This document shows, one piece after another, positions 1-64,000 of a stretch of 64,000 nt of DNA; the first letter of the stretch is position 1, and every line of letters begins with the position of its first letter. Below the pieces are notes generated by a model. It did no database searches and had not been told where the DNA came from. It worked only from the letters and a program-made list of their open reading frames with translations. Made by a program: the position numbers and the translations under genes. Source of the stretch: Methanolobus tindarius DSM 2278 (lineage in GTDB: Archaea > Halobacteriota > Methanosarcinia > Methanosarcinales > Methanosarcinaceae); the NCBI RefSeq assembly GCF_000504205.1, contig NZ_AZAJ01000001.1, positions 2,578,879-2,642,878 of the forward strand, given 5' to 3'.

Positions 1-1
1 A

Positions 2-3000
2 GATGTTGTGCATCCGCAGGGAGTTGATCCTGATTCAATTGTTATGAAAATAAATGATATTCCAGTGACATTTGCTTCCACCCCGGTAACTGATGGATAT
101 AATATAGAATATCAAACTGTTTCATCATATGCAACCGGTGAATACAATGTATCCGTATCAGCCACAACAGAAACAGGACAGGATTTCTCATATTCATGGA
201 ATTTCTCAGTTGATGCTGAAAGCTCAAACAATGCACCAGTTCTCTCGTCTATCACCGGAAGCACAACTGTCAGCGAAACATATCCTCTGACGCTTGAGCT
301 TTCAGCAACAGATGCTGACAATGACACACTTACTTTCGGTACTAACGCAAGTTTCGGTGTTCTTAATGGTAATACTTTTACCTGGACTCCCGGCTTTGAT
401 GATGCCGGTTCATACGTGGTTGAATTCAATGTAACAGACAACATTGAAGTTGATTCGGAAATTGTCACAATAAATGTAATCAACCTTGATAGAGCACCCG
501 TGCTGACATCTATAGGTGACAAAACGGTTAATGAAAACAGTCCACTTGTTTTCAGTATCCATGCAATTGATGATGACAATGATACTGTAACATATTATGC
601 AAACGGATTGCCAGAAGGTGCTGTTTTTGATACAGGTAGCGGGGATTTCAGCTGGACTCCACAATATGATGAATCTGGAAGTTACAGCATAGAATTCATT
701 GCAAGTTCAAATGGAATTAATGATTCGGAAACGATTACCATAACTGTTTATGATGTTGACCAGAATCCTGTTCTTGCAGAAACAGGCGATCAAGAAATCG
801 ATGAAAACGAACTACTTACATTCACAATTTCTGCAACGGATCCTGACGGACCATCCACAATAACATATTCCGCAAATGATATGCCTGCAGGAGCCACACT
901 TGATTCAGATTCCGGTGAATTTGCATGGACCCCTTTATACAGCCAGTCCGGTGCTTATGATGTGGAATTTATAGCCACATCAAATGGCCTTACAGATTCA
1001 GAGACTATAACCATCACAGTAAATAATGTTGACAGGGCGCCGGTATTTGATACTATTATCGATAAAACAGTTAATGAGAACAATACTCTGACTTTCACGA
1101 TATCAGCAACAGACCCGGACGGTGATGATGTGACTTATTCATCTCCTGATAAACCATCAGGTTCAATTCTTGATTCCGATTCCGGAGAGTTTATCTGGAC
1201 TCCTGATTACAATGATGAAGGTTCCTATAATTTAGAGTTCATTGCCAGCTCAAATGGTCTTACTGATTCTAAAATAATTACAATTACAGTTCTCAATGTT
1301 GACAGACCAGTGGAACTGAATCCGGTTGATGATGTTACGGTAAATGAAACAGAACTTGTTGCTTTCCAGATTTCAGGAAATGATCCCGATGGGGATAAGG
1401 TAACTTATTCAGCATCAGTTCTTCCGGTCAACTCTTCACTGGATGTAGAATCCGGTGAATTCTCCTGGATAACAGGTTATACTGATTCCGGTACATATGA
1501 GATTGAGTTTACCGCCACAGCAAACGGGACAACAGACTCGGAAACAATGATAATTACTGTAAATAATGTTGACAGGCCTCCTGTATTAGATTCTATCATC
1601 GACAGGACAGTTGATGAAAACAATGATCTGGTTTTCACGGTTTCAGCTACTGATCCGGATGGTGGCTCAGTAAGCTATTCATCTCCTGATAAACCATCAG
1701 GTTCTACTCTTGATACAGGATCCGGAGAGTTTTCCTGGACTCCTGATTACGATGATGAAGGTTCCTATAGTGTAGAGTTTATTGCCACTTCAAATGGTCT
1801 TACTGATTCGCAGACGATGACCATCACAGTAAATAATGTAGACAGAGCACCGGTTCTCAACCCGATAGGCAGTAAAACAATTGATGAGAATGAAACCCTT
1901 GCATTTACAATATCCGCAGCAGATCCGGACGGTGAGTCAGTTACATATTCTGTCAACGACCTGCCCACTGGAGCTACTTTTAATACGGCAAGCGGCCAGT
2001 TTGTCTGGACACCAGGTTATGGTACATCAGGAAACTATGCTGTTGAGTTCATAGCATCGTCTAACGGTCTTGAAGATTCAGAAACTATCACCATCTATGT
2101 TGGTAACGTTGACAGGCCACCGGTTCTTAATCCAATAGGCAGTAAAACAATTGATGAGAATGAAACCCTTGCATTTACAATATCTGCAATAGATCCTGAT
2201 GAAGATGATGTAATCTATTCAGCCAGCATTCTTCCACAGGGTTCAACTTTTGACACATCAAGTGGTGAATTCATATGGACTCCTTCTTATGACGATTCGA
2301 AAGAATACACCGTTGAATTCACAGCATCTGCCAATGGTCTTGAAGATACTGAAACCATTACAATCACAGTAAATAATGTCGACAGGGCACCTGTATTAAG
2401 TGCAATAGGTGACGTATCAGTCAACGAAAATGAGCCTATAAGCTTTACTATATCTGCAAGCGACCCCGACGGCAATTCTATTACATATATGGCAGAGGAT
2501 GTACCAGGCGATGCAAGCTTTAATGCTGCAAGCAGACAGTTTACCTGGACACCGGATTACGATGCAGCGGGTTCCTATGATGTGACATTCATTGCTATGT
2601 CAAACAGTCTCAATGATTCGGAAACCATCACAATAACGGTTCTCAATGTTGACAGGTCTGTGGAACTTGATACTATTGAGGATGTCACGGTAAATGAAAG
2701 TGAAGTTGTTGAGTTCGTAGTTGCTGGAAATGATCCTGATGGTGATGATGTAAGCTACTCTGCATCCACTCTTCCGGTTAACTCGTCTCTGGATGAAGAT
2801 TCTGGTGAATTCTATTGGATGACAGGTTATAATGATTCAGGTACATACGAAATAGAATTTACAGCAACAACCACAGGTTCAACAGATTTACAGTCAATGA
2901 TAATTACTGTGAATAATGTTGACAGGCCACCTGAGCTTGCAACTATTGGCAACAAAACCGTAAATGAGAATGAAACTCTAACATTCACTGTATCAGCAAC

Positions 3001-4171
3001 AGATGCAGACGGAGACTCAATTGTCTATTCTGCAAGCGGCTTGCCGGATGATGCGGTATTTGATACTGTCACAGGAATGTTTGAATGGACAACAGGTTAC
3101 ACAGATGCAGGAAATTACAGCATTAATTTCACTGCTGTTTCAAATGGTCTTAAAGATTCTGAAACTATCAACATTGAAGTGTTAGATGTGAATGCTCCTC
3201 CGCAGTTCCAGTCAGCAGCAGCACAGACCGTTCAGGTATCCACTGCTCTTCAGTTTACCCTGAATGCAACTGATATTGACAATGATACTCTTGTGTATTC
3301 AAACGAAAGTTTGCCTGATGGAGCAGAGTTTAATGCTACAAGTCTTTTGTTTAACTGGACACCATCAGTAAACCAGACTGGAAACTATTATGCTAATTTC
3401 ACAGTTACTGACAGTCACTATTACGACTATCTCAATGTTTCAATCACAGTAACTAATGCTACAACCAGTGTGGTTACTACAAGCTCTGCCGCCGGCGGCG
3501 GTGGCGGAGGAGGAGGCGGTGGTGGCACCTCCGGTGAAGAGTACGAGAACATCGCAGTAAAGGATGTCAGCTCTGTGTTTGTAGGAACAGGTGATGTTAT
3601 TTTTGAATTCTACAGGGATGGTAACGATATCCGGTATGTCAGTTATGAGTCACTTAAAAATTCAGGAACTATCTCCGCGACCATAGAGGTGCTGGTAGAC
3701 AAGTCGGCATTTGTCAGCTCACTTCCTTCAGGAGAAATTTACAGGAACATAAACATCTGGGTTGGAAAGGTAGGGTATGCAACTGAAGATAATATTGCAA
3801 ATCCTGTTATTGGATTCAGGGTTGACAGAGAATGGATAGATGAAAATGATATTGATCCGGATTCTATAGTCCTTAACAGGTATGATGGAGGCTGGAGCAA
3901 ACTCTCAACCTGGCAGACTGACTCTGATGATAACTACCTGTACTTCGAGGCCAGCACATCAGGATTCTCTTCATTTGTGATTACAGGCGAAACTATGATG
4001 CTTGAGAGTACTCTGGATGAAATTGAAACACAATCTTCTGTGAGTGATGTTAGCGAACCTGAATCTGGTATTTCAACAGAAATCGAACCGGAGACCAGTT
4101 TGAATGCACTTTCAGGCTTCATGTCCTGCTTGATTCTTGTATTTGTCTGCTTCCTCAGAAGGAAGCAGTAA
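2..4171 (+). CDS. Giant Ig/cadherin-repeat surface protein with PGF-pre-PGF domain (5' partial)
   Basis: The reading frame is open from the first bases, so the N terminus lies outside the window; the GTG at 8 is only the first in-frame start codon. After a ~70-residue Ig-like stretch come twelve repeats of about 90-94 residues (nt ~230-3470), each starting near xPVLxxIGDKTVNENETL and containing DPDG and FxWTPxYDxxGxY motifs, as in putative Ig (He_PIG) and cadherin-like surface repeats. An 11-Gly linker (nt ~3495-3527), a ~150-residue PGF-pre-PGF domain with NINIWVGKVGYATEDNI, and a C-terminal membrane helix with a basic RRKQ end follow. The role is probably adhesion or cell-envelope structure, anchored outside the membrane; the binding partner cannot be told. 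The N-terminal part resembles a segment of the following protease, so the missing part could also be enzymatic. Confidence 0.85.
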   Translation, partial: DVVHPQGVDPDSIVMKINDIPVTFASTPVTDGYNIEYQTVSSYATGEYNVSVSATTETGQDFSYSWNFSVDAESSNNAPVLSSITGSTTVSETYPLTLELSATDADNDTLTFGTNASFGVLNGNTFTWTPGFDDAGSYVVEFNVTDNIEVDSEIVTINVINLDRAPVLTSIGDKTVNENSPLVFSIHAIDDDNDTVTYYANGLPEGAVFDTGSGDFSWTPQYDESGSYSIEFIASSNGINDSETITITVYDVDQNPVLAETGDQEIDENELLTFTISATDPDGPSTITYSANDMPAGATLDSDSGEFAWTPLYSQSGAYDVEFIATSNGLTDSETITITVNNVDRAPVFDTIIDKTVNENNTLTFTISATDPDGDDVTYSSPDKPSGSILDSDSGEFIWTPDYNDEGSYNLEFIASSNGLTDSKIITITVLNVDRPVELNPVDDVTVNETELVAFQISGNDPDGDKVTYSASVLPVNSSLDVESGEFSWITGYTDSGTYEIEFTATANGTTDSETMIITVNNVDRPPVLDSIIDRTVDENNDLVFTVSATDPDGGSVSYSSPDKPSGSTLDTGSGEFSWTPDYDDEGSYSVEFIATSNGLTDSQTMTITVNNVDRAPVLNPIGSKTIDENETLAFTISAADPDGESVTYSVNDLPTGATFNTASGQFVWTPGYGTSGNYAVEFIASSNGLEDSETITIYVGNVDRPPVLNPIGSKTIDENETLAFTISAIDPDEDDVIYSASILPQGSTFDTSSGEFIWTPSYDDSKEYTVEFTASANGLEDTETITITVNNVDRAPVLSAIGDVSVNENEPISFTISASDPDGNSITYMAEDVPGDASFNAASRQFTWTPDYDAAGSYDVTFIAMSNSLNDSETITITVLNVDRSVELDTIEDVTVNESEVVEFVVAGNDPDGDDVSYSASTLPVNSSLDEDSGEFYWMTGYNDSGTYEIEFTATTTGSTDLQSMIITVNNVDRPPELATIGNKTVNENETLTFTVSATDADGDSIVYSASGLPDDAVFDTVTGMFEWTTGYTDAGNYSINFTAVSNGLKDSETINIEVLDVNAPPQFQSAAAQTVQVSTALQFTLNATDIDNDTLVYSNESLPDGAEFNATSLLFNWTPSVNQTGNYYANFTVTDSHYYDYLNVSITVTNATTSVVTTSSAAGGGGGGGGGGGTSGEEYENIAVKDVSSVFVGTGDVIFEFYRDGNDIRYVSYESLKNSGTISATIEVLVDKSAFVSSLPSGEIYRNINIWVGKVGYATEDNIANPVIGFRVDREWIDENDIDPDSIVLNRYDGGWSKLSTWQTDSDDNYLYFEASTSGFSSFVITGETMMLESTLDEIETQSSVSDVSEPESGISTEIEPETSLNALSGFMSCLILVFVCFLRRKQ
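482..3200 (+). repeat. Tandem ~270-282 bp repeats encoding Ig-like domains
   Basis: These are DNA-level tandem repeats inside the surface-protein gene. Two neighbouring units share an identical ~48-nt segment, at ~1867 and ~2149, exactly 282 nt apart. Another pair of units shares the segment encoding SSPDKPSGS at ~1140 and ~1680. Such near-identity next to diverged units indicates recent unit duplication or gene conversion, and makes the locus prone to copy-number change. Confidence 0.8.
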
Positions 4172-4204
4172 TTTTATTTTTTTATTTACCTGACCTGTTT
4201 CTAA

Positions 4205-4250
4205 ATATGCCTATATATTTTATTGTACAGTACATATAAATATATTTATG
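4205..4250 (+). promoter_or_regulatory. Probable TATA-box promoter of the subtilase gene
   Basis: The 119-nt gap between the two surface-protein genes contains CTATATATTTTA (~4211-4222) and a second AT-rich candidate ATATAAATATATTTA (~4234-4248), 45-80 nt before the ATG at 4291. This is the usual archaeal promoter spacing with a short leader. Which box is used cannot be decided from sequence. Confidence 0.45.
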
Positions 4251-4290
4251 GCTATATCTCTTTATTCTGAATATTACCTGAGGATAGCTT

Positions 4291-7200
4291 ATGCGCAGTA
4301 AAAACACGATCCTGACAAGTTTAGTCCTGATACTTCTTATTACATCATTTTCTGCATCTGCAGGAACAAATAATTCTTATCTGACAAACAGTGATACGCT
4401 TTTTTTAAAAGCCGGGCACGTAAACACTACATATACGGATGAGGACAATTATGCTTTTCTTTCACTGAATTCCGTTTCTTCTGAAAATACCTATGCATAT
4501 TACATTGTACAGTTTTCCGGTCCTGTAAGAGATCAATGGAAACAGGACATAATCTCAACAGGTGCAGAGCTTTACACATATGTTCCGAATAATGCATTTG
4601 TTGTCAGGATGAATGCAAGTTCAATGGCTCAGGTTAATGAACTGGCTTTTGTAAAATGGATAGGTGAATACAAGTCTACCTACAAATACGACCCGGAAAT
4701 TGAATCAGATAGTAGCTTAGAACAAGGATTATATTCAGCTGAAACTGAAGAAAACAAGACATATTATATTTCTCTTTTTTCCGCAGATGAATATTTAAAT
4801 GTCCTTGAATCGCTCGAATCTCTTGGAGTTGAGGTTCTTGGTGGCTACGGAAAAACTATCAGGGTTAAGGCATCAGATTCCCAGATTGATTCTATAGTTG
4901 TTATCTCAGGAATAAGCTGGATAGAAGAATATGTCCAGCCTACTTTTGACAATAACATTGCTACAGGAATAATTACTACAGATGTAGTTCATGATACATA
5001 CGGGCTTAATGGAAGTGGACAGGTAGTTGCGGTTGCAGATACAGGAATTGATGTTGGAGTCGATAATGAGTCCATGCATGCAGACCTGCGGGGAAGGATA
5101 CTTGCAATATTTGATATTGCAGAAGATGGAGCTGCTGATGTTGCATCCGGGCACGGGACTCATGTTTCAGGTTCGGTGCTTGGAAACGGGAGTCTTTCAG
5201 GAGGACAGTATGCAGGAATGGCGCCTGAAGCAAAACTTGTAATGCAGGCTTTGGGAAGTACTTCAGATGGATTGTACCTGCCTTCGGGTGGTCTGGAGGA
5301 ATTGTTCCAGATGGCCTATAATGAAAGTGCAAGGATACACACTAATAGCTGGGGTTCTGACACAAAAGGATTATACACAGAGTATTCAGAAGCCGTAGAC
5401 CAGTTCATGTGGGATCATCAGGATATGCTGATACTTTTCTCAGCCGGAAATGAAGGAATTGATTCTGATTCAGATGGAGTAATAGATCCTGATTCAATTG
5501 GTTCACCGGCAACTGCCAAGAACTGTCTTACAGTGGGTGCATCTGAAAATGAAAGAGGAGCTACATTCTCAGTACCCCCTTATACAAAATGGGGGCTTGC
5601 ATGGCCTAATTTTTATCCTGCATCCCCGATATCCGATGATTACATGGCATCGGACAGTGACGGAATTGCTGCTTTCAGCAGTCGTGGCCCAACTGACGAT
5701 GGCAGGATAAAACCGGATGTAGTTGCTCCGGGTACATTTATTGCGTCCACCAGATCAAGTGTTGCCACAGGAACCGGTTGGGGTCTTATTAACAGCAATT
5801 ATCTGTATATGGGTGGGACCAGTATGTCAACACCAATTACAGCAGGTTCAGCAGCCCTTGTCAGGGAATATTACACTGAAGTTGAAAACCTCAGTAGTCC
5901 TAGCGCTTCATTACTGAAAGCTACACTAATAAACGGTGCATGCAACATAACACCGGGACAATACGGGACCGGGGATTATCAGGAGGTCAGTGGAAGACCG
6001 GATTATTCCCAGGGATGGGGACGTGTTGACATTGAGAACTCAATATATCCGCAGTCTCCTGTTGTCATGAGATATTATGATTATATCCCTCTCAATTACA
6101 GTGAATCATGGAATGTGAGTTATGATATACTTCACACTTCTAGACCGGTGAGGGTAACACTTGTATGGACTGATTATCCGGGTGATTCACTTGTTGAGAT
6201 GCAACTGGTTAATAATCTTGATCTTATTGTGGAAGCTCCGGATGGCACATATTATGGAAACGGTGCTCCCGATACTGTGAATAATGTAGAAGGTATTGAA
6301 CTTCTTGAACCGGTTGCAGGTACTTATACAATAATCGTTAACGGAACAAACGTTCCACAGGGTCCGCAGAATTTCTCACTTGTAATTTCTTATGGTGAGC
6401 TTAGTAATATCTACATGTATCCTGAACACAATTCTTATACAACGAATGCAAGCACTGATGTTTACATGAATCTGACACATGTGGACGGAATCAACTCAAG
6501 TTCCATAGAAATGCAGATTGACGGTTCATCTGTATCATATTCACTAGAGGCTATTTCTGCTGGATACAAGGTCCAGAACCAGTCCCAGTCATATTCCGAA
6601 GGATTCCACAATGTGTCCGTTACTGCGCTTACTGATCAGAATGAAGAACTGAATTACGGATGGAGGTTCTATGTCAGTATTGAGGACAATATACTCACTG
6701 TCCAGAGCCCGCTGGAAAATTCAGTGATACAGGATAATACTGTTCAGATAAATGCCAGCAACAATAAGTGGTGTGATTTCTGGTACAGGATTGATAACGG
6801 AACAAATTCCACAAGCCAGTCTGGATATTCACTGAATGCAAGCACAGTACTTTCAGAAAATACCCACAATATCACGGTGTATGCTGAGGATATAACAGGT
6901 TTCGTGAACTTGACAACTGTAAACTTTACTGTGTTTACCGAATCAGCAGAGATTGATTCCCCTGCATCAGGTTCGATTTACTATCTGCCTGATGACAGTT
7001 TTACCCTAAACGGAACAGTTGGAGTTGCAAGTAATGTTTCTGTTTATGTTAACGGTGCCCTGACAAATAATTCAGAGCCTGTTTCTAACGGAATGTTCAA
7101 TGTAAGTAATGTTCCTCTTTTAAACGGGACAAATACAGTAAATGTAAGTGCAATTTACAATAATTCCCAGAATGAGTACTTTGTATCAAATACCACAATA

Positions 7201-8628
7201 TATCTCAGTTTAGGGCAGACCACCGACACCAGTTCAGGTGATCAGATTACTGTGACAGTTCCGGGAATTGACACCAATGTGAGCAATCCGGTGTTCAATT
7301 TCAACATAAGCGGTACATCCGCAAATCCCGGAAATATTTCTGCTTCTGCAATTAGAGGTAACCAACCCGGAAATGGTTCATATCTTACCGGTACAGTGCT
7401 TGATATAAGGGTCTACAATGAGTCCGACCTGAATTATTCATACCAGTTTGGCAGAAACGTTTCCCTGACACTTGGATATGATCCATATCGTGTAAATAAC
7501 ACAGCTAAACTCACAGTTGGCTGGTATGATCCTGATGAGGGAATATGGATTCCTTACAGGAGTATTGCCAATACTACAGCGCATACAGTTACTACAAATA
7601 TAACTCATCTGAGCATTTATGCTCCACTGGAGGACAATACAGCACCTGTAATAAGCAGTGTTTCAAACTCCAGTACTTCATCAAGTATCACACTTGACTG
7701 GAACTCTTCAGATGATACTGATCATGTGGAAGTATGGAGAAGCGGTTCACTTCTTGGAAATTATTCCGGTTCTGAAATGACAGATACGGGACTTAGTGCC
7801 AGCACTCTCTATAATTATAGTCTTCGTGCAGTTGACTATGTAGAAAATACCGGTGAATGGTATAACACCTCAGTAAGAACAAGTGCTGCAACAAGTACTA
7901 GCTCCACAAGCACTTCTTCCGGTGGAGGAGGAGGAGGCGGTGGAGGTGGAGGTGGTTCTACTGGTGAAGATGTGGATAACATTGAATTCAAGGATGTACT
8001 TTCAGTCTATGCAGGAAAGGATGACCTGGTAGATTATGATTTTACTAAAGAGCAGAATGAAATAGATTATGTCCGCTACACCTCACTAAAAAATGCAGGT
8101 AAGATAAGTGTGACAATCGAAATCTTGAAAAATACCTCTGCACTTGTGAACACAGCTGCTTCAGGTTTAGTATACAAGAACATGAATATCTGGGTTGGAA
8201 AGACCGGCTATGCTACAGAAAGCAACATCAAGGATCCGGTAATCGGTTTCATGGTCAGCAAAGACTGGGTTGATGATAATGATGTTAACATTGGTACTAT
8301 TGCCCTTAATCGCTATAGTGATGATGTCTGGAGCAGACTTGAGACTGAGCAGACAGGAGAAGACGCAGATTATTATTACTTTGAGGCAAGTACTCCCGGA
8401 TTCTCGCCTTTTGCTGTAACTGCAGATATTCCTGTTATTTCAGCTGAAGAACAGGAGACAATAAACCATCAAACCGAAGCTGCATCACCGGACGACGATG
8501 AAGAGGGTGAACCGGTATTTTATGAGGAAAACAATACTGAGGATAAAGACACACCAGCGTTTTCCACTACTCTGACATTGTTGATACTTACATTTGCATT
8601 CGTATTCATCAGGAAACAGCAAAATTAA
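4291..8628 (+). CDS. Secreted subtilisin-like (S8) serine protease with PGF-pre-PGF domain
   Basis: The 1445-residue protein starts with a signal peptide (MRSKN then a hydrophobic stretch ending SFSASAG). The S8 triad is complete: D250 in VADTGIDVG, H288 in GHGTHVSG and S511 in GTSMSTP; oxyanion-hole Asn387 lies in SAGNEG. An N-terminal ~200-residue propeptide-like region precedes the catalytic domain. Downstream are a jelly-roll P-domain-like region (~600-700), Ig-like segments, a fibronectin-type region near residue 1125, a 12-Gly linker, a PGF-pre-PGF domain (~1230-1380) and a C-terminal membrane helix. It should be an active extracellular endopeptidase tethered to the envelope, for nutrition or for processing surface proteins. 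It shares the C-terminal module with the adhesin upstream, so the pair probably shares an anchoring route. Confidence 0.93.
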   Translation: MRSKNTILTSLVLILLITSFSASAGTNNSYLTNSDTLFLKAGHVNTTYTDEDNYAFLSLNSVSSENTYAYYIVQFSGPVRDQWKQDIISTGAELYTYVPNNAFVVRMNASSMAQVNELAFVKWIGEYKSTYKYDPEIESDSSLEQGLYSAETEENKTYYISLFSADEYLNVLESLESLGVEVLGGYGKTIRVKASDSQIDSIVVISGISWIEEYVQPTFDNNIATGIITTDVVHDTYGLNGSGQVVAVADTGIDVGVDNESMHADLRGRILAIFDIAEDGAADVASGHGTHVSGSVLGNGSLSGGQYAGMAPEAKLVMQALGSTSDGLYLPSGGLEELFQMAYNESARIHTNSWGSDTKGLYTEYSEAVDQFMWDHQDMLILFSAGNEGIDSDSDGVIDPDSIGSPATAKNCLTVGASENERGATFSVPPYTKWGLAWPNFYPASPISDDYMASDSDGIAAFSSRGPTDDGRIKPDVVAPGTFIASTRSSVATGTGWGLINSNYLYMGGTSMSTPITAGSAALVREYYTEVENLSSPSASLLKATLINGACNITPGQYGTGDYQEVSGRPDYSQGWGRVDIENSIYPQSPVVMRYYDYIPLNYSESWNVSYDILHTSRPVRVTLVWTDYPGDSLVEMQLVNNLDLIVEAPDGTYYGNGAPDTVNNVEGIELLEPVAGTYTIIVNGTNVPQGPQNFSLVISYGELSNIYMYPEHNSYTTNASTDVYMNLTHVDGINSSSIEMQIDGSSVSYSLEAISAGYKVQNQSQSYSEGFHNVSVTALTDQNEELNYGWRFYVSIEDNILTVQSPLENSVIQDNTVQINASNNKWCDFWYRIDNGTNSTSQSGYSLNASTVLSENTHNITVYAEDITGFVNLTTVNFTVFTESAEIDSPASGSIYYLPDDSFTLNGTVGVASNVSVYVNGALTNNSEPVSNGMFNVSNVPLLNGTNTVNVSAIYNNSQNEYFVSNTTIYLSLGQTTDTSSGDQITVTVPGIDTNVSNPVFNFNISGTSANPGNISASAIRGNQPGNGSYLTGTVLDIRVYNESDLNYSYQFGRNVSLTLGYDPYRVNNTAKLTVGWYDPDEGIWIPYRSIANTTAHTVTTNITHLSIYAPLEDNTAPVISSVSNSSTSSSITLDWNSSDDTDHVEVWRSGSLLGNYSGSEMTDTGLSASTLYNYSLRAVDYVENTGEWYNTSVRTSAATSTSSTSTSSGGGGGGGGGGGGSTGEDVDNIEFKDVLSVYAGKDDLVDYDFTKEQNEIDYVRYTSLKNAGKISVTIEILKNTSALVNTAASGLVYKNMNIWVGKTGYATESNIKDPVIGFMVSKDWVDDNDVNIGTIALNRYSDDVWSRLETEQTGEDADYYYFEASTPGFSPFAVTADIPVISAEEQETINHQTEAASPDDDEEGEPVFYEENNTEDKDTPAFSTTLTLLILTFAFVFIRKQQN

Positions 8629-8666
8629 TATTCAACTCCATCCCATTTAGCGCCGGAGATATCAAG

Positions 8667-9686
8667 TTGAAAGGAACAGTGCTTGGCATTGAGGGCACTG
8701 CGTGGAACCTCAGTGCTGCCATCGTAAATGAGAAAGATGTTATTGCGGAGGTTTCCGATATGTATAAACCTCCTACTGGTGGAATACACCCAAGAGAAGC
8801 TGCCCAGCACCACGCAAAGTATGCTTCCTATGTGGTAAAAGGAGTACTTGAGGAAGCAAAACAGAAAGGACTAGATGCATCAGATATCGATGCGATCTCA
8901 TTCTCTCAGGGCCCGGGACTTGGGGCTTGTCTGCGTACTGTGGCAACTGCTGCCAGGATGCTTGCAATAAGTCTTGATGTTCCTCTTGTAGGCGTAAATC
9001 ACTGTCTTGCCCATGTGGAAGTTGGCCGCTGGAAAACACCGGCAACTGATCCGGTTACACTCTATGTAAGTGGTGCTAATTCACAGGTACTGGCTTACAG
9101 GATGGGGCGATACAGGGTATTTGGCGAGACACTTGATATCGGACTTGGAAATGCTTTTGATAAATTTGCACGCAGTGCAGGTCTTGGACATCCTGGTGGG
9201 CCACAGATAGAGCAATTTGCCAGAAATGCTTCAACTTACATTCCCCTTCCTTATGTTGTAAAGGGAATGGACCTATCATTTTCAGGACTCTCCACCGCAG
9301 CAACCGCAGCACTCAAAGATAATTCCATGGAAGATGTGTGTTATTCATTCCAGGAAACCGCTTTTGCAATGGTGGTTGAGGTTACCGAACGTGCACTTGC
9401 TCATACAGGAAAGAACGAAGTGCTTCTTGCAGGCGGTGTCGGTGCTAACATGAGACTCAGGGAAATGCTTGATATCATGTGTAACGAACGCGGTGCCAAT
9501 TTCTATGTTCCTGAAAAGAGGTTCATGGGTGATAACGGAGCCATGATAGCTTATCTCGGACTCCTGATGTATGATTCAGGCAATGTGATTGACGTTGAAA
9601 ACTCACATGTAAATCCGAACTTCAGACCGGATGATGTTGATGTAACATGGATTCCAAGAGATTTAGAGGAGGGGATGCAGTCATGA
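8667..9686 (+). CDS. kae1: KEOPS subunit Kae1, tRNA threonylcarbamoyladenosine synthase
   Basis: Kae1/TsaD transfers the threonylcarbamoyl group to A37 of ANN-decoding tRNAs as the catalytic subunit of KEOPS. The protein has 339 residues with a TTG start and a CGGAG Shine-Dalgarno 8 nt upstream. Visible family motifs are GIEGTAWN at the N terminus, HPREAAQHH (41-49), the metal-binding HxxxH pair H112/H116 in NHCLAH, LYVSGAN, and the FMGDNGAM Asp region near the end. It lies in an operon with bud32 (ATGA overlap) and a nucleotide pyrophosphatase. In related Methanosarcinales Kae1 and Bud32 are commonly one fused protein; here they are in two frames. Confidence 0.96.
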   Translation: MKGTVLGIEGTAWNLSAAIVNEKDVIAEVSDMYKPPTGGIHPREAAQHHAKYASYVVKGVLEEAKQKGLDASDIDAISFSQGPGLGACLRTVATAARMLAISLDVPLVGVNHCLAHVEVGRWKTPATDPVTLYVSGANSQVLAYRMGRYRVFGETLDIGLGNAFDKFARSAGLGHPGGPQIEQFARNASTYIPLPYVVKGMDLSFSGLSTAATAALKDNSMEDVCYSFQETAFAMVVEVTERALAHTGKNEVLLAGGVGANMRLREMLDIMCNERGANFYVPEKRFMGDNGAMIAYLGLLMYDSGNVIDVENSHVNPNFRPDDVDVTWIPRDLEEGMQS

Positions 9687-10255
9687 ATCTGACCAATGGT
9701 GCCGAGGCTGTCGTCAGGGTTGAGGAAGGAGTTCTTATCAAGGAAAGAGTTCCGAAGAACTATCGCCTGAAAGATCTTGATGAGCGTATCAGGAAGGAGA
9801 GGACAAAAGCCGAAGCAAGGCTGATATCTGAAGCAAGAAGGGCCGGTGTTCCAACTCCTATCATTTATGATATTGAGAATTCTACAATAAAGATGCAATA
9901 CATTGATGGAATTGCATTGAAACATGTTATCGATGAGAAGCTCAGCGAACAGATAGGCATTCTTGTTGCGGAATTGCACTCAGCCGGAATTGTACACGGT
10001 GATTTGACAACGTCCAATCTTATACTTTTCAACGATAAAATTTACATGATTGATTTCGGTTTATCCTTTTTTGAAGGCAGTATCGAAGCACGTGGTGTTG
10101 ATGTGCATGTCCTTTTCAGGACGTTTGAAAGTACGCACAGAGGCCATGAAAAACTTATAGAGGCATTCTGCCGTGGCTACAGGAAAGAATTCGGGCAGGC
10201 TGATGAAGTGCTTGAAAGAGTGAAAGAAATAGAGAAGAGGGGAAGATATGCGTAA
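9683..10255 (+). CDS. bud32: KEOPS subunit Bud32, atypical small kinase/ATPase
   Basis: Bud32 is the small RIO-like kinase of KEOPS that works with Kae1 in t6A formation. The protein has 190 residues from the ATG at 9683, chosen because GAGGAGGGG lies at 9666-9674 and because it gives the common 4-base ATGA overlap with the kae1 stop; the frame is open back to 9647 but homology begins at GAEAVVRV. The catalytic loop is HGDLTTSNL (D107) and the metal-binding motif is DFG (D124). The C-terminal end is basic (EKRGRYA), as is usual for the family. It overlaps the next gene by 8 nt. Confidence 0.95.
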   Translation: MNLTNGAEAVVRVEEGVLIKERVPKNYRLKDLDERIRKERTKAEARLISEARRAGVPTPIIYDIENSTIKMQYIDGIALKHVIDEKLSEQIGILVAELHSAGIVHGDLTTSNLILFNDKIYMIDFGLSFFEGSIEARGVDVHVLFRTFESTHRGHEKLIEAFCRGYRKEFGQADEVLERVKEIEKRGRYA

Positions 10256-10802
10256 GATAGTTTTTGTTACTGGTAATAAGGGTAAGTTCAGGGAAGTTAA
10301 GGATATACTTGCCACCAAGGGCTTTGAGGTTATACAGAATACAGATGGTTACCCGGAACTCCAGGAAGATGACCTCGAACCAATTGCAGCCTATGGTGCC
10401 AGATGGGCATCTGATAAACTCGGACTTCCTGTAATGGTGGATGACTCAGGACTCTTCATCAATGTGCTTAATGGTTTTCCAGGACCTTATTCTGCATTTG
10501 TGGAAAAGAATCTTGGAAACCCAAGGGTTCTTAAAATCATGGAAGGTGAAACCGATAGGTCTGCTGTATTCAAGTCGGTGATAGGCTACTGTGAACCGGG
10601 AGCTGAACCACTTACATTTACAGGAACTGTGGAAGGTAAGATTGCTTTTGAGGAACTTGGAACAGGTGGTTTTGGCTATGATCCGATATTCGATTACAAT
10701 GGAAAAACATTCGGCGAACTTGGTGATGAATTCAAGAACACAGTTTCACATCGCAGACGTGCTCTGGATAAGTTTGTAGAGTGGCTGGATTCTCAAAGCT
10801 AA
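10248..10802 (+). CDS. XTP/dITP pyrophosphatase (Ham1/RdgB family)
   Basis: The 184-residue house-cleaning enzyme hydrolyses non-canonical purine NTPs (ITP, dITP, XTP) to monophosphate and PPi. Family motifs are VTGNKGKFREV at the N terminus (substrate loop), VDDSGLFI (catalytic Asp), GFGYDPIF, and SHRRRAL near the C terminus. Length matches the family. The start overlaps the bud32 stop, so it is the third gene of the kae1-bud32 operon, a linkage seen in other archaea. Confidence 0.95.
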   Translation: MRKIVFVTGNKGKFREVKDILATKGFEVIQNTDGYPELQEDDLEPIAAYGARWASDKLGLPVMVDDSGLFINVLNGFPGPYSAFVEKNLGNPRVLKIMEGETDRSAVFKSVIGYCEPGAEPLTFTGTVEGKIAFEELGTGGFGYDPIFDYNGKTFGELGDEFKNTVSHRRRALDKFVEWLDSQS

Positions 10803-10839
10803 CTGCCAATTTTGTTAATTTGATTAAGAATACAGGAAT

Positions 10840-11430
10840 GTGAAAAACGTGGGGGTTAAAAAAAGTTCTTTTTTCAGGGATACCAGAGGTATTGACACAG
10901 TTCCGTTAAAGATGGTATTCTATCTTGCCATAACGGGTGCTGTTATTTTCCTTATGGCTTTCTCATGGAATAATATGGCTCCTGTTTATTCAGGAGCTAA
11001 GGACAGCAAGCAGATAAATTCTGCTGTACTGGAAATAGTGTCCATACAGGACGGATATGCCAGAAATGTTCAGGAAACTAACTCGCTGGAAGGTTCTATA
11101 TGCAGCATTGAACTTTCATTGCCCGATGTCAGCTTTCTGTCATTTGGCGTGGATCCGGACTCAAATTTAAATGGTAATCTCAGTGACAATTCATGGATTG
11201 TTGAGAATAACACCATAATCTGTCAGTATGAAAACGGTGCAAGGAATCTGTATCACATTGATGGTGAAACCATCATTTTCAAAAAAGGCAAGCTGGATAA
11301 TTCTACCGGTTTATGGCTGCCTGATGAAAATACTGAATCTGCAGGAATCGTGATTGGAGGTCCGATATCAGGTACTTTTAATTTTGAACTGGTATTTGAC
11401 GATGGAAAATGTACAATTTCACATTTTTAG
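10840..11430 (+). CDS. Pilin-like membrane-anchored protein, unknown function
   Basis: The 196-residue protein has a basic N terminus ending DTRGIDTVPLK, followed by one hydrophobic helix (VFYLAITGAVIFLMAF) and an extracytoplasmic domain. This resembles the N terminus of archaeal type IV pilin-like proteins (a charged leader, Arg-Gly, then the helix), but a clear prepilin peptidase site is not certain. GTG starts are possible at 10840 and 10849; the second has better spacing from ACAGGA at 10832. The remainder (FGVDPDSNLNGN, FELVFDDGKCTISHF) matches nothing I recognise. It is probably transcribed with or soon after the KEOPS operon. Confidence 0.7.
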   Translation: MKNVGVKKSSFFRDTRGIDTVPLKMVFYLAITGAVIFLMAFSWNNMAPVYSGAKDSKQINSAVLEIVSIQDGYARNVQETNSLEGSICSIELSLPDVSFLSFGVDPDSNLNGNLSDNSWIVENNTIICQYENGARNLYHIDGETIIFKKGKLDNSTGLWLPDENTESAGIVIGGPISGTFNFELVFDDGKCTISHF

Positions 11431-11497
11431 AATTAGTGAGGACATTATTTATTTACATATAATTTAAAATTGGGCTTTGTAAAAATAGAAAAATGTT

Positions 11498-11535
11498 CAG
11501 ATCAACATGAAAATGTCATGTTGATTCTGTTTTGT
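11498..11535. terminator. Bidirectional hairpin terminator
   Basis: A perfect 9-bp inverted repeat, ATCAACATG (11501-11509) with CATGTTGAT (11517-11525), has a 7-nt loop and is extended by CAG/CTG with one bulged T. It is followed by TTTT on the + strand and by a T-rich run on the - strand. It lies between two convergent genes, so it can end both transcripts. Confidence 0.7.
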
Positions 11536-11551
11536 AAGTAAAATCTGAAAC

Positions 11552-12829
11552 TCAGATAAGTTCCACTGCTGCACCCAGTTCTTTCATTACCTCAAAGAAG
11601 TTAGGGAACGAAATGTCCACGGCTTCAGCAGTATCTATAACAGTATCTCCGGCAACCATTCCGGCAATGGTGAGTGCCATTATTATTCTGTGGTCATGCC
11701 ATCCGTGAAGGTCGGCTCCTCTCAGTGTGCCGCCTGTGATTATAAGCTGGTCTGGTTCTTCACGTACTGAAATACCCATCTTGGTAAGTTCAAGTGCCAT
11801 TGCGTGCAGCCTGTCGGTCTCCTTGTAACGGACATGTTCCGCATTTTCGATAACTGTTGTTCCTTCGGCGCATGCAGCCAGAACTGCAATTGTTGGTACA
11901 AGGTCAGGTGTTGCACCTGCGTCGAATACTGTTGCCTTAAGGCCGTTGCCTGTTATCTCTGCTACACCGCTTTCTTTGTCCCAGGATATTTTAGCACCCA
12001 TGCGTTCGAGGACATCGATAATTTCAACATCTCCCTGTTTTGATGGGAAGAGATTTTTCACCGTAACAGTTGACCCTGTTACAGCGGCGGCTGCAAGCAG
12101 GTATGAAGCTGAAGAGAAATCTCCCGGAACTGTGTACTCTTTCAGGTTGTACTTCTGGTTTGCAGGAATGATGAATTTGATAGTGTTTCCTTCTTCAACG
12201 AGGATCTCTGCACCTGCCTGTTCGATGAGTTCCATTGTAACGTCAACATATGGTCTTGATTTCATCTCACCTTTGATGGAGAGTGTTGTGCTCTGTGTGT
12301 TCAGTGGACAGGCAATGAGAAGTGCTGATATGAACTGTGAACTGATGGAGCCATCAATTGTAGTAATGGCGCCTTTAAGTCCTCCGCGCACTACAATAGG
12401 TGCACAGCCGTTTCCTCTTGTGGAATATGCCTCCACTCCAAGTTTATTGAGGACATCAAGGAGGGGCTGGTTTGGCCTGTTTCTGATAGAACTGTCACCT
12501 GTAAGTACGGTAACTCCAGTTGTAAGTGCTGATACTGCTGTCATAAAACGCAGTGTTGTTCCCGAGTTTGCCACATCAATAACGTTATTTGGCACGTGAG
12601 GTTTACCACTCACTCCTTTTACGTGAATTCTATCCTCGTATTTCTCAATAATTGCTCCTAATGCTTCTGATGCACGAATACTTGCAAGTGTATCGGCTGA
12701 CATAAGGGGGCGGTGAATCATACAGTCATCGGAGAGTGCGGCAATTGTAATTGCACGATGAGTATAGCTTTTTGATGGTGGTGCGAAGACTTCACCATTT
12801 ACTTTTGAAGTGCTGACAGATACTTTCAT
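11552..12829 (-). CDS. aroA: 3-phosphoshikimate 1-carboxyvinyltransferase (EPSP synthase)
   Basis: The enzyme transfers enolpyruvyl from PEP to shikimate 3-phosphate, step six of the shikimate pathway to chorismate and aromatic amino acids. The 425-residue length is typical. Motifs include PPSKSYTHRA at the N terminus (substrate-binding Lys/Ser), NSGTTLRFM with the PEP-binding signature, TGDSSIRNRPNQPLL, VPGDFSSASYLL, VRYKETDRLHAM and HDHRIIMAL. It stands alone, with no other aro gene beside it, and is divergent from the DUF488 gene. The start ATG is supported by AGAGGA just upstream. Confidence 0.97.
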   Translation of the reverse strand: MKVSVSTSKVNGEVFAPPSKSYTHRAITIAALSDDCMIHRPLMSADTLASIRASEALGAIIEKYEDRIHVKGVSGKPHVPNNVIDVANSGTTLRFMTAVSALTTGVTVLTGDSSIRNRPNQPLLDVLNKLGVEAYSTRGNGCAPIVVRGGLKGAITTIDGSISSQFISALLIACPLNTQSTTLSIKGEMKSRPYVDVTMELIEQAGAEILVEEGNTIKFIIPANQKYNLKEYTVPGDFSSASYLLAAAAVTGSTVTVKNLFPSKQGDVEIIDVLERMGAKISWDKESGVAEITGNGLKATVFDAGATPDLVPTIAVLAACAEGTTVIENAEHVRYKETDRLHAMALELTKMGISVREEPDQLIITGGTLRGADLHGWHDHRIIMALTIAGMVAGDTVIDTAEAVDISFPNFFEVMKELGAAVELI

Positions 12830-13169
12830 TTTATCCTCTTTGATCTCGGATTACTATAAGTGTAATAGTTAATATCTTAATATCTCATTCCCTGTATTCC
12901 TATATTCAGATATTAATTTCAATTAGCTTAATGTAAATATGAGTTTTACCCTAGCTTCCTGTGACAAGATGACTTTCTTAATGATATTCTTATCGATGTG
13001 ATAAGAATTGCTGTTCCTCTTTTGTTAGAAAAATCGTTTCAGATAACTTAAAACAGCTTCTGTTATAGAATGAATTTGTCATCTCTTCCGCTTTCTTTTT
13101 ATTATATGCCGCAAAATCTCAGAACTAATAATTGGACATCGGCATATAATATATTGTGCATTACACATC
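12830..13169. promoter_or_regulatory. 340-nt divergent regulatory region (aroA / DUF488) with two inverted repeats
   Basis: No ORF is present. Two inverted repeats stand out: a 9-bp stem with a 5-nt spacer, ATTCTTATC/GATAAGAAT (12986-13008), and a 12-bp perfect inverted repeat, TATTATATGCCG (13100-13111) with CGGCATATAATA (13140-13151). The right arm of the second overlaps a TATA-like CATATAATAT about 20-27 nt before the ATG at 13170, suggesting a leaderless transcript whose promoter is covered by the repeat, a likely operator. Confidence 0.55.
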
Positions 13170-13616
13170 ATGGTGCTAAAAATGAAGTGCTATACCATAG
13201 GATACGGAAACCGACAGCTTGATGAGTTTATCTTCATGCTGGCAGAGAACAGGATAACTCATCTGGTCGATATAAGAAAGTATCCACAGTCAACTTTCAA
13301 GGTATATGATCGGGAATCACTGGAAGACATACTTCCAAAGAACAGTATTCTTTATTATCATTGTGAAGGCGTTGGCGGTATGCGTGAAACCACATACGTG
13401 GAGTATATGGACACAGAGGCATTCCAGAGCAGCCTGAAAAAATTGGTATCCCTTATCAGTAAGGTGAATTCTGAAAACGGGAGGATAGTTCTTATGTGTG
13501 CTGAGAAAAGCCCTAAAGGTTGTCACAGGCACTACCTTTCAAATAAGCTTGAAGAAAAAGGAATTGAGGTTATCCACCTTGTTGAACAGGGGCAGACAAG
13601 CCTCTTTAACTTCTAA
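13170..13616 (+). CDS. DUF488 family protein
   Basis: This 148-residue member of the DUF488 family has the typical YTIGYGNRQLDEF start, LVDIRKYPQS with conserved Asp-Arg, a KNSILYYH strand, and the C-terminal LMCAEKSPKGCHRHYLSNKL motif with Cys and His residues. The biochemical role of the family is not established. Starts at 13170 and 13182 (MKCYTIGYGN) are both possible; the second fits the family better, while the first fits a leaderless transcript from the TATA-like element at 13143. The gene is alone, convergent with htpX. Confidence 0.88.
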   Translation: MVLKMKCYTIGYGNRQLDEFIFMLAENRITHLVDIRKYPQSTFKVYDRESLEDILPKNSILYYHCEGVGGMRETTYVEYMDTEAFQSSLKKLVSLISKVNSENGRIVLMCAEKSPKGCHRHYLSNKLEEKGIEVIHLVEQGQTSLFNF

Positions 13617-13645
13617 TTCTATGTTAATTTATACTATCTTTTCGA

Positions 13646-14506
13646 TTACTGCATTGCATGCAGACGCCTGATACGTTCTTCCGTAGTTGGGTGCGTCCTG
13701 AACAGGTTCATCAGCGAGTGTCCTTTTAGCGGGTTTACGATGAACATGTGTGCAGTGGTCTCAGATGCCTGCACATCGTTTCTTCTCGGACGATAATTCT
13801 TGCTTCCATACTCCAGTTTCTCAAGGGCACTGGCAAGAGCCCATGGTTTCTGAGAGATACGAGCTCCCTCCTCATCGGCTGAAAATTCCCTTGATCTTGA
13901 GATTGCAAGCTGGATAACCGTTGCTGCAATTGGTGCTACGATAGCAAGTGCAAGGAATCCTATAATATTCCCGCCACCTTCGCTGTCTCTTCCTCCAAAG
14001 CCGCCGAATATGGCTGCCCATTTGACCCAGGTTGCTATCATTGTGATAACACCGGCAATGGTTGCTGCAACTGCACTGATAAGCGTGTCTCTGTGTTTTA
14101 CGTGTGCAAGTTCATGCGCCAGTACACCTTCAAGCTCTTCTGCATCTAACAGGTCAAGTATTCCAGTGGTTGCAGCGACTGCGGCATGCTGTGGATCTCT
14201 GCCTGTTGCAAATGCATTTGGCATTGAAGTGTTCACAATATATACTTTTGGCATTGGCAGGTCTGCACGCATAGCAAGTTTTTGTACAATTCCATATAAT
14301 TGCGGAGCTTCGGCTGCAGTGACTTCCTGAGCACGATACATTTTCAGGACAATTTTATCACTATACCAGTAGCTTCCAAAGTTCATGATTATCGCAAATA
14401 TGAAAGCGATTATCATTCCTGACGTTCCACCAAGCAACTGGCCTACAATAACCAGTAAACCGGTAAGAGATGCCAGTAATAAAGTGGTTTTTAGCATATT
14501 TCCCAT
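13646..14506 (-). CDS. htpX: HtpX-like M48 membrane zinc metalloprotease
   Basis: HtpX degrades misfolded membrane proteins. The start was set at 14506 ([16 protein letters not shown]) because AGAGGAAAA lies just upstream and homologues begin there; the frame is open 36 codons further. The 286-residue protein has two N-terminal hydrophobic helices, the zinc motif [10 protein letters not shown], two more hydrophobic segments ([19 protein letters not shown] and the [16 protein letters not shown] region), the third-ligand region [11 protein letters not shown] and the C-terminal [17 protein letters not shown]. It is monocistronic, with palindromic candidate operators upstream. Confidence 0.95.
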
Positions 14507-14581
14507 AATTTTCCTCTTAGATATGATGTCATTTCTAAGTGAAAAATTGTTGTTTGTTCTTCTATAAAAAGGTAACTCTAC

Positions 14582-14666
14582 ATCCGGATACTTTTTCCTA
14601 TGATATAATTTCACAAAAAACAGAAAACAGGTGCCAAAGAACTCTTTTTTAAATTAATCCGGATTA
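14582..14666. promoter_or_regulatory. Paired ATCCGGAT palindromes upstream of htpX
   Basis: ATCCGGAT occurs at 14582-14589 and, inside the perfect 12-bp palindrome TAATCCGGATTA, at 14655-14666. The cores are 75 nt apart, about seven helical turns, within the 214-nt gap between htpX and the chemoreceptor gene. They lie 76 and 151 nt upstream of the htpX start codon. Binding by a dimeric regulator, for example a stress regulator, is an inference. Confidence 0.4.
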
Positions 14667-14690
14667 CACCTAAATAAAATAAAGTGGAAA

Positions 14691-14708
14691 TTTGCCTTTT
14701 AAGGCAAA
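14691..14708 (-). terminator. Hairpin terminator after the chemoreceptor gene
   Basis: TTTGCCTT and AAGGCAAA form an 8-bp stem separated by two bases, 12 nt beyond the stop codon of the minus-strand gene, followed on that strand by TTTCC and AT-rich sequence. Confidence 0.55.
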
Positions 14709-14720
14709 ATCCCCTGGACT

Positions 14721-17558
14721 TCAAACCAGTGCGGGTTTCTCATCACGGTCTTTAGGTTCCTCGTTTCCACTTCCATCTGCACAGGCAATACTTGCAGAAC
14801 TTACACTGCCAACACCCAGAGTTACATCAAGGATGAACTTGTCAACAACCGATTTCATATCATTGGAAAGGCATGACAGCTCGTCTGCAGATCTTGAAAG
14901 TTCCTGCATGGTTGAATTCTGTTCCTGCACAGATGCTGAAGCTTCCTGCGTACTGGCTGCCGATTCCTCTGAAATGGCACTCACCTCTTGAATAGAAGAG
15001 GTTATTTCTTCAATGGAAGCTGATTGTTCCTGTGCGGCAGCAGCAATGTCCTGTACCATATTTGCGATCATTCCGCCGGATTCAACTACCTGTTCAATAT
15101 CAATTGCAACGGTATTCAGGGCTTCTGCTCCGTTTGTAACCTCTTCTGAACCCTGCTGGATAGATACAACAGCATTATCAGTTCCTTCCTGTATTTCCGC
15201 TATAAGTGTTGATATCTGCTTTGCCGCATTACCTGAATCCTCTGCAAGTTTACGTACTTCATCTGCAACCACGGCAAATCCTCTGCCATGTTCTCCTGCA
15301 CGTGCAGCTTCAATTGCAGCATTAAGTGCAAGAAGGTTTGTCTGGTCTGCAATATTGGTTATCAGATTGACAATTTCTCCAATCTGCTTGGATTTTCCTG
15401 CAAGCTCCATGATAACATCAGATGACTCGCCGGAAGTGTGCTTAATATTTTCCATTTTCTGCAGCAGGTCTTTTGTAGTAGTCCTGAGGTTTTCCATGAG
15501 TTCATTTGAACTCTTGGCATTTTCAGCAGCCTTACTGGAATTAGTAGCTACTTCCTGTACTGTCATCGTCATATCTATCATGGCTCTTGAGACCTCTTCT
15601 GTTTTAGAGGCCTGGCTTTGAGCACCTTTTGCTATCTCAGAAACTGTATCTTCTATCTGATATGCAGAAGATGTCATTTCTTCTACGGAGGCAGACATTT
15701 CCTCGGCAGTGGAAGCCACATTCATAGAACTGTTATGTACAAGTGATACCACGTTATTTAATGATCTTCTGGCATTTTCTATTCCGTCTGTCAGTTTCCT
15801 GACGTCTCCTTCAGCAACAAGGGTAAGCGGTTTTGAGAGATCATTATTTGAAATAGCTGCAAGAACTTCACTTGACTCTTCAATCAGGCCCTGGAGCTTA
15901 TCACCAAAAATGTTGAGGGCATCGGCAAAGTCTTTGAAATCACCTCTTGCCTCAAGTTCAAACCTTGCACCAAGGAGACCTTTACTATATTCGTTAACCA
16001 GGCGTATGGCTTCGTTCATTGGTGTGACAAGAGCATCGATTGCTTCATTCACAGCATCAATTGCATCTTTGTATGCACCATTGTATTGTGAGGAATCAGA
16101 CCTGTATTCAAGATTACCATTCTTTGCTTCATTTCCAAGTTTGACAAATTCATTACCCAGATTTTCAATATTGCTCATCATTGCAATATAACATGGAATA
16201 AGCTCATCATTCTCTGAACGTTTACCCACTTCTTTGAGTCCTTCAAGATCACTCAGGTCACCCTGAGCTATCCTCTTGTTAACGCCCATGACTGTCAATA
16301 TTCTGTCCCTTACACCGTTAGTAGCAGTCGCAACTTCATCATAGATTCCCTGGTAATCTCCCTCTACCTTTCGCGTATGATCATTATCGACCATCAACTG
16401 CAGTATCTCATTACTCTCTACAAGACCACCAAGACCATCGATGCATTCGTTGATATTGTCTTTTATGTGATTGAAGTCTCCCAGGTATTCATCAGTAATC
16501 TTTTCAGGTATTTCTCCCTTTGATATCTGTTCAATATAATCTGCTGTCATGTTCAGCGGATCAATAACAGAATCAAATGCGTGGTTTACTGTGGTTATTG
16601 CTTCATTGAACAATCCCCTGAAATTATCCGCATTTGCTCTGTAGCGAAGGTTTCCATTTTCAGCAGCATGTCCAAGTTCAATGAACTCATCAGTCATTCC
16701 CTTCACATTCTCCATCATTGCAATGGTATAAGGAAGAAGTTTGTCATTTTCTGAGCGTTTTCCAACAGATTTGTATTTATCAAGATCGTTGAAATTTCCT
16801 GCAACCATATATTCAAAGGTGCGCTGGATGTTGAGAAGCCTGTTGCGCACTTCATTTACAGCATATATGTTATCCTTGAACACTCCGTTGTATTGTCCGG
16901 TAGCTTCAGTTTCAAAGTCATTAACTGCAAGTTTCAGAAGTACGTCTGTTCCTTCATTAAGTGGTTCTGCGATTGAATCCAGGAGAGTGTTCTGTGATTC
17001 TATAATTCTTTTGAAGTCTCCTTCGTGCCTGGATGAATCCGCACGCAGATCCATAACACCTTCAATACCTGCCTGGGCAAGTTTTTCAGAATCCTCAATA
17101 AGGGCATTAATAGCATCCACGCAGAGGTTGAGGTTATTCTTGAAATCATTGAAAGTGCCTTTGTATTCCCTCTCGATTCGAGGTGGAATGTCTCCCATTG
17201 ATATCCTTTGTACGTATTTGGACGCTGCAAGAAGCGGTTCCACAACAGCATCCATCAGGCTGTTAAAACATCCTGTAATGTCCTGTGCATCAGTACAGGA
17301 TTTTGCAGTTCCAATACGTGCATCAAGATGTCCTTCAAGCGCTTTAGCCAGAATCTCCTGCATTTCACTTCTAATCTGTTCCTGCTCCAATGCTGCAGTT
17401 TTCCATTGGATTGCTTCATCAATAAAAGCATTTAGTTCTTCAGCAGCGGCTTTATCTGTATCACTGCCTTGCAAAGGTATTCTGGCTTCAGTATTTCCAT
17501 TTTTAATAGAAGCCAGCACATCAGGAATCTCTTTAATCACTTTATTTGTGCCAAACAT
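14721..17558 (-). CDS. Soluble multi-HAMP methyl-accepting chemotaxis protein
   Basis: This 945-residue chemoreceptor has no signal peptide or membrane segment. Residues ~1-570 are a chain of HAMP-like units; the repeated signature is PLxxAxxYxxxISxGxIPxxIxxEYxGDFNxIKxNIN, with intervening GNLRYRA- and GNLEYRS-like segments. Residues ~600-900 form the coiled-coil signalling domain with the hairpin tip [20 protein letters not shown] near residue 746, which contacts CheA/CheW. It ends in an acidic/basic tail ([12 protein letters not shown]). It should sense a cytoplasmic or membrane-proximal signal. No other che gene lies in the window. Confidence 0.93.
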
Positions 17559-17962
17559 GGTATAGTCACCTTGTTACCGGTAAATTCTGTAGAATTGCGG
17601 GAATCACTGTTTATACTGTATATTTTGAACAGATACTTTTTATAACAGTTATCAATTAATTTATGCCAAAGTGACTATATTAGTCTTATTATAAAAAGAT
17701 TTCACGATAAAATAATACATTCAGTTATTTCAGGTTTAAGAAATGCAGTTGGTCAAAGTGATAAGAGTTGTTTCAATGAGGTAAATGTCCTCTTATAAGC
17801 AAAAAAAGTTTCATTTTGCAAAGATGTAATTCTGGAGCGATTCAACAGTTAAATCTAGAAAACCCATTTAAATTGCAACAAAAAAGAAAAATAACAGACT
17901 TATATAATTAGTCAGGCTGTTATGATTAAAAAATGACGATGGAACATTAAAAATGTTCCGGT
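17559..17962. other. 404-nt intergenic region, promoter side of the chemoreceptor gene
   Basis: No ORF of note is present. Near its right end are a nested inverted repeat (TAACAG 17892-17897 with CTGTTA 17917-17922, inner GACT/AGTC) and the hairpin terminator at 17941-17959. The left part is AT-rich, with TATA-like stretches on the minus strand around 17630-17700 that may drive the chemoreceptor gene; the precise promoter is not clear. Confidence 0.4.
17941..17959 (-). terminator. Hairpin terminator after the small lipoprotein gene
   Basis: GGAACATT and AATGTTCC form an 8-bp stem with an AAA loop immediately past the stop codon at 17963; on the minus strand a T-run follows at about 17926-17932. 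Confidence 0.7.
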
Positions 17963-18250
17963 TCATATTTCTTCAATAACAATATCTTCTTCAAGATCCA
18001 TTTCATTGAGCATTGCTTCCAGTTCAGCAAGATCTGCTTCCAGATCCTGCATTTCAGTGTCAGTGATTCCTACCATTTCTTCACTGAGTAACTCATCGGC
18101 AACACTAATGTTTTGGGTATTGTCAGTTTGATCTGTGCTGTCACTTAAATCGCTTTGTTCCTCTGTAGTGCTCTCTTTATCAGCACAACCTGAAATAGCA
18201 AGACTGAAGAGCACCAAAGCAATGATAATTAATTTTCTGGTTTTAACCAT
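17963..18250 (-). CDS. Small acidic lipoprotein, unknown function
   Basis: The 95-residue protein has a signal peptide with a lipobox-like end (LFSLAISGC, Cys at ~22), so it is probably lipid-anchored outside the membrane. The mature part is strongly acidic, with Thr/Ser/Asp-rich sequence and then a Leu/Glu helix (LEADLAELEAMLNEMDLEED) that could form a coiled coil. It starts 28 nt after the stop of the acidic secreted protein gene and has an AGGTGG Shine-Dalgarno, so the two form an operon. No family is recognised. Confidence 0.75.
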   Translation of the reverse strand: MVKTRKLIIIALVLFSLAISGCADKESTTEEQSDLSDSTDQTDNTQNISVADELLSEEMVGITDTEMQDLEADLAELEAMLNEMDLEEDIVIEEI

Positions 18251-18278
18251 TATACCACCTATTCTAACTCCGGTTAAC

Positions 18279-19739
18279 TCAGCTCTCAGTCACGTTTGCA
18301 TCGTCGTTTTCGTCCTCACTACTCTCATCTTCAGAATCTTCATCAGATTCTTCTTCCTCGTCAACTGAGTCATCATCGCCATCATCTTCCTGCTCATCCT
18401 CGGTTTCCGTTTCAAGTTCATCTTCTGAATCTTCATCGTCAGCATCATCGTCATCCACGGCTTTGTATGCCCATTCACCGTCAGTTCCTTCAGCTTCGTA
18501 AGTTCCCTGACCTGCAAGCACTACTGAACCTGTTCCTTCAGCAAAGAGGTCAATTCCACTTCCTTTTATCATGACTGTAAGGCGGCTTCCCTCAATGTGA
18601 ATATCACCAGAAAGTCCGATGAATACAAATGCACGATTGTTGTCAGTGCTGTTTCCTGCATCTATATTTGATTCCTCATAATCTTCTTCATCAACATCAA
18701 TCACAGCATCGTCTGCAAGGTCCTTGACAATAATGTTAACATCTTCTGCAGTGACATCAATTGTAACATTTCCTGAAATTACAACGGTTCCGTTTCCATT
18801 TGCTTCAAGTGTTCCTTCGCCGCTAAGTGTGATCAGTCCTTCCCTCTGCTGCTTTATTTCACCAAACATATTGCGCAGGAGTGCATTTGCTTCAGTTATG
18901 TCTTTACCTGCTTCTGTAAAGTACTGGTTTGCTTCCCTGATGTTCTCTGAATCAGTACCTTCACCGTGCATGTAAGCATTTCTTGCCTGTTCCTGCTTTT
19001 GTTCGGCTGAGACTATAAGTTCGTTATATTCGGCAAGCATCTCTTCAAGGTCTGTTACATCCTGGCCATTCTGTTTCATTCTGGCAATTTCATTTTCAAG
19101 ACGATTTGCCATGTTCTTGGATGTCTGAATAACTGTTCCTACCTTGTTGTCAATAACTTTTCCTTTAGAGACTACGCGATCTTTACGTACATCATTCCAG
19201 ATGCTTCTGATGTTCTTTGCAGCTTCAGCAAGTTCTTTCCTTGTGTCTGCATCCTCAACATTTTCTCTTTCCTCCTCAAGCAGATCTATGTAATCCGAAT
19301 CTTCATCCTCATCAAGGAAAGTAAGTATATAATCTATAGAACTTATCAGGTATTCTTTTGTGGCGTTTATAGCTTCTTCAGTATTAAGGTTAGGATTCTG
19401 GGACTTGACGTTAGCAAAATTGCTCTTTGCCGCCTGATAGTTATCTGCAGCATTAGCAGCGTGAGTATTTGTTATTTCTGCTCTCTTAGTTGTTCCATTC
19501 TCTGTTGCATTAACCCTGTCCCTGTCTTTGACCTGTGATTTTCCATTGCTCTGGGAGTCATCACTGCTGTCATCGTCAGTGGTTTTAGCACTGGCACTAT
19601 TCACTGAACCTTTTATACTTGCATGTTCATTTCCATTTTCTGATGCTGCCATTGCACCCATTGGAATAATGCTTATAAGCATCATTATTACTGCAAAAAT
19701 CGTAATTATTCGCATTCCCTTTTTTGTTTTGCCCATCAT
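18279..19739 (-). CDS. Secreted highly acidic coiled-coil protein, unknown function
   Basis: The start was set at 19739 (MMGKTKKGMR), where GGAGGG lies upstream; the frame is open ten codons further. The 486-residue protein has a signal peptide ending GAMAAS. The order is a Ser/Asp-rich linker, a helical region (~100-290) with many Glu/Lys heptads typical of coiled coils, a beta-rich segment with LSGEGTLEANGNGTVVISG and similar strands (~300-425), and a ~65-residue tail made almost only of Asp, Glu and Ser. The tail suggests cation binding or salt adaptation at the cell surface. There is no C-terminal anchor. It is transcribed with the small lipoprotein. Confidence 0.75.
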   Translation of the reverse strand: MMGKTKKGMRIITIFAVIMMLISIIPMGAMAASENGNEHASIKGSVNSASAKTTDDDSSDDSQSNGKSQVKDRDRVNATENGTTKRAEITNTHAANAADNYQAAKSNFANVKSQNPNLNTEEAINATKEYLISSIDYILTFLDEDEDSDYIDLLEEERENVEDADTRKELAEAAKNIRSIWNDVRKDRVVSKGKVIDNKVGTVIQTSKNMANRLENEIARMKQNGQDVTDLEEMLAEYNELIVSAEQKQEQARNAYMHGEGTDSENIREANQYFTEAGKDITEANALLRNMFGEIKQQREGLITLSGEGTLEANGNGTVVISGNVTIDVTAEDVNIIVKDLADDAVIDVDEEDYEESNIDAGNSTDNNRAFVFIGLSGDIHIEGSRLTVMIKGSGIDLFAEGTGSVVLAGQGTYEAEGTDGEWAYKAVDDDDADDEDSEDELETETEDEQEDDGDDDSVDEEEESDEDSEDESSEDENDDANVTES

Positions 19740-19845
19740 AAGAGTACCCTCCAGTTCTCTTGTATTCAAATCAATATTTTATGATTTTTATGAATATGAT
19801 TTTAGTTTTTTAATATATAAATATCTGTGAAACGTAAAGATGTGA

Positions 19846-19878
19846 AAATGGGATAAACCTGTGAAGGCTATCCCATTT
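19846..19878. terminator. Hairpin terminator after the Cys-rich secreted protein gene
   Basis: AAATGGGATA (19846-19855) and TATCCCATTT (19869-19878) form a perfect 10-bp stem with a 13-nt loop, 50 nt past the stop at 19928. On the minus strand it is followed by TTCACATC after the TTTT of the stem. Confidence 0.65.
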
Positions 19879-19927
19879 ATCTCTCCCTTTCTGCTTTCGT
19901 TTTACTTTCGTGTTTTAATCATGCAAC

Positions 19928-20257
19928 TTATTCTTCACTGATGCATGATCCATCTCTGGCGTGGATCTGATCTCCAGCTCCGTTGCCAGCACCCTGTCCA
20001 TTTCCTGCCCCACGAGGCCCTGTTCCGTCGCAAACACCATCGTTTGGACAGTTGTCACAAATTCCATCTCCGTCTTCATCTACAAAGTTGTCGCAGATTC
20101 CATCGTTAAGACAGTAGGCACCATCACAACTTCCATCTCTATCTTTATCCTGGTCTCCCATTCCTTTATAATCGCCATATGCTGCCATAGCAGATACTGC
20201 AAACAAGCTGAACAACATAAGTGCTGCAGCAATAAGTGAAAGTTTCTTTGTGTTCAT
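19928..20257 (-). CDS. Small secreted Cys/Asp-rich protein, possible metal binding
   Basis: The 109-residue protein has a signal peptide (MNTKKLSLIAAALMLFSLFA, ending AMAA). The mature part has repeated DxDxDG and Cys motifs: DQDKDRDGSCDGAYCLNDG, FVDEDGDGICDNCPNDGVCDG, then a Gly/Asn-rich stretch and a final DGSCISEE. Asp-rich DxDxDG loops recall dockerin or thrombospondin type 3 calcium loops, and the paired Cys suggest disulfides or metal ligands. No named family is certain. GAGGGAG lies before the ATG. A structured leader precedes it (20309-20404). Confidence 0.75.
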   Translation of the reverse strand: MNTKKLSLIAAALMLFSLFAVSAMAAYGDYKGMGDQDKDRDGSCDGAYCLNDGICDNFVDEDGDGICDNCPNDGVCDGTGPRGAGNGQGAGNGAGDQIHARDGSCISEE

Positions 20258-20308
20258 ATTTATTCTCCCTCTATATTGTTTCTAATTTGCTTTCTTTTAT
20301 TTTGACCA

Positions 20309-20404
20309 TTGCAAGCGCAGGCCTGACTTTGCCATGGTGGTATAATTTCGCGGTTGACATTGTCCTATCTTGGTAGTATAGTTGTTTTCAACCTGCACTT
20401 GCAA
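20309..20404 (-). ncRNA. Candidate structured 5' leader RNA
   Basis: On the minus strand TTGCAAGTGCAGG (20404-20392) pairs with CCTGCGCTTGCAA (20321-20309), 13 bp with a single G-U wobble; the same stem on the + strand would contain a C-A mismatch, so RNA pairing favours the minus strand. The ~70-nt interior contains small hairpins such as GTTG-AAAA-CAAC and GAC-AAT-GTC and a near-repeated TGGTRGTATARTT sequence. It ends about 50 nt before the start of the Cys-rich secreted protein gene, so it is likely part of its 5' UTR. No known riboswitch class is recognised. Confidence 0.4.
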
Positions 20405-20437
20405 ATCCAGCATTGGCAGAGGGGAATATAAGCATAC

Positions 20438-20526
20438 TTTACTTCATGGAAACTTTATGGATACTTCAATACTGAATAAGGGCTTATAACAGTTTATTTT
20501 ACTTGATAAAACTTTAGGATACTTCA
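20438..20526. repeat. Pair of ~30-nt imperfect direct repeats in a promoter region
   Basis: TTTACTTCATGG-AAACTTTATGGATACTTCA (20438-20468) and TTTACTTGATAAAACTTTA-GGATACTTCA (20498-20526) align with few changes, 60 nt apart. They sit just upstream of the membrane-bound winged-helix gene and may be binding sites, possibly for that regulator itself. Confidence 0.5.
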
Positions 20527-20579
20527 GATTGGCATTAGAAGTAACTATTATATGGGTGTACTATGTAAATATACATCCT

Positions 20580-21449
20580 GTGTTGAACAAAAAAATAATC
20601 CTGCTTAGCTTGAGTGTTATTTTATTTGCAGCTCTTTGTCTTCCGGCATCAGCTCAGGAGGCAACAATACATGGTGCTGTATATGAGTGGGATTCATTTG
20701 ATCCGCTTGAGCATGTCATTGTGGAAGTCAATTCAACACCTTCCCAGTCAATGCTTGCAAATTACGGCATTTATTCTTTCAGTCTGGATCCCGGAACCTA
20801 CCTGATATCGGCAAGTTATTACAGTGGAAATGAACTGGCGGCATACACTGAAGAAGAAATAACCATTACAGATGATGGTGATTATGTACTGGATTTAATT
20901 CTGTTTCCGGTGTACTCTGATGATCCATTGCTTAATGAAAGCGATTTTACAGAACTTGACGATATAGCCAGTTTTTCAGAGTCCGAAGAGGAAATTTCAT
21001 CATCCTCGTCAGTAAATTCAGCCTTGATTATTATTGTCCTTTTGATCTTAATTCTTGCCGGAGTCATTATATTTGTAAAACAGAAGAAAGGATCTTCAAC
21101 GCCCCAAGACTCTTCATATGCTGAGTTTTCAGGTGAATTTGATTCTGATTATGTTGATGACTCAATAGGTGGTCTGGGTGGTTTGCCGGATGACCTGCGT
21201 GAAGTTATTTCCATCATTTCAAAGAATGGGGGCAGAATTACGCAAAAAGACCTTCGTACAAAAGTTAAGCATTCTGAAGCCAAAGTCAGTTTAATGGTCT
21301 CAGATCTTGAAAGCAGGGGAATTGTACGCAAATTCAAAAAAGGCCGGGGCAATATTATTATTCTTGAAGAGCCAGATTCAGCAGACAATAAGGATTTAAG
21401 TTCTGATCTAGCTGACTCATCAAATGAGAGTCCTGATGATGGGAAATGA
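20580..21449 (+). CDS. Membrane-anchored winged-helix transcriptional regulator
   Basis: The domain order is a signal peptide/first helix (KKIILLSLSVILFAALCLPA), an extracytoplasmic carboxypeptidase-regulatory-like beta domain (GAVYEWDSFDPLEHVIVEV, SLDPGTYLISASYY), an acidic Ser-rich linker, one membrane helix (ALIIIVLLILILAGVIIFV), and a cytoplasmic winged-helix domain near the C terminus (ISKNGGRITQKDLRTKVKH, LESRGIVRKFKKGRGNII). This is a one-component sensor that could bind DNA while membrane-bound. The frame is open from 20529, but GTG 20580 or TTG 20583 gives a proper signal peptide, and a TATA-like TATTATATG sits about 30 nt upstream of it, suggesting a leaderless transcript. The target genes are unknown. 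Confidence 0.8.
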   Translation: MLNKKIILLSLSVILFAALCLPASAQEATIHGAVYEWDSFDPLEHVIVEVNSTPSQSMLANYGIYSFSLDPGTYLISASYYSGNELAAYTEEEITITDDGDYVLDLILFPVYSDDPLLNESDFTELDDIASFSESEEEISSSSSVNSALIIIVLLILILAGVIIFVKQKKGSSTPQDSSYAEFSGEFDSDYVDDSIGGLGGLPDDLREVISIISKNGGRITQKDLRTKVKHSEAKVSLMVSDLESRGIVRKFKKGRGNIIILEEPDSADNKDLSSDLADSSNESPDDGK

Positions 21450-21548
21450 TGAAAAGGCAAACCAAAATATATAACTGCATTTAACGAGTATGGATGTTAG
21501 ATTCAGAAATAGTTCTATTTATGTATTTATGATTTTATGAGGGTATAC

Positions 21549-22058
21549 ATGCGAGTTTCCATGGATATTGAGTTAAAAGATATTCCCGGGCAGTTGCTTC
21601 AGGCTTTAAGACCCGTTTCCGAGCTTAAAGGCAATCTGATTTCAGTGGTCCATCACCACGAAAAAAGGACTCCCCGCGGAACCATTCCGGTTCAGCTGGT
21701 TTTTGAGATAAAACCGGACAAGCTTGATGATATTGTTTCAAGTCTTGAAGAGAGTGGTATCGGTATCGTACGCATTGATGAGAAGAGATTTTTCGAGCAT
21801 GGTGCAGTGCTGCTTATAGGACATATAGTCCACACAGACATACAGGATACCATAGACACCATTGACAAGACAGGTTATGCAGAAGTTGTTGATCTTAACC
21901 TTTCAATGCCAAAGATAAACATGGCATCTTCTGCTTCATTAAAAATAGATGCTGTAAGCAAGGAGCATATGGAATCAGCTATTGCTATTTTAAAGGAAAT
22001 AGCAAAAAAGAAGGATCTGCTGGTAATTGAACCTATAAAAAGTCTGGGGGTAGCCTGA
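21549..22058 (+). CDS. ACT-domain amino-acid-binding protein
   Basis: The 169-residue protein starts with an ACT-type fold (MRVSMDIELKDIPGQLLQAL; GNLISVVHHHEKRTPRGTIP). The ATG at 21549 is preferred because GAGGG precedes it by 5 nt. A second alpha/beta half follows (AVLLIGHIVHTDIQDTID; VDLNLSMPKINMASSASLKI). The stop overlaps the homoserine dehydrogenase start by one base (TGATG), so the two are co-translated. It is probably the detached regulatory subunit that senses an end product such as threonine; this is inferred from the linkage. Confidence 0.85.
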   Translation: MRVSMDIELKDIPGQLLQALRPVSELKGNLISVVHHHEKRTPRGTIPVQLVFEIKPDKLDDIVSSLEESGIGIVRIDEKRFFEHGAVLLIGHIVHTDIQDTIDTIDKTGYAEVVDLNLSMPKINMASSASLKIDAVSKEHMESAIAILKEIAKKKDLLVIEPIKSLGVA

Positions 22059-23053
22059 TGAAAACTATTCGTGTATCAATTATTGGTTTTGGTGCCGTAG
22101 GTCAGGGTGTTGCCAGGGTACTGATTGATAAAAAAGAGTACCTTGAAAAAATGGGACTTGATTTTAAAGTGGTTGCTGTTGCAGATTCAAGATCCGCTGT
22201 CACTGATGATAATGGTGTTGACCTTAGTTCTGTGCTTTCCAGAAAACAAAATGAAGGTGTTGTAGGTTCTGAAAAGCTCAGTGGTCTTGAAATAATTGAA
22301 ACAATGGACCACGATATTGTAGTTGAAACTACTCCTACTAATATTATAACAGGTGGCGTTGGTCTCCAGAATATGCTTTCAGCCTTTAAGCATGGAAGGG
22401 ATCTTGTAACCTCAAACAAAGGTCCACTTGCAATGAAATATGGTGAACTTATTGACGCTGCAAAAGCAGGTGGTTCACATTTCAGATTTGAGGCAACAGT
22501 CGGCGGTGCAATGCCGGTTCTTAATCTTGCAAATGATGTGCTTGCAGGAAACACTATTACAAATGTTGAAGGTATTTTCAACGGAACCTGCAATTATATT
22601 CTTACTAGAATGATGGAAGAGCATGCTCCTTATGCACAGATGCTTGCAGAGGCTCAGGAGCTTGGCTATGCGGAAACCGATCCGACTTATGATGTGGAGG
22701 GAATTGACACCGCATTAAAACTTGTCATACTTGCAAACTGTGTATTCGGTATGAATGCAACACATGAGGATGTGACTATCACCGGAATTACAAAGATAAC
22801 GCCTGAAGCACTTCTTCTGGCTCAGAATGAGGGCTATGTTATCAAACTTATTGGAGAGGTCAACGACAGCAGGATCAACGTTGCACCAAAACTAGTGCCA
22901 ATAGATCATCCGCTTGCCGTTGGTGGTTCCCTTAACGTTGCTTCAGTTCAGACTGACCTTTCAGGTCCAATCACTGTAACAGGACGCGGTGCCGGTTCAA
23001 TTGAAACCGCAAGCGCAATCCTCAGTGATATGATATCTATTTACAGGGACTAA
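22058..23053 (+). CDS. hom: Homoserine dehydrogenase
   Basis: This NAD(P)H-dependent enzyme reduces aspartate semialdehyde to homoserine for threonine, methionine and isoleucine synthesis. The 331 residues cover only the catalytic region: the Rossmann motif [32 protein letters not shown] (catalytic Lys), [22 protein letters not shown] and [15 protein letters not shown]. It has no C-terminal ACT domain; an ACT protein is encoded immediately upstream instead. Confidence 0.96.
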
Positions 23054-23084
23054 AATCCGGCATCCATATTACAAGGGTGTATTA

Positions 23085-24776
23085 ATGACAAGTTTCAAAG
23101 AATTTGCCAAGGCATGTAAGGTTATTGAAGGAACTCCGGGTTCCCTTGATATGACTGCTCTGGTTGCAGAGTTACTTGTAAAAGTAACTCCTGAAGAACT
23201 TCCTGTTGTCACTCATTTTGTAATGGGGGAAATCTTTCCTGCGTGGAGCAGTGAGGAAATAGGTGTTGGTGCAGGTATTCTTTACAGTGCTCTTGCAAAA
23301 TCAGCAGGACTTTCAGTTGCTGATATCAAGGAGATTGTAAGGGAAACAGGTGACATCGGTGAAACAGCAGTCAAAGCACTGAAAAAAGTTTCAAGCGGCC
23401 AGGCTACCTTTTCTTCTTTTATGGAAGACAGTTCTGACCTGTCAATTCTTGAAGTCTATGAAAGGTTCCAGGCTATATCCAAAACATCCGGCAAAGGTTC
23501 CCAGACATCTAAGATGAAGAATCTACAGTATCTCTTCAATTCCGCATCATCTGAAGAAGTAGGCTACATAGCTCGTATTTCTGTGGAAGAGTTGAGAATT
23601 GGAGTAGGTGAAGGAATTGCACGTGACGCAATATCAAAGGCTTTTGATGTTCCGTCTGATGAGATTGAAAGGGCTTTCATGCTTACAAATGACCTCGGCC
23701 TTGTGGCTGTAACTGCAAGAGAAGGCGGCAGGGATGCTGTTCAGTCTCTTGGACTTGAACTTAACCGTCCAATCCGCATGATGCTGGCTCAGGTCACACC
23801 TGATTTTGACATAGCACTTTCTGATCTCGGAACCGCAGCAGTAGAATGGAAGTTTGATGGTGCCAGAGTGCAGATCCATAAAGAAGGCGACAGTATTACA
23901 CTTTTCTCACGCAGGCTTGAAAACATCACAGACTCATTGCCTGATGTTGTGGAAGCTGTAAGGGAAAATATTGATGCGGAATCTGCCATACTTGACGGTG
24001 AGGCAGTTGCAATTGATGAGAACGGCAGGCCAAGGGCATTTCAGGATATACTGAAACGTTTCAGGAGAAAGTATGATGTACAGTCAACTGCACGTGAAAT
24101 TCCTCTTATACTGAATCTTTTTGACATAATGTATCTGAACGGTGAGGAGTTGCTTGATCTCCCTCTTGTAGAGAGGAGAGCAAAACTTGAAGGCTGTGTT
24201 AGGTCTGGGGACAAAATAAGGGTTGATACCCAGTATATTACAGATGACCTTGACAAAATAATGGTAATCTACAACGAGGCTTTGAAAGCCGGTCATGAAG
24301 GTGTCATGATCAAGAACCCGCAGTCTCCTTATTCTCCTGGTAAACGGGGTAAGAACTGGCTCAAGAAAAAGCCGGTAATGGAGACACTGGACCTTGTGGT
24401 CATCGGTGCTGAATGGGGCTATGGAAGACGTACAAGTTTCCTTGGTTCCTATGCACTTGCATGCCATGATCCTGATACCGGTCGCTTCCTGCCTGTAGGG
24501 CGCGTAGCAACAGGTTTTTCCGATGAGCAGCTTGCAGAGCTTACTGATATGTTTTCTGATCTCATTGTTACAGAAGCTGGCACAGAGGTTGAAATAAAAC
24601 CTGAAGTAATATTTGAGGTTGCCTTTGAGGAAATACAGAAGAGTGTCAATTATGACTCTGGTTATGCACTTCGTTTCCCAAGACTTGTCAATGTAAGGTC
24701 TGATAAATCCATTGAAGATGTGGAAACAATAGGTCGTCTCGAAGAAATGTATCTTGTACAGCGTGAAAGGAACTGA
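23085..24776 (+). CDS. lig: ATP-dependent DNA ligase
   Basis: The enzyme seals nicks in replication (Okazaki fragments) and repair. The 563-residue length is typical of archaeal ligase I. An N-terminal all-helical DNA-binding domain (~1-230) is followed by the adenylation domain, with adenylated Lys256 in [13 protein letters not shown], motif [12 protein letters not shown], motif [11 protein letters not shown] and motif [18 protein letters not shown]; the OB-fold end has [14 protein letters not shown]. It starts 31 nt after hom and may be co-transcribed. Confidence 0.97.
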
Positions 24777-24848
24777 ATGTTCATTTCACCATACGTCCTT
24801 TTTTATTTAATCAAAAGTGTTATTAGGCAATAGCAATTCTTCTCAAAT

Positions 24849-25241
24849 ATGAGAATCAGAAGTTTTGTTTTTCTTATTTTATTTGTATCCCTTATAAGTC
24901 TGATATTTTCAGGTTGTATTGATGAAAATGCAACGGATGATGTTTCAGCGGAAAATGTATCCGGGCAGGAAGCAGTAGATGCTGATACCATTGTTTATAT
25001 TCAGGAATACGCTTTCCATCCGGATTATACAACCATCTCGCCAGGTGATACTGTCATGTGGGTAAATAATGACTCGGTGGCATTTATAATAAAAGGAACT
25101 CTGGTTGGTGGCGGCAGTTATCAATCTCCTACACTCAGGAAAGGTGATACATTCACGTACACCTTTGAAAACAAAGGTACATACAAGTACGAACTTGTAA
25201 CCCATCCGTGGACAGATGGCGGTTTCATAGTTGTTGAATAA
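24849..25241 (+). CDS. Cupredoxin-like lipoprotein lacking most copper ligands
   Basis: The 130-residue protein has a signal peptide ending in a lipobox-like LIFSGC (Cys ~23), an acidic linker and a cupredoxin-fold domain (YIQEYAFHPDYTTISPGDTV, WVNNDS, GTYKYELVTHPWTDGGFIVV). In plastocyanin-type proteins the copper is held by His, Cys, His and Met. Here the first His position reads Phe (NDSVAFII), the Cys position reads Leu (YELVTHP), the second His is kept, and the Met is absent. It is therefore unlikely to carry a blue-copper centre and may bind something else or play a structural role at the cell surface. Confidence 0.85.
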   Translation: MRIRSFVFLILFVSLISLIFSGCIDENATDDVSAENVSGQEAVDADTIVYIQEYAFHPDYTTISPGDTVMWVNNDSVAFIIKGTLVGGGSYQSPTLRKGDTFTYTFENKGTYKYELVTHPWTDGGFIVVE

Positions 25242-25472
25242 TCTGAATAATTTTTACCATATTCCTTGTGGTCTTTAATTCCGATTATTACAGATTATAG
25301 CCACAAGATTTTATTTTATCCCGAAATATCATGCCTCATGATCTCATTTATCGAGGCATAAGATTTATTTATCATTGTAAAAATGTTTAATGCACGATCT
25401 ATATACTCTATATAATTCTCTATATGGACTAAATTGAGCAATTTACAAACTAAAAAAGAGTAGTATGTTAAA
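25242..25472. promoter_or_regulatory. Intergenic region with hairpins and TATA repeats before the PAP2 gene
   Basis: CTTGTGG (25265-25271) and CCACAAG (25301-25307), followed by ATTTTATTTT, form a plausible terminator for the cupredoxin gene. ATGCCTC (25331-25337) pairs with GAGGCAT (25353-25359). Further on, CTATATA occurs three times at ~11-nt spacing (25400-25427), giving TATA-box candidates for the PAP2 gene. Confidence 0.45.
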
Positions 25473-26333
25473 ATGACAGATATCCGCTTGATATTGATAC
25501 TGTTTCCTGTTGTATTGATTATGAATATAGTAGCTTACTATATTTTTGTTCCTACTAAATACAGGAGAGGACAAAGATCATCTGCCGGAAAAAACACAGA
25601 CAGCATTTCATTTGTCAGGGAAATATTACCGTACGTAGGTTTTGTTTCTGCTATTTACCTTTTAGTAAAATCACAGGGAATCATTGTCAACAAACTGGTA
25701 CATTCATTTGGCTTTTCCCTTGATTATGATCTTGCAAAATACATCTTAATTCTTGAAGGCAGCAGAGTCAGTATTTTCCAGGCTTTTACAAGTCCCTTAC
25801 TGACATATGCCAGTTCATTCATCTACATCTTTGGCTTTGCTTTCCTGCTGACTTTCACTTTCATATTCTTCCTGACAACTGATCAGTTAAGGGCGCTGAA
25901 AGAATACACCCTTGGAATATCTTTCATTTATATGGTGGCTTTCCCATTCTACATATTCACACCTGTGGAGGTTACAGGTTATACTCTTCCCGGTGTAAGC
26001 CCTTTGCTTTACAACCTCAGTCCGTTGATAGTTAATGGATTGAGAAGTGTGGATCCGTTATTTGATAATTGCTTCCCGAGTCTTCATGCAGCTCTTTCGA
26101 TCCTTGCAATGCTATTCATAATTTTCAGGACAAATCTCAGGAGCCTGAAAGTACTTGTAGTTTTCATAACTCTTGCCATCCAGTTTACCATTTTCTATCT
26201 TGGTATTCACTGGATAACTGATTTTGTTGCAGGAACTATACTGGCTCTCTTGAGCTATTATCTCGCCACGAAGTACTATTCCCTGATAGTCTGTAAGTTC
26301 CGTAAAGTGTCAGGAGTTTCAGATGAATCCTGA
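25473..26333 (+). CDS. PAP2-family membrane phosphatase (IPC-synthase-like)
   Basis: The 286-residue polytopic membrane protein has about six helices. Residues CFPSLHAALSILAML correspond to the PSGH motif and YLGIHWITDFVAG to the HxxxD motif of the PAP2/type 2 phosphatidic acid phosphatase superfamily, in the form seen in the inositol-phosphorylceramide synthase-like branch. It probably acts on a lipid phosphate or lipid head group facing outside; the substrate is unknown. The following MFS gene lies 41 nt downstream. Confidence 0.85.
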   Translation: MTDIRLILILFPVVLIMNIVAYYIFVPTKYRRGQRSSAGKNTDSISFVREILPYVGFVSAIYLLVKSQGIIVNKLVHSFGFSLDYDLAKYILILEGSRVSIFQAFTSPLLTYASSFIYIFGFAFLLTFTFIFFLTTDQLRALKEYTLGISFIYMVAFPFYIFTPVEVTGYTLPGVSPLLYNLSPLIVNGLRSVDPLFDNCFPSLHAALSILAMLFIIFRTNLRSLKVLVVFITLAIQFTIFYLGIHWITDFVAGTILALLSYYLATKYYSLIVCKFRKVSGVSDES

Positions 26334-26374
26334 GTGCTATTTCATTTATACTTTGATTACTAATCAGGTGTTAC

Positions 26375-27601
26375 ATGAAGGAATCCAAATCCTGCAAATA
26401 CCCTGATACCCACGATAAGCTGGACCCTGCATTATATGTGCTTTCATTATCCAAATTATTCAAGGATCTGGGAACCGGGATGCTGGCTTTCCTGCTCCCG
26501 CTTTATATCGTTGGAATGGATAGTAACTTCTTTTCAGAAACCCCTATCGTTTTCAGGGCCGGACTCATAGCAACAGTTTTTGGTCTGTCAAATGCTCTGT
26601 CACAACCTTTCCTTGGCCGTTTGTCTGATAAACTGAACAGAAGAAAACCTTTTGTGATTATAGGGATGGCAGGCTTTACTCTGATATCGTTTATCTATGC
26701 AAATACCAGTAATTTTGATTACATGATATTGCTGAGAATTGTCCAGGGAATAACTGTCGGTGCAACTGTTCCTGCTATTGTTGCAATGGTTACTCATCTT
26801 TCATCGAAGAGCACAAGAGGAACCGCAATAGGCATCTATTCTACTGTCAGGGGTTTCGGATTTGGTACTGGATCTATTGCAGGTGGTGTAATTGCCAGCT
26901 ATTTTGGTTATACAACTGCATTCTATGTGTGTGCACTGCTTGGACTTGCAAGTTTTATACTCATATCGTTTTTTGTATCCGAGACTCATAACGGGCAGTC
27001 TTCATCTGTATCCCCTAAAGAACCTGCAAAGGGTTTTCAGTTCACTATTCTTTCCATTGCAATGTTCATGATGATGGCAGGTATAATGATAATATTTGCA
27101 TTCCTGCCGGAATATGAATCAAGATTCGGTACAGGTGAAATCTCCCTTAGCATAGCAGTATCTGCTTATGTAATTGTAAGGGTATTATTCCAGACTCCCA
27201 TGGGAATGCTGTCTGACAAATTTGGGAGGAAAAAAATAATTGCAATGGGATTATTGCTGAACATTCCCATTGTAATTGGTCTTGGTCGTGTGGAAACCGT
27301 GAATCAGCTAATTATTCTGCGTGCAATACAGGGAATATCAATGGCTTCGGTGGAAACACCTGTAATGGCCCTGGCAGTGGATCTTGCAGGAATTTCTGTA
27401 AGCTCAAAGGTAAGTTCAATAACAGCATCACAGGCAGCAGGAATGGCACTTGGTCCTATTATGGGAGGTATCCTTGCCGGATACATTTCCTTTGAATTAC
27501 CATTTTATATCTGTGCTGTAATGCTATTGTTCGCACTCCTGCTTGTCATTGTGGGAATAAAAGAACCGGCAGCAGACTCTAAGTTCAACACAGCAGGTTA
27601 A
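26375..27601 (+). CDS. Major facilitator superfamily transporter
   Basis: This 408-residue protein has twelve predicted helices. The MFS loop 2-3 signature is present as GRLSDKLNRRKPF and is repeated in the second half as GMLSDKFGRKKII, which is typical of drug/sugar exporters. The substrate cannot be assigned. A short hydrophilic N terminus (MKESKSCKYPDTHDK) precedes the first helix. It may share a transcript with the PAP2 gene. Confidence 0.92.
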   Translation: MKESKSCKYPDTHDKLDPALYVLSLSKLFKDLGTGMLAFLLPLYIVGMDSNFFSETPIVFRAGLIATVFGLSNALSQPFLGRLSDKLNRRKPFVIIGMAGFTLISFIYANTSNFDYMILLRIVQGITVGATVPAIVAMVTHLSSKSTRGTAIGIYSTVRGFGFGTGSIAGGVIASYFGYTTAFYVCALLGLASFILISFFVSETHNGQSSSVSPKEPAKGFQFTILSIAMFMMMAGIMIIFAFLPEYESRFGTGEISLSIAVSAYVIVRVLFQTPMGMLSDKFGRKKIIAMGLLLNIPIVIGLGRVETVNQLIILRAIQGISMASVETPVMALAVDLAGISVSSKVSSITASQAAGMALGPIMGGILAGYISFELPFYICAVMLLFALLLVIVGIKEPAADSKFNTAG

Positions 27602-27625
27602 AATTAGGTTTAATTTTAAAAATGG

Positions 27626-28432
27626 TTAACTGTAGGATATATCATAACACCGGAAAGACTGCTCAATCTCTTTCCTCTCTGTAATATCATAAAAAATGAT
27701 AACAGCACCAATAATCTCATTTTTCTTATTGGTAACCGGAGAACCTATTATATCTAGTGGTATGCGTGTTTTATCCTTTGAAATAAGGACAGTATCGTTC
27801 TCAAGTCCAAAAAAGGCACCTTCTCTGAAAACCTTTCTTGTGGGGTCTTCAACATCCTTATTTCCTTCACAGACAACCTTAAACACTTCATTGATTTTAC
27901 TTCCGAGTGCTTCTTTTCTGGAATATCCGGTAAGGGCTTCTGCAAGCGGGTTTATATATTTGATGTTTCCGCTCATATCGGTGGATATAACTGCATCACC
28001 TATGTTGTCAAGAAGGGAATTGATGCAATTCTCATGGTTGAACTGTTTTTCTTTTTCCCTTTCACGTTTGTAGAGGGCTATCTCTATGTTAGTACGAAGT
28101 TCTCTCTCATCAAAGGGTTTGAGTATATGTCCGAAAGGCTCAGTAAGTTTAGCTCTCTGAAGCGTTTTCTCATCAGAATATGCTGTCAGGTAAATAATAG
28201 GTATCCCATAATTGTCGCGAATGGTTTTTGCAGCCTCAATACCATCAATTTTACCTTTGAGGACAATATCCATTAAAATAAGATCTGGTTGACACTGATC
28301 AATGAAGCTGATGGCATCTTCGCCGCTGTCTGCCATACAGGGCACAGAGTACCCGAAATGTTCCAGACTATCTTTAATATCCAGAGCTACTATTTTTTCA
28401 TCTTCGACTATCATTATCTTTTCATTAGTCAT
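27626..28432 (-). CDS. Response regulator with C-terminal PAS domain
   Basis: The 268-residue protein has an N-terminal receiver domain (1-~120) with acidic pocket E10/D11, phosphoacceptor D55 in ILMDIVLKG, and Lys in ILKPFDERE; then a short linker and a PAS domain (~130-260; DNIGDAVISTDMSGNIKYIN, ending VIIFYDITERKEIEQSF). It has no DNA-binding or enzymatic output, so the signal is probably relayed by protein-protein contact. Its start overlaps the kinase stop by one base (TAATG), so it is the cognate partner. Confidence 0.92.
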   Translation of the reverse strand: MTNEKIMIVEDEKIVALDIKDSLEHFGYSVPCMADSGEDAISFIDQCQPDLILMDIVLKGKIDGIEAAKTIRDNYGIPIIYLTAYSDEKTLQRAKLTEPFGHILKPFDERELRTNIEIALYKREREKEKQFNHENCINSLLDNIGDAVISTDMSGNIKYINPLAEALTGYSRKEALGSKINEVFKVVCEGNKDVEDPTRKVFREGAFFGLENDTVLISKDKTRIPLDIIGSPVTNKKNEIIGAVIIFYDITERKEIEQSFRCYDISYS

Positions 28433-30459
28433 TAGTAGTCCCTTCTTTTATAGGATATTTTTTTGAATTTGATTTTAAATTCCGTACCGTTTTCTCTTAT
28501 GAGCTCTATGCTGCCTTCTATCTGTTCCACTAATGAAACAACAAGTTGCATTCCTAATGAGTCCGTGTTCATGAAATCCAGATCTTCCGGGAATCCGATT
28601 CCGTTATCCCTGATAGTTAACATGTATTGACCATCGATGTCCGGAATTATCTCGACAAATATTTCCCCCTTATGGTCTTTAAAGGCATGTTTCAGGGAAT
28701 TTGAAACAATCTCATTAATGATAAGCCCCAGAGGTATGGCTGTATCAATATCCTGTGTTATGTTTTTAATCTTTATATCAATTTTGATATTTTCCGGGTC
28801 GCAGCCATATGTATTCAGAAGATATTTAGTCAGTGTCTCTATATATGACGAAAGTTCAATATTCTCAAGGTCACGGGACTGATATAGCTTTTCATGTGCA
28901 ATAGCCATTGATTTTGCCCGGTTCTGGCTCTTTTTGAAAGCTTCAATAGTTTCCCTGTCGGTAAATTTCCGGGACTGAAGTCGCAGCATACTTGATATTA
29001 TCTGTAGATTGTTCTTTACACGGTGATGCACTTCTTTTAGGAGAATATCCTTCCTTCGCATCTCCTCCGCCTGTTTTATTTCCGTAATGTCCTTGACCAC
29101 CGCAAGAACCTCATCGTCACCAATGACAACGAACCTGACCTCAAAGTCTCTCATCTCTCTTTTTACAGGCATTGTGTAATGCATGGTATGTGTTTTATTT
29201 GTCCTGAGTGCCTCTTCAATAATATCCATTTCCATTTCTGCAATGTGTGCAGGAAGCACGTCTTCAAGTGTGATATTTAGGTCAGTCTCAGGTGATTCGT
29301 AAATGCAGCTGTCAGTTGAAAGTTTATAATTACATATGGTTCCGTCTTTTTTTACCTGGAACATCATGTCAGGCATGGCCTGCAAAATTGCATTGATGGT
29401 TGCATCCCTTTTGATAACAAGTCTCTGTGATTTTTCAAGTGATTCCAGCATCCTGTTAATTGAACTGCTGAGGCTTGCAACTTCATCGCTTCCACCATTT
29501 GAAACTCTTTTTCTGAAATCTCCGTTTTCACCAATATCTCTTACTTCATTCTGGAGTTTCTTAAGTCTGGAAATATGTGAACGTTCAAGCAGCAGGATAA
29601 CAATTGCCCCAAAAACGATTCCTGTAAATACAAGAACTATCAGGAAATAGTTGATAGCATCGATTCCTTTCTGGTGTATATTTCGAAACATTCCAACTTC
29701 AATTGAAAACGCATTGTTTCCGTATACATCAGTAAAAATTGCATAGGAATATATCCGTGCATCATCAGTTACAGTAGTAATACTACTGTTTGAAGCATCA
29801 TTATTTTTGAAGGATATATTTCCTGAAGTTTCCGTATTCTTTACGTCTTCTATGTTTAGGATGAGGTTTGTAGTTTCATGCAACCTTTCGATTTCTTCAG
29901 AATCGATAATCCTACCCATCAGCACAGTTCCTGCTATTTGTCCATGGCCACAATTTTTTACAACAGGCTGTGCGGTTATTATAAGGGGCTGTTCCTTAAA
30001 TACAAGAAATCCGGTCTTTTTGCTACTGCAATTTTCGTGTTCCAGAAGGTATGGATTATTTTGCAGGTGTTCTTCCAGTTCATATGCAAAAGCAGAATCA
30101 TTAACGATTACTTTTTCATAAGCTAATGTTTTATTTGCATTGTAAAAGAGCATGAAGTCAAGTCTTTGGTTGATAAAAGTTTCATCCATAAGGTATTTTT
30201 CAGTATAATCGCTGTTGTTGCCCTGAATAAAATTAAATGTTTCATCCCATACAGACCAGTCAGCAGTTTTACTTTCCAGATCCTGGCTGTCAAGTAATAG
30301 GATATTTTTTATGCAGACAGCATTCTCAATGGCATTCTCTTTCTCAAGTTTGTCATAACTGTCAATGACAATGGAATGTGAACTCAGGTATATGAATAAT
30401 ATAAGACCTATAAGAGTTGCACCGATAATGCCAAGTGTTTTTTTCTGCAGTGTTGCCAT
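28432..30459 (-). CDS. Membrane sensor histidine kinase (CHASE4-HAMP-PAS-HisKA_2-HATPase)
   Basis: The 675-residue kinase has membrane helices at ~7-29 and ~270-292 bounding an extracytoplasmic CHASE4-like sensor (WSVWDETFNFIQGNN is characteristic), then HAMP (~292-345), PAS (~350-465; MPDMMFQVKKDGTICNYKLS), a HisKA_2 dimerisation region with EVHHRVKNNLQ (H478/H479) and an HATPase domain with N box INEIVSNSLKHAF and G box RDNGIGFP. It senses an external cue and phosphorylates the overlapping response regulator. The ligand is unknown. Confidence 0.94.
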   Translation of the reverse strand: MATLQKKTLGIIGATLIGLILFIYLSSHSIVIDSYDKLEKENAIENAVCIKNILLLDSQDLESKTADWSVWDETFNFIQGNNSDYTEKYLMDETFINQRLDFMLFYNANKTLAYEKVIVNDSAFAYELEEHLQNNPYLLEHENCSSKKTGFLVFKEQPLIITAQPVVKNCGHGQIAGTVLMGRIIDSEEIERLHETTNLILNIEDVKNTETSGNISFKNNDASNSSITTVTDDARIYSYAIFTDVYGNNAFSIEVGMFRNIHQKGIDAINYFLIVLVFTGIVFGAIVILLLERSHISRLKKLQNEVRDIGENGDFRKRVSNGGSDEVASLSSSINRMLESLEKSQRLVIKRDATINAILQAMPDMMFQVKKDGTICNYKLSTDSCIYESPETDLNITLEDVLPAHIAEMEMDIIEEALRTNKTHTMHYTMPVKREMRDFEVRFVVIGDDEVLAVVKDITEIKQAEEMRRKDILLKEVHHRVKNNLQIISSMLRLQSRKFTDRETIEAFKKSQNRAKSMAIAHEKLYQSRDLENIELSSYIETLTKYLLNTYGCDPENIKIDIKIKNITQDIDTAIPLGLIINEIVSNSLKHAFKDHKGEIFVEIIPDIDGQYMLTIRDNGIGFPEDLDFMNTDSLGMQLVVSLVEQIEGSIELIRENGTEFKIKFKKISYKRRDY

Positions 30460-30661
30460 TTGCTTGCCCTTTATAATGAATACTTCTTAATCCGTTATTT
30501 TCTATGCTCTGGTTTGTTATATAAGAGCCTTATAATTTATATGGCTATATAATTGTTTCCTGCAATTGTGCATTATTCGGTGCATGTCTAAAACAACAGT
30601 GCCACAGCATACTTAAAATAATCGTTAATTGTCGTAAATATGCACATTTATGTAGTCATAA

Positions 30662-30720
30662 TACAGAAAAAAAGAGAAAAAAACAAGCAGCTTGAGGAAA
30701 TATTATAGTCCCGCAAGCAT
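30662..30720 (-). terminator. T-rich terminator after tldE
   Basis: On the minus strand, a GCTTG/CAAGC hairpin lies 30-90 nt past the tldE stop and leads into a long run of T interrupted by C (about 30666-30684), typical of archaeal termination. The rest of the 292-nt gap to the kinase gene is AT-rich with no gene. Confidence 0.45.
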
Positions 30721-30751
30721 CTAATGTATGGGAAATACAACTCAATAAAAA

Positions 30752-32062
30752 TTAACCAACGACGCTCATGTCAGAGACCCTGATGGATGGAGTAATGGTT
30801 CCACCAACTTTGCGAACATCAGTTCCTGCTCCGTTGATATTTTTCAGCATATCGAATATGTTGCCTGAAATCATAAGTGATTTTATTGGTTTGTCCAGTT
30901 TTCCATCTTTTATGGTGAACGCATTACGTGCTTCCACAGAAAAATCCCCTGAAATTGAATTTGCAGTGTGGGCACCAATGACTGTGTTTACATAAACACC
31001 ACTGTCCGTGTCAGCTACTATGTCACAACTCGGGAAATCAATTATGAAATTCCTTGAACCAACAGAAGGTGTTGAAAGATATGAATTGCGTGAAGCATTA
31101 CCTGTGCTCTCCACGCCATCTTTTCCTGCTGTGTAAGTGTCATACAGATATGACCTGAATGCTCCATTCTCAATGACAGTTGTCTTACGTGATGCAACTC
31201 CTTCATCATCGGCAATACCAGTGTCAATACCCCCTTCAAGAAGGCCATCATCGTATATGGAAAGTTTTTCGTCAGCTATAATTTCATCTTTCCTGCCAAT
31301 GAGGTTAGAACGTCCTTTCTGCACGTTGTCGGCATCAATTGATGGTATGAATGTATTTTCAATGAGGTCTGAGAATGCAAAAGGATGAATGATGACTTCA
31401 GTTTTGTGTGGCTCAATGGAAATTGTGTTCTGTGATTTCTTTGCAAGTTCAGCGGCATTCTTTCCAATAGCTGCAAAATCAATGTCATTTTTACGTGATA
31501 TTGCAAAGTCATATGCAGTAGAAGTTTCACCTTCATTTGTAATGACATCTACAAATCCTGATATGCCTGTACCCTCTTCTGAAACTTCAATTCCATTGCT
31601 GTTTAGTATGAGTCTTTCCCCATGGCTTCGGCTGAAACTACCGGATGTAACTATAATTCCGGGTGTAGCTCTTGCAGCATCTATCATTTCCATTGTGTGA
31701 CCAATGCATTCGTCAAGTTCCATATTATGGATATCCCTGTCAAGAATACCTGATACAGTTGGATATTTCTGGTTGGATGGAAGTTTTTTCCAGTCAGGGT
31801 CAGCATCCTGTGTTTTTGCAGAGCTGACTGCATTCTTAGCAGCTTCATCAATGTAACTCATAATGTTAGTGCTGGAAAATCCCACCGCGCCGTCAACAAT
31901 AGCACGAATACCAATTCCTGTTGTGATGTTTTCCTTGGCACCTTCTATCATATCTTTCTGGATATTGACAGATGTTTTCTGGCTTTTCACAATGTATACT
32001 TCAGCTTCCTTTGCACCATATTTAATGGCTGCTTGAAGTGCTTTTTCAGCAAGGTCGTACAT
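30752..32062 (-). CDS. tldE: TldE/PmbA family protease subunit
   Basis: TldE (PmbA) is the non-metal partner of TldD; together they form a heterodimeric protease that trims unfolded peptides. The 436-residue length is normal. It begins MYDLAEKALQAAIKYGAKEA, contains GIGIRAIVDGAVGFSST and the C-terminal VEARNAFTIKDGKLDKPI typical of the family, and lacks a HExxxH site, as expected. It begins one base after the tldD stop. Confidence 0.93.
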   Translation of the reverse strand: MYDLAEKALQAAIKYGAKEAEVYIVKSQKTSVNIQKDMIEGAKENITTGIGIRAIVDGAVGFSSTNIMSYIDEAAKNAVSSAKTQDADPDWKKLPSNQKYPTVSGILDRDIHNMELDECIGHTMEMIDAARATPGIIVTSGSFSRSHGERLILNSNGIEVSEEGTGISGFVDVITNEGETSTAYDFAISRKNDIDFAAIGKNAAELAKKSQNTISIEPHKTEVIIHPFAFSDLIENTFIPSIDADNVQKGRSNLIGRKDEIIADEKLSIYDDGLLEGGIDTGIADDEGVASRKTTVIENGAFRSYLYDTYTAGKDGVESTGNASRNSYLSTPSVGSRNFIIDFPSCDIVADTDSGVYVNTVIGAHTANSISGDFSVEARNAFTIKDGKLDKPIKSLMISGNIFDMLKNINGAGTDVRKVGGTITPSIRVSDMSVVG

Positions 32063-32063
32063 T

Positions 32064-33395
32064 TCATGCCCCTCCTACCATTGCTTCGGATATCATAAGA
32101 TGCGGGGAACCATCGGTGACAGGTACAAGCTGTCCGCCTTTACCACATCTTCCGGAGTTCATTTTAAGGTCGTTTCCTACCATTTTTACATTATTGAGAA
32201 TCTCAAGGATTTTCCCGGAAAGTGAAACATCCCTGATGAGTGTTGTGAGCTGCCCATCCTCAATAAGGTATCCTTTTTCAGCATTGAACTGGAAAACACC
32301 TTCGCCGGTATTCACCTGTCCACCCCGGGAACCTATAAGATACATTCCATTCCCGATTTCTTCAAGCATTTCCTCAAATTTAGAATTGCCATTGTCAATG
32401 TATGTGTTGCTCATACGGACTATCGGTCTGGAATGTCCCTGGGCACGGCAATGTCCTGGTGTGCCTCCAAGTTTTGCTGCAGTTTCTCTTGAGTGAAGGT
32501 ATGATTTAAGCACTCCATTTTCTATGAGTGTTGTTTTCTTGGTCTGCGAGCCTTCATCGTCAAAAGGGAAATAACCATATTCATGCATGGTTGGATCATC
32601 GATAATTGTTACAAGAGGAGATGCAATTGATTCTCCTATGCGGTTTTCAAGAACTGAGCTTCCTTCAAGTACAAGGTCTGCTTCTGATGCATGTCCGACT
32701 GCTTCATGAGCAAAAACACCTGCGAGCTCAGGGTCAAGTATCACCGGCATGTTTCCACCTTTTGCAGGTTTTGCATCAAGGAGTTGTAATGCACTGTTGG
32801 CAGCTTCTTCTGCAAGCTCAGATGCATTGTATTTGTCAAATATCTCATAGCCTGTAACTCCAAAGCGGCTTTCTCTTCCTGCCTGGTAGAGTCCTTCTCT
32901 GGAAGCCACAGCACTGATGGCAAACCCGGTGCGTACAACATCATATTCGCCCTCCACGCCTGTGGAATCAGTATACATTACCTTGTAAGATGATTCACTG
33001 TACACAGCACTGGTGCTGCTGATTCCTTCTTTTTTAGCATGTTTCCCGAATTCTTTCAGGTTGCTTACTTTTTCTTCAAGTGAAATATCCAGTGGATTTT
33101 TCTTAACTTTTGGAGCATTTGAGACAACAGGGCTGGCGATGTCCTGCATTTTTACTTTTTCCTTGGGAGATTTGTCATTCATGCTCACAGCAAGTTCAGA
33201 GGCTGCACGTATGGCTTTTTCAACATCAAAATCTCCGTCTGCGGAAGTGAATCCCCAGGAACCACCTTTAAGAGCCCTGACGGCTGCTCCTTTAGTAAAA
33301 TTGACAGATATCTGCTCGATCTTGCCATTATCAAGGACAATGGACGTTGTAGTCCCTTCAATTATCCTCGTATCAAAAAAGTCTACACTATGCAT
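32064..33395 (-). CDS. tldD: TldD family metalloprotease
   Basis: This is the catalytic subunit of the TldD/TldE protease; the active-site HExxxH motif is H230-E231-A-V-G-H235. The 443 residues begin MHSVDFFDTRIIEGTTTS and include GGSWGFTSADGDFDVEKA. It is followed directly by tldE and preceded 60 nt upstream by lonB, forming a three-gene proteolysis operon. In bacteria TldDE matures some ribosomally made peptides; no precursor peptide gene was noticed next to it. Confidence 0.94.
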   Translation of the reverse strand: MHSVDFFDTRIIEGTTTSIVLDNGKIEQISVNFTKGAAVRALKGGSWGFTSADGDFDVEKAIRAASELAVSMNDKSPKEKVKMQDIASPVVSNAPKVKKNPLDISLEEKVSNLKEFGKHAKKEGISSTSAVYSESSYKVMYTDSTGVEGEYDVVRTGFAISAVASREGLYQAGRESRFGVTGYEIFDKYNASELAEEAANSALQLLDAKPAKGGNMPVILDPELAGVFAHEAVGHASEADLVLEGSSVLENRIGESIASPLVTIIDDPTMHEYGYFPFDDEGSQTKKTTLIENGVLKSYLHSRETAAKLGGTPGHCRAQGHSRPIVRMSNTYIDNGNSKFEEMLEEIGNGMYLIGSRGGQVNTGEGVFQFNAEKGYLIEDGQLTTLIRDVSLSGKILEILNNVKMVGNDLKMNSGRCGKGGQLVPVTDGSPHLMISEAMVGGA

Positions 33396-33455
33396 TATTA
33401 ACTCCTCACATTATGAATGAAACAAAAATTTAAATAAATGAGTAACAGCCCCTGC

Positions 33456-35357
33456 TCACACAGGGACTACTTCAGGCATTTCGGTACCTGTCTTGAGGCT
33501 GCTGATACTCTTAAGTTTCTCAAGGATTCTTTCCTTTTCAGGACCTACGAGACTGTGTTCTATAACCTCCACGATGTTGGTTACAGGAACTATCTCTATC
33601 TGATCCTTATATGCTTCTTCGATAAGCACGTCATCCTCGTTGGATTTTGGAATAATTACCTTCTTTATACCTGCTCTGGCTGCAGCTTCGATCTTGTAGG
33701 TTGCACCACCGATAGGAAGTACATCTCCTCTGACAGACAGCGAACCTGTCATAGCTACTGACTGATCGATCGGTATATTCTCAAGTGCTGAGATCACTGC
33801 GGTAGCAATGGATATGGACGCACTGTCTCCTTCCACACCTTCATAAGTTCCGATGAATTGGATGTGGATATCATGGTTGCTTATATCCTTGCCTGTTACG
33901 TTCTTGATAACAGCGGTAACGTTCTGCACAGCTTCCTTTGCAATATCCTTGAGCATTCCGGTTGCAATTACCTTACCTTCTGAGTTAGAGAGTGATGGAG
34001 CAACTCCTGCCATGATAGGCAACACAATTCCTGAATCTCCACCCATCACTGCCAGCCCGTTTACTCTTCCAACAGCGCTTCCCATCTTCTTGAAAAGCTG
34101 GTAATCGTTCTTGCGCTCAAGGTAATTATCAGCAAGCTGCTGTTCTATTGACCTTGCCATCTTCTTTGCAGCAAGGACGTGCTTCGCAGTAGCAACAGGG
34201 GCATCCTCTGAGTGGGCAATGTCACCTGCAACTCTCACAAGACCACCAAGGTCACGAAGTTTCAGTGTGAGATGTCCCTTTCTGCCAGCCCTTCTCTGTG
34301 CTTCGCGGATAACTTCATCCACAGCAGTCTGATCAAACGGCGGAATATGACCGTCTCTCATGACTTCCTGTGCCACGAATCTGACAAGGGTCTTGCGGTT
34401 ATCAGGATTATCTTCCATGGATTCCCTCATAAACAGTTCGTATCCGTAACCCTTTATACGGGATCTGAGTGCAGGATGCATCTTTTCCATTGCGTCAAGG
34501 TTACCTGCTGCCACCATGATAAAGTCACATGGTACAGGTTCTGTCTTGACAAGAGCACCTGAACTTCTTTCGGACTGTCCGGTAATTGGATATTCCTTTT
34601 CCTGAAGTGCTGTAAGCAGGCTCTGCTGTGATTCAAGGCTGAGAGTGTTAATCTCATCAATGAACAGCACACCCTTGTGTGATTTATGAATGTCACCGCT
34701 CTCTACCCTGTCGTGAGCAGGTGTTTCAAGACCACCTGACTGGAATGGGTCATGTCTTACATCACCAAGAAGCGCACCTGCGTGTGTTCCTGTTGCATCA
34801 AGGAATGGTGCGTGCTCTTTCTGGTAGTTTGAAACAATGAGCTTTGGAATCATCATTTCTTCTTTTGGCATGAACTGGCGCGTAAGGAGCAATATCATTA
34901 TTGCTGCAATAATACCCCACAGGAGCTGGCCAACGTAGAATGAATAGATAATGATACCGAATACCAGAATCATCATCAGCATATTACGTGACTGGGCCTT
35001 TTTCTGTGCTTCCAGTTTGTGTGCCATTACGATCTCCCTACCTTTTCCGGCAGGTACAGAACGTATTTTCGGATTATTGTTATCTTCAGGATTAGGGTAT
35101 GCGAGTATATCCTGTAGTTCTTCCTTTGGAAGTAGTTCAGCCATCGCCTTTGAAAGCAGGGACTTGCCCGTTCCCGGACTTCCTATCATCATAACGTGCC
35201 TTCGCTGGCTTGCTGCTTTTTTTACCACCTCCACCGCATGTTCCTGACCGATTATCTGGTCTATTAAAAGTTCCGGAACATCTATGGAGTCTGTGGTTTC
35301 GAAATTGTCCTCGTACAGCTCAATCTCTTCACTAGAATCAGTAGTCTCTTTTTCCAT
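33456..35357 (-). CDS. lonB: Membrane-anchored ATP-dependent Lon protease, archaeal LonB
   Basis: The 633-residue archaeal LonB has Walker A GSPGTGKS (59-66), two membrane helices inserted in the AAA+ domain (~127-159), Walker B VLFIDEIN (~230-237), a sensor-type helical domain, and a C-terminal S16 protease domain with the Ser-Lys dyad S512 (GDSASIS) and K555 (YKIEAAARAG); their 43-residue spacing equals that of other Lon proteases. It degrades damaged and regulatory proteins at the inner face of the membrane. A TATA-like TATATATTTT lies upstream at ~35402-35412. Confidence 0.96.
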   Translation of the reverse strand: MEKETTDSSEEIELYEDNFETTDSIDVPELLIDQIIGQEHAVEVVKKAASQRRHVMMIGSPGTGKSLLSKAMAELLPKEELQDILAYPNPEDNNNPKIRSVPAGKGREIVMAHKLEAQKKAQSRNMLMMILVFGIIIYSFYVGQLLWGIIAAIMILLLTRQFMPKEEMMIPKLIVSNYQKEHAPFLDATGTHAGALLGDVRHDPFQSGGLETPAHDRVESGDIHKSHKGVLFIDEINTLSLESQQSLLTALQEKEYPITGQSERSSGALVKTEPVPCDFIMVAAGNLDAMEKMHPALRSRIKGYGYELFMRESMEDNPDNRKTLVRFVAQEVMRDGHIPPFDQTAVDEVIREAQRRAGRKGHLTLKLRDLGGLVRVAGDIAHSEDAPVATAKHVLAAKKMARSIEQQLADNYLERKNDYQLFKKMGSAVGRVNGLAVMGGDSGIVLPIMAGVAPSLSNSEGKVIATGMLKDIAKEAVQNVTAVIKNVTGKDISNHDIHIQFIGTYEGVEGDSASISIATAVISALENIPIDQSVAMTGSLSVRGDVLPIGGATYKIEAAARAGIKKVIIPKSNEDDVLIEEAYKDQIEIVPVTNIVEVIEHSLVGPEKERILEKLKSISSLKTGTEMPEVVPV

Positions 35358-35537
35358 AGTCTTCTCGCAAGTTTTGTGGTTTGTTCACAGTAGTACGTAC
35401 AAAATATATACTTGACGGTTTTTATAATTATGCAAGTCAAAGTTATTATATTTAATTTGTGAGTAAAGTTAATATGATTATAGTGGCATCAGAATATAAG
35501 AAATTATGCCTTCCTTTGTTGCTCCGGACCTGATATT

Positions 35538-35984
35538 ATGAAGCTCACAGCATTTCTGATAATAGTACTTATCATGTCCTTATTTTGGTTTTCGGCCAGT
35601 AATGACCTGATATCTAATGGAGAGGAATATCTCCATTTCAACCAGTTCTCAATGAGATTTCAGGGCACTGATGTGGTAATAACTGTTTCTTATGACATGG
35701 ATATGTTCTCAAGTATATACATATCTCTTCTGGGCACACACAATCTGGAGCCGGCAATTGAGAATTTATTTTATGATTTTGAGAATTTTGAGGTGCTGGA
35801 GATTGGCCGAAACAATGCTGTAGTATTTGTAAAGGATGTTTCACGTAAGAATGACGAATATTATCTTTATGATGCACATGATCTGAATGGAACCGTAGAT
35901 ATGCTGACAATGGTTTTCCCAGATGGATCCTCGCAAAGTTTCATGGATGCCAGCTCCACAGAACCTACATTCTATTATGTTTGA
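35538..35984 (+). CDS. Small membrane/secreted protein, unknown function
   Basis: The 148-residue protein has one N-terminal hydrophobic helix (LTAFLIIVLIMSLFWF) that serves as signal anchor, followed by an alternating strand/helix region (FQGTDVVITVSYDMDMF; FEVLEIGRNNAVVFVKDV; VDMLTMVFPDGSSQSF). It is single copy and divergent from lonB with 180 nt between them. I do not recognise the family. Confidence 0.7.
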   Translation: MKLTAFLIIVLIMSLFWFSASNDLISNGEEYLHFNQFSMRFQGTDVVITVSYDMDMFSSIYISLLGTHNLEPAIENLFYDFENFEVLEIGRNNAVVFVKDVSRKNDEYYLYDAHDLNGTVDMLTMVFPDGSSQSFMDASSTEPTFYYV

Positions 35985-36305
35985 TGTGCGAAAAACCTTT
36001 ACCCTCATGTTGCCATATAATATCGAAAGCAATATCTTTTTCATCCGTGTTGGATGCAGATTTGCTCCAAATCTCTCTTTTTTCATGAGATTGTCACAAG
36101 TGTTTTCAGTAATTTGAAGTGTTTCTGGTACGGGTTATGGAGACTGTTCTTTATATACAGGCTCATGAATTCTATCCGTTTACCCAAAAGGTTTATTATC
36201 TATTATGCATTATGAGGGGTGCTGATAAGCGCCAAGGCGTGCGATAATAGCACTAAAGTGCTAGAAAGCAGCAAGGTGTTTACAGATATTCGCAAACTGC
36301 ATAAT
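35985..36305 (+). promoter_or_regulatory. tRNA-cluster promoter and hairpin-containing leader
   Basis: This 321-nt stretch has no protein gene. A strong box A, TTTATATA (36150-36157), implies transcription from about 36180. Between it and the first tRNA are compact hairpins CGCC-AA-GGCG (36230-36239) and the perfect TAGCACT-AA-AGTGCTA (36248-36263). The leader of ~125 nt is long for a tRNA operon and could hold a small RNA or a processing signal. Confidence 0.5.
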
Positions 36306-36382
36306 GGGCTCGTGGTCTAGCTGGTTATGACGTCGCCTTGACATGGCGGAGGTCCGGAGTTCGACTCTCCGCGGGCCCACCA
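36306..36382 (+). tRNA. tRNA-Val (GAC)
   Basis: All four arms pair: acceptor GGGCTCG/CGGGCCC, anticodon stem TCGCC/GGCGG with loop TTGACAT (anticodon GAC at 36340-36342), T-stem CGGAG/CTCCG with TTCGACT. Discriminator A at 36379 is followed by an encoded CCA (36380-36382). It is first of three clustered tRNAs. Confidence 0.96.
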
Positions 36383-36445
36383 AGACAGTTTTGCAACAGT
36401 TAAGTTTAAATGTAAAAGCAGCATTTAGGTGCTTCGGGTCATGAT

Positions 36446-36518
36446 GCCCAGGTAGCTCAGTTGGGAGAGCGCTGCCCTGAAGAGGCAGTTGTCCCCGGTT
36501 CAAGTCCGGGTCTGGGCA
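36446..36518 (+). tRNA. tRNA-Phe (GAA)
   Basis: Acceptor GCCCAGG pairs with TCTGGGC (G7-U66 wobble). The D-arm is GCTC/GAGC. Anticodon stem CTGCC/GGCAG encloses CTGAAGA, giving anticodon GAA (36479-36481). T-stem CCCGG/CCGGG has loop TTCAAGT. Discriminator A at 36518; CCT follows, so CCA is not encoded. Confidence 0.95.
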
Positions 36519-36531
36519 CCTAAGCAAAAGC

Positions 36532-36603
36532 ACACCAGTAGTGTAGCGGTTATCACCGGGCGTTGCCAACGCTCGAACCCGGGTTCGAATCCCGGCTGGT
36601 GTA
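36532..36603 (+). tRNA. tRNA-Gly (GCC)
   Basis: Acceptor ACACCAG pairs with CTGGTGT. Anticodon stem GGGCG/CGCTC (one G-U) encloses TTGCCAA, giving anticodon GCC (36565-36567). The variable loop is GAAC, and T-stem CCGGG/CCCGG has loop TTCGAAT. Discriminator A at 36603; CCA is not encoded. It lies 13 nt after tRNA-Phe. The A1-U72 end pair is unusual for tRNA-Gly. Confidence 0.9.
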
Positions 36604-36721
36604 CTGACTTTTTTCTTATTCACTCAGTATCCATTAAAGTATAGTATCGATAAGTTCTTTACTTTCACCTTGATAAAAAGCTGATCACCAGATAAGTCAA
36701 TTTCTGAGGATGTGATATTCA

Positions 36722-36850
36722 ATGTCAAAAGAAAAAACAGATGCAAAGTGCAATTCATGTTGCTGTGGTGGTTCATGTGGTTTTAGCATGTTCAAATTTT
36801 GGGTACTTATAGGAGTTTTACTTGGACTGATATGGTATTTTGTTCAATGA
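36722..36850 (+). CDS. 42-residue Cys-rich single-helix membrane peptide
   Basis: A short ORF, ATG to TGA, encodes a hydrophilic N terminus with the cluster KCNSCCCGGSCG (five Cys in twelve residues) and one C-terminal membrane helix (FWVLIGVLLGLIWYFV). GAGG lies 13-16 nt upstream of the ATG. It is too short for usual ORF calling but has the composition of a real protein. The Cys cluster could bind a metal ion on one membrane face. It sits between the tRNA cluster and the MATE gene, 60 nt before the latter. Confidence 0.65.
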   Translation: MSKEKTDAKCNSCCCGGSCGFSMFKFWVLIGVLLGLIWYFVQ

Positions 36851-36910
36851 CCATTATTGACAAATTTGACCGGTCTTTTCTGAATACTTTATGATCAGGG
36901 TGTCCTTTGT

Positions 36911-38281
36911 ATGATAAACGAAAGGTCTGATATGCTTGCCAACGAGAATATAAAAAAGCTCATTTACAGAATGTCAACCCCTGCGATTGTGGGGTTGCTT
37001 GTGCAGGCATTTTACAATCTTGTGGACACAATTTTCGTTGGAAGAGGACTTGGAGCTGACAGTTCCCTTGGAATTGCAGGTATTTCTGTTGCATTCCCGG
37101 TACAGATGCTCATGATGGGTATTTCCATGGGATTAGGTATTGGAGGAGCCTCGATCATATCACGAGCTCTTGGTATGGGCGACCGTAAAAAAGCTGAGAA
37201 GGCTCTCGGGAATATGGTAATACTGGTAATAATTTCCAGTGTGATATTCACTATTTTAGGATTGGTATTCATTGATCCTGTACTGAAAGTATTCGGAGCA
37301 TCGGAGAGCATACTTCCTTTTGCACGGGAGTACACGAAGTACATACTCATGGGGACAATATTCTTTGCATTCTCCGCAGCATTGAGCAATACCATAAGAG
37401 CCGAAGGACACGCAAAGTTTGCAATGTCAATCATGCTGATCTCCAGTATTGTGAATATTATACTTGATCCACTTTTTATCTTTGAGTTCAACATGGGAAT
37501 AATGGGAGCTGCTGTGGCCACGGTAATATCACAGATAGTTGGCTGTGTATTGGTACTTCACTATTATACAAGCAACATCAGCCTGATTCCATTCAGGCTT
37601 GCAGATATGGTGCCTGACCTTGCTCTTTCCTGGGAGACCGTGAGCATAGGCATGTCAGAATTTATTTTCAACTCAGTTGAAAGTCTGGTTTTCATTCTCC
37701 TGAACCAGAGTCTCCTCGTATATGGAGGAGATATGGCCATTGCAGTATTCGGCATCATCATCAAGGTCTTTATGTTAACGCTGATGCCTATAATAGGAAT
37801 AAAGCATGGCATCCAGCCTATTTTTGGTTTCAATTACGGTGCCGGTAATTTAGAGAGGGTACGGGAAACCGTTTCAATCTCTAACTATATTGTTTTTGGA
37901 ATGTGTATACTGAGTGTCATTGTTGTATTCCTAATCCCTGAGCAGATTTTCCGCGTTTTCAGCACTGATGCCGGATTGATAGACGTAGGAGTGCCAGCAA
38001 TAAAAATAAGTTTCCTCATGATGCCATTCATAGGTACTCAGGTTGTGGCAATGGCTCTGCTTCAGTCCCTTGGCAAGTCAAAAGGCTCACTGATGATCAC
38101 TCTCTCAAGACAGATTTTCTTCCTGCCACCACTTGTATTCATCCTTCCATTGTACATGGGCCTGACAGGAATATGGGTATCATTTCCAATATCCGACTTT
38201 CTCGGATTCGTTGTAGCTGTTATTCTTATGAAAAAGGAAGTTAGTAAACTCGTGGTATCAGTACCACAAGGTGAAAGCTGA
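36911..38281 (+). CDS. MATE family multidrug/Na+ efflux transporter
   Basis: The 456-residue protein has twelve helices in two related halves. Features typical of the MATE family (DinF/NorM-like branch) include STPAIVGLLVQAFYNLVDTI, FVGRGLGADSSLGIAGISVA in the first half and GIKHGIQPIFGFNYGAGN in the second. It exports cationic compounds in exchange for Na+ or H+. The frame also allows later starts, MLANENIKK at residue 8 being plausible. Confidence 0.93.
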   Translation: MINERSDMLANENIKKLIYRMSTPAIVGLLVQAFYNLVDTIFVGRGLGADSSLGIAGISVAFPVQMLMMGISMGLGIGGASIISRALGMGDRKKAEKALGNMVILVIISSVIFTILGLVFIDPVLKVFGASESILPFAREYTKYILMGTIFFAFSAALSNTIRAEGHAKFAMSIMLISSIVNIILDPLFIFEFNMGIMGAAVATVISQIVGCVLVLHYYTSNISLIPFRLADMVPDLALSWETVSIGMSEFIFNSVESLVFILLNQSLLVYGGDMAIAVFGIIIKVFMLTLMPIIGIKHGIQPIFGFNYGAGNLERVRETVSISNYIVFGMCILSVIVVFLIPEQIFRVFSTDAGLIDVGVPAIKISFLMMPFIGTQVVAMALLQSLGKSKGSLMITLSRQIFFLPPLVFILPLYMGLTGIWVSFPISDFLGFVVAVILMKKEVSKLVVSVPQGES

Positions 38282-38360
38282 GAGTTTAACGAGTTGCTTT
38301 TTTTGAATATCTCAATAATTCAAAGACATACACTTAAATAATTTCTCTCCTGATCAATAC

Positions 38361-38418
38361 AGGGAGTGAAAATATGGATGTGAATGAAATATTATTTCAG
38401 GACAATTTAGGTGACTTT
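38361..38418 (+). repeat. ~58-bp duplication of the DUF2892 gene start (left copy)
   Basis: This segment matches 39942-39999 over the region before and through the first ~15 codons of the DUF2892 gene, with about eight mismatches and no gaps; the matching core GGGAGTG to GGTGRCTTTG includes the ribosome-binding site. The two copies flank gltS as direct repeats. Confidence 0.75.
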
Positions 38419-38424
38419 TGTTAA
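38374..38424 (+). pseudogene. Truncated DUF2892 gene start acting as 16-codon leader ORF of gltS
   Basis: The ATG at 38374 opens MDVNEILFQDNLGDFC then TAA, against MDMNELLFQENVGGFD in the intact gene at 39955. The stop overlaps the gltS ATG (TAATG), so this remnant probably couples translation into gltS, and its GGTGA (38410-38414) serves as Shine-Dalgarno. It reads as a decayed copy retained as a leader. Confidence 0.6.
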
Positions 38425-39842
38425 TGTCATCAGCTTCAATGGTTGGAATAAGCTTTCTTATACTGGGAGTTATACTTTTACTTGGAAAGTGGATAAGAGT
38501 CATTTCTCCTCCTCTCCAGAAACTTTTCATTCCCAGTTCCCTCATAGGAGGTTTTCTTGCACTATTTCTGGGTTCAGAAGTGCTTGGTAAAATAGCCACA
38601 TTAACAGGTTATTACGGGACATTTCTTTCAGGTGGCTTATTTCCTCAGGAAATGATTGATATATGGTCCTCTTTACCAGGAATTTTTATCAATCTTATAT
38701 TTGCAACACTTTTCCTTGGAAAGAAAATACCTTCTCTAAAGAACATATGGTTGCTTGCAGGACCACAGATTGCTCACGGACAGACCATTGCATGGGGTCA
38801 ATATGTTTTCGGCATACTTGTAACGATTCTTATCCTGACTCCCTTCTTTGGAATAGACCCTACAGCAGGAGCTCTGATTGAGATATCATTTGAAGGTGGT
38901 CACGGTACTGCAGCAGGTATGGCCGCTACCTACGAAGAATTCGGATTCACGGATGCTTCGGATCTGGCACTTGGACTTGCAACAATTGGTATACTTTTTG
39001 GGGTTATACTTGGTATTCTCCTTCTGAACTATGGAATTCGGACAAATAAAACAGCGGTTCTGAATAAGTCTTCAGACATATTTCTTAATGAGAATTACCA
39101 GACAGGAATAATCGATTTTGACTCAAGGGAATCAGCCGGAAAAATAACAACAAGACCCGAATCCATAGAACCGCTGTCTCTTCACTTTGGATATGTAGGG
39201 ATTGCTGTAGGAATTGGCTATATTATTCTGCATCTGTTGATAATTGCAGAAGATCTACTCTGGGGTCAGTCAACGGGCATTTACCTGTTTTCCCATATCC
39301 CGCTTTTTCCAATGGCTATGATCGGTGGCATTATTCTACAGTTCCTTCTTGAACGTTTTGATAGGTATCATACACTTGACAGGAATCTCATGATGCGAAT
39401 ACAGGGGCTGTCACTTGACATTCTGATTACCAGTGCAATAGCCACACTTTCCCTTGCAGTTATAGGAAGCAATCTGGTACCATTTCTTATCCTTGCTACC
39501 GTGGGAATTGTATGGAATCTGGTAGCTTTCCTGTTTCTCGGTCCTAAAATGATTCCTTCCTACTGGTTTGAAAGAGGTATTGGTAACTTCGGACAATCAA
39601 TGGGAATGACTGCAAGTGGTCTTTTGCTCATGAGAATTGCAGATCCTGCAAACACATCTCCTGCAATGGAAGGTTTCGGATACAAACAACTTTTATTCGA
39701 GCCAATTGTAGGCGGCGGCATCTTCACTGCTGCTTCTGTTCCCCTAATATTCTACTTCGGTCCTCTTCCAATGCTTGCACTGGCGATTATTGTTATGATT
39801 TTCTGGAGTTCAATCGGGATTTTTTATTTTGGCAGAAAATGA
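38424..39842 (+). CDS. GltS-family Na+/glutamate symporter
   Basis: The start was set at 38424 (MSSASMVGISF), where TAATG joins it to the upstream leader ORF; a TTG two codons earlier is less likely. The 472-residue membrane protein belongs to the ESS (GltS) family: two re-entrant-loop repeats with GPQIAHGQTIAWGQ, FEGGHGTAAGM in the first half and ERGIGNFGQSMGMTASGLLLMRI in the second. It probably imports glutamate or a related acid with Na+. It is flanked by direct repeats of the DUF2892 gene start. Confidence 0.88.
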   Translation: MSSASMVGISFLILGVILLLGKWIRVISPPLQKLFIPSSLIGGFLALFLGSEVLGKIATLTGYYGTFLSGGLFPQEMIDIWSSLPGIFINLIFATLFLGKKIPSLKNIWLLAGPQIAHGQTIAWGQYVFGILVTILILTPFFGIDPTAGALIEISFEGGHGTAAGMAATYEEFGFTDASDLALGLATIGILFGVILGILLLNYGIRTNKTAVLNKSSDIFLNENYQTGIIDFDSRESAGKITTRPESIEPLSLHFGYVGIAVGIGYIILHLLIIAEDLLWGQSTGIYLFSHIPLFPMAMIGGIILQFLLERFDRYHTLDRNLMMRIQGLSLDILITSAIATLSLAVIGSNLVPFLILATVGIVWNLVAFLFLGPKMIPSYWFERGIGNFGQSMGMTASGLLLMRIADPANTSPAMEGFGYKQLLFEPIVGGGIFTAASVPLIFYFGPLPMLALAIIVMIFWSSIGIFYFGRK

Positions 39843-39954
39843 AAATGTTCTCGCTATTTTCTTTTCGGGGTCAAAGTTTTATCTTATCTTTGACAAACTT
39901 AAGATAAACAGGACAGAACCAACGTTTCTTTTCTGTTTAAATGGGAGTGTAAAT
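39842..39954 (+). promoter_or_regulatory. Leader with possible H-type pseudoknot before the DUF2892 gene
   Basis: GTCAAAG (39870-39876) pairs with CTTTGAC (39888-39894). The loop of that hairpin, TTTATCTTA (39878-39886), pairs with TAAGATAAA (39900-39908). The two stems interleave with connecting loops of one, one and five nucleotides, the layout of a compact H-type pseudoknot. It ends 46 nt before the ATG at 39955. It may regulate the DUF2892 gene or end the gltS transcript. Confidence 0.4.
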
Positions 39955-39999
39955 ATGGATATGAATGAACTATTATTTCAGGAAAATGTAGGTGGCTTT
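39942..39999 (+). repeat. ~58-bp duplication of the DUF2892 gene start (right copy)
   Basis: This is the intact counterpart of 38361-38418. Similarity stops just before codon 16 of the gene and does not extend upstream of the TGGGAGTG, so the repeat unit is the ribosome-binding site plus the first codons. Confidence 0.7.
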
Positions 40000-40179
40000 G
40001 ACCTCCTTATCAGGGCACTTTTTGGTACCATAGCAATAATAATCCTTGCAATGGACTTTGTCGAACCGGGTATTTTGCAATGGATATTAGCCATAGTTGC
40101 GCTGGTAGGTCTTTTTTCCTCAATAACCAGGCATTGTCTTCCTTATTCGTTGATAGGTTTCAGTACAGCACGAAAGTGA
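39955..40179 (+). CDS. DUF2892 (YgaP-like) small membrane protein
   Basis: The 74-residue protein begins MDMNELLFQENVGGFDLLIR, followed by two membrane helices and a C-terminal RHCLPYSLIGFST, matching the DUF2892/YgaP transmembrane family, which often accompanies rhodanese domains; none is present here. The start ATG at 39955 is chosen over the open frame upstream because of GGGAGTG just before it. A truncated copy of this start lies before gltS. Confidence 0.82.
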   Translation: MDMNELLFQENVGGFDLLIRALFGTIAIIILAMDFVEPGILQWILAIVALVGLFSSITRHCLPYSLIGFSTARK

Positions 40180-40209
40180 TCTTCGTTATATTGTAGTTGG
40201 AATACAGAT

Positions 40210-40638
40210 ATGCAAGATAATATCGGTTACTGGCTTATAGTTGCATCCAGGGATCATGTATTTGCAGGAATTCAGGAAGGCTTCACTCAGGCTTCTCACG
40301 GCAGGAGAAACCCTCTGGAAAAGATGAATGTTGGTGACTGGATAGCATACTATTCTCCAAAAAGGATATATGGCGATACCAAACCATATCAGAAATTTGT
40401 GGCAATTGCAAAGGTTACCGGGGAGAAAGTATTTCAGGTGAAGCTTTCTGATACTTTTAAACCATACAGGCGTGAGGTTCAATACTTGCATGAAGTTCAT
40501 GAAATCGACATCAAACCATTGTTACCTCAACTGGATTTTATCAAAAATAAATCCCGCTGGGGTCTTTTTCTCAGAAATGGTTTTCGCTCTGTTTCCAGAG
40601 ATGACTTCTTGCTTATCTGTTCTGAAATGCGTGGCTGA
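40210..40638 (+). CDS. EVE-domain protein
   Basis: The 142-residue protein is almost entirely one EVE domain: YWLIVASRDHVFAGIQEG, EKMNVGDWIAYYSPKRIYG, FVAIAKVTGEKVFQ, PYRREVQYL and the C-terminal KSRWGLFLRNGFRSVSRDDFLLI. EVE domains share the PUA-like fold and are thought to bind modified bases in DNA or RNA. The gene starts 30 nt after the DUF2892 gene and may share its transcript. Confidence 0.92.
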   Translation: MQDNIGYWLIVASRDHVFAGIQEGFTQASHGRRNPLEKMNVGDWIAYYSPKRIYGDTKPYQKFVAIAKVTGEKVFQVKLSDTFKPYRREVQYLHEVHEIDIKPLLPQLDFIKNKSRWGLFLRNGFRSVSRDDFLLICSEMRG

Positions 40639-40704
40639 TTTTATCTTTTGTACAGGGTACAAATAATTATTATCTTTGTGTTACAATAATTAAAAGGGAT
40701 TCAT

Positions 40705-42429
40705 ATGGGAGAAAATATCCAATCTGTTAAAGACATAAATTTTGATATCCAAAATGATGTTTTTCCTTCTCCTTCCGACTGGAGAGATGTGTTTATTTAT
40801 TTTTTACTTGTGGACAGGTTTGACAATAATGAAGAGGCTATAGAGCTTTGCAACCACTTATCTGAGTCAGGAGAACCTGATATTTCAGAAGGTAAAAAGT
40901 TCCAGGGTGGTAACATTAAAGGTATAACCAGAAGACTTGATTATATCAGAGTTCTTGGTGCAAATGCAGTCTGGCTCAGTCCTGTATTCAGAAACCGCCA
41001 GGAAATGGATGAAAGCTACCATGGATATGGAATACAGGATTTCCTGAAAGTGGACGAAAGATTCGGAACTCTTGAAGACTTTCAGGAACTCGTAAAAGAA
41101 GCCCATAGTCGGGGCATGTATGTAATTCAGGACATTATAATCAATCATACGGGAGACAACTGGGAATATCCCGGAGATAATCCTTATTATTACTGGAAAG
41201 ATGCCCCAGGTCCTTTTGATTTTGGAAAATGGCGTGCTTTTTCTAAAGAATCAGGTTCAAAAGATGGTATCGGTGAGAATGATGCTGTCTGGCCGCTGGA
41301 ATTTCAGAATTCTGAATACTATAAGAGAAGAGGCCAGATTACTGACTGGAACGACAACGAACAGGCAGTTAATGGAGATTTCTTCACGTTGAAGGAACTG
41401 GATGTGCGCAGGTCGGATGTCCTTGATACTCTAATTAAGGTCTACAAGTACTGGATAAAAGAAACCGACATAGATGGTTTCAGAATGGATACGGTGAAAC
41501 ACTTGGAATCCAGTTCCACAGCCATCTTCTGTAATGCAATAAAGGAATATGCCAAGTCTATCGGCAAGCATAATTTCTTCATTTTCGGGGAAATAGTGGG
41601 CGATGACGCGACAATACAGAAATATATAGGCCGTAACAGTCGTATTCCGGGAACCAACGAGCGTTTCCCGTCTCTGGATGCAGCTCTTGACTTTCCCCTT
41701 TATTTTGTGCTTGAGGAAGTTATTAAGGGCTTCAGTAATCCTGAAGTGCTCAGGAGCAGGTATGAAGCTTTCAGGAACAATTATACAGACCACGGTGAAG
41801 CAGGTCGTTATTTTGTGACATTTGTTGATAATCATGATCAGATGATAAGACCATACAGGCGTTTCATGCATGGAAACAGCATTCATCAGCAAGTTGTTCT
41901 TGCAATATCTTACCTACTGACAAGTCAGGGCATTCCATGCATATATTATGGGACAGAACAGGGATTCAATGGTGGTGGGGATGATGATGCATATATCCGT
42001 GAGTGTATGTTCGGTGGTAGTTGGGGAGCATTTGGAACACAAGGATATCATTTCTTTAATCCTGAAAATCCGATCTATTGCGCGATATCAGAAGTTGCAG
42101 GGATAAGAATGTCAGAACCTGCACTCAGATATGGTAGGCAGTATTTCAGACCAGTTTCAGAAAATGGCACAGATTTTTATTATCCATCCTCAGGAAAAAG
42201 CATACTGGCTTATTCACGGATACTTGATACAATTGAGATTCTCACTGTCATGAACCTTGATTCAGAATCAGGGGAAAATTGCATAATCATAGATAGCAAT
42301 CTTCACAGAAAAGGCCAGAAAATGACTAATTTGCTTTGTCCCGGACAGCAATTCATAATTGAACAGTCAGGTGAAACAATGTTTGTAAAAGTAGAGCTTG
42401 ATGCTTATTCCATGCTTGTTCTAAAATAA
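40705..42429 (+). CDS. Alpha-amylase family glycoside hydrolase (GH13)
   Basis: The 574-residue enzyme has no signal peptide, so it is cytoplasmic. The four GH13 regions are DIIINH (D143-H148), GFRMDTVKH with nucleophile D262, FIFGEI with acid/base E296, and FVDNHD with D378; a C-terminal beta domain follows. It hydrolyses or transfers alpha-1,4-glucans, so it could act on the cell's own glycogen. It lies 6 kb from the glycogen operon and on the opposite strand. Confidence 0.94.
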   Translation: MGENIQSVKDINFDIQNDVFPSPSDWRDVFIYFLLVDRFDNNEEAIELCNHLSESGEPDISEGKKFQGGNIKGITRRLDYIRVLGANAVWLSPVFRNRQEMDESYHGYGIQDFLKVDERFGTLEDFQELVKEAHSRGMYVIQDIIINHTGDNWEYPGDNPYYYWKDAPGPFDFGKWRAFSKESGSKDGIGENDAVWPLEFQNSEYYKRRGQITDWNDNEQAVNGDFFTLKELDVRRSDVLDTLIKVYKYWIKETDIDGFRMDTVKHLESSSTAIFCNAIKEYAKSIGKHNFFIFGEIVGDDATIQKYIGRNSRIPGTNERFPSLDAALDFPLYFVLEEVIKGFSNPEVLRSRYEAFRNNYTDHGEAGRYFVTFVDNHDQMIRPYRRFMHGNSIHQQVVLAISYLLTSQGIPCIYYGTEQGFNGGGDDDAYIRECMFGGSWGAFGTQGYHFFNPENPIYCAISEVAGIRMSEPALRYGRQYFRPVSENGTDFYYPSSGKSILAYSRILDTIEILTVMNLDSESGENCIIIDSNLHRKGQKMTNLLCPGQQFIIEQSGETMFVKVELDAYSMLVLK

Positions 42430-42542
42430 GGCAGAAATCGTAGGACAAATACAGTTTAAATTATAAATCAGCAAGCTTTACCAGTTTTATTTATGAAAAC
42501 ATACAAGTAGTTTCAATCAGCTTTTAGTAAGCGGGGAATATA

Positions 42543-43844
42543 TTGGGTCAATATAAATCTGGGAGTTTAACGCTGACAGGCGCAGTTTCACTTGGAACAG
42601 GCGTTATGATAGGCGCAGGTATATTTGCACTTCTGGGACAGGTTGCTGAACTTGCAGGGCAATGTTTTCCCGCAGCATTTGTAATTGGTGCGGTTGTTGC
42701 AGCATTTAGCTCGTATGCTTACATTAAAACATCAAATGCTTATCATTCCGCCGGAGGGATTGCAATGTATTTGAAAAAAGCCTATGGTAAAACCGTGATT
42801 ACAGGCTTTAGTGCGCTACTCATGGCATTTTCCATGGTTATCAACGAAAGTCTTGTTGCACGTACTTTTGGTACATATACGTTACAGTTGTTTGATATTC
42901 AGCAAGGAAGTTTTTTAATTCCTGTTTTAGGTGTCATTCTATTGGTTTTTGCATTTATTGTTAACATTTCAGGCAATGATGTCATTGAAAAAATATCATT
43001 TAGCATGGCTTTAATCAAAATAGGGGGAATTGCTGTTTTTGGAATAGTCGGTCTGTGGATTGCAGATTTTTCCTTTTCACAAACGTCAGCAGATGTGTCG
43101 GCCTTTTCTCCAATGGGATTTCTGGCAGCAATTGCACTTTCCGTTCTTGCTTATAAAGGGTTTACGACCATTACCAACAGTGGTTCTGAAGTAGAGGAAC
43201 CGCATAAAAATGTGGGAAGGGCAATAATTATATCTCTTTTAATATGCACAATACTTTATCTTTTAGTTTCACTTGCGGTTTCAGGAAGCCTTAGTATTGC
43301 TGAAATATCACAGGCAAGAGATTTTGCACTTGCAGAAGCAGCAAGACCTGTCTTTGGCAGCTTTGGCCTGTGGTTTACCGTGTTATTAGCCATAATTGCT
43401 ACTGTTTCCGGTATTATTGCCAGTGTTTTTGCAGTCTCAAGGATGCTTGCAATGCTAACAGAAATGGAACTTGTTCCACACAGTCATTTTGGTATGCCGG
43501 GGACCGTCCAGCAACATACTCTGGTCTATACAATAGTGATTGCTATTATTCTGACAATATTCCTTGATCTTAGTCGTATAGCCTCTCTGGGAGCTATTTT
43601 CTATCTTGTAATGGACATAATTCTGCAATGGGGTATTTTGCGTAATTTGCGTAAGGATGTTAAAGCAAATTCCCTGATAATAAGTATAGCAATATTCCTT
43701 GATTCCATTGTACTATGTTCACTGGTTCTGTTCAAGGCATCATCTGATAGTATGCTAATTGCACTCGCATTCACAATAATGATTTTTCTGTATATAGCTG
43801 AAAAATGGTTCCTTAAGTCAAATGGTACATCTGAATCAAATTAG
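42543..43844 (+). CDS. Amino acid permease (APC superfamily)
   Basis: The 433-residue protein has about twelve helices and a TTG start preceded by GGGGA. The family signature is near the N terminus (TLTGAVSLGTGVMIGAGIFA), with SVLAYKGFTTITNSGSEVEEP in the middle, characteristic of APC transporters. The substrate is probably an amino acid or amine. It is convergent with the next gene. Confidence 0.92.
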   Translation: MGQYKSGSLTLTGAVSLGTGVMIGAGIFALLGQVAELAGQCFPAAFVIGAVVAAFSSYAYIKTSNAYHSAGGIAMYLKKAYGKTVITGFSALLMAFSMVINESLVARTFGTYTLQLFDIQQGSFLIPVLGVILLVFAFIVNISGNDVIEKISFSMALIKIGGIAVFGIVGLWIADFSFSQTSADVSAFSPMGFLAAIALSVLAYKGFTTITNSGSEVEEPHKNVGRAIIISLLICTILYLLVSLAVSGSLSIAEISQARDFALAEAARPVFGSFGLWFTVLLAIIATVSGIIASVFAVSRMLAMLTEMELVPHSHFGMPGTVQQHTLVYTIVIAIILTIFLDLSRIASLGAIFYLVMDIILQWGILRNLRKDVKANSLIISIAIFLDSIVLCSLVLFKASSDSMLIALAFTIMIFLYIAEKWFLKSNGTSESN

Positions 43845-43902
43845 GACGAGTTTTGTGATAAAAAAGAAGTATAAGAACAAGCTGACTTTCAAAAAGTCAC
43901 AT

Positions 43903-44259
43903 TTACATTTTTCCCATCATCCACCTCTTAAGCGTGGGAATTAATCTCATATTCATTTCTTTTGCATCTTTTTCAGACATCTTTTCCATTTCAGTCATCA
44001 TGTGTGTGCATTTGTTGATCATGTCATCCATGCACATATCAGGCTCAGTGAAATCTCCTTTCTGATAACAATGGGTACAATAGGTATTATTCATAGAACC
44101 ATCTTCATTGGTTCCAAAGTCCATATGTTCTTTCATTGGCATTCCGCAGCTCTGGCACAAATTCATGTTTTCCATGTCCATCATATCCATATTTTCCATA
44201 TCTTCCATGTCCATGGATTTCATATCCATTGAGTTCATTTTTGTTGAATTCATATCCAC
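43903..44259 (-). CDS. Met-rich zinc-ribbon protein
   Basis: The 118-residue protein has an N-terminal ~34-residue segment of near-periodic MD, MDM and MEN units with over a dozen Met, followed by a zinc ribbon of the putative zinc-ribbon_2 type: CQSCGMPMKEHMDFG and YCTHCYQKGDFTEP (CxxC...CxxC), then a helical tail with HMMTEMEKMSEKDAKEM. The ribbon family is of unknown function. The Met-rich extension recalls copper- or silver-binding Met motifs, but it has no His and no signal peptide. Confidence 0.85.
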   Translation of the reverse strand: MDMNSTKMNSMDMKSMDMEDMENMDMMDMENMNLCQSCGMPMKEHMDFGTNEDGSMNNTYCTHCYQKGDFTEPDMCMDDMINKCTHMMTEMEKMSEKDAKEMNMRLIPTLKRWMMGKM

Positions 44260-44539
44260 AATTACTCCTCACACTGGTTTATTTAACTCTTCTTTATTTG
44301 TATTTTTATCTGGTAAATATGTAATGGTGTTTATATGCAAATATGTAAATATTGCACAAAAAAGAAATAGTCTTGAAAAAATGATTGAAAAGTATCAGGA
44401 ATAAAAAAAGATGATTGAATTTGTACTTTAATTTTTATACAATTTCATAAAGCTGCATTTTTGTGATTTTGTATCAAATATATTGATTTTAGTTTTCAAA
44501 ATCATTCGGTAATTAAAGAAAGCAATGTTCCCTCATGTT
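44260..44539. other. 280-nt intergenic region without a gene
   Basis: The sequence is very AT-rich. The left part holds the minus-strand promoter and GGAG ribosome-binding site of the Met-rich gene. The rest has no ORF or hairpin that I can support; it also lies downstream of the DUF2149 gene. Confidence 0.4.
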
Positions 44540-44902
44540 TCAGACACCAGTTGAATTTCCATCATTTGGAACATATACAATGGTACCATCCGGCAACCTG
44601 TAAGCAGAACCAAGGTATTCTCCGGTTCCAGTTCCTTTGTTCTCGCTCATATCAAGCACCTGGACTGGTTCACCTGCTTCTTTAATTATCATTTCCATGT
44701 TCTTTTCCCCTGGATTTTTAACAATGGTTATGTTTTCTGTAGGACTCAAAAGTTCCGGAAGCTGATAGGACATCACAAGCGCCACCAGAAGTGCAACAGA
44801 AAATACCATTGCAATGTCAAAAAGATTTGCAACACCTGTGAGAGGATTTTGTTCCTCATCCTCATAGATCTGCTTTCTGCGATCATTTCTGCTGCGTCTC
44901 AC
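44540..44902 (-). CDS. DUF2149 membrane protein, partner of ExbB/MotA-like channel
   Basis: The 120-residue protein has a basic N terminus, one membrane helix (FDIAMVFSVALLVALVMSY) and an external domain, the layout of ExbD/TolR/MotB proteins. In methanogens DUF2149 is found with MotA/TolQ/ExbB-like proteins, often near cobaltochelatase genes. Its ATG overlaps the upstream gene stop by 4 nt (ATGA). It may couple ion flow to surface transport. Confidence 0.85.
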   Translation of the reverse strand: MRRSRNDRRKQIYEDEEQNPLTGVANLFDIAMVFSVALLVALVMSYQLPELLSPTENITIVKNPGEKNMEMIIKEAGEPVQVLDMSENKGTGTGEYLGSAYRLPDGTIVYVPNDGNSTGV

Positions 44903-45522
44903 TCTTTAGCCTCCAGGGTGTCAAGAATGTAATCAATATCTGCCATATCCTGCCAATACCATCTTTTCCTGATCTGTGTGAGCACATATCCGATACTGCC
45001 TGCAAAAAGTCCGATAACAGTTGTTGCGAATGCTATCATCAGGTTGTTGGCCAGTTCCTCGATGTTTCCCTGTGAAAGGCCTATAAGTGCCGGTCCAAGC
45101 GGAATCAGGGTTCCCATGAGTCCTACCATTGGTGATATCGTTGCAACAATTCTGGTCTGTTCCAGTCTTTTTGCCATCTTTATTTCGTATTCCTGGACTA
45201 TCCACTCAAGTGACAGGAGATTTCCTTTTTCTATATGATAAGCAGCACTTAATGCAAAGCTTTTCACAAGGAAATTTTGTTTGATGAGTCTGAGAGAACT
45301 TGCAGCTTTTTCGTAATCTTTACTAAGCATATGTTTACGAGTACTGCTGCAGCAGAGTTCAAGTTTTTCTGTATCGCGTTTTCGTTTCAGCAATTCTGAA
45401 ACAAACTCTCCAATGAGTATCAGTGAATAAACAGCAAGCAGTATCAGTGTTATTATCACCGGGTACAAAAGTGTTGAAGAGAATATGTAGAGTATATCGA
45501 AGATGTAGGAAGTGATGTCCAT
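44899..45522 (-). CDS. MotA/TolQ/ExbB-type proton channel protein
   Basis: The 207-residue protein has an N-terminal helix, a cytoplasmic helical stretch (KRLEQTRIVATISPMVGLMG) and two further helices with PMVGLMGTLIPLGPALIGL and MIAFATTVIGLFAGSIGYVL, the conserved core of the MotA/TolQ/ExbB family. It is paired with DUF2149. No cobN-type chelatase or corrinoid transporter is adjacent, so the energised partner is unknown. Confidence 0.92.
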   Translation of the reverse strand: MDITSYIFDILYIFSSTLLYPVIITLILLAVYSLILIGEFVSELLKRKRDTEKLELCCSSTRKHMLSKDYEKAASSLRLIKQNFLVKSFALSAAYHIEKGNLLSLEWIVQEYEIKMAKRLEQTRIVATISPMVGLMGTLIPLGPALIGLSQGNIEELANNLMIAFATTVIGLFAGSIGYVLTQIRKRWYWQDMADIDYILDTLEAKE

Positions 45523-45728
45523 TTTGATGCCTTCTTTAAATCCTGTTTTAGAGCCTAGCGTTATCAGACTATATAAATACCCAATTACTTAAGTTTCTCT
45601 GTCTGTATAAAAAATGATTAATATTTACTAAAAAGGGTATGCAATTTGATTATACAGTTTTCGAATAACAGGATCCTTAAAAAATATGAAATCCAGTGAG
45701 TAAAAATTATATAAATATGAAAAAGGGA

Positions 45729-45749
45729 GTACCTGCAAAAAGCAGGTAC
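45729..45749 (-). terminator. Hairpin terminator of the S-layer gene
   Basis: GTACCTGC (45729-45736) and GCAGGTAC (45742-45749) form a perfect 8-bp stem with an A5 loop, 35 nt past the stop codon at 45784. On the minus strand it is followed by TCCCTTTTTC. Confidence 0.8.
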
Positions 45750-45783
45750 AAATTTAACCTGACTTCAAGTTTAAGTTCTTTGC

Positions 45784-48405
45784 TTATTTGTTTTCTTTCC
45801 TGCGTATTAGCATTGCAACAGCAATGAATGCCATTACAGATACAAGAATTCCAGGTCCTGGAATGGAACTCTTTTCAACATCAAAACTTGCTGTAGAACT
45901 GCCAACCTGAACTTCATAGGTTCCAGCTTCCTCTTCAGAGACTATGAATGTCAAAGAAGTTGATTCTCCTGCATCAAGTGAGACACTCTGTGAATCTACA
46001 GTTGTTCCATTGATCATAAGCTCAACATTCTTGTCACCTGTTGCTGTTCCTGTGTTTGTTACATCCACAGTTACAGTGACATCTTCACCTGTCTTCACAA
46101 GTATCGGGCTTACCTGAAGATTTGAGTATGTGAACTTTGCTTCCAGGGCAAGAACCTCAAGATTCAGTTCTGCATCAAGATAACTGGAGGCTGAAGTTTC
46201 AAGTTTGTGCATTCCTGCTTCCTTCACTGTGTAGCTAAGAGTACCGTCTGCACCAGTGCTTCCAATGAGATTGTTATCATAGTAGAGCTGTACATCCTCA
46301 ATGGCGTCACCGCCAATTGCAGTCATAACTGTTATTGTGATGCTGTCTTCTTCTACAACACTCTCAGGTGAAACTTCAATGATTAGCTTCCTTGTAGCGT
46401 CATCCGAAGAGATTACCTCAACTTTTTCACTGGCGGAAACATATCCGTCCTTTTCAGCAGTAACTGTAAAGGTACCTGCAGTTCCAGGAGTGTAAGAAAT
46501 TGTTCCGTCAGTTCCTGTGGTTCCAGCTTCATCGTCACCAAACATTACGGTAGCACCACTTACTGCAGCACCTCTGGATGTAACTTCTATCTCTATTTCT
46601 TCATCTTCTTCTATCACAGATTCGATTTCAATGGAAAGAGATTCTGTTGGTTCAGTGGAAACTTCCACGAAAGGATAGTAGCGTACATCACCTGAATCTG
46701 CTACGTTGAATGCGATATCTCCCATGATATCGATGATGTTTCCTCTTGAGAGTGTAATCGAATCTTCGTTCTTCAGGACAATCTCATCTGATGAGAAACT
46801 TGTAACTTCCATCTCACCGAATTTCTCGTTATCTTCTACTTCTACAAGGTCTTCTGATATCTGGAAGATACCTTCAATAAATACCGCATTTGTTTCGGTA
46901 CCCTGGAATATCTCATCAAAGTGAATAACAATGATTGGTACATCATCTACAGAACCAATGTCTTTCTCATAGACGTAATCATCATCAGAAGATACGATTC
47001 CGGTGTCAACTTCATCTCCGTCCTGCAGGAGATTTATCATTACACTATCACCATTGGTATCAACTTCCACAACAGCAAGCTCATATCCTTCTTCCAGTAT
47101 CAATGAAGAACCGGAATAAAGTGAGGTCTGACTGTCATCGTCAATGAGTACTTTTGAGAGCTTACCATCGGAAAGCAGGCTTACATCATCGGTAAACTCA
47201 TTGTCAGGATATCCGGCAAAATATTTCTCTGCCATGAAACCGACAACCTGGAAGTCTCCCCAGTCGTCATGCTCAAAACTTACGTCAAGTGGTACACTCC
47301 TGTAAACAAGGTCACCATCATCTATTGTCCTTCCACCAAGGTCTTTGATCTCAAGGGATTCGGTTCCAACGCCTTCATCAATGTTGTAGTAGAAACCTTC
47401 AAAGTTCAGTGGAGTCCAGGTAAGTTCTTCATCCTCTGCCACTGTACCCCTGAGTTCGTAGGTTCCCGGGTCGGACATATCAAGTACAGGTCCAAATCTC
47501 AGGGTATTGTCGTCTGCAACAATGAATTTCAGTTTACCCATTATGGTGACTGTGTCCCCTCTTCCTAGTGAAATACCATCAGAGTTCTCCATCGTTATCT
47601 CGTCAGAACTTAAGGTCTGGACTTCCATCTTTCCAAAAGAATCTCCTGATTCGATTTCCACATAGTCTTCAGATATCTGGAAAACTCCCTCAACAAACAC
47701 TGCGTTTGTTTCGGTACCCTGGAAAATGTTGTTAAAGTGTACTGCAATTATTGGAACTTCATCATCAGTGCCAATTTCCTTCTCATATACATAATCGTCA
47801 TCTGCAGATACAATACTTGTATCAATTTCGTCTCCGTCCTGTGAGAGTGTTACCATGACACTGTCACCATTAAGATCGACTTCAACAACTTCAAGCTCAT
47901 ATCCTTCTTCAAGTATGAGTGAGGATCCTGAATAAAGTGAAACTTCATCATCATCGTCAAGCAGTACCTTTGCCAGAATTCCGTCTGATATAAGGCTGAC
48001 ACTGTCATCTGCAAATTCAGTGTCATCGGTGTAGCCTGCAAAGTATCTCTCTGCCATAAATCCGATAACCTGGTATGAACCCCAGTCATCCTGTTCAAAT
48101 TCAGTGTCAATAGGGGTTGTTGCATATTCAAGGTCACCATCTCCAATGCTTCTGTCACTATCGCTGTCAAGTGTGATGGTGAGTGTTTCTGACCCGACAC
48201 CTGAGTCAAGGTCATAGTAGAATCCTGAATAAGTTAGTGCTGTCCATGTATATTCAAGGGAGAGATTTTCATCTGCATCCCATATTCTGTTTCCTGTGCT
48301 GTTATTTGCTGCCACTGCAGTGCTTGTTAATAAAACCACTGCAACCAGCAATAACATAGGCTTAAAAGCCAAGCTCTTTACTGATTTATTTTCCATTTTC
48401 ATCAT
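45784..48405 (-). CDS. S-layer protein with tandem S-layer domains, Ig-like and CARDB domains
   Basis: The 873-residue protein has a signal peptide ending STAVAANNS. Two homologous ~275-residue S-layer domains follow (~37-315 and ~316-590), each with FxxDDWGxxQVxGFMAExYFAGY, SLYSGSSLILEEGYEL and HFxxIFQGTETNAVF; this tandem arrangement is that of the Methanosarcinales S-layer protein. Beyond it, two Ig-like domains (~600-775) and a CARDB-like domain (~785-850) extend the chain. The end is PGPG plus a membrane helix and RRKENK, an archaeosortase-type signal. It is probably the main envelope lattice protein or a close paralogue. GGGGGA precedes the ATG. Confidence 0.93.
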   Translation of the reverse strand: MMKMENKSVKSLAFKPMLLLVAVVLLTSTAVAANNSTGNRIWDADENLSLEYTWTALTYSGFYYDLDSGVGSETLTITLDSDSDRSIGDGDLEYATTPIDTEFEQDDWGSYQVIGFMAERYFAGYTDDTEFADDSVSLISDGILAKVLLDDDDEVSLYSGSSLILEEGYELEVVEVDLNGDSVMVTLSQDGDEIDTSIVSADDDYVYEKEIGTDDEVPIIAVHFNNIFQGTETNAVFVEGVFQISEDYVEIESGDSFGKMEVQTLSSDEITMENSDGISLGRGDTVTIMGKLKFIVADDNTLRFGPVLDMSDPGTYELRGTVAEDEELTWTPLNFEGFYYNIDEGVGTESLEIKDLGGRTIDDGDLVYRSVPLDVSFEHDDWGDFQVVGFMAEKYFAGYPDNEFTDDVSLLSDGKLSKVLIDDDSQTSLYSGSSLILEEGYELAVVEVDTNGDSVMINLLQDGDEVDTGIVSSDDDYVYEKDIGSVDDVPIIVIHFDEIFQGTETNAVFIEGIFQISEDLVEVEDNEKFGEMEVTSFSSDEIVLKNEDSITLSRGNIIDIMGDIAFNVADSGDVRYYPFVEVSTEPTESLSIEIESVIEEDEEIEIEVTSRGAAVSGATVMFGDDEAGTTGTDGTISYTPGTAGTFTVTAEKDGYVSASEKVEVISSDDATRKLIIEVSPESVVEEDSITITVMTAIGGDAIEDVQLYYDNNLIGSTGADGTLSYTVKEAGMHKLETSASSYLDAELNLEVLALEAKFTYSNLQVSPILVKTGEDVTVTVDVTNTGTATGDKNVELMINGTTVDSQSVSLDAGESTSLTFIVSEEEAGTYEVQVGSSTASFDVEKSSIPGPGILVSVMAFIAVAMLIRRKENK

Positions 48406-48614
48406 ATAATTCCCCCTAATTCTGTTTTTTAATAAGGTATATAATTTATTGAGTTTTACCTATATCAAATTACTCCGTAACATTTATCAATTTATTACTG
48501 CGGCATTAAATACAAAACTATATATAAATATATAGGACTATGTAATATGTCTACGAAAAAAGATAGCCTGAGGATTCCTGTACCTCAGGTGATAAAAGAG
48601 TCTGTTTATTGAGA
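48406..48614 (-). promoter_or_regulatory. S-layer promoter and upstream terminator region
   Basis: On the minus strand a TATA box TTTATATATAG lies at about 48519-48530, implying a 5' leader of ~90 nt before the S-layer ATG, in keeping with a strongly expressed gene. The right part of the gap holds the glycogen-operon terminator. Confidence 0.5.
48567..48589 (-). terminator. Hairpin terminator of the glycogen operon
   Basis: CCTGAGG (48567-48573) pairs with CCTCAGG (48583-48589) with a 9-nt loop, 26 nt past the DUF2582 stop; on the minus strand it runs into TATCTTTTTTC. Confidence 0.7.
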
Positions 48615-48827
48615 CTATTTTAATTTTAAAGACCATGAATTTCCATTCTTGGCCATGCAAATCTTGTCTTCTCTTGAAAGCCAGCCAATAGCCATAAATG
48701 TCATTTGCTGGTCATATCCATTTTCCTTGAGGTGGCTTTTCAGGTTTGCCATATTGGATTCTCCGTTCTCCAGCAGCTTGTAAACACAACCTGCTGCCTC
48801 ACCTATACTTAAACACATTTCGTCCAT
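48615..48827 (-). CDS. DUF2582 winged-helix protein
   Basis: The 70-residue protein is a single small winged-helix-like domain (IGEAAGCVYKLLENGESNMANL; FMAIGWLSREDKICMAKNG), matching the DUF2582 family. It lies 12 nt downstream of the GT4 gene at the very end of the glycogen operon. It may be a DNA-binding regulator of the operon, but the family has no established function. Confidence 0.85.
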   Translation of the reverse strand: MDEMCLSIGEAAGCVYKLLENGESNMANLKSHLKENGYDQQMTFMAIGWLSREDKICMAKNGNSWSLKLK

Positions 48828-48839
48828 GATATCACTTCA

Positions 48840-50006
48840 TTATATTTTGCTATAAACGTCAACCGTGTTTCTTGCAATAGTATCCCAGCTGAATTTAGTT
48901 TTCACAAGTTTCTTTCCGTTTGAACCCATGCTGGGTGTTCGTGAATCCAGGCCATCAAGGGCGTAATTAATTCCCCATGCAATTGAGTCGGGGTTCCTGT
49001 AACTCAGGACTCCATTCTGGAAATTATCAACTATTTTTACTGCATCGGTTGCAACAACTGCTTTTGTTGCATCCCAGGATTCAAGAACCACAATTCCGAA
49101 AGGTTCGTTTCTGCTTGGGACACATGTCATGTCACATGCATTAGTCCAGTCTTTGAGAACATCATCCGGTGAATAGCCCAGGAAATGGCATGAATTACCT
49201 ATGTTCAGATCGTTTGCAAGATCCTGACAATATGGTCTCATTTCCCCTTCTCCAATGAATACGAAGTGAGCTCCCCAGTTGTTTCCGTCAAGCACTTTTG
49301 GAATGGCTCTGACCAGCATATCCGGTCCTTTCTGGTAGTGCATCCTGCCGGTGAAAAGTATCACAGGTGCGTAAGGATGTATGCCATAATCCTTTTTTAC
49401 AGAGCCGGCATCAACCTCTTTTTCCATTTTCCCGGGGGAAATGCCATTTGGAATAATTGAAATCTTGTAGTCAGGTATGCTATAAAGATCCTGAACTTCC
49501 CTTTTGAAATTATCAGAAGTAATGATTACCTGTGAGCTATCAAACCCCCCCTGCCATTCCCTGTGGGAAACATCATTGGCTGTCTGAGAGTTTACATGGG
49601 AATTTCCATTTCTTCCCCATTCAGTGCTATGATATGTCATTACATACGGTTTTCCAAGCTCATACTTAATGCGGTTTAACACATTTACAGGATGCCAGTC
49701 ATGGCCGTGGATTACATCAAAATCTCCGAACTCCTTTGAAACCCGGACAAAACGCTCAAACATGGCATCACACATATTGTTCATCTGAGTCAGTATATCT
49801 CCTGATTCGTCAAAACGGCATCTCTGGTAATGAACACCATTTATTTCATCGTAGTCCCGGTACCAGGCACTGCGTGTAAAGATGTGCACTTCATGTCCTA
49901 ATTTAGCAAGCTGCTCTGATAACTCTGTCACATGGGGTGCCAGGCCTCCGACTTTTGCCGAATGGAGACTCTCCCATGAGAACATAGCAATTCTCATTGT
50001 TTCCAT
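48840..50006 (-). CDS. GT4 glycosyltransferase, glycogen-synthase-like (copy 1)
   Basis: The start was set at 50006 (METMRIAMFSWESL); the frame is open 31 codons further, but the paralogue at 60026-61189 and the GTGGGA upstream support this start. The 388-residue GT-B enzyme has the acceptor-side GGLAPHVTELSEQL, HVHDWHPVN-like GHDWHPVNVL, FTGRMHYQKGPDMLV and the nucleotide-sugar motif PSRNEPFGIVVLE. It probably elongates alpha-glucan with ADP- or UDP-glucose. It is closely similar to copy 2. Confidence 0.9.
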   Translation of the reverse strand: METMRIAMFSWESLHSAKVGGLAPHVTELSEQLAKLGHEVHIFTRSAWYRDYDEINGVHYQRCRFDESGDILTQMNNMCDAMFERFVRVSKEFGDFDVIHGHDWHPVNVLNRIKYELGKPYVMTYHSTEWGRNGNSHVNSQTANDVSHREWQGGFDSSQVIITSDNFKREVQDLYSIPDYKISIIPNGISPGKMEKEVDAGSVKKDYGIHPYAPVILFTGRMHYQKGPDMLVRAIPKVLDGNNWGAHFVFIGEGEMRPYCQDLANDLNIGNSCHFLGYSPDDVLKDWTNACDMTCVPSRNEPFGIVVLESWDATKAVVATDAVKIVDNFQNGVLSYRNPDSIAWGINYALDGLDSRTPSMGSNGKKLVKTKFSWDTIARNTVDVYSKI

Positions 50007-50110
50007 AATTCCCACACACTTTTTGTAATAAAACCCAAAATTACGTATTAAAATGAATTTAAACTCTCTTAAACATTGCGTATGGAAGTCAATACACAAT
50101 ATATTTAGTT

Positions 50111-52054
50111 CTATATAGACTCAACATAACAACGTATGATTTCAGCCACACTCCAGGCCTGTGAAACACATCCATTGGGTTTATGAGGCCAGTTACCATC
50201 AAACACCTCAGATATTCCACCAATACAGGCCTCATACTGGTGTTCCTCAATATCTCTGAGCAAATCCCGAAGTTTATCCTTAGTCTCAGTCCTGTCTTTG
50301 TAGACTCTTGCATATGCTGTAATATAAGGTCCAAGTAACCACGGCCAGACAGTTCCATTATGGTAAGCTGCATCCCTCTCTTCAGTAGTTCCCCGGTAAA
50401 AACCAGTATACCTGCTGTCAGCAGGTGACAGTGTCCTCAGTCCAAAAGGAGTAAGAAGTTCTTCAGTAACTATATCCATAATTCCCTTTTCAAGTTCATA
50501 CGGGAGCATAGTATGTGTAAGGGAAACAGCAAAAACCTGATTTGGTCTTATGGAAGCATCTTTCCAGTTCTCACCATGACCTGAAATGCAGTCATAAAGA
50601 CAGTTTTTTTCAATATTATGGAATTTCTCCCTGAAACTTTCAGCCGTGATTCCAGCAGTTGTTCTAAGACCTGATACATCCCTGCCAAGTTTCTCTCCCA
50701 TTTCTGCAGCATAGACAAGTGCGTTATACCAGAGTGCATTAATCTCGCAGGCCTTCCCTTTTCTTGGAGTAACTTCCCAGTTGCCGATTTTTGCATCCAT
50801 CCATGTGAGCTGGCCTGAATGTTCTATCAGTCCGTCATCATCCATCCTGATTTCATAGTCTGTACCCTTGCGGTAATTATCAATAATCTCCATTATAGTC
50901 GGCCAGATTTTCCCGATAAATTCAAGATCCCCGGTATAATCCAGATATTTTCCAGCAGCATGAACAAACCACAAAGAAGCATCTACGGTGTTGTAAACAG
51001 GTGAATCGGCAGGATTTTCAGGGAAAAGATTAGGTATAAGCCCGCGTCTGCAATTGGACGAAAAAGTGGAGAGTATAGACTTTGCATCATCAAAGCGTCC
51101 GGTTACAAGTGTCAGGCCGGGCAATGATATCATGGTATCTCTTCCCCAGTCGCCGAACCAGTGATAACCTGCAATAATGGATCTTGCACCTGTGCTTTTC
51201 CTGTTAACAATAAAAGAGTCGCCTGCAATCAGCAGTTTTTGCAAAAAGCTGTCGTTCTCACCTTTATTTGCAATGTCCCGAATCCTTTTTTCTTCCTTGC
51301 TTATCAATTCCTCAATTGTCTGCAGGTCTGTTTTTTTCAGGCTTTCTGCGGATTCTGTACTTGCAATCACAAAACATGAGCAATGTTTCTCATTAATTTC
51401 GAGTTCAAAATAACCGGGATTAAAATTATCTTCGTGGTAAGGATATCCCCTTGAAATCTCAACTCCATATTCAAAATCATAATACCAGTGTTCATCTGCC
51501 TGGTATCGCAAATCTGATACAAGGCCAAATTGCAGATTCGAAGCCTTAATTAATGTATTGTTTTTTTTAGATTCCTGAGTAAAGAAGATATCAGAAGCCC
51601 TGGTGAGATTATGTATTGACCTGCTGTTAACCAGGGGAAGTATTTTAAAAAAAGCCTGCTTTTTTTTAGGATTTTCAATATCATATTTCACAATTGTAGT
51701 ATTCTCACCATTTAGCATCAGAATACGTTTTCTGATTGTCAGTCCGCCGGCATTGTAAAGAAAATCCGGCATAGTTTTCACACTAAAGCTTTTCAGGTAC
51801 TCATTCCCATTCGGATAAATTGTGCCAGGATACCTGTGAACAGCTAGTTTGTGAACACCATCTTCAGTATATAATTCTTCATCAAGGGATGATAGCAGAA
51901 CAACTCTCTCTACCGGTGGATTCATGGAAGCGACCAGTAGTCCGTGGTACTTTCGTGTATTTGTCCCTATCACAGTGGAAGAAGCATATCCACCAAGGCC
52001 GTTGGTAATTAGCCATTCCTTTGCTGTTCCCTCATGATAATCTGAAAACATCAT
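50111..52054 (-). CDS. Glycogen debranching enzyme (amylo-alpha-1,6-glucosidase type)
   Basis: The 647-residue protein has the archaeal GDE N-terminal domain (WLITNGLGGYASSTVIGTN, RKYHGLLVA) and the (alpha/alpha)6 C-terminal GDE domain with WFGDWGRDTMISLPGL (catalytic Asp region) and TVWPWLLGPYI. It removes alpha-1,6 branches during glycogen breakdown. Its first codons overlap the end of the GH15 gene by 23 nt (20 nt if the second Met is used), so the two are translated together. Confidence 0.95.
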   Translation of the reverse strand: MMFSDYHEGTAKEWLITNGLGGYASSTVIGTNTRKYHGLLVASMNPPVERVVLLSSLDEELYTEDGVHKLAVHRYPGTIYPNGNEYLKSFSVKTMPDFLYNAGGLTIRKRILMLNGENTTIVKYDIENPKKKQAFFKILPLVNSRSIHNLTRASDIFFTQESKKNNTLIKASNLQFGLVSDLRYQADEHWYYDFEYGVEISRGYPYHEDNFNPGYFELEINEKHCSCFVIASTESAESLKKTDLQTIEELISKEEKRIRDIANKGENDSFLQKLLIAGDSFIVNRKSTGARSIIAGYHWFGDWGRDTMISLPGLTLVTGRFDDAKSILSTFSSNCRRGLIPNLFPENPADSPVYNTVDASLWFVHAAGKYLDYTGDLEFIGKIWPTIMEIIDNYRKGTDYEIRMDDDGLIEHSGQLTWMDAKIGNWEVTPRKGKACEINALWYNALVYAAEMGEKLGRDVSGLRTTAGITAESFREKFHNIEKNCLYDCISGHGENWKDASIRPNQVFAVSLTHTMLPYELEKGIMDIVTEELLTPFGLRTLSPADSRYTGFYRGTTEERDAAYHNGTVWPWLLGPYITAYARVYKDRTETKDKLRDLLRDIEEHQYEACIGGISEVFDGNWPHKPNGCVSQAWSVAEIIRCYVESI

Positions 52055-54050
52055 GTGTAAGTCCGGTATTATCTATCTCTTTTGAGCTATTGAGTTTCTT
52101 TTCTATTTTATCAAGCAGGAGAATATTATCAAGCATAAGTGCGCAGCTCCAGCAAAGTGGGATTGCCCACGCCGGACGACCAGAGTACTTGTTGACCTGT
52201 TCCGGCAGCATTCCGGCACTTGTTGTTCCTTTAAGGGACCATTGGATATACTTGAGCGCACCATGAGTGTATTTCCGGTGTTCTTTGTTCTCGACTTCTC
52301 CTGAGTCGGGATCAATAATATATGCCATTTCAAGCATTGCTTTTGAAAGCCAGAGGGTTGTAACTATCCAGGGATTTCCTTCAATGTAATTGTCATTAAC
52401 ATATCTCTTGATGCCAAAATGATCGCTAACGGGAACTCGGAGGTACTTCTCTATGTTCTCCATGATGGATTCTATCATTTTCTTCTCCTGCGGAATTTCA
52501 GGTGAGAGCATTCCGAAAGGAACAAAAGTACCTATTATACTTGCATCGATTGCAGTATCAAGCTGTCCGTTGGTAATTCCTCTGGCAAAGTAACCTTCAT
52601 CAAGCCAGAATCTTTCAATTGTAGTTTTCTTGATGAATTCAGCTCTTTCTGTCCACCTTTCCGCAAGACCGTTTTCATTATAATCCATTGCCATGTTGGC
52701 AGCGCTAAGAAGTCCTGCATAAATTGCAGCATTAGTATAGGTAAAAATACCTGAATGTGATTCCCAGAGGCAAATGCATGGGTCATGAACTCCGTCAGCA
52801 GTTCTTCTCATAAGGTATTCAGCAGCATTTAACACGGTAGCCCATACACTGTCCAGAAACTCTTCTTTTATGGGATGATGGAGTGTGCGGTAGTATCTGT
52901 CCATTGCAAATATGGTGCTGCCTGTCTCGTCTATTTGAGTTGAAAAACTGAAATTTCCCCATGAAGGTGCTTTATTTCCGTCCAGCCAGTAACGCTGGAA
53001 CCATGAGCCATCATGCATCTGTGTTGCTTTACACCATTTGAAAAAGCGAGAGCAGTATTCAGGATACCCTGATTCCAGCAGGGAAGTGACAATTTCCGCA
53101 CTGTCCCTGTTCCAGCAGTAACCATAACCTCCGCTCATTTCGAATTCATGATCGAATTCCGGGGACGCTACAAAAGATCCCCTGTCAGGGTCATTGAGAA
53201 TGCTCAATGTAAGCAATGAACGGTTAAATGCCATTTGAAGGTCCTGCTTGAATTTATCAAAACCGAGATAATCTGGAAGTTCAAGAAATACTTTTTTTGA
53301 AACCCATTTGACCCATTGTTCCTGGGTTTCATTATAGATGTCTGCAAAATTCTCTTTTTGCACCTGTCTCATTTTTCTGTATAAAGTTGGTCTTCTTGAT
53401 GCTCCACCAATGAAAACTGTAAACTCAGCAGTTTTTCCAGGTTCAATATTCAGATCCCAGCCGACAGCACAATTAAGGTTGCCTATGTCTTCGTTGTTCC
53501 TCTGGAGTTCTCCATCTTCCATGTCATACTTTGCATTTGTCCACCATATTGTGTCCATGGCTTTTCCAATCTGCCATTCCTTAAACAAAGGTTCTGAACT
53601 GATTCCTACATAATGACTTTTCCAGTATTGGGCCAGGATTCCGGAATCATAATCACAGAATGAAGAGTTCTTCTTTTTCATTTCCCCGACCTGGAGATTA
53701 GAGTAGTAGAAGAATTTGCCATGTAACCCTCTCTGGGAAGTGATTTTATATTTCCTGACAAGAACCGATAATCGGGGATGAACAAAATCAGTTATATCCA
53801 TTTGCAGCCCGTTTGAATTTTTCATTTCAGTGGTCACAATATTGGTGTTCTCTATGTATTTCTGCTCGGAGGCCCATTCCCGGGAATTGGACCATAGTAA
53901 TTGATTTCCGTCATGAATACACGCCTGTGACTCTTCCACATGTTGGGCAAAATCTTTTCCCGGATAATAAAAACCAAATATCTCTCCTTTTTTACCAATG
54001 GTGACCAGCAGTTTTTCATTCCCGAGGATTGCGTTAGGTTGTCGTATCAA
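52032..54050 (-). CDS. GH15 glucoamylase-like glycoside hydrolase
   Basis: The 672-residue protein has a prokaryotic glucoamylase layout: an N-terminal beta-sandwich (~1-250; MIRQPNAILGNEKLLVTIGK) and an (alpha/alpha)6 barrel with GGYGYCWNRDSAE, QIDETGSTIFAM (acid Glu) and ICLWESHSG (base Glu). It releases glucose from alpha-glucan ends. There is no signal peptide, so it works on internal glycogen or oligosaccharides. It overlaps the V4R gene by 4 nt upstream and the debranching gene downstream. Confidence 0.93.
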   Translation of the reverse strand: MIRQPNAILGNEKLLVTIGKKGEIFGFYYPGKDFAQHVEESQACIHDGNQLLWSNSREWASEQKYIENTNIVTTEMKNSNGLQMDITDFVHPRLSVLVRKYKITSQRGLHGKFFYYSNLQVGEMKKKNSSFCDYDSGILAQYWKSHYVGISSEPLFKEWQIGKAMDTIWWTNAKYDMEDGELQRNNEDIGNLNCAVGWDLNIEPGKTAEFTVFIGGASRRPTLYRKMRQVQKENFADIYNETQEQWVKWVSKKVFLELPDYLGFDKFKQDLQMAFNRSLLTLSILNDPDRGSFVASPEFDHEFEMSGGYGYCWNRDSAEIVTSLLESGYPEYCSRFFKWCKATQMHDGSWFQRYWLDGNKAPSWGNFSFSTQIDETGSTIFAMDRYYRTLHHPIKEEFLDSVWATVLNAAEYLMRRTADGVHDPCICLWESHSGIFTYTNAAIYAGLLSAANMAMDYNENGLAERWTERAEFIKKTTIERFWLDEGYFARGITNGQLDTAIDASIIGTFVPFGMLSPEIPQEKKMIESIMENIEKYLRVPVSDHFGIKRYVNDNYIEGNPWIVTTLWLSKAMLEMAYIIDPDSGEVENKEHRKYTHGALKYIQWSLKGTTSAGMLPEQVNKYSGRPAWAIPLCWSCALMLDNILLLDKIEKKLNSSKEIDNTGLTHDVFRLS

Positions 54051-54856
54051 TGTGACTCTCCCCTAAGTACGTGCTCTATTTTAACACCCGCCGGAGCAGG
54101 AGATATTACATGCTCGCAGATTTCATCGCCCATGCTCTTGCATCTGGATTCCCTGACCTGTACTGTTTTTTTCAGGCATTCTGATATGTATCCCGCAAGG
54201 AATGAACTGATATATATGCATGAAGGGACATCACTGTCCCCGAATTCATCTGCAAGGAAAGAATCTGTCATCCTCACAGTTCCGGTAAGTTCGGAAATAT
54301 TGATTTCATGGTCAATTTTTCCCCAGCCTGCAGCCATGAATAATTCTCCCAGAAGGTCAAGGAAGTTGTCATCATTCATCTCTGTCATCTCCTGCATGTA
54401 TCTGGCAGCTCCGGAACCGTTTCGAATTCCTATCATGGTAAGCAGTCCCTCAGATTGGGGTACCTGTTCATTCATGATGTTGATAATGTCAACAAAAGTT
54501 TTTGCCCTGATAATGACTGCTCTTTTACTCAGCAACTGCAGGGGAAAATCCACTGACTGGATGGCTCTGTTCTTTGAATAGCCCCATTTGACCGAGAGCA
54601 CTACATCCATATTTTCAAGTTCTTGTGCAATACTGTCTATATCTCTTCCTTTTTCAGCCTCAGTGAACATAACATACTTGCCCTTTGTTGGGTCTTCCGA
54701 ACTATCAAGGTAGGCAAATCTAATATCAAGTTCTTTCTCAGCAAAAAAAGAAGTTATATCCGCTTCAGAATGCAATGTGTTCTCATAGGCAATTTTGAAC
54801 CAGACTACGTCCGCTTTCTCATTCACTCTCGAGAACATGTAAAGATCTCTTACCAT
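54047..54856 (-). CDS. ACT-like/V4R-domain protein, possible ligand sensor
   Basis: The 269-residue protein has an ACT-like N-terminal part (~1-95; ADVVWFKIAYENTLHSEADI) and a C-terminal V4R (4-vinyl reductase) domain (~130-265) with the typical RESRCKSMGDEICEHVI end. V4R domains bind small hydrophobic or metal-containing ligands and often act as sensor modules. It overlaps the GH15 start by 4 nt inside the glycogen operon, so it is likely a regulator of the glucan enzymes. No catalytic motif is seen. Confidence 0.8.
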   Translation of the reverse strand: MVRDLYMFSRVNEKADVVWFKIAYENTLHSEADITSFFAEKELDIRFAYLDSSEDPTKGKYVMFTEAEKGRDIDSIAQELENMDVVLSVKWGYSKNRAIQSVDFPLQLLSKRAVIIRAKTFVDIINIMNEQVPQSEGLLTMIGIRNGSGAARYMQEMTEMNDDNFLDLLGELFMAAGWGKIDHEINISELTGTVRMTDSFLADEFGDSDVPSCIYISSFLAGYISECLKKTVQVRESRCKSMGDEICEHVISPAPAGVKIEHVLRGESH

Positions 54857-54898
54857 ACATAAACTCCAGAGAATTATATGACATTACACAATATATTA

Positions 54899-56095
54899 TT
54901 ATGCTGGTGAGTTAAGGGTTTTGAATACCAGGGATTTGAAATCATTAAGTGCTGCCATAAAGTTCACCGCCGCATCGTATGGCGAGTTGTGAATACTGAA
55001 ATATGAATGCACATCGCCGTCACCAAGCCATTTTGTACTCATGTAGTAATAATGGTCGGATGTAAGCATATGTTTCCATATCCTGAGCAGTTCCGGGTCA
55101 TTTGTTTTCCTGACATAAGGTTCAAGTAATTTCATTTCCTCAAAACAGCGGCGTTGCATATCATTACCAAGCCAGGCACTGGTATCTCTTTCAATATCAG
55201 CCCATGATACCGTGGAAAAGTCTCCTACATCTATCTCTCCCACAGGTTTGTACGCGTCAATGGTTTCTGAAGGTGTGAGGAATCGCATGCCTCTGTCCCT
55301 GACTTCACCAGGAAGTGCCCTGAGGAATTCAAATATTCCGGTATCTTCCCACTGGTGTTCACCGAATGTTTCGTAATCCATGAAAATGTTGAGTGTTTCT
55401 CCATGGTTCCGGGAAGCCCAGTCTGCCCATTTACTTGCTGTTAAAGGATATTCTTCCCACCACTGTGATGAGAAACGATAACCAATATCGTCACTGAGTT
55501 TATAGTTACGCATGAGAATTGCAATATCTGAATGCTTTGCCCTGTAGACATGGTCAGGTGACCTTCCGTGGAGTATGGTTTCAATACCTTCTGTCAGAAT
55601 GGCATCGTATCCGAGTTTTTCAGCAAAGTGTGCAACACTGTTGTTATAAAGCATCTCGGTATTCCTGAATACCCGTGGTGTCACTCCAAGAAGATCTGAT
55701 ATGAGGTCACGGTGCTCTTTAACCTCATCCATGAATTCATCCTTGGATTCAAAAAGTGATGCAAGGGAATGGTAACATGTCTCGTCAAGAAAATCAATGC
55801 AGCCTGTATCAGCAAGATCCCTGAATGTATCAAGTACGTCTTCTCCCCATTCCATGCATTGTTCCAGAAGGGTTCCGGTGACTGACATACTTGCCCTGAA
55901 ATATCCGTCAGTGTTGTCAACAAGTTCCAGCAGTGTCCTGTTTGCAGGAATATAACATTTTCCTGCGACCTTGTGAAAAATTTCTTTGTTGACAGTCTCA
56001 TCAAAATATCGCTCAAATCCCTGCTTGTGATCAGGCCAGAACCACCTCAGCCTGTATGGCTGGTGAACTTCAAAGAAAGGGCATATGGAGTTCAT
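54899..56095 (-). CDS. GH57 glycoside hydrolase, probable alpha-amylase
   Basis: The 398-residue protein shows the five GH57 regions: FFEVHQPYRLRWFW at the N terminus, SVTGTLLEQ, the nucleophile E147 in RNTEML, the catalytic D240 in IFMDYETFGEHQW, and a C-terminal helical part. Both catalytic residues are present. The enzyme should hydrolyse or rearrange alpha-1,4-glucan in the cytoplasm. It overlaps the next gene upstream by 4 nt (ATGA); the second GH57 protein there is clearly homologous. Confidence 0.94.
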   Translation of the reverse strand: MNSICPFFEVHQPYRLRWFWPDHKQGFERYFDETVNKEIFHKVAGKCYIPANRTLLELVDNTDGYFRASMSVTGTLLEQCMEWGEDVLDTFRDLADTGCIDFLDETCYHSLASLFESKDEFMDEVKEHRDLISDLLGVTPRVFRNTEMLYNNSVAHFAEKLGYDAILTEGIETILHGRSPDHVYRAKHSDIAILMRNYKLSDDIGYRFSSQWWEEYPLTASKWADWASRNHGETLNIFMDYETFGEHQWEDTGIFEFLRALPGEVRDRGMRFLTPSETIDAYKPVGEIDVGDFSTVSWADIERDTSAWLGNDMQRRCFEEMKLLEPYVRKTNDPELLRIWKHMLTSDHYYYMSTKWLGDGDVHSYFSIHNSPYDAAVNFMAALNDFKSLVFKTLNSPA

Positions 56096-57270
56096 TTTGC
56101 AGCCTCCTTTTTCCCGGCTGATTCATTCTGTGCAGCTTCAGTTGCTTCTGTTATAATTATTGCCCGCTCGATATCGGAAAGTATGGACAGGTCATTCACT
56201 GCACGTTCATACCCAAGCCTTCTCTCCTCGGAATTCATTTCCAGGAATATCTCGCTTTGCTGCAGGTATCTGTAAATCTTTGTAAGCTTCTCTCGTTTGT
56301 AATCGTCATCCAGTTTTTCCAGCATCTCGCCTATATCTACCAGTTCATGCATGAAGAGATGCTGTGCATGATTTCCAAGCAGGTTATGCATTCCATAGCG
56401 TGCCGTCATTTTTGACTCAAGTGATGGAAGCTCCTGTTTTTTGAAAAGCTCCACAGCTTCCTCAGCCAATAACATTTTCACGCCATGTTTTTTCAGGCAA
56501 AGAGGCAGCTCATGCAGGAAATCGAGTATTCCTTCATTGTTCTGGAGATGAGTGTTGATTGCATCGTATTTAATGTAAAGAGTAATAACTTCGCCTTTCA
56601 TACTTGCAATCCATGATGCAAATTTATCAGCTATCAACGGGTATCCCGGCCATGCCCTGTCTGAGAATTTGATTTCAAGATCCTCACTGAGGTTTATGTG
56701 TCTTAAAAGTGTAGGAACTTCATTATCGTAGACATGCATGGGGTCATATCCATTCATTATGTTGTGTGAACCTTCGGAAATAAAACACTTAAATCCCATT
56801 TCTTTAAGTGTTTTCATTATCTTTTTATCAAACAAAAGTTCGGTATTAACAAAGGTTTCAGGCTCGTTCCCAAAAACATCCCTGATAGTTTTCACATCCA
56901 TTTCAACCTGCTTTTTGAATTCGTCAAGAGTTGGGAACAGGCATGATATGGAGTGATAATAAGGTGAAGCTGCAAATGAGACATTTTTGCTCCCAAGTTT
57001 TTTGAATCCATCTATTATCTCAGGCTTCAACTTGCATTGCTCAAGAAAAACACCAGAAACATCAAGGGTGTATTTGCCCCCGTTATCTATGGATTTGGAC
57101 AGTGCTTCATTCAGTGTTTCAATATTTGAAGCAAATTTTGTGAAGTTATGAAACGCTTTTTCCATATCAAAGTATTTTTCGATATGTACATCTCCATAGC
57201 CTTCTTTTGGCCAGTACCAGCGAAGAGGTAATGGCAGATGTACCTCAAAACAAATACATACTGCTTTCAT
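56092..57270 (-). CDS. GH57-like protein lacking catalytic Asp, probable pseudoenzyme
   Basis: The 392-residue protein aligns along its length with the GH57 gene next to it: FEVHLPLPLRWYW, DVSGVFLEQ and FVNTELLF (E144 kept). The region equivalent to MDYETFGEH reads IKYDAINTH, so the catalytic Asp is replaced by Lys234, and HQPY is changed to HLPL. GH57-like proteins with incomplete catalytic machinery are known. It may be a glucan-binding or regulatory subunit of the active GH57 enzyme. It overlaps both neighbours by 4 nt. Confidence 0.88.
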   Translation of the reverse strand: MKAVCICFEVHLPLPLRWYWPKEGYGDVHIEKYFDMEKAFHNFTKFASNIETLNEALSKSIDNGGKYTLDVSGVFLEQCKLKPEIIDGFKKLGSKNVSFAASPYYHSISCLFPTLDEFKKQVEMDVKTIRDVFGNEPETFVNTELLFDKKIMKTLKEMGFKCFISEGSHNIMNGYDPMHVYDNEVPTLLRHINLSEDLEIKFSDRAWPGYPLIADKFASWIASMKGEVITLYIKYDAINTHLQNNEGILDFLHELPLCLKKHGVKMLLAEEAVELFKKQELPSLESKMTARYGMHNLLGNHAQHLFMHELVDIGEMLEKLDDDYKREKLTKIYRYLQQSEIFLEMNSEERRLGYERAVNDLSILSDIERAIIITEATEAAQNESAGKKEAAK

Positions 57271-58175
57271 GCTTCATCAATCTCCATTCCTGAGTCATTA
57301 TATGTGTTTTTTTGAACACAGCTGCTATTCATCTTTCTGGTCTCCAGTTCACTGGCAAACCATACAGTTCTCTGTGGGAATGCGATTTCTATGCCATTAT
57401 CCTCAAGTGTCTTCTTGATAACCCAGAGAAGTTTCATTTTCATATCATACCAGTGAGTTGCAGGTGCCCATATCCTGACAATTATGTTGACTGCATTGTC
57501 TCCAAGTGTGTCAACAAAGACACTTGGCCCGGGATTTACCAATGCGAATGGTTCCATTTCAATAATATCCTTGATGATTTTTATGGCTTCATCGGCATCA
57601 TCACTATACCTGATTCCAACTATGTATTCAAATCTCCTTGTAAGGTTTGCAACATAGTTTGTTATGCTGGTGGTGAAAACCGTTTCATTTGGAAGGCGAA
57701 TATAAAGCCCGTCATAGGTACGTATTATAGTAGAGATTATTTTTATGTCTTCAACATAACCCAGCTTGTTGTCTATATTTACCTGGTCACCTATTTTGAT
57801 AGGTCTTTCTATCATAAGGAAGACACCGGAAATAAAATTCCCAACGATACTCTGGCTGGCAAAACCAATAACGATACCAACTACTCCTCCTGCAACAAGA
57901 AGACCTGATGTATCAATATTCAGTAGTGGGAAAATTACCCCTACAATGGAAAGGACTATGGCTCCGTAATAGATGGATTTGATAAGAATATTAAGATGTT
58001 CCTTGTCCATCTTGTCTTTAAGTGACCTCTGCAGGTATATTGTTATACCCTTTGCTATGACTATGGTAAAGAATAGAATAACTATTACAGTTACTACCTG
58101 CAGCACTGGATCTGAAAGTACCGGCATATATGAAGATACAGTATCTACAGCGCTGCTATTATTCATTAATACCAA
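57267..58175 (-). CDS. MscS-family mechanosensitive ion channel
   Basis: The 302-residue protein has three N-terminal helices, the third being the pore-lining GLLVAGGVVGIVIGFASQSI followed by FISGVFLMIERPIKIGDQV, the MscS core, and a cytoplasmic beta/alpha vestibule. It releases solutes or ions on hypo-osmotic stress. The ATG at 58175 or 58166 overlaps the DUF432 gene, and its stop overlaps the GH57-like gene (ATGA), so it is firmly inside the glycogen operon. Its C-terminal tail is polar and may be regulatory. Confidence 0.94.
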   Translation of the reverse strand: MVLMNNSSAVDTVSSYMPVLSDPVLQVVTVIVILFFTIVIAKGITIYLQRSLKDKMDKEHLNILIKSIYYGAIVLSIVGVIFPLLNIDTSGLLVAGGVVGIVIGFASQSIVGNFISGVFLMIERPIKIGDQVNIDNKLGYVEDIKIISTIIRTYDGLYIRLPNETVFTTSITNYVANLTRRFEYIVGIRYSDDADEAIKIIKDIIEMEPFALVNPGPSVFVDTLGDNAVNIIVRIWAPATHWYDMKMKLLWVIKKTLEDNGIEIAFPQRTVWFASELETRKMNSSCVQKNTYNDSGMEIDEA

Positions 58176-58878
58176 ACTCCATAATTCCCTTTGTGCTTGT
58201 CATTGCAAGTTTGCGTGCAGTGTAAAGTTCCATGGAACGCTTGAATCTTGAAGTTGTAGGCTGTGTGCTGAAATCCGTTTCAGCAAGCAGTTTGTTTATT
58301 ATTTTCATACTGGCTTTCATGCCAAGTCTTTTGTCTCCGTAATAGAGTTTCATACCATAGGCATTGAATACTGCTTTTGAAATTTCGATATGGTAACTTG
58401 AATCATTGAGCACATCAAGTTCAATAAATCCTTCATAGAGTATGTCAGTCTCAGGTTCCTCTGTAAAAACATCACTTTCCCAGTGCCTGCATATTATTCC
58501 GTTTGTGTGACTTCCGTAAAGTGTGTATTTTATTTTTGTGAATGTTAAGATATCAATGACTTCATAGTTCCCGGGCTTATCAGCTACAAAAACCCCGATT
58601 TCAACGGGAAATTTCAGATAGATCTTTTTTCTGTCACCCGCACGAATAATTGCCGGTTTTTTAAAATCAATAAGAAGAGATGATGTTATCTTTTCAGGAA
58701 GGTTTACTGGTTCAATAGGATTTATGAGGATATCTGTGTAATTATTGAGGAGGAGCAATTCCTTTTCAACATTTCCATCAAGGATATGTTTGTAGATAAG
58801 CTCATCTCCCTGCTTCTCAACTATTATCTCAGTACCTTCGACTTCTCTTGTGAATGGTGGGTGATATAACTCAAACAT
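58159..58878 (-). CDS. DUF432 family protein
   Basis: The 239-residue soluble protein is beta-rich in its first two thirds (FELYHPPFTREVEGTEIIVE; LKFPVEIGVFVADKPGNYEV; KIKYTLYGSHTNGIICRHWE), with a helical basic C terminus. It matches DUF432, which is often encoded beside MscS channels in archaea. It is probably a cytoplasmic partner of the channel, an inference from the 8-17 nt gene overlap. No catalytic motif is seen. Confidence 0.78.
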   Translation of the reverse strand: MFELYHPPFTREVEGTEIIVEKQGDELIYKHILDGNVEKELLLLNNYTDILINPIEPVNLPEKITSSLLIDFKKPAIIRAGDRKKIYLKFPVEIGVFVADKPGNYEVIDILTFTKIKYTLYGSHTNGIICRHWESDVFTEEPETDILYEGFIELDVLNDSSYHIEISKAVFNAYGMKLYYGDKRLGMKASMKIINKLLAETDFSTQPTTSRFKRSMELYTARKLAMTSTKGIMEFGINE

Positions 58879-58911
58879 CTTGGATCTTTACTCGTTTTAT
58901 TACTCTTTTAA

Positions 58912-59979
58912 TCAAAGCCAGTTCTTCCTGCGGAAATATGCATACATGGAAATGAATATTAATATATTGATAACCCACACAGCCGGATATCCCCATTTCC
59001 ATCCCAGTTCAGGCATGTAGCTGAAATTCATTCCGTACATTCCGGCAAGGAATGTAAGAGGGATAAATATGGTTGCAATGATGGTGAGTGTTTTCATTAC
59101 CTCGTTCATTTTGTTGCTGACGCTGGATAAATAAACATCCAGAATTCCTGAAAGTATGTCCCTGTATGTTTCAATGGCGTCTGCAACCTGTATTGTGTGG
59201 TCATAAACATCCTTGAGGAATACGAATGTCGAATCTTTTATGAGATCTGATTCTGATCGGTCCAGTCCGTTGATAACTTCCCTGAGGGGCCAGACTGATT
59301 TGCGCAGGTATATCATTTCCTTTTTCAGGTTGTGTATATTCTGAAGGGTTTCCGGTTCAGGATTATCAACCAGTTCTTCCTCCAGATCCTCAATAATCTC
59401 CCCGAATTTTTCAATGATAATAAAGTAATTGTCAACAATGGAGTCAAGCAGTGCATACGCAAGATAATCGGATCCCATCTGCCTTATTCTGCCTTTTGAA
59501 TTTCGTATTCTCTCCCTGACAAAGTTAAAAGTATCTCCTTCAAGTTCCTGGAACGACAGGACGAAATTCTCTCCCAGAATTATACTTACCTGCTCTTCTT
59601 TAACATCAGTTTCTTCACCATCTCCAATCCAGAGCATTTTCAGGACAATATAAATGTAGGAATCGTAATCCTCCATTTTCGGACGCTGAGTTGTGTGTAC
59701 AATATCTTCCATTACAAGAGGGTGGAGTCCGAAATGTTGTCCCAGTTTTTCAATTATGTCAACCTGATGGATTCCGTCTATATTTATCCACGTAACAGTA
59801 GGATGATCTTTAAATGGGAAACATTCTTCGACATTTCCAACTACACGCTCCTGGTAGTTCTCTTTATCATAGTCGATGATGCTTATTCTGGGCTTCTCGG
59901 TTCTTTCCTCTCCGATATGTATCAAAGAACCCGGTGCAAGTCCCGCCTTTTTTGAAGTCTTGTAAAACAATTTCTTCAT
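58912..59979 (-). CDS. corA: CorA-family divalent cation transporter
   Basis: The start was set at 59979 (MKKLFYKTSKKAGL), which follows GGGTGG; the open frame begins five codons earlier. The 355-residue protein has the large cytoplasmic N-terminal alpha/beta funnel, a long stalk helix, and two C-terminal helices with the pore-entry signature YGMNFSYMPE. It carries Mg2+ or Co2+ across the membrane. It lies between the GT4 and DUF432 genes with gaps of 46 and 33 nt. Confidence 0.95.
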   Translation of the reverse strand: MKKLFYKTSKKAGLAPGSLIHIGEERTEKPRISIIDYDKENYQERVVGNVEECFPFKDHPTVTWINIDGIHQVDIIEKLGQHFGLHPLVMEDIVHTTQRPKMEDYDSYIYIVLKMLWIGDGEETDVKEEQVSIILGENFVLSFQELEGDTFNFVRERIRNSKGRIRQMGSDYLAYALLDSIVDNYFIIIEKFGEIIEDLEEELVDNPEPETLQNIHNLKKEMIYLRKSVWPLREVINGLDRSESDLIKDSTFVFLKDVYDHTIQVADAIETYRDILSGILDVYLSSVSNKMNEVMKTLTIIATIFIPLTFLAGMYGMNFSYMPELGWKWGYPAVWVINILIFISMYAYFRRKNWL

Positions 59980-60025
59980 GTTTCCACCCCACACAAATTC
60001 ATTACCGTTTTACTTTATGTATGTG

Positions 60026-61189
60026 TTACAATTGTTCATTGTACACATCTACTGTAGATTCTGCTATGTTATCCCAGTTGTACCTTGTTCCGATGAGTTT
60101 CTGCCCTTCTTTTCCAAGTTCATCGTCTGCATAATTATTGAATACGTGATTTATTCCCCATGCAATTGATTCCGGATTCTGGTAAACTATAACTCCGTCC
60201 CTGAAATTATCAATAAGGGATATAGCATCAGTTGCAACTATATTTTTTCCCGCATCCCATGCCTCAAGAAGGATTATTCCAAAAGGCTCATTGCGGCTTG
60301 GTACGCATACCAGGTTACAGGCGTTCATCCACTTTTTCTTCACGGATTCATCAACATAACCAAGGAACCGGCAACTGTCCATAACGTTCAATTCATGCGC
60401 AAGTCTTTCGCATTCCGGTCGCATTTCACCTTCACCAATTATAACAAATTTCGCGTCCCATCTGTTTGCCAGCACCGCAGGGATAGTCTGAACGAAAAGA
60501 TCCGGACCTTTCTGGCAATTCATCCTTCCAACAAAAAGGACAACAGGTGCGTACGGATGTATTCCATATTCTTCCTTTAGTTTTCCAGGGTCTACATCCA
60601 TCTTTATTTTCTCACCCTGTATCCCATTGGGTATTATGGCAATTTTATAGTCCGGAATCTGGTAAAGGTACTGGATTTCTTCTTTTAGCTTTGTAGACGT
60701 AGCTATCACTTTTGCAGATTCATAGCCGCCTCTCCATTCCCGGTGGCTGATTTCCATGGCTTCCCACCAATTGCCATGTTTGTTACCGTTCCTGCCCCAT
60801 TCGGTACTATGGTATGTCATAATAAACGGAATTCCTGATTCCTCTTTCAGTCTGCATACAAGGTTTACGGGATGCCAGTCATGTACATGTGTGAGATCAA
60901 ATTTTCCAAATTTTCCGGTGGCTTCGGTAAAAGCACTGTACATTGAATCACACATACTGTCCATCTGCTGGACAATACCACCATCAAGGGCGTGGTACAC
61001 CCTGTGGTAATGCACTCCCTTTATCACTTCGTAAGGCAGCATGTCCTTGTTGCGTGTAAAAATGTGAATGTCATGTCCTTGAAGTGCCAGGGCTTCTGAA
61101 AGCTCGGTAACATGGGGAGCCAGCCCTCCGACAGTTATGGAATTCAGGCTTTCCCATGAGAACATGGCTATTCTTAATTTATTTTCCAT
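60026..61189 (-). CDS. GT4 glycosyltransferase, glycogen-synthase-like (copy 2)
   Basis: The 387-residue paralogue of 48840-50006 has the same motifs: GGLAPHVTELSEALALQGHD, HVHDWHPVNLV, YHSTEWGRNGN, FVGRMNCQKGPDLFV and PSRNEPFGIILLEAWD. It should use ADP- or UDP-glucose to extend alpha-glucan, alongside the GT3 enzyme. It follows galT by 25 nt and precedes corA by 46 nt. Confidence 0.9.
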   Translation of the reverse strand: MENKLRIAMFSWESLNSITVGGLAPHVTELSEALALQGHDIHIFTRNKDMLPYEVIKGVHYHRVYHALDGGIVQQMDSMCDSMYSAFTEATGKFGKFDLTHVHDWHPVNLVCRLKEESGIPFIMTYHSTEWGRNGNKHGNWWEAMEISHREWRGGYESAKVIATSTKLKEEIQYLYQIPDYKIAIIPNGIQGEKIKMDVDPGKLKEEYGIHPYAPVVLFVGRMNCQKGPDLFVQTIPAVLANRWDAKFVIIGEGEMRPECERLAHELNVMDSCRFLGYVDESVKKKWMNACNLVCVPSRNEPFGIILLEAWDAGKNIVATDAISLIDNFRDGVIVYQNPESIAWGINHVFNNYADDELGKEGQKLIGTRYNWDNIAESTVDVYNEQL

Positions 61190-61214
61190 CAGATCCCTTC
61201 TTAATGCAGACTCC

Positions 61215-62192
61215 TTATTCCGGATTCAGCAAATGCTCTACAGCTATTTCCGGCGGGATAGTATTAATGTATATGTCCGTATTCTTTTCAAAACCCGCTG
61301 CAATTGAAGTGATTGGTGCTATCCTGACATTGAAATGATAGCTAAGATCATGCTCTATCTGGAAGAACATGTAATTGTATGCCAGCTCCGGTATTGTCCT
61401 GTCAAGCAATTTGACAGCAGTCCGTATGCAGTCTCCCAGGGACATGAGCATCTCATCAGTGAAAGCAGAGATATGATTCACATGCTTCTTTGGAAGCATC
61501 CACATTTCATACTGGTTTTTGGAACAATATGGGGCAATTAGAATAAAATCATCATTCTCATAAACCTGTCTTTCTTTTCCCTGCTCTTTCTCAATAATAC
61601 GGCAATAAGGGCAACTATTCATCTCAGAAATTGCCTTTTTCTCTTTAACAAGGGATGGCGGCATAAGAGGAACTGCAATTAGCTGTGAATGAGTGTGTTC
61701 CAGGGAAGCACCTGCTTTTTTACCCCAGTTCTTAAAGAGTGATACATATTCAACACCTTCCTGTGACTGATAATGAACAACCCTGTCCCTGTATGCTTTC
61801 ATAAGAAGCAGTATTTCTTCGTCAGAAAAAAGGTCTATTTTATTTTCATGGGATGGACTTTCTATTATTACTTCGTGATATCCATATCCTTTTTTAACTT
61901 CAAATCCTGAGGATTCAACTTCCGGGGCATCAGGAGATAATGCCGGATAGAGGTTTGGTATACACCTGACCTGCCAGTTTGTAACCAGTTCTTCATCGGT
62001 GTCCTTCAGTATTTCTCCGTCTTTGTAAGCAGCCTGTGCAGGAGGTGTCTTATCTTCATGGCCGCCGCAAAATACACAACTGCCTGCTTTCATATCCTCG
62101 CCACAGGCTTTCGGTGCGGATGGCCTTTTGGCTCTTCCGGTTGCTATTATGCAGTACTCATCAAGGAAATAGTGTTTACGTATTTCGGACAT
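61215..62192 (-). CDS. galT: Galactose-1-phosphate uridylyltransferase-like enzyme
   Basis: The 325-residue HIT-superfamily enzyme has the zinc-binding CVFCGGHEDKTPP and NSCPYC pairs and the active-site LEHTHSQLIAVP (HxHxQ, middle His uridylylated or adenylylated). No galK or galE is nearby, and it lies between two glucan synthase genes. It could therefore work on glucose 1-phosphate/ADP-glucose (an ADP-glucose phosphorylase activity, known for plant GalT relatives) rather than galactose. Which of these applies cannot be told from sequence. Confidence 0.88.
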   Translation of the reverse strand: MSEIRKHYFLDEYCIIATGRAKRPSAPKACGEDMKAGSCVFCGGHEDKTPPAQAAYKDGEILKDTDEELVTNWQVRCIPNLYPALSPDAPEVESSGFEVKKGYGYHEVIIESPSHENKIDLFSDEEILLLMKAYRDRVVHYQSQEGVEYVSLFKNWGKKAGASLEHTHSQLIAVPLMPPSLVKEKKAISEMNSCPYCRIIEKEQGKERQVYENDDFILIAPYCSKNQYEMWMLPKKHVNHISAFTDEMLMSLGDCIRTAVKLLDRTIPELAYNYMFFQIEHDLSYHFNVRIAPITSIAAGFEKNTDIYINTIPPEIAVEHLLNPE

Positions 62193-62195
62193 GTC

Positions 62196-63998
62196 TCACT
62201 CCATTCTTGTTCCGGTTAAAAGCTCATAATACGTCTTTATTGGTTCTTCCCAGTTCATGTCCTTTGCAAGGAGATTTGCTTCCTGGCAAAGAAGGTTGTA
62301 CTTTACTTTATCATCTGTAAATGTGTCAATGAAATAATCCATTGCAAGAGCGTAATCTGCAATTGATTCCAGGTACGGGATATTGATGTTGTCAACAACG
62401 ATGACTCCTCCCATTCCCATGACAAGTCTTTTTAAGGTCTTGAGAGCATCACTGAATCCGCATATCTTACTTACGATACTAGGGGTTGCTTCTTTTCCTG
62501 CTTCAAGTCCTGTAAGAAGGAAAGGTTCGTATTTTGACGGGAAAACACCGGCAATACATCCTGCCATGAGTTCATCAGATCTCATGTTAAGTCCGCCGTC
62601 ATGATCAGATATCCACTGCGGATACAGGACAGCTGAGACGTGCCTGCTGCCATCTGTCAGTCTTGAACATTCCAGACCCCTGGCTTTGATCATCTGCTGG
62701 AGGCGTATTTCTTCACCCACAAGCGCTTCTTCAGGAAGGTTAATAGGGAAATTCTCCGGTGGATTTGTTTTCGGACCGTGTGCTGCTATTATGAAGCATA
62801 CCACACGGTATTTATCATCTAAATGTCCTGCATCAATCTCAACCTTGACCATCCTGTCAAGCAGGACAAGTGAATCCAGCAGGTCAGGATAACCTTTGTT
62901 CTCGATCTCAATACGCGATATTGAAAAAATAGGTATTATCTTTTCAGGTGGTATTACCTTACCATTGTATACAGCGTACAACTTATCAGAAAGGAAGTTT
63001 TGGATTCTGTCCCGGCAATCTGTTTTTTTCCCCCATTCAATATCTTCTTCCTCATCATTATCAATTCCATTGCGGACAACGATAGAATCAATTCCATAGA
63101 AGAGTTTTATTTCCTTGCGTGTTGAATCCCCAACAGCAGTGACAACATCAGCAAATCCTGATAATGATTCCAGTTTGGCAAAGTTTACCGGCACGCCACT
63201 GTCCCAGGAGCTGTCATTTTCCCTGATCTTCTGTATGGATTTGTGTCCTGAAGATCTTCCCGGAAGTGTTGCATGGTATGTTGCAACGCTTTTGACACTG
63301 ATTCCAAGTTTTTTAAGCCTTGCAAGTGCATAGAATACACCAAACTCATGACAATGAAGTGAAACGTGTACTTCCGGCATAAGAGATGCAGCAAATTCGG
63401 AAATTGCCTTGTCTCCATATTCTTCGGAACTGGAGTCCTTTGATGTTACAAGTTCTTTTACAAATTCAGAGATGGCATAGGATAAATTAACATAATGACT
63501 GTATTCCATGCCGTTGCCCATATTCTCATAAGCCATAGAATCCAGGCCAATCAGATCAAATGCTTCTCCTTTGATGGCATTTGCAAGGCATGTTTCTTCT
63601 CCTTTGTATTCCACACTGAAACGGCAAAAATCATTTGTCTTGAACATCAGGTGAATTATTCTCACATCATGGACAACTTCAACACCCGGAAATACTTCAA
63701 TACCTTTTGTTTTCAGGTTTTCGATAGCTTCAAAGATAGGACCTTCAGGTTCCAGTTCTTCCATATAACTCATATCTGTGATACGGTTAAGCCCTTTGTT
63801 CCAGTCCGAGCCACTATGACCATAGTAAGGTCCGGCAACAATTATTGTAGGAGCCGGTTTTTCTTCAATGACTCCTTTTGATATCAGACTTGCAAGACTC
63901 TTTGCTTCGGCATCAATAACATTCCAGATGCCGCCCATCTTATTGGACTTTGGACCTGCTTCTTCTCCTGCGATAATTATACATTTGCTTTCCAGCAT
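62196..63998 (-). CDS. GT3-type glycogen synthase
   Basis: The 600-residue protein resembles the eukaryotic/fungal-type (GT3) glycogen synthase: an N-terminal EEAGPKSNKMGGIWNVI (nucleotide-sugar site), LHCHEFGVFYALARLKKLGI, SVATYHATLPGRSSG, FSISRIEIENKGYPDLL, and FPSKYEPFLLTGLEAGKE with the catalytic Glu pair. It makes alpha-1,4-glucan from UDP- or ADP-glucose. The ATG at 63998 is two bases from the window edge; the N terminus looks complete, but upstream regulation is outside the view. The gap to galT is 3 nt. Confidence 0.92.
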   Translation of the reverse strand: MLESKCIIIAGEEAGPKSNKMGGIWNVIDAEAKSLASLISKGVIEEKPAPTIIVAGPYYGHSGSDWNKGLNRITDMSYMEELEPEGPIFEAIENLKTKGIEVFPGVEVVHDVRIIHLMFKTNDFCRFSVEYKGEETCLANAIKGEAFDLIGLDSMAYENMGNGMEYSHYVNLSYAISEFVKELVTSKDSSSEEYGDKAISEFAASLMPEVHVSLHCHEFGVFYALARLKKLGISVKSVATYHATLPGRSSGHKSIQKIRENDSSWDSGVPVNFAKLESLSGFADVVTAVGDSTRKEIKLFYGIDSIVVRNGIDNDEEEDIEWGKKTDCRDRIQNFLSDKLYAVYNGKVIPPEKIIPIFSISRIEIENKGYPDLLDSLVLLDRMVKVEIDAGHLDDKYRVVCFIIAAHGPKTNPPENFPINLPEEALVGEEIRLQQMIKARGLECSRLTDGSRHVSAVLYPQWISDHDGGLNMRSDELMAGCIAGVFPSKYEPFLLTGLEAGKEATPSIVSKICGFSDALKTLKRLVMGMGGVIVVDNINIPYLESIADYALAMDYFIDTFTDDKVKYNLLCQEANLLAKDMNWEEPIKTYYELLTGTRME

Positions 63999-64000
63999 CA

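Follow-up and report, generated by a model that had tools for sequence, protein, structure and literature searches.

The locus lies in a window of 64,000 nt (the whole stretch of DNA analyzed) from Methanolobus tindarius DSM 2278, which is genome G000 in our Methanolobus comparison; M. bombayensis (G010) is part of the same comparison. Here, a gene of the sodium/glutamate symporter family (gltS) is flanked by two similar sequences in the same orientation, the right of which forms the start of an intact DUF2892 gene. The following features were annotated (window coordinates):

36306-36604, + strand: cluster of tRNA-Val, tRNA-Phe, and tRNA-Gly, left edge of a variable region (ARAGORN, Rfam)
36911-38281, + strand: MATE family efflux transporter gene (Pfam PF01554, TIGR00797, synteny)
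38282-38361, + strand: upstream region of the resident DUF2892 gene (upstream comparison, alignment)
38334-38339, + strand: TTAAAT, a possible TATA box picked by eye
38362-38418, + strand: left repeat copy, ribosome-binding site (RBS) and first ~14-15 codons of a truncated DUF2892 gene
38374-38424, + strand: 16-codon leader ORF, MDVNEILFQDNLGDFC followed by a stop (sequence)
38409-38414, + strand: AGGTGA, probable gltS Shine-Dalgarno (SD) sequence inside DUF2892-derived codons (sequence; function inferred)
38410-38431, + strand: possible hairpin (GGUGAC/GUCAUC) covering the SD and holding most of the gltS start codon in its loop (weak, post hoc)
38424-39842, + strand: gltS, encoding a 472-aa sodium/glutamate symporter family protein (PF03616, relatives)
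39843-39942, + strand: upstream region of the right DUF2892 gene (z-scores, blastn)
39943-39999, + strand: right repeat copy, spanning the RBS of the intact DUF2892 gene and its first 15 codons
39955-40179, + strand: intact DUF2892 / YgaP-like_TM gene, 74 aa (PF11127, E 1.1e-12)
40210-40638, + strand: EVE-domain gene (PF01878, synteny)

The gltS product matched PF03616 with E 1e-12 and 48 bits (curated cut-off 26), which places it in this family; NCBIfam models gave no match to it, and the assignment is therefore kept at the family level given by PF03616, with no substrate named. The right gene likewise belongs to PF11127 (YgaP-like_TM, formerly DUF2892), with 48.3 bits against a curated cut-off of 25.3. 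Synteny with relatives lacking gltS showed the MATE gene adjoining DUF2892, and the downstream flank on the EVE side was also found in G010, G005, and G041 (synteny, blastn). Two further ORFs of the window were noted. One is antisense to the tRNA cluster (36261-36623), where conserved tRNA genes give a spurious impression of protein conservation in relatives; the other (43903-44259) has a repetitive Met/Asp-rich N terminus followed by a cysteine-containing part (VDMNSTKMNSMDMKSMDMEDMENMDMMDMENMNLCQSCGMPM...).

The repeat before gltS had originally been described as ~58 bp with about eight mismatches. The repeat itself was confirmed, with measured values of 57 alignable nt and 6 mismatches (89% identical) between 38362-38418 and 39943-39999. 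The left copy indeed runs into a stop overlapping the gltS start, the leader TAA (38422-38424) and the gltS ATG at 38424 together reading TAATG. A DNA search of the 3.15-Mb single-contig genome returned only the two repeat copies (left one, E 2.2e-15), and no third copy of the leader or repeat was found across the whole genome. Since both copies carry a GGGAGTG-type RBS, chance or functional likeness of two RBS regions might be invoked as an explanation. This reading can practically be discarded: the repeat pair shares 51/57 identities, whereas the window (both strands) offers the right copy no better ungapped runner-up than 31/57, and the repeat is homologous to the DUF2892 starts of many relatives. 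Among 112 genomes of the family, leader-like sequence was found, besides the two stubs (in G000 and M. bombayensis), at DUF2892 starts only.

Gene content differs from species to species in the interval running from LonB and the three-tRNA cluster to the genes at 44540-48405. Relatives with DUF2892 but without gltS at this place, for which the original prediction had proposed to look, do exist: MATE-DUF2892 without gltS occurs in G001, G017, G015, and G004, and DUF2892-EVE with neither MATE nor gltS in G041 and G005. Conversely, G007, G019, G012, G009, G002, G013, G003, G020, and G023 carry gltS and show no MATE in the stretch examined (layouts of G019 and G020 being judged on short contigs). 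Only G000 and M. bombayensis have the order MATE, stub, gltS, DUF2892; they are the only carriers of both MATE and gltS among the loci compared, and the only ones of the 112 family genomes in which the left region runs on into gltS. None of the Methanolobus genomes searched had more than one DUF2892 match. In G002, a complete DUF2892 gene stands immediately before a gltS that keeps its native promoter (see below), and its upstream region resembles that of the left copy (83% over 69 nt).

In L124 (G016:C6), positions 5983-6255 near LonB hold a gltS 3′ remnant of ~92 codons, suggesting loss of gltS there. The MATE gene of L094 (G004) carries an internal TGA, and that at G018:C130:3445-4814 is in pieces with stops. 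In L122 (G007:C2:2634000-2653900), ~20 kb of other DNA separates the LonB/tRNA side from gltS; relatives of G007 have MATE or little at this site.

The 80 nt preceding the left copy are similar to the DUF2892 upstream regions of G001 (z 8.8) and G017 (z 6.9), and the region upstream of the M. bombayensis stub gave z 9.9 and 12.6 with the same two genomes. Against the upstream region of its own right copy, the left one reached z 1.2 only (z 1.2-2.7 for stub versus right-copy upstreams overall); the right-copy upstream region is strongly similar only to those of G010 and G007 (z 15.6-21.3; the right-copy upstream region of G000 gave 21.3 with G010 and 15.7 with G007). Blastn gave the same picture, the left copy with its flank aligning over 116 nt at 79% to G001 and over 115 nt at 76% to G017, but over 57 nt only to its own right copy. 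Because the left upstream region resembles those of G001 and G017 and not that of the right copy, the left copy is, on this comparison, a truncated DUF2892 start still in its old place behind MATE, and the right DUF2892 gene has an upstream region of different history. The repeats had been proposed to be a footprint of insertion or local duplication. A rearrangement scar is upheld by the left flank, which matches and runs on into the empty site of G001/G017; the notion of target-site duplications from the insertion of a single gene is not. Insertion of a mobile element with target-site duplication was also considered and rejected, since the right copy is an entire gene whose upstream region is unrelated.

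The gltS gene, for its part, has lost its native promoter in both stub genomes, as comparison of upstream regions shows. A GCAAAA..TATATA element is located 78-101 nt before gltS in 9 of the 11 Methanolobus gltS genes (8 with the strict pattern, that of G023 with a relaxed one; the strict pattern has a chance expectation of ~0.01 per 150 nt), and the two genes without it are exactly those with the stub. The element also precedes gltS in two Methanococcoides loci and one Methanomethylovorans locus, while it was absent before gltS in the Methanosalsum and Methanosarcina loci examined. Both features looked for in promoter capture by a truncated upstream gene, i.e. loss of the native promoter and presence of a donor upstream region, are found together here.

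At the new junction, AGGTG from DUF2892 codons 12-14 meets GTTAATG of gltS, the latter being common to G007, where it accompanies that genome's own gltS start. The stub-derived AGGTG(A) matches the standard anti-SD and precedes the gltS ATG by 9-11 nt, and the start codons of leader and gltS are 50 nt apart in both stub species. In both, AGGTG can also pair with gltS codons 2-4. In this hairpin, the two species differ by one compensatory pair (A-U to U-A) plus a half change; z-scores of the local fold are -1.66 for G000 and -3.19 for M. bombayensis. Structure over the whole leader was not stable (z -0.36 and -0.60); the short hairpin alone stands out, and no such hairpin was seen before gltS in G007, G019, G002, or G003. 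Noticed post hoc in two sequences, a hairpin over SD and gltS start hints at translational coupling. The stronger proposal, that this pairing is a coupling switch derived from a broken gene, compensated in both species and opened by leader-translating ribosomes, appears rather unlikely.

We consider it likely that the start of DUF2892 was joined to gltS, replacing its native promoter, and that the old DUF2892 promoter and the SD within the stub now express gltS, with coupling helping. In the starting state, a resident DUF2892 gene would have lain downstream of MATE. A rearrangement would then have linked its promoter, RBS, and ~14 codons to gltS, at most ~10 nt from the gltS ATG, and this joining would have cost gltS its native promoter and 5′UTR, while a complete DUF2892 gene whose upstream region differs remained beyond gltS. 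By one simple route, incoming gltS-DUF2892 DNA would have used homology to pair at its DUF2892 end, and the left end would have been joined illegitimately. The left junction is illegitimate by inspection; the DUF2892 gene trees have too little support to locate the right crossover or the source of the right copy. In the resulting arrangement, gltS would be transcribed from the old DUF2892 promoter, the transcript opening with the 16-codon stub ORF and continuing into gltS. Translation of gltS would start from the stub-borne SD (AGGTG), and the TAATG overlap would permit coupled translation of leader ORF and gltS. The stub probably provides the expression signals of gltS, and the locus is a real recombination scar with probable promoter takeover.

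The original prediction went further and regarded the remnant as recruited for a leader peptide. Recruitment of the sequence before gltS agrees with the data; recruitment of the peptide does not. A conserved attenuator-type regulatory peptide sensing an amino acid would fit an ORF that is open, of the same length, and overlapping the gltS ATG in both species (the M. bombayensis counterpart being MDMNRLLFLENVGVFG followed by a stop), yet such a peptide is very improbable here. The two leaders differ at 9 codons, 8 of them nonsynonymously, which gives no sign of amino acid constraint at the sequence level; the carriers are just two species; and the ORF contains no run of a single amino acid. No leader ORF was found before any of the other gltS genes examined, outside G000 and M. 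bombayensis. Neither a conserved peptide nor sensing codons were thus detected, and with the peptide not conserved, a peptide-sensing leader is not supported. Nucleotide identity of the leader between the two species is 42/53, versus 65.5% at fourfold sites of gltS; leader DNA somewhat more alike than neutral sites is expected if it carries expression signals. In G007, a possible leader remnant was rejected: similarity upstream of gltS lay within that of shuffled sequences (122 and 54 of 500 shuffles scored equally well or better), and no remnant is therefore claimed there. Loss of the leader similarity in close relatives had been named as evidence against a rearrangement. The close relative G007 does lack the leader, yet it keeps the native promoter, which makes it a clue to the history and does not refute the rearrangement.

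Different histories could have produced the same locus. In the LonB/TldD tree, G010 groups with G007 (100), and G007 has the native gltS promoter, no MATE, and no leader; this grouping, with G007 unfused, points to a later replacement in G007, where the ~20 kb of other DNA lies before gltS, or to transfer of the fused region between the lineages of G000 and G010. The gltS sites leave G000, G010, and G007 unsplit (24/27/27 shared sites). Placing the event by DUF2892 or gltS trees was tried and given up, as these trees did not resolve it. A two-step history, in which an arrangement MATE-DUF2892(A)-gltS-DUF2892(B) was followed by a deletion of ~270 nt in the redundant copy A (from codon ~14 to just before gltS) that fused its promoter to gltS, is conceivable, although we lean against it. 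It competes for the recombination route only, end state and working being identical. The layout of G002, with a DUF2892 of left-like upstream region directly before a native-promoter gltS, speaks for it, since one deletion there would yield the left structure; it requires an extra step, however, and no genome of the genus holds two DUF2892 matches. Alternatively, stub-gltS might be ancestral, with relatives of the G001 type having lost gltS by recombination between the repeats and so restored MATE-DUF2892. Such a deletion would put the left promoter on the full DUF2892 gene, as in G001. Nevertheless, this history is improbable: MATE-promoter-DUF2892 is also present in the distant G017, and in G015 and G004 with less similar upstream regions, and the presence of the native gltS promoter in G007, in G019, and in other genera identifies the stub as the derived state.

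Takeover of the DUF2892 promoter by gltS, our preferred reading, would make this a clean natural archaeal case of a transporter gene swapping its expression signals by rearrangement, with empty-site and native-promoter relatives at hand. It also illustrates that short overlapping upstream ORFs need not owe their origin to selection on the encoded peptide, and cautions against calling such ORFs sensory leader peptides. In kind, the stub-gltS locus is ordinary, a tidy fossil of DNA rearrangement and no new kind of system. Homology-facilitated illegitimate recombination is a known mechanism in bacteria (PMC3240628), and in the T6SS clusters of Vibrio cholerae such recombination has been proposed to leave remnants in the form of orphan immunity genes (PMC5361080). 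The Methanolobus locus shares with these remnants one-sided homology, an illegitimate join on the other side, and a remnant of the resident gene beside the newcomer. Unlike them, its remnant is a gene start that seemingly serves as the newcomer's promoter and 5′UTR, its host is an archaeon, and the event is deduced from comparison alone. Compared with the deletion-born fusions treated in PMC12803068, the stub frame stops at the gltS start (TAATG) and gives no fusion protein; as in promoter capture and in those fusions, a truncated gene lends its promoter and start region to a neighbor.
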